The translations under genes and the position numbers were made by a program. Below are positions 1-33,951 of a DNA stretch of 33,951 nt, one piece after another. The notes beneath the pieces were generated by a model. It was given only the letters and a program-made list of their open reading frames with translations. It was not told the DNA's origin and did not search any database. Source of the stretch: an uncultured Roseburia sp. (GTDB taxonomy: Bacteria > Bacillota > Clostridia > Lachnospirales > Lachnospiraceae); assembly GCA_947383215.1 (NCBI GenBank), contig CANDCP010000033.1, positions 1 to 33,951 on the forward strand, read 5' to 3'. The number at the start of each line of letters is the position of its first letter. Within the stretch, counting starts at the first letter, position 1.

Positions 1-12
1 AATAAAGGATTT

Positions 13-1449
13 CTACGAGGTTTTCTTTTGTATCAACACAATAGTCTCTACATGCGTTGTAACCAGCCCTGTGAGATTTAAATTTACGCCCGCTTCCACC
101 GCGACAAGAACAAAAGCCGCAATTCCCGCCGCCATTCTTATCTCCTTTTTCTGATGCTTATACGTAAGATAAAAGAGGGCGTACAGCACAGACAAAAGCT
201 CCGTCGCAAAAAGCGAGCTTACGGTCACAATCTCTTTGTCCGCAAACAGCTCGCACAGACTTAAAATCAACAATTCCACACAGAGCGCAATCCCCACCTG
301 CCAAACCGTATTTCCTTCCATATGAATCAAAGTCTCATACACCATTGTCAACAACAGAAAAATGAGCAGAAACGACTGTCTTGCCGGCATACCGTTCGGA
401 AAATGAAACCCATGCCAGACAAAGTCCAGATAGTTATTCGCAAAGCTTAACAGGAAAAAGGCCGCCAGCGCAAGCCGCGCCGCTTTCTTCTTCCATGGAA
501 TTTTCCTGTTCATCGCATAAAGCGCCACGAAAAGAAAAATTGCCGCGCCGCAGTATATGTTCGGCCAGTGATCCTTCAACGCGACTACCTCAACCCCGGC
601 GCAAAAATGCGCCAGCTCATCCCACAGGTTAAAATACCATGTCATAGCCTGCGGAAATCCGGCCCCGTCATTTACCGTGTAGGAAAGCATTTTGATTTCC
701 GGCAGCAAAAGCACGGCGCCCGTCGCCCCCGCCAGCAGTGAAACGCCAAAAAATCTAAGACAGGCCCCTTTCCTCTCATCTTTTTTCAGCTCGCACAAAA
801 GAATTACGAAATAGAGAACTAGAAACAGGCAGACCATAATAGACAGATAATAATTCGAAAGAACGGATAATGCCAACGCTATGTAATACGTAGCAATTTT
901 CTTTTGCGTCACTAACAGTTCCAGACCGAGAATAATCAACGGGGCAAGCCAGAGCACATCCAGCCACATAATATTCCAGTTGTAAGCGCAGCTAAAACCT
1001 CCCAGCGCATAAAAAACTGCCGTCATGGAGAGAATCATATTGTTTTTTCCATAATGCTTTTTCAGATAATACGCAAACGTAAACCCGCAAAGACCCGTTT
1101 TTACCGCGATAAAGAGAAACATCGCCTCTATCACAAATCCGCGCGGACACAAAATCAGCAGCCAGTTTATGGGACTGGCCAGATAATAGGCATACAGCGC
1201 CACAAAGTCGGAGCCAAGCCCCACATGAAAGCTGTATAAAAGAGAATCCCCGCCCTGCAGCTTACCGATAAATTCCGTCATAAACGGCACATACTGATGA
1301 TACATATCAGATCGCAGAAAACATCTGTCGCCGAACGGATACCCGCCATGCATGACAAACACGGCGAGCAGGATCAAAACCGGAACGAAAAACGCCGCCG
1401 CCAGGGGAATATTTTCCCTGTTAAATAATTTTTTTCTTAATTTCATCAT
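13..1449 (-). CDS. YfhO-family polytopic membrane protein, frame broken near the window edge
   Basis: The product is a polytopic membrane protein of the YfhO family, large glycosyltransferase-like proteins implicated in decorating cell-surface polymers. The sequence begins with a basic N-terminus and a first membrane helix, followed by the family-like segment around SDMYHQYVPF and GLGSDFVALYAYY and then roughly ten further hydrophobic helices. The start ATG has a good ribosome site (GGAGG, 6 bases upstream). The frame stops after 478 codons, whereas family members are usually far longer. Immediately before the stop, the minus-strand reading frame starting at position 52 encodes CRDYCVDTKENLVEILY and stays open to the window edge, which fits the family pattern after LTGLVTT better than the in-frame tail. 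I therefore infer a frameshift near 53-54. The exact substrate is unknown. Confidence 0.8.
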   Translation of the reverse strand: MMKLRKKLFNRENIPLAAAFFVPVLILLAVFVMHGGYPFGDRCFLRSDMYHQYVPFMTEFIGKLQGGDSLLYSFHVGLGSDFVALYAYYLASPINWLLILCPRGFVIEAMFLFIAVKTGLCGFTFAYYLKKHYGKNNMILSMTAVFYALGGFSCAYNWNIMWLDVLWLAPLIILGLELLVTQKKIATYYIALALSVLSNYYLSIMVCLFLVLYFVILLCELKKDERKGACLRFFGVSLLAGATGAVLLLPEIKMLSYTVNDGAGFPQAMTWYFNLWDELAHFCAGVEVVALKDHWPNIYCGAAIFLFVALYAMNRKIPWKKKAARLALAAFFLLSFANNYLDFVWHGFHFPNGMPARQSFLLIFLLLTMVYETLIHMEGNTVWQVGIALCVELLILSLCELFADKEIVTVSSLFATELLSVLYALFYLTYKHQKKEIRMAAGIAAFVLVAVEAGVNLNLTGLVTTHVETIVLIQKKTS

Positions 1450-1503
1450 AACATCCCTCCAAAGAATTTATTTTTACTATCACAGTCCTATTTTATCATA
1501 CAC

Positions 1504-1536
1504 AAAAAGCGCCTGCAATGTAAGATAACAGGCGCT
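1504..1536 (-). terminator. Rho-independent terminator after metA
   Basis: An 8-bp perfect stem (arms 1508-1515 and 1529-1536, AGCGCCTG/CAGGCGCT) with a 13-base loop is followed on the minus strand by TTTTGTGT. It lies about 95 bases past the metA stop codon and upstream of the YfhO gene. Confidence 0.75.
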
Positions 1537-1629
1537 CATTTGCAATCTTATTTTCGGTTTTTCATCAATGATTTCTTATTTCCAACAATTTGTACGGTAT
1601 ATTGTCTGTCATTCGCACATTTATGTCCT

Positions 1630-2562
1630 CTATTTTCCAATAATATCCTTCGTATTGATAAATTCATACGGCGTCTGCTGATACACATAGTAATTCAGCC
1701 AGTTCGCGTAGAGCATATTTCCGTGCGATCTCCACTGAAGATCCGGCTTATTGGCCGGATTGTTATCCGGATAGTAATTGAGCGGCGGTTCAATCAGAAG
1801 CCCTTTTTCCACATCGCGCCGGTATTCCTTGTCCAGCGTAATTCTGTCGTACTCCGGATGGCCCATAACAAAAATTTTCTTTCCTTCCCTGTCTATGACA
1901 AGAAACACCCCGGCCTCTTCCGACTCCGCAAGGATCGTAAGTTCGCTTACCGCCGCAATGTCCTCCCTGTAAATCTCCGTATGTCTGGAATGCGGCGCCA
2001 TAAAATAATCGTCAAAACCGCGCACAAGCGGAATTTTGCGATTCATGACCCGGTGCTTATAAATGCCGAATTTTTTCTTTTCCAAAAGATGCTTTTCTAT
2101 CCCGTAATGGTAATAAAGCCCCGCCTGGGCTCCCCAGCAGAGGTGCAGCGTCGAAGTCACATGCTCCTTCGTCCACTCCATAATTGTCGTTACTTCTTTC
2201 CAATAATCCACCTCTTCATAGGCCATCTGCTCTACCGGCGCGCCCGTGATAATCAGTCCGTCAAGATTTTTATCGCACACCTCGTCGAAGCTCTGATAAA
2301 ACTTATTCAGATGGCTCTGCGATGTGTTTTTCGACTGATGCGACGATACGGCCAGAAACGTGACGTCCACCTGAATCGGCGTATTCGAAAGAGAACGCAA
2401 CAGCTGAAGCTCCGTCTCCTCTTTTAACGGCATCAGATTTAAAATCCCGATCTGAATCGGACGGATATCCTGATGCGCTGCCCGCCCTTCGTCCATCACA
2501 AATATATTTTCCCGCTCTAAAATCTCCTTTGCCGGGAGATCGCTCATAATCTTAATCGGCAT
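1630..2562 (-). CDS. metA: Homoserine O-acetyltransferase (MetA family)
   Basis: This enzyme activates the hydroxyl of homoserine for methionine synthesis in the cytoplasm. At 310 residues it has the full family length. The catalytic cysteine is C142 in LCWGAQAG, and H235 and E237 lie in GHPEYD, forming the expected triad. Residue 111 is Glu (TGAPVEQM). In characterised MetA proteins Glu at this place selects acetyl-CoA and Gly selects succinyl-CoA, so despite the usual succinyltransferase label this one should use acetyl-CoA. A purine-rich AAAGGGG precedes the ATG. The gene follows ligA by 51 bases and has its own promoter within the end of ligA. No SAM riboswitch fits in the short leader. 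Confidence 0.95.
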
Positions 2563-2607
2563 ATCTTAAGACCCCTTTTCCCATTTTTGCTCATGTCAGG
2601 TCCTTTT

Positions 2608-5422
<2,815 letters not shown>

Positions 5423-5431
5423 CTATCCGCC

Positions 5432-5456
5432 AAAAACGGAGGCCTTTAGACCTCCG
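5432..5456 (-). terminator. Terminator after the SH3-domain gene
   Basis: A 6-bp perfect stem CGGAGG/CCTCCG (5456-5451 and 5442-5437) with an 8-base loop is followed by five T on the minus strand. It sits between the SH3-protein stop codon and the rluF start, so rluF transcription must read through it or begin within it. Confidence 0.7.
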
Positions 5457-5469
5457 CATTTTCTTTCTG

Positions 5470-6732
5470 TTATTTTAAAAACTCTGTCTTAACAAATCCT
5501 GTCTGTCCGTTCCACTCTACCTTGGTCCAGCCTTCCGCATAACTCATAATTACGGTGACTGTCTCGCCGGTAAACGCCGTTCCGATTTTCTGGGCATCCT
5601 CTCCCATCGAAGCCCGCACATTCACCGTATTGGAAAGCGTAATCTTCGTTCCCTCCGCAACTCCCGGCGCATCGTTATTCTCCTGCGGCTCTTGCTTTGC
5701 CGGCGCCTCTGTCGATACAAATTCGCTTTTTACATAAACTTCCTGACCGTTATATTCCAGCCTGCTCCAGCCGTCCGACGTCGTACCCGTCCTGGTGAGC
5801 GCCGTGCCCGCCGGCACCGTATCCACCAACTGGCCGTCCGCGCTGGCCGATGCGCGAATATTCAAGGTATCCAGGGCATACACAATCTCCGACTCGTCAA
5901 GCGGCTGCTCTGTGTTTGTCTGCGTTTCCGTCTCCGGTTCCTCCTGCTGCTGCGTTTCCGTCTCCGGTTCTTCCCCGTTGCCCGCCTCCGCAATCTCCTT
6001 GGCCCATGCGGCATATGCGTCCGCAATCGTGATATCGATCATCGTGCGCAGCTTCTCGTCCGACGCAAGCGCGTCTTCGTATTTCTTCTGTACGTCTTCG
6101 CGCAGTTTCACCACATCTTCTTCCTGCTCAAAACGGTCAATCCGCGTTTTTATCTCATTGTCCAGCTCTTTCTCCTTATTCTGCAGATTGAACTGGCTGT
6201 ACAGATTGTTAATATAAAGCCCGCCGTCCTCGTCTGTGGATACGTAGAAGAAGTCCAGTCCCGGCGCGAGCGTGTCCACATCCTTAAACTTGATCTCAAG
6301 ATATACGGATACGAGATAGGAACCTTTTTCAAGTCCCTCTTTTGTGTAACACTTGATATTCTCGTAGCCGTCTACGTTCTCCGAAAACATTTTTATAAAA
6401 CTTCTCTCATTCTTTGTCACGGGAGAAGCGTAATTCCTGATTTTCTTCGTCTTTCCCGCCGCATAGGCGCTATAATAATTCTGAATCAGCTCATTTAATT
6501 CCGGAATGGCGTCCACCTGATATTTTTCCGCGGCAAGTCCCGCCTCGCCCACTGCCTCGGTTCCCTCGCCGCTCCCCCCGGAGTTTGACCCGGTAAAATT
6601 GGCCAGTACCAAGATCAATGCCAAAAGCAGCGCGCCTCCCGCAATATAGCGGATATTCTTTTTTACAAACTCCAGTATTTTATCTATCGAAAACCCTTGC
6701 GGGGTCTTATCATTCAATTCCGGTGACTTCAT
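5470..6732 (-). CDS. Membrane-anchored protein with NTF2-like region and two SH3 domains
   Basis: I do not recognise a named gene. A cytoplasmic N-terminus of about 28 residues is followed by one membrane helix (IRYIAGGALLLALILVLANF), so the rest should be outside the membrane. Residues of about 80-185 (ELIQNYYSAYAAGKTKKI onward) resemble an NTF2/SnoaL-like alpha-beta domain. A charged helical region and a Glu/Thr/Gln-rich linker (repeated PETETQ) lead to two bacterial SH3 domains, starting at LNIRASASADGQ and VNVRASMGEDAQ. Such SH3 domains usually bind cell-wall peptides, so a wall-sensing or wall-anchoring role is plausible. AGGAGG lies 9 bases before the ATG. Its promoter carries the upstream 22-bp element also found before xerD. 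Confidence 0.85.
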   Translation of the reverse strand: MKSPELNDKTPQGFSIDKILEFVKKNIRYIAGGALLLALILVLANFTGSNSGGSGEGTEAVGEAGLAAEKYQVDAIPELNELIQNYYSAYAAGKTKKIRNYASPVTKNERSFIKMFSENVDGYENIKCYTKEGLEKGSYLVSVYLEIKFKDVDTLAPGLDFFYVSTDEDGGLYINNLYSQFNLQNKEKELDNEIKTRIDRFEQEEDVVKLREDVQKKYEDALASDEKLRTMIDITIADAYAAWAKEIAEAGNGEEPETETQQQEEPETETQTNTEQPLDESEIVYALDTLNIRASASADGQLVDTVPAGTALTRTGTTSDGWSRLEYNGQEVYVKSEFVSTEAPAKQEPQENNDAPGVAEGTKITLSNTVNVRASMGEDAQKIGTAFTGETVTVIMSYAEGWTKVEWNGQTGFVKTEFLK

Positions 6733-6823
6733 TGTGCAATTCCTCCTATTTCTTATTATCCTTACTCAACTGCTATCTATATATACAATCTAATCTTATC
6801 ATCTCTTTCAAGGGTTAGTTTTC

Positions 6824-6852
6824 ATAATAATACATGGCGCAAGAAAAGTCAA
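6824..6852 (-). promoter_or_regulatory. Sigma-A promoter of the SH3-domain gene
   Basis: TTGACT (6852-6847), 17-base spacer, TATTAT (6829-6824) on the minus strand. A 22-bp GC-rich element lies 4 bases upstream of the -35 box. Confidence 0.75.
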
Positions 6853-6856
6853 ACCT

Positions 6857-6878
6857 ATTTTTAGCCGGGCCGCGCCAA
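6857..6878 (-). repeat. 22-bp GC-rich promoter-upstream repeat, copy 1
   Basis: A 22-base sequence with core GGCGCGGCCCGGC and a following TAAAAA (minus strand) is identical to 11431-11452. Similarity continues patchily toward the promoter (GAAAA, TCAAAC on the plus strand). It sits 4 bases upstream of a -35 box. Function unknown. Confidence 0.7.
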
Positions 6879-6879
6879 A

Positions 6880-6918
6880 CAAAAAAAGAACCGCTGTACG
6901 ATACCGCGCAGCAGTTCT
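6880..6918 (-). terminator. Terminator of the tRNA-Arg gene
   Basis: A 10-bp stem with one G-U pair (arms 6918-6909 and 6896-6887) and a 12-base loop is followed by six T. It begins 7 bases after the tRNA discriminator base. Confidence 0.85.
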
Positions 6919-6924
6919 TTTCTA

Positions 6925-6996
6925 TGCACCCGGCGGGAATCGAACCCGCATTGCCGGAGTCGGAGTCCGGTGTTCTATCCGTTAGACTACGGCTGC
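6925..6996 (-). tRNA. tRNA-Arg, anticodon CCG
   Basis: The sequence folds as a tRNA. The acceptor arm is 6996-6990 with 6932-6926. The anticodon stem CCGGA/TCCGG encloses the loop CTCCGAC with anticodon CCG, which reads the arginine codon CGG. The T stem GCGGG/CCCGC encloses TTCGATT. Two oddities are visible: the fourth acceptor pair is G-G and the third D-stem pair is C-A. The variable loop has only four bases, and the 3' CCA is not encoded. The gene has its own promoter and terminator. Fold and anticodon are clear; whether the mismatches matter is uncertain. Confidence 0.9.
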
Positions 6997-7008
6997 AAAT
7001 ACTTATGT

Positions 7009-7037
7009 ATCATAATACACATTTCGCAAAATGTCAA
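7009..7037 (-). promoter_or_regulatory. Promoter of tRNA-Arg
   Basis: A consensus TTGACA (7037-7032), 17-base spacer and TATGAT (7014-7009). The -35 box overlaps the aroK stop codon, and the tRNA 5' end lies 12 bases downstream of the -10 box. Confidence 0.8.
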
Positions 7038-7543
7038 ATCATTCCGTAAATTTCTTCGGCGATCTGTTCCGGCGTTTTTTTCTCGGTAATAACTTCCCCC
7101 GTTTTGGCAAGCTCATAAAGGGGCGCACGCTCTTTTATCAAGTCCGCAATGTACTCCACATTCATGCGGCCGTTTAACAGCGGACGGTGTTTCGCATTTT
7201 TTACCCTCTCATAAATCGTCTCCGGTTTCGCCGAAAGCAGGATTACCTCCCCGCTTTCTCTCATAAGCCTGCGGTTTTGTTCTCTTAAAATAACCCCGCC
7301 GCCGCAGGAAATTACCGCCGCCTTCCCCGCCGCCGCTTCTTTTAAAACCGCGGTCTCCGCATCCCGAAAATAATCTTCCCCCTTCTTTTCAAAGATCTGC
7401 GCAATCGGCATCCCCTCTCTGGAGACGATCATCTCATCCGTATCGATCTCGCGAAGTCCGTATTTACCCGCCATTGCTCTTGAAACACAGCTTTTTCCCG
7501 CCCCCATAAATCCGATCAGATAAATATTTTTTTCAAGCCGCAT
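7034..7543 (-). CDS. aroK: Shikimate kinase
   Basis: Shikimate kinase phosphorylates the 3-hydroxyl of shikimate with ATP on the way to chorismate. The P-loop is GFMGAGKS near residue 11. The shikimate-binding DTDE pattern appears as EIDTDEMI, the glycine-rich SCGGGVILR loop follows, and the lid region contains RPLL. The start is the ATG at 7543, preceded by AGGAGG at 7 bases. A GTG at 7561 is in frame but has no such site and overlaps the aroD stop codon. The gene follows aroD by 14 bases in one operon. The usual length of about 170 residues is met. Confidence 0.95.
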   Translation of the reverse strand: MRLEKNIYLIGFMGAGKSCVSRAMAGKYGLREIDTDEMIVSREGMPIAQIFEKKGEDYFRDAETAVLKEAAAGKAAVISCGGGVILREQNRRLMRESGEVILLSAKPETIYERVKNAKHRPLLNGRMNVEYIADLIKERAPLYELAKTGEVITEKKTPEQIAEEIYGMI

Positions 7544-7557
7544 GTCCGCTCCTCCTC

Positions 7558-8313
7558 TCACATCGCCTCGTGCAGATACTCCAGCACGGCGCTTAACTTG
7601 TCCATCTGCATCTGCCCCGGCGCCGACGCGCGCGCGTTTGAACCAAACGTAATGCAGGAGCCAAAGACTTCCCCCGCAACGCGGCTTATCACCCCGTATT
7701 TGCCCATCGACATCGTTACGACGGGAAGCGACGGATATTTTTCCTTTATCTCACTCGTCGCAGACAACAGCCGCAGCACATCGGACGGCGTCTTTGGCAT
7801 TACCGCAAGCTTTACGATATCGGCTCCGCCCTCATACATCTTCTCTAAACGCATCCGCATTTCATCGAGAGGCGGCGTCTCCCTGAAATCATGGTGGGAG
7901 GCAATCACCCTCGCGCCGCTTTTTTTCAGCTCCCGAATCGTCATATCAGCGTCTTCGTTTTCAAAATACTCAATATCGATCAGATCCGCGCCGCCTTTGG
8001 CCGCCGTTTCATAGAGCTTTTTTAAATATTCCCTATCTGCCAAAATCTCTCCGCCCTGGTTCTTTGTCCGGAACGTAAACAGCAATACCGTATGCTCTGC
8101 AATCGCCGCAAGCTTCTCCATAACCTTAAAAACCGCGTCCAAAGACATTACATCCGAAAAATAATCCGCGCGCCATTCGATCATGGCCGTTCCCCGGCCG
8201 ATGAGCGCCTCGGCCTCACTTATAACTTCCCGTGCCCCTCTTTCCACGATCGGAACGCAGATATGCGGCTTTCCGCCGCCAAACCCATATCCTTTAATTT
8301 TCAAATCGCACAT
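7558..8313 (-). CDS. aroD: 3-dehydroquinate dehydratase, type I
   Basis: The enzyme dehydrates 3-dehydroquinate to 3-dehydroshikimate through a Schiff base. At 251 residues it has the length of the type I beta-alpha barrel class. The general-base histidine lies in ASHHDFRETP, the Schiff-base lysine in DIVKLAVMP, and the substrate loop in GSNARASAPGQ. The ATG follows a GAGGCGG ribosome site. It is the first gene of an aroD-aroK unit and is transcribed away from aroE from a divergent promoter pair. Together with aroE, aroF and aroK it covers four non-contiguous steps of the shikimate pathway. Confidence 0.96.
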   Translation of the reverse strand: MCDLKIKGYGFGGGKPHICVPIVERGAREVISEAEALIGRGTAMIEWRADYFSDVMSLDAVFKVMEKLAAIAEHTVLLFTFRTKNQGGEILADREYLKKLYETAAKGGADLIDIEYFENEDADMTIRELKKSGARVIASHHDFRETPPLDEMRMRLEKMYEGGADIVKLAVMPKTPSDVLRLLSATSEIKEKYPSLPVVTMSMGKYGVISRVAGEVFGSCITFGSNARASAPGQMQMDKLSAVLEYLHEAM

Positions 8314-8390
8314 ATATCCGCCTCTTTTTTCTCAAAATCGTATTTTTTACCACTCAAAGACGCCAAGTCCCTGCCGTCCGGCTCTGTTTT

Positions 8391-8419
8391 AGTATAACGA
8401 AAGTATTTCAATCCCGCAA
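8391..8419 (-). promoter_or_regulatory. Promoter of aroD-aroK
   Basis: TTGCGG (8419-8414), 17-base spacer, TATACT (8396-8391) on the minus strand. Its -35 box lies only 4 bases from the -35 box of the aroE promoter on the other strand. Confidence 0.65.
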
Positions 8420-8423
8420 GTCA

Positions 8424-8452
8424 TTGACAGAATTATTATTTTCCATTAAGAT
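8424..8452 (+). promoter_or_regulatory. Promoter of aroE-aroF
   Basis: TTGACA (8424-8429), 17-base spacer, TAAGAT (8447-8452). Transcription would start near 8459, which excludes the in-frame upstream start codons and supports the ATG at 8493. Confidence 0.75.
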
Positions 8453-8492
8453 ATGCATGAAATATTTTTATCTGCGAGGAAGTGATCATAAA

Positions 8493-9356
8493 ATGACATA
8501 CGAAATCACGGGAACCACAGGGCTGACCGCGCTTTTGGGACGTCCCGTGGCCCACAGCATTTCGCCTCAGATGCACAACGAAGCTTTTCGGCTTTTAAAT
8601 CTGGACTATCGCTATCTGGCATTTGATGTGGCGCCAAAGGAGCTGCCTTTGGCCGTCGCCGGTCTGAAGGCCGTTCAAATCCGCGGCTTTAACCTGACTA
8701 TGCCGCACAAAACGGCTATTCTTCCGCTTGTGGACGAGCTGACAGACGCCGCAAGACTTTCCGGCGCCGTCAACACGGTAATAAATGAGCAGGGACGTCT
8801 GATCGGACATACCACAGATGGGATCGGCTATATGCAGTCTGCCGCCGACGCAGGATGCGATATCATCGGCAAAACCATGACGCTTCTGGGCGCGGGGGGA
8901 GCCGCCACCGCAATCTGCGTGCAGGCCGCACTCGACGGCGTCTCGGCGATTCATATGTTCAAGCGCCGCAATCTTTCCTGGGACGACTGTCAGAAATTTG
9001 TCAGACGCATCTCGCGGGAAACCGGATGTCAGGTTGCGCTTTACGACATTGCCGATATCGACGCGCTTAAAAGCTGCATCAGCGAGAGCGCCGTTTTAAC
9101 GAACGCCACGAACGTCGGCATGGCGCCGGATACAAACCGAAGCATTGTGCCCGAGGAAATATTTTTTCCGGAATTAATTGTCTCCGACATTATCTATAAT
9201 CCCAGGGAAACGCTGCTCCTAAAGCAGGCAAAATCCCGCGGATGCAAAACTTTTAACGGCTTATATATGCTGCTCTATCAGGGAGCCGCTTCCTTTGAGT
9301 GCTGGACGGGACAAAAGATGCCCGTCTCCGCTATCAAAGATAAATATTTTTCATAA
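8493..9356 (+). CDS. aroE: Shikimate dehydrogenase (NADP)
   Basis: AroE reduces 3-dehydroshikimate to shikimate. The substrate-binding SIS motif appears in PVAHSISPQMHN. The catalytic lysine is in FNLTMPHKTAIL. NTVINEQGRLIGHTTDGIG is the conserved substrate loop, and GAGGAATAI is the dinucleotide-binding turn. The C-terminal NGLYMLLYQG helix is typical. From the ATG at 8493 the protein is 287 residues; GAGGAAG lies upstream. Earlier in-frame starts overlap the promoter. aroF follows after 29 bases, so the two genes probably form an operon. Confidence 0.95.
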   Translation: MTYEITGTTGLTALLGRPVAHSISPQMHNEAFRLLNLDYRYLAFDVAPKELPLAVAGLKAVQIRGFNLTMPHKTAILPLVDELTDAARLSGAVNTVINEQGRLIGHTTDGIGYMQSAADAGCDIIGKTMTLLGAGGAATAICVQAALDGVSAIHMFKRRNLSWDDCQKFVRRISRETGCQVALYDIADIDALKSCISESAVLTNATNVGMAPDTNRSIVPEEIFFPELIVSDIIYNPRETLLLKQAKSRGCKTFNGLYMLLYQGAASFECWTGQKMPVSAIKDKYFS

Positions 9357-9385
9357 TTCTACCGAATAGAAAAGGAGTTTTTACA

Positions 9386-10417
9386 ATGAGTTTTAAATTT
9401 TTAAACGAACTTCCGTCCCCGGAAGAGATCCGCAGAGAATACCCTTTGGCAAAAAAATTTCAGGAAATCAAAGCCGACAGGGACGCTCAGATCCGCAAAG
9501 TTCTGACGGGCGAAGACGACCGGTTTCTTGTTATTATCGGTCCCTGCTCCGCGGACAGCGAGGAACCGGTCGTAGACTATGTAAACCGTCTGACCGACGT
9601 CGCAGAAAAAGTTAAGGATCGCGTAATCGTTATCCCGCGCGTCTACACAAACAAACCACGTACCACCGGCGAAGGTTATAAGGGCATCGCCACACAGCCC
9701 AATCCGGAAAAAGCGCCGGATATGGTCGCAGGCTTGATTGCCATGCGCAAGATGCAGATTCGCGCAATCGAAGAAAGCGGCCTTACTCCCGCAGACGAAA
9801 TGCTCTATCCGGAAAACTGGAGCTATGTGGAAGATCTGCTCTCCTATGTCGCCATCGGCGCACGATCCGTTGAGGATCAGCACCACAGGCTTACCGTGAG
9901 CGGATTCGATGTCGCTTCCGGCATGAAAAATCCCACCAGCGGAGACTTTTCCGTAATGCTTAATTCGGTTTACGCCGCGCAGCACCCGCACCATTTTACG
10001 TTCCGCGGCCACGAGGTTGAGACTACCGGAAACGATCTGACGCACGTCGTCTTAAGGGGCGCCGTCAGCAAACACGGAAACAGCACGCAAAATTATCACT
10101 ATGAAGACATTATGCGTCTCATTCAAATGTATGATGAGCGTGATTTGAAAAATCCCGCCGCTATTATCGACGCCAACCATTCAAACTCCAACAAACAATA
10201 TCAGGAGCAGATCCGTATCGTCAAAGAGGTCATGCATAACCGCAAATTGTCGGGCGATATCAAACGAATGGTCAAGGGCGTTATGATTGAAAGCTACATC
10301 GAACCGGGATGTCAGAAAATTGGCGACCACGTCTACGGCAAATCTATTACGGACCCATGCCTTGGATGGAAAGATTCCGAAGAACTGATTTACACGATCG
10401 CAGAAATGAATCAATAA
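9386..10417 (+). CDS. aroF: 3-deoxy-7-phosphoheptulonate (DAHP) synthase, class I
   Basis: This enzyme condenses phosphoenolpyruvate with erythrose 4-phosphate, the entry step of the shikimate pathway. It is of the AroF/G/H (type I-alpha) class. Visible motifs are LVIIGPCSADS, IPRVYTNKPRTT (substrate binding), GARSVEDQHHR, VVLRGAVSKHGNS, IIDANHSNSNK and MIESYIEPG, which supply the phosphate and metal ligands. An AAAGGAG site precedes the ATG. It is the second gene of the aroE operon and ends at a bidirectional terminator. Sequence alone does not show which aromatic amino acid inhibits it, so the letter F is used by convention. Confidence 0.95.
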   Translation: MSFKFLNELPSPEEIRREYPLAKKFQEIKADRDAQIRKVLTGEDDRFLVIIGPCSADSEEPVVDYVNRLTDVAEKVKDRVIVIPRVYTNKPRTTGEGYKGIATQPNPEKAPDMVAGLIAMRKMQIRAIEESGLTPADEMLYPENWSYVEDLLSYVAIGARSVEDQHHRLTVSGFDVASGMKNPTSGDFSVMLNSVYAAQHPHHFTFRGHEVETTGNDLTHVVLRGAVSKHGNSTQNYHYEDIMRLIQMYDERDLKNPAAIIDANHSNSNKQYQEQIRIVKEVMHNRKLSGDIKRMVKGVMIESYIEPGCQKIGDHVYGKSITDPCLGWKDSEELIYTIAEMNQ

Positions 10418-10431
10418 TCAAAATCGGCATT

Positions 10432-10462
10432 AAAAACCGGATGGAAAATTCCATCCGGTTTT
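10432..10462. terminator. Bidirectional terminator between aroF and xerD
   Basis: A stem with arms 10437-10445 and 10450-10458 (CCGGATGGA/TCCATCCGG) and a 4-base loop is flanked by A-runs on the left and T-runs on the right. It can therefore stop aroF transcripts on the plus strand and xerD transcripts on the minus strand. Confidence 0.85.
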
Positions 10463-10463
10463 A

Positions 10464-11348
10464 TTATCCTCTTGGGTGCGCCTTCAGATAGACCTCCCGC
10501 ATTTTTACCTGATTCATCCTGGAATAAATCTGCGTCGTGGAAATATCGGAATGCCCAAGCATCTCCTGCACGCAGCAAAGATCCGCGCCGTTTCCGACCA
10601 GATGCGCCGCAAAAGAATGCCGCATTGTATGGGGGGTGATGTCCGCACTTATTCCGGCTCGGCCGCCGTAATACTTGATCAGTTTCCAAAAACCCTGCCG
10701 GCTCATGGCCCGCCCATAGCAGTTCGTAAACAACAAGTCATTTTCCTCATCCGCGACAAATTTCGGACGCCCGTTATCCATATAGGCGTCCAGCGCGCGG
10801 CCCGCCACGTTTCCAAAAGGAATAATGCGCTCTTTGTGCGCATCTGAGCACACAATGTAATCCATGCCGCGGTTTATATTCGAGAGCTTTAACGTAATCA
10901 ATTCCGTCACGCGGATACCCGTAGCATACAAAAGCTCCAGCATCGCCCTGTCGCGAAGCCCTTTGGGCGTATCCGGATCCGGCTCGTCTAACAGCCGGTT
11001 TATTTCTTCCGTAGTCAATATTCCCGGTATCTTTTTTTCTACCTTCGGAGCCTTCAGCTTCGACGCTACATTGACGGTCAAAAATCCGTTCTTCGTCAGA
11101 TACGCGAAATATGCCTTAATGGAAGCCGTATTCCTTGAAATCGTGGAAGGCTTCCTGCCCGCCTCCTTCATGGTTCGCAGATAAGCCTCGAGCTCCTCCT
11201 TCGTAACCGCTTCTATCCCGCGTATTTTTATATCGTTTAAATATCGCTGCAATTTTCTCAAATCCCGCTCATAGGAGAGCGTCGTATTCTCCGAGGTCTT
11301 CTTCACCTCGCGCAGATGGGTCAAGAAACCCTGTATATCCAATGTCAT
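10464..11348 (-). CDS. xerD: Tyrosine recombinase, XerD type
   Basis: This is a site-specific tyrosine recombinase of the XerC/XerD class that resolves chromosome dimers. The N-terminal SAM-like core-binding domain is followed by the catalytic domain. Catalytic residues are R146 (TGIRVTEL), K172 (AHKERIIPF), H240 and R243 (HTMRHSF), H266 (GHSDISTTQ) and the nucleophile Y275 (QIYSRM). I start at the ATG 11348 (294 residues, standard size). An in-frame TTG at 11381 coincides with the expected transcription start of the promoter at 11387-11415 and so lacks a ribosome site. The context downstream of spoIIM matches the Bacillus xerD (ripX) region, which argues for a housekeeping role rather than an integrase. 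Confidence 0.9.
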   Translation of the reverse strand: MTLDIQGFLTHLREVKKTSENTTLSYERDLRKLQRYLNDIKIRGIEAVTKEELEAYLRTMKEAGRKPSTISRNTASIKAYFAYLTKNGFLTVNVASKLKAPKVEKKIPGILTTEEINRLLDEPDPDTPKGLRDRAMLELLYATGIRVTELITLKLSNINRGMDYIVCSDAHKERIIPFGNVAGRALDAYMDNGRPKFVADEENDLLFTNCYGRAMSRQGFWKLIKYYGGRAGISADITPHTMRHSFAAHLVGNGADLCCVQEMLGHSDISTTQIYSRMNQVKMREVYLKAHPRG

Positions 11349-11386
11349 TTTATAATCCGTCCTTATGTATTTTTTCGCCAACTCTT

Positions 11387-11415
11387 ATTATACGGACAGG
11401 AGCGCAGAAAATCAA
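11387..11415 (-). promoter_or_regulatory. Sigma-A promoter of xerD
   Basis: TTGATT (11415-11410), 17-base spacer, TATAAT (11392-11387) on the minus strand. The second copy of the 22-bp GC-rich element lies 15 bases upstream of the -35 box. Confidence 0.75.
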
Positions 11416-11430
11416 ACGGTATTTGTACGG

Positions 11431-11452
11431 ATTTTTAGCCGGGCCGCGCCAA
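11431..11452 (-). repeat. 22-bp GC-rich promoter-upstream repeat, copy 2
   Basis: Identical over 22 bases to 6857-6878. It lies between the spoIIM stop codon and the xerD promoter. See the finding on this repeat for the spacing argument. Confidence 0.7.
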
Positions 11453-11458
11453 TTTGAA

Positions 11459-12064
11459 CTAGAATATCTTCAATATCCCTTTCATAATCCCCGGATTCAG
11501 ATATGTCTCCGACAAGATACCCAAAATCAGCAGAACCGCCGCCAGCGCGCAGGAGATCAGATATCCGGCCCAACGCCCGTGCCGCCGGTCTGCCAGAGCC
11601 CGGCCTCCTTTCGCGTGCAGCCGCTGCTGTGCGAAAAAAAGGATCAGATACAGCATAACGTAAGACAAATACTGCGGAACAAGCGATAAAACAACAAGCA
11701 AAATACCCTTGACGCCAAGATTGCTGATGCCTGAGACAAACAGAAAACCGAGCGCTCCCCCGTTCCACATCACGAACAAAACGTGCGCAAGATACCACAA
11801 TTCAGTAACTCCCAATACGGCAAGAAACAGAAACACCGGCGCGCGCGTCTCTAAAATATAGAGAAACAGATCGGTATAGCTGATACTGGAATACTCAAAC
11901 TGCTTCAAAAAATATACGTTGAATATTCCATAATCCAAGAGCCGTTTGCTTCCGCTGAGATTCGCCAAAAGTATGCCAATAAAAAAAGAACCGAAGAAAA
12001 GATATTTCAGGCAGCCTTCCCCTGTTATCCTCCTTGGTTCCGTTTGAATTCTTTTTTTTCCCAT
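11459..12064 (-). CDS. spoIIM: Stage II sporulation protein M (SpoIIM)
   Basis: SpoIIM is a mother-cell membrane protein that holds the SpoIID-SpoIIM-SpoIIP peptidoglycan-degrading complex during engulfment. About five hydrophobic helices are visible. The segment from HVLFVMWNGGALGF through GVKGILLVVLSLVPQYLSY has the Gly-rich turn and the Pro-Gln motif common in this family. At 201 residues it is close to the roughly 210 of Bacillus SpoIIM. I chose the ATG at 12064, preceded by AAGG; an in-frame TTG at 12070 lacks room for a ribosome site. The order Nudix-spoIIM-xerD matches Bacillus, which supports the call. It is likely cotranscribed with the Nudix gene 23 bases upstream. Confidence 0.75.
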   Translation of the reverse strand: MGKKRIQTEPRRITGEGCLKYLFFGSFFIGILLANLSGSKRLLDYGIFNVYFLKQFEYSSISYTDLFLYILETRAPVFLFLAVLGVTELWYLAHVLFVMWNGGALGFLFVSGISNLGVKGILLVVLSLVPQYLSYVMLYLILFFAQQRLHAKGGRALADRRHGRWAGYLISCALAAVLLILGILSETYLNPGIMKGILKIF

Positions 12065-12087
12065 GCACAAACCTTGTCTGAAAACGT

Positions 12088-12639
12088 TTAATCCAATTTA
12101 TGCTTTTCCCTGTTGCAATATGCCAGTATCCCCGCAACTGTTTTCGAATCCTGTATCCTGCCCTCATAAATCATTTTACACAATTCCTTTGGCTCGTACG
12201 CTTCCACCGCAATATCTTCCGCGTCGTCAAAATGCTGCTTTCCCTCTTTCAGTCTGCGCGCCAGATATACGTCGACAAACTCGTCGCAAAACGCCACGGT
12301 TGTGCGCAATGATAAGAGTTTCTCCAGAGAAGCGCTTTGATATCCTGTCTCCTCCTGAAGCTCGCGCATCGCGCAAATGCGCGTATCCTCCGTCACACTG
12401 TCCCGCGCTCCCGCAGGAATTTCCAAAGTCTCGCGCTCAAGCGCGTTTCTGTACTGGCGCACCATCAAAATCTTCCCGTCGTCCCGCACCGCCACAACGG
12501 CCGCCGCTCCTTTTCTGTGAGAGACAAAATCCCATTTTTCCGTTTTTCCGTTCGGCAATTCCATATAATCAGAATAGATATCAAGGATCGTCCCTCTATG
12601 CTCCAACACCCGTTTCACTCTTTTTATTTTTTCTCCCAT
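12088..12639 (-). CDS. nudF: Nudix hydrolase, ADP-ribose pyrophosphatase type
   Basis: The enzyme should hydrolyse ADP-ribose to AMP and ribose 5-phosphate. The N-terminal beta region (ILDIYSDYMELPNGK) and the EIPAG segment before the Nudix box are typical of this subgroup. The box runs GARDSVTEDTRICAM then RELQEETGY. It carries the REL-EE-G metal-binding core, but there are six rather than five residues between the first Gly and the first Glu. I start at the ATG 12639, because the promoter at 12671-12699 excludes the upstream in-frame codons; GAGAGG lies 10 bases ahead. It leads the operon that includes spoIIM. Confidence 0.85.
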   Translation of the reverse strand: MGEKIKRVKRVLEHRGTILDIYSDYMELPNGKTEKWDFVSHRKGAAAVVAVRDDGKILMVRQYRNALERETLEIPAGARDSVTEDTRICAMRELQEETGYQSASLEKLLSLRTTVAFCDEFVDVYLARRLKEGKQHFDDAEDIAVEAYEPKELCKMIYEGRIQDSKTVAGILAYCNREKHKLD

Positions 12640-12670
12640 CTTCTTTTTACCTCTCTTTTCTTTTGCTGTA

Positions 12671-12699
12671 ATCATATCCGTTTTTTTGACCGTATGCAA
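12671..12699 (-). promoter_or_regulatory. Promoter of nudF-spoIIM
   Basis: TTGCAT (12699-12694), 17-base spacer, TATGAT (12676-12671) on the minus strand. The surrounding 240 bases between the divergent genes are very AT-rich. Confidence 0.65.
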
Positions 12700-12829
12700 G
12701 CGAAACAAAAAAATAAGATATTTGATGTTTGTGAATTTTTTTTTAAATTTTCTCAAAAATTATTTAAATTTACGCTTTCGCAATAGACACTTTTTATTTT
12801 ATGTAATATTATTATTTTTGTCGACACAC

Positions 12830-12860
12830 TGAATATTTTTGGTAAATACTGATCATTTTA
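12830..12860 (+). promoter_or_regulatory. Sigma-G/F-like (forespore) promoter of the amidase-deacetylase gene
   Basis: TGAATA (12830-12835), an 18-base spacer and CATTTTA (12854-12860). This fits the forespore consensus of a gnATA-type -35 box and a CATnnTA -10 box. The implied 5' leader is only about 15 bases and includes the GAGGG ribosome site. No comparably good sigma-A promoter is seen next to it. Confidence 0.55.
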
Positions 12861-12881
12861 ACAACAGAAAGACGAGGGCTT

Positions 12882-14468
12882 ATGAATTCCAGAAAAAAGA
12901 AAAAAAGAATACGAAACGCGGTCTGTATCACAATCTGTCTATTGCTGCTTCTTGTAACACTTTTTATTATCCAGCTACTAACCGGAGCGCTCGGTAAATT
13001 TATCAAGGTTCCGGAACCGATCAACAACGCAATTGACAAATTAAAGCAAACCGAAACGCAGAATCCGAATAAAAACGACACCGAAACGCCTTCCGAGGCG
13101 GATTCTTCTTTGTTTACCGTCTGCATCGACGCGGGACACGGCGGAAAAGACATCGGCTCCGATTCCGACGGCCGAATCGAAAAGGACGACAACTTAAAGC
13201 TTTCATTGGCGGTGGAAGCCTATCTGAAAGAAAAAAACGTCAAAGTTGTTATGACGCGCTCTGACGATACCTTCTTAAAGCTATCCGCACGGTGTAAGGT
13301 TGCAAACGATGCAAACGCCGATTACTTTGTATCCCTTCACCGCAATAAGGGGGAAGGCTTCGGCGTGGAAACCTGGATATTAAGCCAGGCGGACGAGGAG
13401 ACAAAGACGCTCGCCGACAATATTATGAGCGGCCTGGAAACCGCCGGAATACAGCGAAACAGAGGCGTAAAACAGGGAACGCAGGGGAACTCCTCCAAAG
13501 ATTATTATATCAATTTAAATTCGCAGATGCCGTCCTGCATTATTGAACTTGGCTTTTTAAATGTCCCGGAGGACAATCAGCTTTACGACGAACATCTCGC
13601 AGACTACGCAAAAGCGATCGGCGACGCCATTATTAAGACAGCGGAAGCCTACAATGTATCCGGCGTTAAAACAGACGGCAGCGATAAAAACAATATTCCT
13701 GACGCGAATACCGAAGACGCAAGCGGCCTGCCTTCTACTTCGCACACGCTTAACAATACGCAGATCGATATTTCCTCACTGGATACTACGATTCTCGACT
13801 GGGGTCAGGGTTCTAACGTAGACGATCAGAACCGCCCGGGGGGCTGTCTGCAGTATCAGGAGAAATACGGCAAATACAACGCGCATTTTATCTCTGAAGG
13901 AGAAAAAATTATCTATCTGACTTTTGACGAGGGATATGAGTACGGCTGTACGCCTTCTATTCTCGACACGCTGAAAGAAAAGAATGTAAAGGCCGTATTC
14001 TTTGTCACCCAGCCTTATGCCAAAGAAGATCCGGATCTGGTGCAGCGCATAATTGACGAGGGACATATGCTCGGGAACCACAGCGTCACACACCCTGCTA
14101 CCGGCCTTCCTTCCCAGACCGTAGAACAGCAGCAATCCGAGATTATGGACAACCATAATTATATCAAAGAGAACTTTGGCGGCTATGAAATGCATCTGTT
14201 CCGCTATCCTGCCGGCAAATTCAGCGAGCAGTCTCTTGCAATTTTAAATAACTGCAATTATAAAAGCGTATTCTGGAGCTTTGCCTATCTGGATTACGAC
14301 GTAAATAACCAGCCGAATGAAGCGGAAAGCCTGCAAAAACTGATTGACAGATTACATTCCGGCGCGATTTACCTGCTCCACGCGGAGTCAAAGACAAACA
14401 CCGCGATTCTCGGAGACTTTATTGATCAGGCAAGGGCGCTTGGATTCGAATTTGCCTTATTCGACTAG
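12882..14468 (+). CDS. Bifunctional CwlD-like amidase / PdaA-like deacetylase fusion (muramic delta-lactam synthesis)
   Basis: This protein joins two spore-cortex enzymes. Residues 11-37 form a signal anchor, so the catalytic part is outside the membrane. Residues of about 78-256 are an Amidase_3 domain with zinc ligands H86 (DAGHGGKD), E100 (RIEKDD) and H153 (SLHRN) and catalytic E222 (IIELGFLN). A Ser/Thr/Asn/Asp-rich linker of about 60 residues follows. Residues of about 325-528 are a NodB-type deacetylase of the PdaA subgroup, with D349 (TFDEGYEYG), H400 and H404 (GNHSVTHP), R441 (FRYPAG), the PdaA-like FWSFAYLDYDVNNQP and H500 (LLHAESK). CwlD removes the peptide from muramic acid. PdaA then deacetylates it and closes the lactam. 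A sigma-G-like promoter precedes it. The substrate is inferred from the families. Confidence 0.9.
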   Translation: MNSRKKKKRIRNAVCITICLLLLLVTLFIIQLLTGALGKFIKVPEPINNAIDKLKQTETQNPNKNDTETPSEADSSLFTVCIDAGHGGKDIGSDSDGRIEKDDNLKLSLAVEAYLKEKNVKVVMTRSDDTFLKLSARCKVANDANADYFVSLHRNKGEGFGVETWILSQADEETKTLADNIMSGLETAGIQRNRGVKQGTQGNSSKDYYINLNSQMPSCIIELGFLNVPEDNQLYDEHLADYAKAIGDAIIKTAEAYNVSGVKTDGSDKNNIPDANTEDASGLPSTSHTLNNTQIDISSLDTTILDWGQGSNVDDQNRPGGCLQYQEKYGKYNAHFISEGEKIIYLTFDEGYEYGCTPSILDTLKEKNVKAVFFVTQPYAKEDPDLVQRIIDEGHMLGNHSVTHPATGLPSQTVEQQQSEIMDNHNYIKENFGGYEMHLFRYPAGKFSEQSLAILNNCNYKSVFWSFAYLDYDVNNQPNEAESLQKLIDRLHSGAIYLLHAESKTNTAILGDFIDQARALGFEFALFD

Positions 14469-14471
14469 ACG

Positions 14472-14510
14472 CAAAACAAAAAATCCGGCTCTGCCGGATT
14501 CTTTGTTTTG
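14472..14510. terminator. Terminator hairpin 1 after the amidase-deacetylase gene
   Basis: The core stem AATCCGGC/GCCGGATT (14482-14489 and 14493-14500) is extended by CAAAACAAA/TTTGTTTTG. T-rich tracts occur on both strands, so it may also end the opposing gene at 14571-15164. Confidence 0.8.
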
Positions 14511-14517
14511 CGGGGGC

Positions 14518-14560
14518 TGCCCCTGCGGCGTCCTTATACTCCGCCGCAGGGGCATTTCTT
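14518..14560 (+). terminator. Terminator hairpin 2 (tandem)
   Basis: A perfect 13-bp GC-rich stem (14518-14530 and 14542-14554) with an 11-base loop is followed by TTTCTTTTT. It backs up hairpin 1 on the plus strand and shields the convergent gene. Confidence 0.8.
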
Positions 14561-14570
14561 TTTACCGGCG

Positions 14571-15164
14571 TCAGATACGAATATCGATTCCGGCTATCGT
14601 TTTTTCTTGCTCTGTCGTATTCCCATTCTCCAATTCTTCTGCGATTGCAGACAATTCCTCCTGCTGCGCGTTCTCCGCCATCTCGCATAATCCGTTCTCT
14701 ATATCTTCCTCCGTAAGCTCTGCCGCATCGGGCAGTTCCTCAATGACCTCTGACAACAAGCCTTCGCCCTCGTCGATTCCGAGCGCCTCTTTTGCAAGTT
14801 CTTCTTTTCTCTCTTCCGGGGTCTTTGGCTCCGCTTCTTTTGCCTGCTCTGCAATTTTCTCGGCAAGCTCCTGCGCTTCATCCATAACATGCCACATCTG
14901 TTCGCTGTTATACGCCATCTTTGCGGCGGCAATCTGATCTTCATAGGAATGAAACATCTGAAGTTTTCTCTCGATATCCGCAAGGGATTCGCACTTCATA
15001 TCCTTCAGACTTTTCTTCTGCTGTTCAAAAAACTCTATCTGGCCGCTGCACTCTGCCTGGCGCTCTAATTTTTGCCGCGTGCTTTTTAAACCAAAGCCGC
15101 TGTTTAGAAGCGCCGGCCGGCTGCCCGAAAGAAAAAATCCGCCGCCCTGCGTATTGATATTCAT
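14571..15164 (-). CDS. Acidic helical protein of unknown function
   Basis: I do not recognise this 197-residue protein. It has no signal peptide or membrane helix. The N-terminus is Gly-rich (MNINTQGGGFFLSG). Residues of about 25-110 are predicted-looking helix with many Lys, Glu and Gln (coiled-coil character), and the C-terminal third is strongly acidic. It ends in AGIDIRI, similar to the TVSVRI end of the FlxA-like neighbour 34 bases upstream in the same operon. The start is the ATG at 15164, preceded by AGGTGG at 5 bases; an in-frame GTG at 15173 is less well placed. Shared expression with the FlxA-like protein is likely. Confidence 0.75.
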   Translation of the reverse strand: MNINTQGGGFFLSGSRPALLNSGFGLKSTRQKLERQAECSGQIEFFEQQKKSLKDMKCESLADIERKLQMFHSYEDQIAAAKMAYNSEQMWHVMDEAQELAEKIAEQAKEAEPKTPEERKEELAKEALGIDEGEGLLSEVIEELPDAAELTEEDIENGLCEMAENAQQEELSAIAEELENGNTTEQEKTIAGIDIRI

Positions 15165-15198
15165 AAACGCCACCTACCTTCCCTGCCACGCCGATATT

Positions 15199-15921
15199 CT
15201 AAATCCGGACGGATACGGTTGGATCCTCGCTCTCTCTGACAATCTTCGCCTCATTTGTGTACGTTTGTCCCACCGTATTTTCATCTTCTTCCTGTTCTTC
15301 CTCTGTCTTTTTGTTGAGCGTTTCTTCTTCCCGCTCTGCAGATTCCCTCAGCTTTTCGCCGGCCTCTTTTAGCGTCTCTCCCTGTGACGCCACTGCCGCG
15401 GCGGCTTTTTGTTTTATACTCTCTAACTCTTCCTGTTTACTTGTAACCGAACCTCCGCGCGCAGCGTCCAGCTTAATTTCTGTCTCAAGCACGCCTGCCC
15501 GTCCTTCCAATTTCGTCGCGACGCTTCCCTGCACGTTTGCCTGGCCAATCGCCGTGTCGGCCGAAATCATCGCTTCCATTCCAGCCTTTGAGATTCCCGT
15601 ACCTTTGCCTCTCTCTTCGCCTGCCTTTTGAGAACCTGAAAATATATCCTCTTTTGGCTCGCTTTTTTCCTGCTGCGCCTCCCTCCTCAGCTCTATCTGA
15701 TGCTGCCTCAACTGATTGTTTAAATCATTGATCTGCTTTTGAATCTCCTGCCGCTTTTTCATCTTCTCTTCCACGCTCAACTTTTCATCGGCGGAAAGCT
15801 CCTGCAGCTTTTTTTGTGCATTTGCTATCTGATTCAAAAGATTTTTACTCTGGGCGTCCGTCGCCTGCACACCTCCATACCCTGCCTGTGCATTTACATT
15901 TCCCATACCGCTGATTTTCAT
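15199..15921 (-). CDS. FlxA-like family protein
   Basis: Residues of about 25-85 (LLNQIANAQKKLQELSADEK, then IQKQINDLNNQLRQHQIE) match the FlxA-like pattern of short helical heptads with a central low-complexity turn. The rest is charged, low-complexity helix with Ala-rich stretches and a Glu-rich C-terminal segment ending in TVSVRI. There is no signal peptide or membrane helix. FlxA in Escherichia coli is flagellar-sigma dependent but of unknown function, and no flagellar gene is visible here. AAAGGAG precedes the ATG. It lies directly downstream of the two-component system on the same strand, separated by 141 bases that hold a TACAACATAAA motif. Confidence 0.7.
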   Translation of the reverse strand: MKISGMGNVNAQAGYGGVQATDAQSKNLLNQIANAQKKLQELSADEKLSVEEKMKKRQEIQKQINDLNNQLRQHQIELRREAQQEKSEPKEDIFSGSQKAGEERGKGTGISKAGMEAMISADTAIGQANVQGSVATKLEGRAGVLETEIKLDAARGGSVTSKQEELESIKQKAAAAVASQGETLKEAGEKLRESAEREEETLNKKTEEEQEEDENTVGQTYTNEAKIVRESEDPTVSVRI

Positions 15922-16010
15922 TCTTTTCGGTCTCCTTTCCCTCTTAACCGCATCCCTGCTCTCCCCATATTTTCTGTATATTTCTTATTTCGGTTTATCT
16001 ACTGTTAAAA

Positions 16011-16030
16011 TAAGCTTTATGTTGTAAAGC
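16011..16030 (-). promoter_or_regulatory. TACAACA motif (site C) or weak terminator after the kinase gene
   Basis: The minus-strand sequence GCTTTACAACATAAAGC (16030-16014) contains the same TACAACATAAA found twice before the regulator gene. It also forms a 6-bp hairpin with a 5-base loop followed by TTATTTT, so it could be a weak terminator instead. I cannot decide between the two. Confidence 0.4.
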
Positions 16031-16062
16031 GGCCCTTTTTTGTCATGAATGGTATATCTTTT

Positions 16063-17451
16063 TCACTTTGTTTTAGAAACCAGCATCATGATGATCAACC
16101 GGAAAACATGATTTTGGCATTCAATAGAGACATCGCCATAATATTTTTGCGCCACTTTTTGTATATTGGCAAGCCCAAATCCATGCCGCCCTGCGTCTTT
16201 CTTTGACGTCGCCGGAAATCCGCTCTCTTCGTCCCGGACAAGCTCGCCCGTATAACTGTTTTTTACCTCTATCAGACAAACATTTGCCTTTCGACAGGAA
16301 GAAATCTCAATAAAGGCCTCCGCCGTTCCCTTTGCGGCCTCTACCGCATTCGCAAGCGCGTTGTTCAATATCACGCTGATATCAAAGACGTCGATGCCCA
16401 TCTCCCTCTGAAAATAAAAATCACATTTAAAGTTTATGCCGGCTTCTTCCGCTTCCTTTTGCATCTCTGACAGGATTACATCCGTGACCGGATTCCCGCT
16501 CTTTATTCCTGACGCCGCCTCCGTAAACTTTTCCCTGAGCCTCGCGGCATAGCAAATGGCAGCTTTATTTTCGTTCCTTATGCAAAGTCCCTCTAAGGTC
16601 ATGATATGATTCCCCATATCGTGACGCAGGCTCTGCATATCGCTATAAAGCCGCTCTACCTCGCCGATATGTCTTTTCATATCTGCAATCTGTCCAAAAA
16701 GAACCTCATTCTGCCGCTCTTCTCTCTGCCTGTTTTTTATCCCCTGAAACAACGCAATCATCGTTAAAATTACGACGAAACAAATTCCATAATATAGAAA
16801 ACAACGCCAGTTATATGCCAGATTAACGTTGTACGCATCTCTTGCCGTGTCTTGTTCATACACACGAAAACAATAAGACAGAAGCATATTTCCCGCCATA
16901 CCGGACAGCGACGGAATGCATAAAATCACCATCTCCCTGCCGGTCATTTTTTCCTTTTTATATACGTACGCCTTATGGATAAGCCACACAGGAAACAGCA
17001 GAAATCCCATACTCAATATCAAGTCTGTTACACAGCTTATCACATAAATCCAAAACTGCAGCCTAAAGTTTCCGGCAAATCCGGCAATCTTATAAGAATA
17101 ATGATAGAGAAGCGCATCTATACAATTCTCCATTTGAAGCGAAATCCGGCGCAGAACAAAAAAGGTAACCGAAAGGAACATCTTTTGTTTTCTGTTCTCC
17201 GGTTCCATACTTGACATTACAAGAAACGCCGCAATGACCCCAATCCCGTATGCCATATTGTTTTCAATTTTCCACGGTACATAATAAAGAAGCGTCATCA
17301 CGGCAAAGTAAGCGAGTTCCGTCATCAGAACCGTTTTTTTCTTTGCAAAAAACGGCTTTAAAAAATATCCGAAGCAATATGAGGTCAGCAGCGTAATTCC
17401 CAGAAACTGCAGATTACTCACAATTTCGTAATATAAATCATAACTCTTCAT
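16063..17451 (-). CDS. Sensor histidine kinase, AgrC/HPK10 type (GHKL)
   Basis: This is a membrane sensor kinase of the quorum-sensing-like AgrC/ComD class. The N-terminal 235 residues contain about six hydrophobic helices and no classical extracellular sensor domain. A short coiled coil leads to the phosphorylated histidine H277 in SLRHDMGNH. The ATPase part has the N box (ILNNALANAVEAA, about 361-373) and the G box (GRHGFGLANI, 421-430). The ATG lies 4 bases after the stop of the LytTR regulator upstream, so the two genes form one operon and almost certainly one signalling pair. No AgrB or signal-peptide gene is visible, so the ligand is unknown. Confidence 0.9.
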   Translation of the reverse strand: MKSYDLYYEIVSNLQFLGITLLTSYCFGYFLKPFFAKKKTVLMTELAYFAVMTLLYYVPWKIENNMAYGIGVIAAFLVMSSMEPENRKQKMFLSVTFFVLRRISLQMENCIDALLYHYSYKIAGFAGNFRLQFWIYVISCVTDLILSMGFLLFPVWLIHKAYVYKKEKMTGREMVILCIPSLSGMAGNMLLSYCFRVYEQDTARDAYNVNLAYNWRCFLYYGICFVVILTMIALFQGIKNRQREERQNEVLFGQIADMKRHIGEVERLYSDMQSLRHDMGNHIMTLEGLCIRNENKAAICYAARLREKFTEAASGIKSGNPVTDVILSEMQKEAEEAGINFKCDFYFQREMGIDVFDISVILNNALANAVEAAKGTAEAFIEISSCRKANVCLIEVKNSYTGELVRDEESGFPATSKKDAGRHGFGLANIQKVAQKYYGDVSIECQNHVFRLIIMMLVSKTK

Positions 17452-17455
17452 ACCG

Positions 17456-18169
17456 TCAAAATACCTCTGTGCCGTGAATATATTTAAGATAACGCTTTAC
17501 AAACTCCCGATAATTTTTTTGGGCCATAAGCGCGGTCCCTTTTTTTAAGTATATCATAGATTTATCATACTTCACGACATATTTAAAATGAACCAGATAC
17601 GCCCTGTGCGGCCGAAAAAAATCCTCTCCCGCCATTTCTTCAAGCGCGCGCATCCTTCCGTAATACTCGAGATCGCCGTCAGTTTTATGCAGAATAATTT
17701 TACGGTTATATACTTCCGCGGATATAATATCCGCAAGCCTTATCTTGACATATGTCCCGCCGACCTTAATCATCAGGCTTTTTTCTTTTTCCTCCTCTTT
17801 TATCGAAGAAACCTCCAGATACTGTTCTACTGCTTCCGCTAACACGGCGGCAAATTTTTCCTCCGTAAACGGCTTCACAAGATATTGAAACGCCCTCACA
17901 TGAAACGCTTCAAAAACATGCTCTTTTAGAGCCGTCACAAAAATAAGCACCGTCCGTTTGTTTCTTTTGCGCAGTTCTCTCGCCGTCTCCATCCCGTCTC
18001 TGCCCCTAAGTCCAATATCCAGCAACAGAATATCCGGCTGACGCTCACATAAAAGCAAATCTTCGCCGGAACAAAAAAGCTCTATCTCAGCCGACGGGTA
18101 ATATTTATGCACGCCATCCCTCAGCATGTCGCGCACAGCTTTTTCATCGTCGCATATCGCTATCCGCAT
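17456..18169 (-). CDS. LytTR-family response regulator
   Basis: This is the partner of the kinase downstream. The receiver domain (1-125) has the acidic pair D7-D8 (ICDDEK), the phosphorylated D51 (ILLLDIGLRG), T79 and K99 (YLVKPF). The C-terminal LytTR DNA-binding domain (about 130-235) has IRLADIISAEVYNRKIILH and FFRPHRAYLVHFKYV. The ribosome site AGGAG lies 8 bases before the ATG. LytTR proteins usually bind two short direct repeats spaced by helical turns. Two copies of TACAACA(T/G)AAA lie 28-40 and 93-106 bases upstream of this gene, 66 bases apart, so autoregulation is plausible. Confidence 0.93.
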   Translation of the reverse strand: MRIAICDDEKAVRDMLRDGVHKYYPSAEIELFCSGEDLLLCERQPDILLLDIGLRGRDGMETARELRKRNKRTVLIFVTALKEHVFEAFHVRAFQYLVKPFTEEKFAAVLAEAVEQYLEVSSIKEEEKEKSLMIKVGGTYVKIRLADIISAEVYNRKIILHKTDGDLEYYGRMRALEEMAGEDFFRPHRAYLVHFKYVVKYDKSMIYLKKGTALMAQKNYREFVKRYLKYIHGTEVF

Positions 18170-18196
18170 GACCTATTCTCCTATATTGTTTTCTAA

Positions 18197-18209
18197 CATT
18201 TCTGTTGTA
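18197..18209 (-). promoter_or_regulatory. TACAACA motif, site B, upstream of the LytTR gene
   Basis: Minus-strand TACAACAGAAATG, nearly the same as site A at 18262-18275. It lies between the putative promoter and the start codon. Confidence 0.4.
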
Positions 18210-18258
18210 ATATTTATCGGAATAAGCGCAATATTTCGCCAATGGAATGATGTGGAAT

Positions 18259-18275
18259 CAACATTTTATGTTGTA
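18259..18275 (-). promoter_or_regulatory. TACAACA motif, site A, with a palindrome
   Basis: Minus-strand TACAACATAAAATG overlaps the perfect inverted repeat CAACAT-3-ATGTTG (18259-18273). It lies upstream of the putative -35 box of the regulator-kinase operon. A candidate binding site for the LytTR protein. Confidence 0.45.
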
Positions 18276-18342
18276 GAATCTCGCTTTGATGCGCCGAAGG
18301 TATGATTCTTTACACCGCAATGCTAGAACTTTTTCATAAAAT

Positions 18343-18386
18343 AAAAAAACTGAATGTATGAAAACCATCTGTTCTCATACATTCAG
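18343..18386 (-). terminator. Terminator of rny
   Basis: An 11-bp perfect stem (18386-18376 and 18360-18350, CTGAATGTATG/CATACATTCAG) with a 15-base loop is followed by seven T on the minus strand. Confidence 0.9.
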
Positions 18387-18411
18387 CGCTTATTTTCTTC
18401 GCAACTCAAAA

Positions 18412-19953
18412 TTATTTTGCATAATCAACAACTCTTGACTCACGAATCACATTTACCTTTATCTGTCCCGGATATTCCAGCTCTGCTTCTATCTGTTTTG
18501 AAATATCACGCGCAAGCAATACCATATCCGCATCGCTTACCTGCTCTGGAACCACCATAATTCGAATCTCTCTACCTGCCTGAATAGCAAAAGATTTATC
18601 TACACCCTTAAATCCATTCGTAATATCTTCCAACTGTTTTAATCTGTTTGAATATGTTTCCATCGTTTCCCGTCTGGCGCCCGGTCTGGCTGCACTGATG
18701 GTATCTGCAGCCTGCACGAGACAGGCAATTAAAGTTTCCGGCTCAACATCGCCGTGATGTGCCTCTACCGCATTGATAATCACGGATGATTCCTTATACT
18801 TTCTGCACAAATCCACACCAATCTGAATATGTGAGCCTTCAATTTCATGATCCACGGACTTTCCGATATCGTGTAATAGTCCGGCGCGCTTGGCAGTCCT
18901 GACATCCACGCCGATCTCAGCCGCCAGCAAACCGGCAAGCTGCGCCACCTCAATAGAATGCTTCAACGCATTCTGACCGTAGCTTGTACGGAATTTCATT
19001 CTTCCCAGCAGCTTGATCAATTCCGGATGAATCCCATGTACGCCGACTTCCAACGTGGCCGCTTCCCCTTCCTCGCGGATCATCGTCTCGACTTCTTTTT
19101 GCGCCTTTTCGACCATCTCCTCGATTCTGGCAGGATGTATACGTCCATCCACAATCAATTTTTCCAATGCAATGCGCGCAACCTCTCTGCGAATCGGATC
19201 AAATCCGGAAAGGATCACCGCCTCCGGCGTGTCGTCAATAATCAAATCCACACCGGTCATCGTCTCCAGGGTTCTTATATTGCGCCCCTCCCGGCCGATG
19301 ATTCTTCCTTTCATCTCATCATTCGGAAGCTGTACAACAGAAATCGTTGTCTCCGCGACATGGTCCGCAGCGCATTTTTGAATCGCCGTGACCACATATT
19401 CTTTCGCCCTTTTCTGTGCTTCTTCTTTTGCCTGACTTTCCAGCTCTTTGATCATTTTAGCCGTGTCAATTTTCACATCATCTTCAACAGTTTTTAATAG
19501 ATATTCCTTTGCTTGTTCGGAGGTAAGACCTGAGATTCGTTCTAGTTCCCGCACACGCTCTTCGTGGAGCACTGTAACTTCTGCCTTTTGTCTGTTAATT
19601 TCTTCTTCCTTTGCTGCAAATCCCGCTTCCCTTTTCTCGATAGCTTCCAATTTCTTGTCGAGATTGGCTTCCTTCTGCTCTATCCTGCGTTCATTACGCT
19701 GAATTTCAGTTCTCCGCTCTTTCATCTCTTTGTCAAGCTCATTCTTCGTCCGAATCGACTCTTCTTTCACTTCGAGTAAAGATTCCCTTTTCTTTGTCTC
19801 AGCGGTCTTTACTGCCTCATCTATTATTTCTCTCGCCTTTTCCTCCGCGCTGCCGATTTTCGCGGCAGAAACCTTTTTCTGGTATGCGGTCGTTGCAAAA
19901 TAAGTAATAGGCACAGCAATAATTAACGTGACGATTGCGACAATTACTGGCAC
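18412..19953 (-). CDS. rny: Ribonuclease Y
   Basis: RNase Y is the membrane-anchored endoribonuclease that starts mRNA decay in many Firmicutes. The N-terminal helix (residues 2-22) anchors it. Residues of about 30-150 form a long charged coiled coil. The KH domain contains [15 protein letters not shown], and the HD domain carries the metal-binding H-D pair in [12 protein letters not shown]. The 513-residue length is normal. The start is GTG, 5 bases after AGGAGGTG; this ribosome site can pair with the following CTCCT. Its own promoter overlaps the end of recX. Confidence 0.97.
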
Positions 19954-19966
19954 AGGAGCACCTCCT
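19954..19966 (-). promoter_or_regulatory. Hairpin that covers the rny ribosome binding site
   Basis: The minus-strand AGGAG-GTG-CTCCT is a 5-bp inverted repeat with a 3-base loop, directly before the GTG start codon. It includes the Shine-Dalgarno sequence. Confidence 0.45.
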
Positions 19967-20034
19967 TTATTTGATTTTCATTGTACATTTTATAACAAAA
20001 ATACGGGTTATCTGTCATAAATAACAACATATAA

Positions 20035-20063
20035 ATTTTATACTTAATTATGCATTATGTCAA
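20035..20063 (-). promoter_or_regulatory. Promoter of rny
   Basis: TTGACA (20063-20058), 17-base spacer, TAAAAT (20040-20035) on the minus strand. The -35 box is formed by the last codons of recX. The leader to the GTG is about 75 bases. Confidence 0.7.
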
Positions 20064-20666
20064 GTAGTCAGAACATTTCATTGCCTTTAAAATATCCTCG
20101 CTCTTAAATCCTCTTCGCATAAGAAACGCATATACCCGGCGCCGCTCCTCCTGCCGCATATTCTCGTCGTAACCCTTTTTTGCCAGTAATTTGCCTATCT
20201 TTTCACACTCGTCGGCCTCGTATTCACATTCTAATGCCCGGCTGGCATTGGCCTTTGAAATCCCCTTTGACAACAAATCCGCCATGATACGTCTCTTGCT
20301 TCGGGTATTCTGATAGCTTCGCACATAGGCCGCCGCATAGCGCGCATCGTCCAGATAATGATATTTTTTTACGTAGGAAACGGCTTCGTCGATAGCCTCG
20401 GCCGGATATTCGTTCTGCTTAAGCTTATCACGAAGCCCCGCCTCCGTGCGGTCCATTCTCTCTAACAGATGCAGCGCGCGCTTCTTTGCCCGCACAAAAA
20501 TTATCTCTGACAAGATTTCGTCGTACTCCTCTTTCGAAAGATACGTCCCAGGTGCCAGCCCCCTGGAACGTATCTCTCCCCGGTAAAGCGGCCACACGGT
20601 GCCGTTATCCAGGAACACCTTATATTTTCCCTTTTTGCATTCTGTTATCTCTTCTACGCAAACCAT
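20055..20666 (-). CDS. recX: Regulatory protein RecX
   Basis: RecX modulates RecA filaments. The protein is built of repeated three-helix units, seen here as RALHLLERMDRTEAGLRDKL, YVKKYHYLDDARYAAAYV and MADLLSKGISKANASRALE. The fourth unit is EERRRVYAFLMRRGFKSEDI. I start at the ATG 20666, just past the recA stop codon, where GAGGAG at the end of recA serves as ribosome site and the N-terminus (VEEITECKKGKYKVFLDNG) aligns with the family. An in-frame ATG at 20687 inside recA is the alternative. The recA-recX pairing is common in Firmicutes and suggests coupled expression under SOS control. Confidence 0.9.
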   Translation of the reverse strand: MVCVEEITECKKGKYKVFLDNGTVWPLYRGEIRSRGLAPGTYLSKEEYDEILSEIIFVRAKKRALHLLERMDRTEAGLRDKLKQNEYPAEAIDEAVSYVKKYHYLDDARYAAAYVRSYQNTRSKRRIMADLLSKGISKANASRALECEYEADECEKIGKLLAKKGYDENMRQEERRRVYAFLMRRGFKSEDILKAMKCSDYLT

Positions 20667-20667
20667 A

Positions 20668-21711
20668 TTACTCCTCTGCTTTCGCATCCTCCTCCGGCGT
20701 CTCCTCCGAAGTCATGCTATAATGCCCGCGAACCTTTGCCTCTACGGTCTCGCAGATATCCGGATGCTCTCTCAAAAATGTCTTGGCATTTTCCCTTCCC
20801 TGCCCTATCTTTTCTCCATTATAGGCATACCAGGCGCCCGACTTGTTAATGATGCCAAGATCCGCGGCCAGATCCAAAATATCTCCCTCTTTCGTAATGC
20901 CCTTCCCAAACATAATATCAAACTCGGCCTCACGAAACGGCGGCGCTACTTTATTTTTAACGACTTTTACTCTGGTACGGTTTCCCACAACTTCGCCGCT
21001 CTGCTTTAACGCTTCGATCCTGCGCACATCCAGACGAACGGAAGAATAAAACTTCAGAGCGCGGCCTCCCGTTGTCGTCTCCGGATTCCCGTACATTACC
21101 CCGACCTTCTCGCGAAGCTGGTTGATAAAGATTACAATACAGTTTGACTTGCTGATAACCGCGGTCAGCTTACGCAGCGCCTGCGACATCAGCCTCGCCT
21201 GCAGCCCCACATGCGAATCCCCCATATCGCCGTCAATCTCCGCCTTCGGCACAAGCGCCGCCACCGAATCTACAATTACGATGTCAACCGCGCCGGAGCG
21301 CACCATGGTCTCTGTAATCTCAAGCGCCTGTTCCCCGTTGTCCGGCTGGGAGATGTACAAATTGTCAATATCTACGCCTATATTCTTCGCATACACAGGA
21401 TCCAACGCATGTTCGGCGTCAATAAAACCCGCGATGCCTCCTCTCTTTTGCACCTCGGCCACCGCGTGAAGCGCTACGGTTGTCTTACCGCTTGATTCCG
21501 GCCCGTATATCTCTATAATTCTGCCTTTCGGAAGCCCTCCAAGCCCAAGCGCCAAATCCAGGCTCAGGGAACCGGTAGGAACCGTCTCCACATTCATCTT
21601 CGCACTCTCGTCCCCAAGCTTCATAACGGACCCTTTACCGTACTGCTTCTCAATCTGAGAGATCGCAGCATCCAACGCCTTTAATTTATCATCTTTTAAT
21701 TCTTTTGCCAT
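20668..21711 (-). CDS. recA: Recombinase RecA
   Basis: RecA forms filaments on single-stranded DNA for homologous recombination and SOS induction. Motifs include the Walker [10 protein letters not shown] (residues 70-78), the Walker B region [12 protein letters not shown], the DNA-binding loop L1 ([19 protein letters not shown]) and loop L2 ([22 protein letters not shown]). The C-terminal tail is acidic ([13 protein letters not shown]), as usual. AAAGGAG precedes the ATG. An SOS box lies between the promoter and the start codon, so the gene should be LexA repressed. recX overlaps its end. The length of 347 residues is standard. Confidence 0.98.
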
Positions 21712-21728
21712 TATTATTCTCCTTTTAT

Positions 21729-21742
21729 CGAACTTGTGTTCG
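21729..21742. promoter_or_regulatory. SOS box (LexA operator) of recA
   Basis: The palindrome CGAAC-TTGT-GTTCG matches the Gram-positive LexA operator of inverted CGAAC/GTTCG arms with a 4-base centre. It lies 15-28 bases downstream of the -10 box, within the early transcribed region. Confidence 0.85.
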
Positions 21743-21756
21743 TATTTTCTGTTCTA

Positions 21757-21785
21757 ATAATATTACATTTGAGGGGAAAAGTCAA
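21757..21785 (-). promoter_or_regulatory. Promoter of recA
   Basis: TTGACT (21785-21780), 17-base spacer, TATTAT (21762-21757) on the minus strand, followed by the SOS box. Confidence 0.8.
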
Positions 21786-21852
21786 TCATTAATTTCCTGA
21801 TAAAGAGACGGAAGAAGAGAGAAACCGACCTTGACGGATCTTCCTGCGATAT

Positions 21853-21890
21853 AAAAAATAAGAACAGCCGAGACTTCAGCTGTCCTTATT
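21853..21890 (-). terminator. Terminator of the L,D-transpeptidase gene
   Basis: A 12-bp stem with one G-U pair (arms 21890-21879 and 21868-21857) and a 10-base loop is followed by T-rich sequence on the minus strand, upstream of the recA promoter. Confidence 0.85.
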
Positions 21891-21926
21891 ATAGAATGTC
21901 TGTTCTGTTTCGTCAAGTGTTTTTTC

Positions 21927-23429
21927 TCACTGCCGGTCTTCGCCGGACGTATCTTTTTCCTTCTCCGGATCCACATACGAGTATGCGTTGGAAATTTTAC
22001 AGTTCTCGGTTGTAAGCTCTGTCGGTTCTCTGTAATACGCAATCACCGGCGTCTCCTTTTGTATCATTCCATACAGCTCCAACGCTGCCTCACGCGGTAC
22101 GTTCACACAACCGTGAGAACCCTGGGTCTTATAATAACTCCCGCCAAATGCGCTTCTCCACGACGCGTCATGGATTCCGACATTATAGGCGAACACAATA
22201 AAATACTCTACGTCCGACTCATAATCCTCTCCGACTAACACCGCCGGACTCTGTTTGTACACCACCTTAAAGACTCCGTCCGGCGAACCGTTTCCTTTTG
22301 CAATATTGCCGGATACGATATCCGAATCTAATTTCAGCTTTCCCTGCTCGTAATACCACATATGCTGATTCGTATAATCAATCTCTACATATGTATTACC
22401 GATGTCCTCAAGCCCTTCTACCTGCGCCCGCTGGGAATAGACCGGCTCCCGGTGCGTCGTCCCCCCCGACAGAATGTTTTCCTTTAAAAGCCCGGCTTCT
22501 TTCTCTTTGTCAATCACCCATCCGTAATCGCCGCCGCCGATCTCTATAACATCCCCCTTTGAAGTCGTAAACCTCCGCACATCCGCGTACGTGTTATATT
22601 TACTCGCGAGCCTCTGCACAAAACGCTCTATCATATCCTCCTTCAACGTGACGGAAAAGTCCCCGTGAAGCTCTATCATATCAAAAATCTCCGCCCCCTC
22701 AAGGCTCTCATCATAATCGGAAATCTCATAAACAATACGGGCGGAAACGTATTTCTCTATCGACGCCATCGCGTCGACAATTTCATGCGACTCTGTTGTC
22801 ACAACCGGCTTCTCATACATTTCATTCGTCAGATGCAGCTCCCCCTCCCCCAACGAGACTGCCGTCTTTACCGCTTCCACAACTTTTTCAAAAATCAGCA
22901 GATTTCCCTGTTCCTCTTCTACCACCTGATAGGCGTCGTCCTGCCGCACAATGCTTGCATCCTCCGGCTTTTTGACGTTTTCCTCCAAAAAACACGGCAG
23001 AGACGATACCGCGTCTCTTAACATGTCTTCCTCATATTCCATCGGCGTCGCCACGTCAATCCGATTCCCCGAAAATACCGCGGCAAGCCATCCGTATGGA
23101 TTCTGCTTTTTTAACGCCTTTTCCACCGAACCGTCCGGCGCGTAATTCCCCCCGATCTGCGCCCCCTCTAAAGGATATAAATTCTTATCCCTGTCCGCAA
23201 CGATCAACGTATATTCTCCCGCGTCCCCGGCTATTTTCTCCTCCGCTTCCTCCACGCTAAGTCCCCCTACGTTCAGACCGTTTATCTCGGTGCGGAAGAA
23301 AAAATGGCTCCGAAAATAAAAAGTCATAAAAAAATAAGCGGCCAAAAGCAAAAAAATTATCGTAAGTACTGCCGTTATCCCTATTCGGATTCTCCTCATT
23401 CGCTGTCTCTTTTCCCTGACTCCGTACAT
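21927..23429 (-). CDS. L,D-transpeptidase with peptidoglycan-binding-like N-terminal region
   Basis: L,D-transpeptidases make 3-3 cross-links in peptidoglycan or attach proteins to it. A membrane helix near the N-terminus (IRIGITAVLTIIFLLLAAYFF) places the rest outside. The long middle region begins with NGLNVGGLSVEEAEEKI and resembles the VanW/YoaR-associated PG_binding_4 repeats. The C-terminal YkuD domain starts at YVEIDYTNQHMWYYEQGKL and holds the catalytic cysteine in SHGCVNVPREA with a preceding GIHDASW histidine. I start at the ATG 23429, with GGAGG 7 bases ahead. The ATG at 23453 would lie only about 5 bases after the predicted transcription start. A role in spore or vegetative wall cannot be told apart. 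Confidence 0.92.
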   Translation of the reverse strand: MYGVREKRQRMRRIRIGITAVLTIIFLLLAAYFFMTFYFRSHFFFRTEINGLNVGGLSVEEAEEKIAGDAGEYTLIVADRDKNLYPLEGAQIGGNYAPDGSVEKALKKQNPYGWLAAVFSGNRIDVATPMEYEEDMLRDAVSSLPCFLEENVKKPEDASIVRQDDAYQVVEEEQGNLLIFEKVVEAVKTAVSLGEGELHLTNEMYEKPVVTTESHEIVDAMASIEKYVSARIVYEISDYDESLEGAEIFDMIELHGDFSVTLKEDMIERFVQRLASKYNTYADVRRFTTSKGDVIEIGGGDYGWVIDKEKEAGLLKENILSGGTTHREPVYSQRAQVEGLEDIGNTYVEIDYTNQHMWYYEQGKLKLDSDIVSGNIAKGNGSPDGVFKVVYKQSPAVLVGEDYESDVEYFIVFAYNVGIHDASWRSAFGGSYYKTQGSHGCVNVPREAALELYGMIQKETPVIAYYREPTELTTENCKISNAYSYVDPEKEKDTSGEDRQ

Positions 23430-23464
23430 CCTGTGTCCTCCAAAGGAATTCATTTTTCTGCCTT

Positions 23465-23493
23465 ATTATATCGCTTCACAGCGTTTTGTACAA
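23465..23493 (-). promoter_or_regulatory. Promoter of the L,D-transpeptidase gene
   Basis: TTGTAC (23493-23488), 17-base spacer, TATAAT (23470-23465) on the minus strand. The position supports the downstream start codon at 23429. Confidence 0.7.
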
Positions 23494-23517
23494 GTTTTAT
23501 TTCATAAACCAAATATC

Positions 23518-23546
23518 TTGACAAAACAACAACCTTGTCACATAAT
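23518..23546 (+). promoter_or_regulatory. Orphan plus-strand promoter with an internal dyad
   Basis: TTGACA (23518-23523), 17-base spacer, CATAAT (23541-23546). The inverted repeat TGACAA-10-TTGTCA (23519-23540) covers the -35 box and spacer. In the 23550-23784 stretch downstream I see no convincing gene, only short open frames and a weak hairpin at about 23555-23580. Confidence 0.4.
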
Positions 23547-23784
23547 ACGAAAAAGGGCTTTGCCACACGGCCAGCCTTTCCGTCCGCAAAACAGAAAAAT
23601 AAATTTGCGCAAAGACGCATGATATCTGTATGATTCGGGAACAGAAGAGTTTCATTCTGAAATCAGGGAACTTAAAGTTTTATCCGTATCGTCGAGAATG
23701 CTAAAAGCGCCGGATATATCTGATAAATGAAAAGAAATGAATGCGTTTAAGAAAGTGAATTCTGATTTGATTTCTAACATAATT

Positions 23785-23970
23785 TCATATCTCCAAAATA
23801 CGCCTGATTTTCTCTATGTATTTGTCCCCTGTCCGCTCGCCGTACATAATATGATTGATATATTGCGGACTTGTTCCTACCAGCCTCGCCAGTTCATCCT
23901 GTTTCATTTCTAACTCTACAAGGCGGTGTTTGATGTTTTTCCCGAAAGGTGTCAATTTTCTTTTTGCCAT
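23785..23970 (-). CDS. Small XRE-type helix-turn-helix protein
   Basis: This 61-residue protein is almost only an HTH domain: LTPFGKNIKHRLVELEMKQD, then ELARLVGTSPQYINHIMYGER as the recognition unit. It resembles small Cro/CI-like regulators often found in mobile elements. I start at the ATG 23970, with AAAGGGAG ahead; in-frame upstream ATGs lack ribosome sites. It is transcribed divergently from the two XRE genes on the plus strand, from a perfect consensus promoter whose -10 box overlaps a palindrome. That suggests it represses itself and perhaps the divergent gene. Its target is not known. Confidence 0.8.
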   Translation of the reverse strand: MAKRKLTPFGKNIKHRLVELEMKQDELARLVGTSPQYINHIMYGERTGDKYIEKIRRILEI

Positions 23971-24044
23971 AGTACTCCCTTTCATCAAATTCGGCATTGA
24001 GAAATTTCGCCGATTGATGTATAATAAATTTATCATCCGTTAAC

Positions 24045-24057
24045 ATAATTAAATTAT
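24045..24057. promoter_or_regulatory. Palindrome in the divergent XRE control region
   Basis: ATAATT-A-AATTAT is a perfect odd-centred palindrome that overlaps the -10 box of the XRE promoter at 24053-24081. It is a candidate operator, but the region is AT-rich and chance is possible. Confidence 0.3.
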
Positions 24058-24081
24058 AATTCACAGAATTAAATATGTCAA
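24053..24081 (-). promoter_or_regulatory. Consensus promoter of the divergent XRE gene
   Basis: A perfect TTGACA (24081-24076), 17-base spacer and TATAAT (24058-24053) on the minus strand, leading to the XRE gene at 23970. The strength implies that repression is needed. Confidence 0.8.
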
Positions 24082-24150
24082 ATTAAAAATGAACAATCAT
24101 AAATTTTTTTAGAGCAATTTTTTGTTCTTCGCATGATTAAGGAGAGAAAT

Positions 24151-24516
24151 ATGACCATCAGTCAACGCATTTTTGCCCTTATGGAGAGCAGGGGCTTATC
24201 TCAAAAAGATCTGGCCAAATACGCGGGAATTTCCCCGGCCGCCATCACGAGCTGGAAAAAGCGCCATACGACTCCCTCGGCCGACAAAATAGCCAAAATC
24301 AGTGAATTTCTCGGCGTATCCGAGCGTTACCTGCTGACCGGCTCCGACGAAACTTTTTCAGAAAACGTACTGCTTATGGAAGACATAGCGGAAATTTCCC
24401 CGCAGCTTTCCAAATCCGAGCTCCGGCTTCTTAAGCTGTTCCGTGTTCTCCCGGAATTTGAGCAGGGACGTATTCTCGGAATCGTAGAAAGCGCCGTTGA
24501 CAATTGTAAACTGTAA
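24151..24516 (+). CDS. XRE-family regulator, tandem paralogue 1
   Basis: The N-terminal 66 residues are an HTH_3 domain: MTISQRIFALMESRGLSQKD, then AGISPAAITSWKKRHTTPSAD as the recognition unit and KISEFLGVSERYLLTG. The 55-residue C-terminal tail (ending FEQGRILGIVESAVDNCKL) is helical and of unknown function, possibly for dimerisation. AAGGAG lies 6 bases before the ATG at 24151; an in-frame ATG at 24133 has no such site. The next gene is a clear paralogue with 60 percent or more identity in the HTH part. Not recognised as a named regulator. Confidence 0.85.
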   Translation: MTISQRIFALMESRGLSQKDLAKYAGISPAAITSWKKRHTTPSADKIAKISEFLGVSERYLLTGSDETFSENVLLMEDIAEISPQLSKSELRLLKLFRVLPEFEQGRILGIVESAVDNCKL

Positions 24517-24634
24517 CCGTTTTTTTATTTCAAAATATGATTTACTTTTATATCCGCAGTGTTTTTCTTCACTTGTATCCACATAGAAATTCAGATTGAA
24601 CAGGCAATTTCGCCTTATGTATAAGGAGATGAAT

Positions 24635-25021
24635 ATGACTATCAGCCAGCGTATTTTCGCGCTTTTAGAAAAAAAGAATTTAACTCAGAAACATTTGGCC
24701 GAGTACACCGGCATCTCGGAGGCCGCCATCAGCAGCTGGAAAAAAAGGAACACGACCCCCTCGTCCGACAAACTGATTAAAATCAGCGAGTTTCTCGGGG
24801 TGTCCGTATATTACCTTCTGACCGGCTCCGAAACCACAATCGGCGATCTACCGGCGGGTTCCGCCGTTTTAATTGACTCGGGCAACGCTTATCTGACAGC
24901 GGACGACGAAAAGACAGAAGAAGAGCTGCTAAGGATGTTCCGCTCCCTCTCAGATTTTAACAAAGGACGAATCTTAGGGATTATGGAAGCAATCACTGAG
25001 CAGCTGTATCTCGAACAATAA
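24635..25021 (+). CDS. XRE-family regulator, tandem paralogue 2
   Basis: The HTH domain (MTISQRIFALLEKKNLTQKH, TGISEAAISSWKKRNTTPSS, KISEFLGVSVYYLLTG) is nearly the same as in the gene before it. The C-terminal part carries an insertion (GDLPAGSAVLIDSGNAYL) and then the shared end pattern NKGRILGIMEAI. AAGGAG lies 6 bases before the ATG at 24635. The two genes are 118 bases apart on the same strand and look like a tandem duplication that has diverged mainly in the tail. The recognition helix differs by a few residues, so the DNA targets may be similar. Confidence 0.85.
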   Translation: MTISQRIFALLEKKNLTQKHLAEYTGISEAAISSWKKRNTTPSSDKLIKISEFLGVSVYYLLTGSETTIGDLPAGSAVLIDSGNAYLTADDEKTEEELLRMFRSLSDFNKGRILGIMEAITEQLYLEQ

Positions 25022-25034
25022 TTAAAAAGCAGGC

Positions 25035-25349
25035 TTACAGATTCAAAAAAGCCAGAAGCTCCTCTTTTGTCTGTACGCCAATCGTTTTTCCTTCAAAAAC
25101 TCCATGCTTCATCACAATAAACATCGGAATACTCATAACCTGATATTTTAAGGCAAGCGCGGCCTCCTCGTCCACATTTACCTTCCCTACCTTTATTTTT
25201 CCTGAGAATTCCCGTTCTATCTCCTCCAAAACAGGCGCCATCATTTTGCACGGCGTACACCAGTCGGCCCGGAAATCAAGCAGCACCGGTATTTCGCTCT
25301 TTAATACCTCTTCCTCAAAATTATCGTTCGTAACCGTGATTACCGACAT
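25035..25349 (-). CDS. trxA: Thioredoxin with a WCTPC active site
   Basis: A cytoplasmic disulfide reductant of 104 residues. The redox motif is DWCTPCKMMAP, with cysteines 31 and 34, and the cis-proline is in VMSIPMFIV. Typical thioredoxin 1 has WCGPC and a tryptophan in FWAxWC, whereas here Thr replaces Gly and Arg replaces that Trp (DFRADWC). The start at 25349 follows AGGAGG by 9 bases, and an upstream in-frame codon at 25391 lies inside prfC. It is 13 bases past prfC and is likely cotranscribed with it. The variant may have a changed redox potential or partner. Confidence 0.92.
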   Translation of the reverse strand: MSVITVTNDNFEEEVLKSEIPVLLDFRADWCTPCKMMAPVLEEIEREFSGKIKVGKVNVDEEAALALKYQVMSIPMFIVMKHGVFEGKTIGVQTKEELLAFLNL

Positions 25350-25362
25350 CTTTTTATACCTC

Positions 25363-26952
25363 CTAATTTTTCCCAAACTCTGATAAGACAAGGCCTTCGT
25401 TGCGATCCAGCGTCATTCCCACGCTCCACGCGTTCACAAACAACAATAGCGGTCTGCCCTTTAAATCCATAATTTTTTTCATATCCGAAGTTCCCGCAAG
25501 CTTATCTAAATCAATGTTTTCATTTTCAATCCAGCGAATATGCCCGTACGGAAGATTTTCAAGGCGAATGTCCACATTATACTCATTCTCCAGACGATAT
25601 TTTAACACGTCGAACTGCAAAACGCCGACCACGCCCACAATAATTTCTTCCATACCGCCGTGGTATTCCTGGAAAATCTGAATCGCTCCCTCCTGCGCAA
25701 TCTGCATAACGCCCTTGACAAACTGCTTCCGCTTCATCGTATCCACCTGGCGCACTCTTGCGAAATGCTCCGGCGCAAAGGTCGGAATGCCCTCAAAGCA
25801 AAACTTGTCCTTTGCGGTGGTAATCGTATCCCCGATAGAAAAAATTCCGGGATCAAACACGCCGATAATATCGCCCGCGTAGGCCTCGTCGACCATCTTG
25901 CGCTCCTGCGCCATAAGCTGCTGCGGCTGCGAGAGCTTCATCGTCTTTCCCCCCTGGATATGGTTCACCTCCATACCGGCTGTAAATTTCCCGGAACAGA
26001 TACGCATAAACGCAATTCTGTCCCGGTGATTTTTATTCATATTTGCCTGAATCTTAAAGACAAACGCCGAAAAATTTTCAGAAAAAGGATCGATCACCCC
26101 GATATCCGAATTGCGCGGCAGCGGGGAAGTCGTCATCTGCAAAAAATGCCGCAAAAAAGTTTCCACGCCAAAGTTCGTCAAGGCCGAGCCAAAAAATACC
26201 GGCGAGAGCTCGCCCTTTGAGACCAGCTCCATATCAAACTCCGCGCTTGCGCCGTCGAGCAGCTCTGTTTCCTCCAGAAGCTGCGTCAAAAAATCTTCCC
26301 CGATCTCATCGGCAAGCAAAGGGTCGTCAATCGCAATCTCCTTTTCCGTCCCCTCTTTTGTCCCCTTTAACGTATCGGCGAACGTCATGACTTTTTTCGT
26401 ATTTCTATCGTATACGCCTTTAAAGTCTTTTCCCGATCCGATCGGCCAGTTAACCGGACAGGTTGCGATACCCAGCTCCTTTTCAATGTCGTCAAGAAGC
26501 TCAAACGTATCGTTTGCATCCCTGTCCATCTTATTGATAAATGTAAAAATCGGAATGTGGCGCATCACGCATACCTTAAACAGCTTCCTTGTCTGCGCCT
26601 CCACCCCCTTCGACGCGTCGATCACCATAACCGCGGAATCGGCGGCCATCAACGTACGATACGTATCCTCTGAGAAATCCTGATGTCCCGGCGTATCCAA
26701 AATATTGATACAGCAGCCTCCGTACTCAAACTGCAGAACGGATGAAGTAACCGAAATTCCCCTCTCCTTTTCAATCTCCATCCAGTCGGAAACCGCATGT
26801 CTTGCCGTGGCTTTCCCCTTTACCGAGCCGGCAAGATTGATCGCTCCGCCGTAGAGCAAAAACTTTTCCGTCAGCGTCGTCTTTCCCGCGTCCGGATGTG
26901 ATATAATCGCAAATGTTCTTCGTTTCTCAATTTCCTTTTTTAAATCAGCCAA
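25363..26952 (-). CDS. prfC: Peptide chain release factor 3
   Basis: RF3 is a GTPase that removes RF1 or RF2 from the ribosome after termination. The G1 motif is SHPDAGKTTLTEK (near residue 18), G3 is DTPGHQDF and G4 is NKMDRD. The domain after G4 and the C-terminal RF3-specific segment (YHGGMEEIIVGVVGVLQFDV) fit RF3 rather than EF-G or TetM. The start codon is TTG at 26952, with GGGAGG 8 bases ahead. At 529 residues it has the family length. It lies between deoB (30 bases upstream) and trxA on one strand. Confidence 0.96.
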   Translation of the reverse strand: MADLKKEIEKRRTFAIISHPDAGKTTLTEKFLLYGGAINLAGSVKGKATARHAVSDWMEIEKERGISVTSSVLQFEYGGCCINILDTPGHQDFSEDTYRTLMAADSAVMVIDASKGVEAQTRKLFKVCVMRHIPIFTFINKMDRDANDTFELLDDIEKELGIATCPVNWPIGSGKDFKGVYDRNTKKVMTFADTLKGTKEGTEKEIAIDDPLLADEIGEDFLTQLLEETELLDGASAEFDMELVSKGELSPVFFGSALTNFGVETFLRHFLQMTTSPLPRNSDIGVIDPFSENFSAFVFKIQANMNKNHRDRIAFMRICSGKFTAGMEVNHIQGGKTMKLSQPQQLMAQERKMVDEAYAGDIIGVFDPGIFSIGDTITTAKDKFCFEGIPTFAPEHFARVRQVDTMKRKQFVKGVMQIAQEGAIQIFQEYHGGMEEIIVGVVGVLQFDVLKYRLENEYNVDIRLENLPYGHIRWIENENIDLDKLAGTSDMKKIMDLKGRPLLLFVNAWSVGMTLDRNEGLVLSEFGKN

Positions 26953-26982
26953 AACACGTTCCTCCCAGTCAATGTATCGCCC

Positions 26983-28137
26983 CTAAAACACAAGCGGCTT
27001 CCCGGCGCATGCAGGTTCTATTCCAAAATAATTTAAAATGGTCGCCGCAATATCCGCAAAGCTTTCCCTCGTACCATAATTTGTCCCGGCGGCTACGGAC
27101 GCCCCGGCCATGACAAGCGGCGTGTACTCTCTGGAATGATCCGTAGACGGTGTGCTCGGGTCGCAGCCGTGATCTGCAGTAATCATTAGTACGTCGTCCC
27201 CGCGCAGCTTTTCTAAAATCTGCGGCAGACGCTCGTCAAAGTAGGAAAGAGCCTTCGCATACCCGTCCACGTCATTGCGGTGCCCGTATAACATATCAAA
27301 ATCTACAAGATTTGTAAAACACAGACCTTCAAAATCTCTGTCCATAAAGGCAAGCGTTTTATCAATGCCGTCCGCATTTGAGACGGTCCGCACATATTCG
27401 CTAATTCCCCTCCCGGCAAAAATATCCACGATCTTTCCGACGGAAAGCACTTGGTATCCGGCTTTTTGCAGGCGGTCCAAAAGCGTATCCTCCGGCGGCT
27501 CAAGCGAAAAGTCATGACGTCTGTTTGTGCGCGCAAAGCTTCCCGGCGCCCCCTCAAACGGCCTCGCGATCACTCTCCCCACACCGACGTCCCCCGTTAA
27601 AATTTCACGGGCCATCCGGCAATATTCGTACAACGTCTCCACCGGCACCACATTCTCATGCGCCGCAATCTGGAATACGGAATCCGCGGACGTATACACA
27701 ATTAACTTTCCCGTCTCAAGGTGCTCTTTCCCGTAATCTTTGATCACCTCTGTCCCCGAATACGGCCTGTTACACAAAACGCCGCGCCCCGTGCGCCGCT
27801 CAAACTCCTCAAGCACCTTCGCCGGAAAACCCTCCGGAAATGTCGGCAGCGGTCTTTTGGAAACCACGCCGGCAATCTCCCAGTGTCCGATTGTCGTATC
27901 CTTTCCCTTAGACGTCTCCGTCATCCTTGCAAAAGCTCCCTTCGGATGCCTCTCCCGCTCTCCGGCCTCTACGCCGTCTATATTGAAGAATCCTAATTTT
28001 CTCATATTAGGCATGGAAAAATACGGACTGCGCGAGACAGCCTTTATCGTATTACTCCCACTGTCATGATATTCGGCGGCATCCGGCATTTCCCCGATTC
28101 CCACACTGTCCAGCACGATCAAAAATACACGCTTCAT
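26983..28137 (-). CDS. deoB: Phosphopentomutase
   Basis: DeoB interconverts ribose or deoxyribose 1-phosphate and 5-phosphate in nucleoside breakdown. It belongs to the alkaline-phosphatase-like metalloenzymes. Visible motifs are RVFLIVLDSVGIGEMPDAA at the N-terminus, with a metal-binding Asp, the KDTTIGHWEIAG segment with the nucleophilic Thr, the VDFDMLYGHRND segment and MITADHGCDPSTPSTDHSRE with metal ligands. The ATG at 28137 has GAGG 5 bases ahead; an in-frame codon at 28188 overlaps the promoter. The gene has its own consensus-like promoter. Confidence 0.97.
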   Translation of the reverse strand: MKRVFLIVLDSVGIGEMPDAAEYHDSGSNTIKAVSRSPYFSMPNMRKLGFFNIDGVEAGERERHPKGAFARMTETSKGKDTTIGHWEIAGVVSKRPLPTFPEGFPAKVLEEFERRTGRGVLCNRPYSGTEVIKDYGKEHLETGKLIVYTSADSVFQIAAHENVVPVETLYEYCRMAREILTGDVGVGRVIARPFEGAPGSFARTNRRHDFSLEPPEDTLLDRLQKAGYQVLSVGKIVDIFAGRGISEYVRTVSNADGIDKTLAFMDRDFEGLCFTNLVDFDMLYGHRNDVDGYAKALSYFDERLPQILEKLRGDDVLMITADHGCDPSTPSTDHSREYTPLVMAGASVAAGTNYGTRESFADIAATILNYFGIEPACAGKPLVF

Positions 28138-28193
28138 ATATACCTCTTTTCCCCTCTTATGAAGAGGTCTCTTTCCACAAAAATCCAAGTTAT

Positions 28194-28222
28194 ATTATAG
28201 TGCCTTTTTACGCATTATGCAA
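28194..28222 (-). promoter_or_regulatory. Promoter of deoB-prfC-trxA
   Basis: TTGCAT (28222-28217), 17-base spacer, TATAAT (28199-28194) on the minus strand. The 158 bases from here to spoIIIAH hold no clear terminator; a possible 20-codon frame is discussed in the findings. Confidence 0.75.
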
Positions 28223-28380
28223 GGATATCCGCCAACAAAAAAAGCCGAAAAACGTGAGGATTATTTCCAGGCAGTCGTTTCATCAACATACGGTTCCCCG
28301 CCTGCGATAAAATATACCGGCACGCTTTTTGGCCCTTTTTATATCATATCAATCTATTTTTCCCTTCATCTGCCGGAGCG

Positions 28381-29127
28381 CTATGGCTGAATCGGCGTAA
28401 TCACAATCTTTTCCGCCGCAACGTTTGTCTTTCGTTTTACAATATCCTCAATCTGCGCCCGCTTTGCGTCGGTAACCTCCCCCATATTTACGACCACATC
28501 CGCCGAATCGTCGGTGATACTTACTACCACGTCGGTAAATCCCTTTGCCTCCAAAAGCATCTCCGCGGCTGTCTCTCTCTCCGCAATATTCGTCATCGCA
28601 ATCATCTGATCGATCGCGCTCTGCTTCTGCGCCTCGTCGATATTTGTGTTATTGATGATCTCAAGCAGAGATTCCTTATTTTTTGCCCGAACCTGCTCGC
28701 GGTTTAGCTTCATCTCCGCCGCAAAGTCAACGTTATTCAAAGTATTGCTCGTAAGAACCGCCTCGCCCGGATTGTCTGACGATACGTCGGCCGGCTCCCC
28801 GTCTTTTGACGCGTCCGTTTTGTCCGCCACAGCTTCCCCGCTCGTCTCTAAATCCGGATTTTGCTCCTGCGCCTGCGATGATTCTGTCCCCGCCTGCGCT
28901 CCTGTCTCTACGCTGTTGTCCTCTGAATCGGTAAAAATATCTCCCTCTAAAATCGTATCCTCATCCGAAATCTCATAGTCATATGTATCCGACACATCGG
29001 CATTCGCTTCTTTTGCAACTTTGTCATCTTTTAAATTCCCGTTTGTAAAGCTCAAATACCCTGCAACAGCGATCATAAGCGCCAGCGCAGTAATTATGAT
29101 TTGATTTTTCTTAAAGATTTTCTTCAA
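28381..29127 (-). CDS. spoIIIAH: Stage III sporulation protein AH
   Basis: SpoIIIAH is a mother-cell membrane protein whose extracellular part pairs with forespore SpoIIQ to bridge the two membranes. A membrane helix (QIIITALALMIAVAGYLSF) is followed by a long acidic, low-complexity linker rich in Asp, Glu and Ser. The C-terminal YscJ/FliF-like ring domain starts at AEMKLNREQVRAKNKESLLE, with helices through TDVVVSITDDSADVVV. The start codon is TTG, 8 bases after GGAGG. It is the last gene of the spoIIIA operon. The linker, at about 90 residues, is longer than in Bacillus. Confidence 0.95.
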   Translation of the reverse strand: MKKIFKKNQIIITALALMIAVAGYLSFTNGNLKDDKVAKEANADVSDTYDYEISDEDTILEGDIFTDSEDNSVETGAQAGTESSQAQEQNPDLETSGEAVADKTDASKDGEPADVSSDNPGEAVLTSNTLNNVDFAAEMKLNREQVRAKNKESLLEIINNTNIDEAQKQSAIDQMIAMTNIAERETAAEMLLEAKGFTDVVVSITDDSADVVVNMGEVTDAKRAQIEDIVKRKTNVAAEKIVITPIQP

Positions 29128-29139
29128 TTTCCGCCCCTC

Positions 29140-29712
29140 CTAATCGTTCATTTTTACTACGACTATTTTATGTGCTTCCACCGGAAATAATGCTAAAACC
29201 GCATTAGAAATATTTTGTCTGACCGAGGTTTTATCCCCGCCCTGCGCAACGATGAGAATTCCCTCTATCTCCGGTGTAAGCTCTTTCGCGATAAAGGGTT
29301 CCCCTTCTCCTTTGTTGTGATATACGGTCGTCTTTTGTACTTCCTTCTCAGTCACTTCCCGGCTGCCGCCGGACGCATCCTCCTCAAGCGTTTTTCCCTC
29401 CGAACTATCGCTGTCCTTTTCAACTACCTGCGTCCCGCTGTCCTTATAAGTAATCATAACGCTTACCCTGCCGACGCCCTCCATATTAGAAAGCGTCGTC
29501 TCCAACTGTTTTTCCAGCGTATCGTCCGCTCCCGCAGCCTTCTCCTCAGACGCCCGCTTTTCTCTCGTATCAGGCTGCGCTTCCTTTTCCTTTGACTCTC
29601 CGGAGGGAAGCGCAATTACCAGCAAAAGGATCCCCGTCAGAATAAGGATCAGCCACCCTGTCTTATCCGGCTTGTTCTCTCTTATTTTTTCCACTAGACT
29701 CTTTCGTTCCAT
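29140..29712 (-). CDS. spoIIIAG: Stage III sporulation protein AG
   Basis: SpoIIIAG forms a large ring in the mother-cell membrane as part of the channel to the forespore. A membrane helix (TGWLILILTGILLLVIAL) follows the cytoplasmic start. The periplasmic part has a charged linker and the ring-building motif with LSNMEGVGRVSVMITYKDSG and ELTPEIEGILIVAQGG. I start at the ATG 29712, since the in-frame GTG at 29724 sits on the ribosome site GGGAGG itself. It lies 12 bases before spoIIIAH and 23 bases after spoIIIAF. Family length is normal. Confidence 0.95.
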   Translation of the reverse strand: MERKSLVEKIRENKPDKTGWLILILTGILLLVIALPSGESKEKEAQPDTREKRASEEKAAGADDTLEKQLETTLSNMEGVGRVSVMITYKDSGTQVVEKDSDSSEGKTLEEDASGGSREVTEKEVQKTTVYHNKGEGEPFIAKELTPEIEGILIVAQGGDKTSVRQNISNAVLALFPVEAHKIVVVKMND

Positions 29713-29735
29713 CCGGTTTTCCACCTCCCGTTGCG

Positions 29736-30299
29736 CTACTTGCAGGTAATGATAATATTCGAATCCTCAAGATGATAAAAATCTTTTAGCCTGCGGCGAA
29801 TCCGTTGCGCTTCCGCTTCCTGTTCCGCGCTTTTTACAAGCTGCTCTGCGCTCCCGATTTCTTCTACCCGGATATCCCCGCCCTCTTTTCTTTCCTGAAC
29901 GACAAGCGCAACTTCCTCAAGCTCGTACGTTTCAGAAAGCTTTGCGTCTACCTGACAAATCTCAAATTTATCTCCCTCCGCCATCTGTCTTATATCCTCC
30001 CCAATCGCCGCCTCATATTCCTGCCTGTAATAGTCTGACTGCACAAACTCCATCTTCCCCATATCCTTTTGAAGGTTTTCCATCTCCATCCAAAACTGGG
30101 AATAACGTATCTTTTCCTCAAAATCCTCGCTGGCATAAATCACCCTAGAGACCGGGCTTATCACCGCAATCACCACAACCAGCTCCAAAAAAAACTGTAC
30201 ATACCGCTTATATCTCTGATTCGGCAGAAGATACAAAAGCGCGGCAAGCACGACAAAAAGAATCACAATTCCTTTCATCCATTCCAAAACAGCCTCCAT
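29736..30299 (-). CDS. spoIIIAF: Stage III sporulation protein AF
   Basis: This is the sixth protein of the SpoIIIA channel complex. Two membrane helices at the N-terminus (GIVILFVVLAALLYLLP and FFLELVVVIAVISPV) are followed by a soluble ring-like domain on the outside that ends in HLEDSNIIITCK. GGAGG precedes the ATG by a short gap. It lies 8 bases after spoIIIAE. Assignment rests on the position within the full AA-AH order and on the two-helix plus soluble-domain plan of the family. Confidence 0.92.
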   Translation of the reverse strand: MEAVLEWMKGIVILFVVLAALLYLLPNQRYKRYVQFFLELVVVIAVISPVSRVIYASEDFEEKIRYSQFWMEMENLQKDMGKMEFVQSDYYRQEYEAAIGEDIRQMAEGDKFEICQVDAKLSETYELEEVALVVQERKEGGDIRVEEIGSAEQLVKSAEQEAEAQRIRRRLKDFYHLEDSNIIITCK

Positions 30300-30307
30300 A
30301 ATCCCTC

Positions 30308-31465
30308 CTATCCCGCCACAAAACTCGTAGACGCCGTAATCATGGCTATCGTGACAAAAAACAGAAATAAAGACGTCAGCATTAATTTTCCGGCGAGCAC
30401 GCTTCCCTTGTAGACTCCGTTGATGCTCCCCGCTATCCGCTTATCGGTAATCGGTTCTAAAACCGCGGCAATTAATTTATACAGAAATGTCAAAACCCCT
30501 ATTTTTATCAACGGAACGGCAAACAGGACGACAAGGAGCAGCATTGCGGCAACCCCGACGCTGTTTTTGATCACCATGCCCGTGCCGATCAGCATTTCGC
30601 CTATGGCGTTTGCCGAATTTCCGATCCCGGGTATCATACTGACGGTCTTCGACCACGAAGTTGTCTTTAATCTGTCCACCGCCGGATAAATAAGTCCCTG
30701 AACGACGTTTAACCCCATCACAAGCGTTACCATAATCTTGACTGCCCACCGCATGATATCCTCTAAAAGCTCGCACATACGGGTAAATTTCTCTCCCTCC
30801 AGAACGTAATTTAAAAACTGCATCGCAACAAATACCTGCACAAGCGGCGCCAGGAAATATAGCATCACATACTGTACCAGATATATCACCAGAAACGCCA
30901 TTTCGTAGAAGGCCGCCGCACTGTTTGTCCCATTTGAAAATACCATCGTCATACAAAATACGGGCAACAGCATTTTCATAAATTCGACAACCTTGTCTAA
31001 CGTCGTCCCCAAAAGCTCTCCTACCACCAGAAAGGATTTCATTAAAAGCATCATCAGCTCTACGTAAACCATGACAAAGCAGAGATTGGAGATATAGGAG
31101 TTACGGAAAATGCCGCTGAAGTTCCGAAGCAGCGCAAACGACGCCGCAAGCGCCGCGATCAAAAACAGAAGCCTTTTATTTTCGCGAATTTCTTCAAACA
31201 AAAGTCCCGTCACATAATCCGTTAACGCCTGCAAATTCCATTCTTCTCCGCCTGCCGTCAGATTTTTGACCATCTCAATAAAACTGATATCTTTTGTCTG
31301 TTCATTGTCCTCAAGATAATCCTCAAGCTGCCCCATATTTAGCTCATCCATCATTCCGTCAAGCAGCGACGCGTCGCCATACTCTTTCGCGCTCAATTCC
31401 CCATCCGGGCATACGAAGCATAGCATAAAAACGAATGCAAGAAAAAAAACGCTTTTTTTTCTCAT
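30308..31465 (-). CDS. spoIIIAE: Stage III sporulation protein AE
   Basis: SpoIIIAE is the largest membrane component of the mother-cell channel. A cleavable-looking signal sequence (VFFLAFVFMLCFVCPDGELSA) is followed by a short extracellular part, and then by about seven hydrophobic helices. The conserved region VVQGLIYPAVDRLKTTSWSK with MIPGIGNSANAIGEMLIGTG is family-typical. Its ATG overlaps the spoIIIAD stop by four bases (ATGA), which points to translational coupling. AGGAG lies 7 bases ahead. Confidence 0.95.
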   Translation of the reverse strand: MRKKSVFFLAFVFMLCFVCPDGELSAKEYGDASLLDGMMDELNMGQLEDYLEDNEQTKDISFIEMVKNLTAGGEEWNLQALTDYVTGLLFEEIRENKRLLFLIAALAASFALLRNFSGIFRNSYISNLCFVMVYVELMMLLMKSFLVVGELLGTTLDKVVEFMKMLLPVFCMTMVFSNGTNSAAAFYEMAFLVIYLVQYVMLYFLAPLVQVFVAMQFLNYVLEGEKFTRMCELLEDIMRWAVKIMVTLVMGLNVVQGLIYPAVDRLKTTSWSKTVSMIPGIGNSANAIGEMLIGTGMVIKNSVGVAAMLLLVVLFAVPLIKIGVLTFLYKLIAAVLEPITDKRIAGSINGVYKGSVLAGKLMLTSLFLFFVTIAMITASTSFVAG

Positions 31466-31845
31466 AAAAATTCTCCTATTGTCTCTACAAACGACATAAG
31501 CACCGGCATACTGATTAACAGTATCGACATCTTTGCAAACATTTCAATCTGTCCCGCAATCGCCTGATACCCCGCGTCCTTACAGATATCGACCGAAAAT
31601 TCGGCAATATAGGTAATTCCTATCATTTTAACAACCGTGGCTACATATCTGCTGTCCACCGCAATCAAAGACTGCAGGGAATCTACGTAGGTCAAAATAA
31701 TCTCCAGCTTCGACATCAGGTAAATAAAAATGCAGATACAAACAGCCATGCTTACAAACAAGCTGTATTCCGCTTTGTAGGAACGAACAAACAGCGCGAG
31801 AAAGACGCCCGCAATACCCATCAACGCAATTTTTACAATATCCAT
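31462..31845 (-). CDS. spoIIIAD: Stage III sporulation protein AD
   Basis: A small membrane protein with about four hydrophobic helices (residues 1-20, 28-48, 62-85, 105-125). SpoIIIAC and AD are related to each other and probably form the base of the export apparatus. The segment YVATVVKMIGITYIAEFSVDICKDAGYQAIAGQIEMFAKMSI is family-typical. GGAGG lies directly before the ATG, and the stop overlaps the start of spoIIIAE. Confidence 0.95.
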   Translation of the reverse strand: MDIVKIALMGIAGVFLALFVRSYKAEYSLFVSMAVCICIFIYLMSKLEIILTYVDSLQSLIAVDSRYVATVVKMIGITYIAEFSVDICKDAGYQAIAGQIEMFAKMSILLISMPVLMSFVETIGEFL

Positions 31846-31853
31846 AGCTCCTC

Positions 31854-32048
31854 CTAAAGTGCAAACAGATCCTGCATTGTCTGAAACAAATCATAAATAT
31901 AGGGCACAATCCAAAAAAGGACAATTAACAATCCCGCAAGACTTGTCAAAAATGCATGCTCCTCCCTGCCGCTGTGTTTTAATACCTGACTGATCACGGT
32001 CACCAAAATTCCAACCGCCGCTATTTTAAAAATTAAGTTTACGCTCAT
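31854..32048 (-). CDS. spoIIIAC: Stage III sporulation protein AC
   Basis: A 64-residue protein with two membrane helices (LIFKIAAVGILVTVISQVL and FLTSLAGLLIVLFWIVPYI) joined by a short HSGREEHA loop. This matches the size and plan of SpoIIIAC. It lies 8 bases before spoIIIAD. AAGGA is found some distance ahead of the ATG. Confidence 0.95.
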   Translation of the reverse strand: MSVNLIFKIAAVGILVTVISQVLKHSGREEHAFLTSLAGLLIVLFWIVPYIYDLFQTMQDLFAL

Positions 32049-32076
32049 CGCTCTAACCGTCCTTACATCTTTTTCC

Positions 32077-32595
32077 CTATACCAGAATCAGAATGAGAAA
32101 CAGCCCTCCCGCACCGCAGAGATAGCGGCATAACCTCTGTTTTGTTTCAAGCTCCTCTCTGGCATGCACTATTCTGAAATTTACCTGCTCCGCATAAAGC
32201 TTTACCTCCTCCCCCTGCATATACCCGTTTCCCTGCTCGATCACGGCGCCGGCGTCAAGAAAAATCTGAAATTCCTCCTCTGACAACAGATACGCTTCTC
32301 TTGCGTCCTTTAAGATCTCCTGCCAGACCTTACACGGACTTGCCTCTTCGTAAGAAGACAAAGCCTCGGAAATTTTTCTGTAAGTGCTTCCAAACGGCTC
32401 TTCCAGTCTGGTTGAAATTCTCTTTAACGCCAGCGGAAGCGGCGCCTTCAGATATTGAAGCTCGTTTCCCGTCAAAATCAAAAGCTCCTTCAGACGGATA
32501 AGCTGCTTATAATGCTGCTTTATTCTTCTGTTGATACTGCCCGAAACTCCCGCCGCTCCAATCAGAATAAGCGCGGCTCCGACCGCCTTTAACAT
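32077..32595 (-). CDS. spoIIIAB: Stage III sporulation protein AB
   Basis: A membrane-anchored protein with an N-terminal helix (AVGAALILIGAAGVSGSI) and a C-terminal one (GAGGLFLILILV), with helical soluble sequence between. SpoIIIAB resembles the GspF/PilC-like proteins and is thought to work with the ATPase SpoIIIAA. GGGAG lies 5 bases before the ATG. Its start overlaps the end of spoIIIAA by 7 bases. The length of 172 residues is normal. Confidence 0.94.
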   Translation of the reverse strand: MLKAVGAALILIGAAGVSGSINRRIKQHYKQLIRLKELLILTGNELQYLKAPLPLALKRISTRLEEPFGSTYRKISEALSSYEEASPCKVWQEILKDAREAYLLSEEEFQIFLDAGAVIEQGNGYMQGEEVKLYAEQVNFRIVHAREELETKQRLCRYLCGAGGLFLILILV

Positions 32596-33521
32596 ACGCG
32601 CTCCCGCCTTGCATTGTAGACCTCAAAAAACCGCGCTCCCGCGCCCCCCTTTTTCAACAGGACATAGCGTTTGAAAATTCCGCTTTTTTTCCACAGGATA
32701 AATTCTTCTTTTTCCCACAGCTCGCTTATCGTTCCGGCATGTACGGTCCCCAGTATCCTGCACCCGCAGTACAGAGCCTGCGTCAGCGCACGGTAATCCG
32801 CTTCCCCTCCCAGCTCGTCTACGGCAAGAACCTTCGGCGCCATCGACCTTATCATCATCTGCATTCCCTTTTGCTTGCTGACTCCGTCTAAGACGTCGGT
32901 TCTCATACCCACATTATTCTGCGGAATCCCCAAATGGCACGCCGCAATTTCGGAGCGCTCATCGATCAGGCTGACAGATAACCCTTCTTCATCCGACAAC
33001 AGCCGGATACAGTCCCTTAAATAAGTCGTTTTGCCGACGCCCGGGGCGGAAAAGAACAGCGTATTACAGATTGCGTCCCCGTCCCTGAGATACGGGATAA
33101 GTCCTCTGGCACATCCGACTCTCTCTCTCGCAATTCGAATGTTCAAAAAACGTATGTATGAAATATCGGCGACCTCTCCCCGCTCCATCCGCACCTGCCC
33201 CGCCACGCCTACGCGATGTCCTCCCTCTAAGGTCACGAATCCGTTTTTCATCTCCTCCTCAAAAGCATATCTGGAATATCTGCTCAAAAAGGTCACCGTC
33301 TCCGAGAGGTCCTCCTCTCCCATCCGGTAGGCGCCCTTCGTTTCTTCCGTCAATACCTCGTCCGAATTTTCACCGCTCAAATACAGTTCCCGATCTCCGC
33401 CCGAAAAAATGACAGGCTGTCCGATCCGAATTCGTATCTCCTCCAACGCTCCATGTTCCCTTATCGCTTTCTCCACCCGTCCTCTAAGATGTACCGGAAA
33501 AATTTTCTGCACGCCGTTCAT
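32589..33521 (-). CDS. spoIIIAA: Stage III sporulation protein AA, secretion-type ATPase
   Basis: SpoIIIAA is a GspE/type IV secretion-like ATPase that drives the SpoIIIA-SpoIIQ channel from the mother cell. The Walker A motif is SAPGVGKTTYLRD (about 158-170) and the Walker B motif is PKVLAVDELGGEAD with D235 and E236. The LIDERSEIA segment between them is typical. I start at the ATG 33521, with GGAGG 8 bases ahead (310 residues). The open frame continues upstream to 33707, but there it crosses the predicted sigma-E promoter and the rpsU terminator. This is the first gene of the eight-gene operon. Confidence 0.96.
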   Translation of the reverse strand: MNGVQKIFPVHLRGRVEKAIREHGALEEIRIRIGQPVIFSGGDRELYLSGENSDEVLTEETKGAYRMGEEDLSETVTFLSRYSRYAFEEEMKNGFVTLEGGHRVGVAGQVRMERGEVADISYIRFLNIRIARERVGCARGLIPYLRDGDAICNTLFFSAPGVGKTTYLRDCIRLLSDEEGLSVSLIDERSEIAACHLGIPQNNVGMRTDVLDGVSKQKGMQMMIRSMAPKVLAVDELGGEADYRALTQALYCGCRILGTVHAGTISELWEKEEFILWKKSGIFKRYVLLKKGGAGARFFEVYNARRERVC

Positions 33522-33568
33522 CCCGCCGGCCTCCCTTCGTGTTTTTAAAGGATTGTCCCCACGGCTAA

Positions 33569-33597
33569 TATATATGGCGTCAGCCTGCTCTTTATGC
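33569..33597 (-). promoter_or_regulatory. Sigma-E-like promoter of the spoIIIA operon
   Basis: Minus-strand GCATAAA (33597-33591), a 14-base spacer and CATATATA (33576-33569). These fit the mother-cell sigma-E pattern (gnATA at -35 and CATAnnnT-like at -10). The spoIIIA operon of Bacillus is under sigma-E, so the match is expected. Confidence 0.55.
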
Positions 33598-33688
33598 ATA
33601 ATCGGGCAGGAAAGATTTATCTTCTCCCATTCGCCGCGCGCCCGTGCGCCACTCCGGCGGCATCTTTCATCTGCGCGGGGCTGTGCAT

Positions 33689-33721
33689 AAAAAAAGAAAG
33701 CCGCCACTTCCGTGACAGCTT
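33689..33721 (-). terminator. Terminator of rpsU
   Basis: A 10-bp stem with two G-U pairs (arms 33721-33712 and 33707-33698) and a GGAA tetraloop is followed by TCTTTTTTT on the minus strand. It separates rpsU from the spoIIIA promoter. Confidence 0.85.
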
Positions 33722-33730
33722 CCCCTTTTA

Positions 33731-33907
33731 TTAGTTGTACTTACGTTTTCTTGCAGCTTCCGACTTTTTCTTACGTCTAACACTAGGTTTTTCGTAATGC
33801 TCTCTTTTCCGGATCTCCTGCTGGATACCCGCTTTTGCGCAGTTTCTTTTGAATCTGCGTAAAGCGCTATCTAACGTCTCGTTCTCTTTAACGATCACAT
33901 TTGACAT
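33731..33907 (-). CDS. rpsU: 30S ribosomal protein S21
   Basis: A 58-residue basic protein of the small ribosomal subunit. It begins [20 protein letters not shown], continues with [20 protein letters not shown] and ends in a lysine- and arginine-rich tail ([15 protein letters not shown]), exactly as S21 does. It is too short for a 60-codon cut-off. AGGTG lies about 7 bases before the ATG, and a terminator follows the stop within 10 bases. Confidence 0.97.
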
Positions 33908-33951
33908 AGTCTCACACCTAACCTCCCTCCAGTTGCGTATTGTGCATATTC

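Follow-up and report, generated by a model that had tools for sequence, protein, structure and literature searches.

B. subtilis and C. difficile each use separate enzymes to produce muramic delta-lactam. In the accounts given by PMC10116595 and PMC12444981, PdaA works only on peptide-free MurNAc, which it both deacetylates and cyclises, and PMC12444981 describes the lactam as a spore-only modification. In both species, pdaA is listed under sigma-G (in PMC3416734 and PMC3789822).

In the window analysed here (33,951 nucleotides, positions 1 to 33,951 of contig CANDCP010000033.1 in assembly GCA_947383215.1, from an uncultured Roseburia sp.), an amidase and a PdaA-like deacetylase are joined in a single chain. 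The sequence-only reading had proposed a CwlD-like amidase and a PdaA-like deacetylase fused into a candidate synthase of the cortex lactam. Our literature search, in which papers were sampled in part, found no report of such an amidase-deacetylase fusion.

An amidase and a deacetylase in one reading frame

The open reading frame at 12882-14468 on the forward strand encodes 528 amino acids in a single uninterrupted frame (protein P0001), with a basic N-terminus ahead of a hydrophobic anchor. The features of the gene and its flanks are as follows.

12784..12812, + strand: sigma-A-like promoter candidate, TAGACA-17-TATTAT; the same box lies 5' of the copies in G205 (L176) and G204 (L178)
12831..12860, + strand: sigma-G-like candidate, GAATA-18-CATTTTA, by consensus; the first -10 letter is different in the 91% orthologue
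12882..14468, + strand: fusion gene for a membrane-anchored Amidase_3 plus PdaA-like NodB deacetylase, 528 aa (open frame, Pfam, full-length orthologues)
12915..12989, + strand: hydrophobic N-terminal anchor, about residues 12-36 (by eye from the sequence; helix 2-38 in the model)
13119..13634, + strand: Amidase_3 domain, residues 80-251, outside the CwlD branch (Pfam, residues, tree, Foldseek)
13659..13733, + strand: disordered linker, residues 260-284 (pLDDT below 50 in the model)
13746..14462, + strand: PdaA-like CE4 deacetylase half, about residues 289-527 (Pfam, NCBIfam, residues, tree, Foldseek)
14482..14500, + strand: terminator-like hairpin, then a T-rich tail (consensus match only)

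Pfam assigns residues 80-251 to Amidase_3 (E 1.1e-40) and residues 340-462 to Polysacc_deac_1 (E 5e-32), and the two-domain fusion proposed from the sequence is thereby confirmed. All residues named for the two active sites lie at the positions given for them. The amidase site is complete (H86, E100, H153 and E222), as is the deacetylase site (D349, H400, H404, R441 and H500), with E350 beside D349. An AlphaFold2 model built from 14 sequences has a mean pLDDT of 79.7 and a pTM of 0.50. By these values it shows two well-formed domains and no defined placement of one against the other. The final amidase helix stops at residue 256, pLDDT is below 50 across residues 260-284, and the alignment with B. 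subtilis PdaA begins at residue 304; the linker thus spans at most about 47 residues and is probably shorter than the 60 first estimated. A 91%-identical full-length copy is present in G205, and full-length copies of 63-65% identity occur in G201, G203 and G204, which rules out an assembly or frameshift artefact.

Relationship of the two halves to CwlD and PdaA

Based on the CwlD model TIGR02883 (NCBIfam), the amidase half scores 93 bits, below the curated cut-off of 221.55, a strict threshold above which a match occurs in only 14 of the 200 genomes of the family sample. A tree of 57 amidase domains took in 26 of the 71 free amidases and represented CwlD by L001 of the window's genome and seven proteins from other fusion genomes; in it the eight CwlD split from the 23 fused amidases at 99/95 and in 100% of 200 bootstrap trees. 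The residues H86, E100, H153 and E222 are kept in all 23 fusions. The best Foldseek match of the amidase half is C. difficile 4rn7 (TMt 0.87), followed by CwlV (0.86), LytH (0.83) and CwlD 7rag (0.80). As a description of this half, CwlD-like is valid only as far as the common Amidase_3 fold.

The deacetylase half stands closer to its proposed namesake. PdaA (TIGR02884, NCBIfam) is its best family model, at 218.8 bits, below a curated cut-off of 298 that is strict, any match above it being found in 25 of 200 family genomes. Fused deacetylase halves and free-standing genes form one clade, which we call FT, at 100/99 and 100/100 in trees of 75 and 81 domains; in both trees this clade is sister to the PdaA that those genomes also encode. 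When two other CE4 sequences of the genus are taken for comparison, FT falls within the PdaA-like group (100/100); sequences under 14 prefixes (long-branch, degenerate or near-identical) were omitted from that tree. The first motif is mostly TFDEG or a near variant in FT, TFDNG in B. subtilis, and mostly TFDCG or TFDAG in PdaA of the family. Thus, the original identity holds in part: the deacetylase half is nearest to PdaA, in a sister clade and under the cut-off, and the amidase is not CwlD.

CE4 is a broad family, the window's clade member scores under the PdaA cut-off, and E350 stands where B. subtilis PdaA has N. These points would suit a deacetylase half that confers lysozyme resistance by acting on GlcNAc or other wall sugars, without involvement of the amidase. 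We consider such a role very unlikely, since no other family model comes close to PdaA and the best structure match is also a PdaA, 1w17 of B. subtilis, which aligns with a TMt of 0.89.

The genome that contains the window, of 2.86 Mb and with a stated completeness of 99%, carries spoIVA together with a separate CwlD on C15 (223 bits) and a separate PdaA on C6 (300.6 bits), both above the curated cut-offs. The supposition that the fusion is itself the CwlD and PdaA pair is not supported. A separate CwlD of at least 203 bits was present in all 23 fusion genomes found, which rules out the fusion as a replacement for CwlD. A separate PdaA was present in 15 of the 23, namely in 15 of 18 with an intact deacetylase half and in none of five with a degenerate one; for G201, G203-G205 and G484-G494 this was judged by P0001 searches alone, from 36-41% matches to the deacetylase half.

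These counts bear on the possibility that the protein makes the muramic delta-lactam of the spore cortex with its one chain, either alongside CwlD and PdaA or in their place. We regard this as possible but unlikely, in view of the separate CwlD in every fusion genome, the separate PdaA in most genomes with an active fusion, and an amidase half that lies outside the CwlD branch. The order of the domains fits the pathway, spoIVA is present in 23 of 23 fusion genomes, and no separate PdaA was found in three of the 18 active-fusion genomes, G177, G082 and G485, the first two of which are given as 100% and 96% complete. In these three genomes the cortex step may be a further task of the fusion.

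Distribution, degenerate fusions and promoters

Among the matches listed, the fusion was found in at least 23 distinct genomes, 18 with an intact and five with a degenerate deacetylase half; these genomes are related, so counts over them are not independent. It occurs in five of eight genomes of the genus, all eight of which have separate PdaA-like genes. The sequence-only reading would have been refuted by separate cwlD and pdaA combined with a lack of the fusion among close relatives; the separate genes are present, and so is the fusion in close relatives. In a sample of 200 family genomes (at most seven candidates per genome scored), at least eight have the fusion and at least 24 have the FT clade. 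A contig scan placed the fusion at 13 of at least 80 loci among the matches listed, under titles of Roseburia, other Lachnospiraceae and, once, Clostridiales. In the order sample of 295 genomes, at least 75 gave a match with an E value no higher than 1e-50 (at most five candidates per genome scored); outside the genome of the window, every such match is confined to the deacetylase half.

In the deacetylase tree the fused label needs four changes, of which the starred branches force at least two. L042 lies beside the degenerate fusions in this tree (100/87), but the amidase tree groups it with the active ones (99/97). The free FT genes L050 and L051 are nested in the main fused clade, a position that would be explained if they had lost their amidase portion. 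Unfused neighbours of both types also occur. At L048 (G197), an amidase gene (4254-5144) and a PdaA-like deacetylase gene (5226-6275) are adjacent with a gap of about 80 bases; this deacetylase has Thr at the base Asp position, and spoIVA was not found in G197. At L139 (Clostridium guangxiense), a PdaA-like gene (4794-5705) is followed 20 bases on by an unfused amidase gene (5726-6517), whose best family is CwlD at 148 bits, below the cut-off.

Across the 200 family genomes, spoIVA is present in 127 of 130 genomes with CwlD and 8 of 70 without it, and in 79 of 81 with PdaA and 56 of 119 without it. For the FT clade, told apart from other PdaA in this sample by comparing P0001 and TIGR02884 scores, the figures are 17 of 24 with and 118 of 176 without (p=0.82), which is no link. 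The fused members of the sample all occur with spoIVA (8/8, p=0.056), and among genomes with only free FT members 7 of 16 are without spoIVA. Neither spoIVA nor CwlD was found in six free-FT genomes (G043, G068, G075, G089, G168 and G197), which argues against a cortex role. In favour of that role, a separate PdaA is less frequent among the 135 spoIVA-positive sample genomes with FT (6/17) than among those without (73/118, p=0.06). In the order sample beyond the family, most FT-like carriers have spoIVA, and the link between FT and spoIVA may be stronger outside the family. Separately, 45 of the 135 spoIVA-positive sample genomes showed neither a PdaA of at least 233 bits nor a fusion-type deacetylase, and 43 of these 45 have CwlD.

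The deacetylase residues are complete in 18 of the 23 fusions. In the other five, H404 and H500, a zinc His and the late His, are lost and the deacetylase half is still recognisable. These degenerate fusions, which form one clade in the deacetylase tree (100/98), are the following.

L044, 4872-6545
L045, 5117-6754
L047, 4647-6452
L085, 4683-6437
L088, 3301-5007

Four of the five degenerate-fusion genomes (G181, G098, G158 and G491) have a separate FT gene with intact motifs; none was found in the fifth, G494, and a second FT gene was not found in any of the 18 intact-fusion genomes. In the degenerate line, the catalytic task looks to have moved to the free copy, and the old domain to have been retained for some other purpose. 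This sub-clade suggests that two functions are separating again.

The window's sigma-G-like box matches a sigma-G consensus, GHATR/CATNHTA, at 11 of 11 positions. We discount the box, since two of its -10 letters depart from the consensus of PMC3416734 and the 91% orthologue has another letter at the first -10 position. Shuffled sequences served as the background for scoring upstream regions, in later tests with consensus strings from PMC3416734; the split tests omit the near-copies L176, L179, L082, L083 and L087, as well as L043, a locus at the very beginning of its contig. The first test, over 20 fusions, gave z 4.8 for sigma-A and 3.5 for sigma-G. Upon splitting, five degenerate fusions gave 6.8 for sigma-A and 3.1 for sigma-G, and 12 active fusions gave 1.2 and 1.5; a class-wide sigma-A and sigma-G signal of the fusions was lost in this way and has been dropped.

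With the consensuses of PMC3416734, the 12 active fusions stay between z -0.3 and 1.0 for sigma-E, F, G and K, which is no signal, and their sigma-A signal is not clear either (z 1.2), which makes the window's sigma-A-like box weak as a class signal. The same strings gave z 4.8 for sigma-E and 5.0 for sigma-G upstream of eight CwlD genes, matching the E and G control of cwlD reported for B. subtilis in PMC3416734. Eighteen PdaA genes gave 4.7 for sigma-E and 2.3 for sigma-G, 16 free FT genes had no clear upstream sigma signal, and the five degenerate fusions gave 6.1 for sigma-A and 1.8 for sigma-G. The predicted promoters mark the intact fusions neither as spore genes nor firmly as vegetative, and the missing sporulation-sigma signal of the active fusions is a further point against a cortex synthase.

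The strong sigma-A-like promoters of the five degenerate fusions (z 6.8 and 6.1), their retention of a deacetylase half without H404 and H500, and the nearness of the fused amidase fold to LytH would together be consistent with a vegetative amidase for cell separation or wall remodelling, comparable to other Amidase_3 autolysins, whose C-terminal CE4 domain mainly binds or positions glycan, with a catalysis that is secondary and can be lost. However, every catalytic residue checked is kept in 18 of 23 fusions, and the intact free clade member in four of five degenerate-fusion genomes suggests that the activity is still wanted. We therefore judge this explanation unlikely.

In the window, the fusion is divergent from a run of nudix, SpoIIM-like and XerD-like genes. 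The SpoIIM-like membrane protein (11459-12070, - strand) lies between the nudix gene and the XerD-like recombinase and scores 47.9 bits against a cut-off of 100.2; a SpoIIM-like gene is also near the fusion copies of G205, G204 and G201 (L176, L178 and L179). Ten neighbour proteins from four more distant loci were searched against Pfam, and nine matched, none of them to a sporulation family. At 16063-18169 (- strand) the window also holds a pair formed by a probable sensor kinase (no NCBIfam match) and a LytR-type response regulator.

Proposed role and comparison with known systems

All fusion genomes have a CwlD, and most of those with an intact fusion also have a separate PdaA, which points, with chances evenly balanced, to a wall other than the cortex. 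From the evidence above we infer what each half does and in which order, which wall is the target and what is made. Our best explanation, to which we give an even chance, is an anchored two-step peptidoglycan editor that works beside the cortex pathway and is not the main cortex lactam synthase. The amidase half would take the stem peptide off MurNAc in the nearby wall, and the PdaA-like half, on its short flexible tether, would then deacetylate the bare MurNAc and may cyclise the product to muramic delta-lactam. This would be a second pathway, most likely aimed at the vegetative, septal or germ-cell wall.

Since PdaA is described as needing peptide-free MurNAc (PMC10116595), the attached amidase would give the chain a logical order, and the succession of amidase and PdaA-type deacetylase fits the reaction order known from that source, as the sequence-only reading had proposed. 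With a non-CwlD amidase of its own, the deacetylase would be independent of CwlD. GerS is described in PMC8496864 as unique to Peptostreptococcaceae, so a GerS partner is not expected here. Against the two-step editor stand the presence of spoIVA in every fusion genome, the three active-fusion genomes in which no separate PdaA was found, the nearby SpoIIM-like gene, the window's sigma-G-like box, the sigma-G signal of the first test and the want of a clear sigma-A signal in the active fusions. It seems to us quite unlikely that the protein is a self-sufficient, anchored muramic acid or delta-lactam synthase outside the cortex, with a descendant pseudoenzyme line in which the domain would position glycan or regulate.

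A natural single chain that exists beside the standard enzymes could be used to test whether the lactam or bare muramic acid occurs elsewhere in the wall of gut bacteria. In addition, it might serve as a single protein with which to produce cortex-like glycan in vitro.

Among known systems, CwlD (TIGR02883; C. difficile 7rag) resembles the amidase half in its Amidase_3 fold, membrane anchor, and zinc and catalytic residues. The fused amidase differs in its low score to the CwlD model, in its separate branch and in having a true CwlD beside it in the same genome; moreover, CwlD genes show a sporulation-sigma signal, whereas the active fusions as a class do not. The nearest solved folds to the fused amidase are C. 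difficile 4rn7, Paenibacillus CwlV 1jwq and S. aureus LytH 7tj4, and unlike the fusion these solved chains are without a deacetylase domain. B. subtilis PdaA (TIGR02884, CE4; 1w17) shares with the deacetylase half its fold, base Asp, two zinc His, Arg and late His. The fused half is 37% identical to it, has E350 where PdaA has N, carries an attached amidase, and belongs to a clade separate from the PdaA of its own genome. A further comparison is with SwsB, which we take to be YlxY of B. subtilis. This PdaA relative is presented in PMC12444981 as a monofunctional lactam cyclase that acts on muramic acid and has Asn at the base Asp position; the fusion keeps the Asp, so deacetylation would be expected of it, unlike SwsB.
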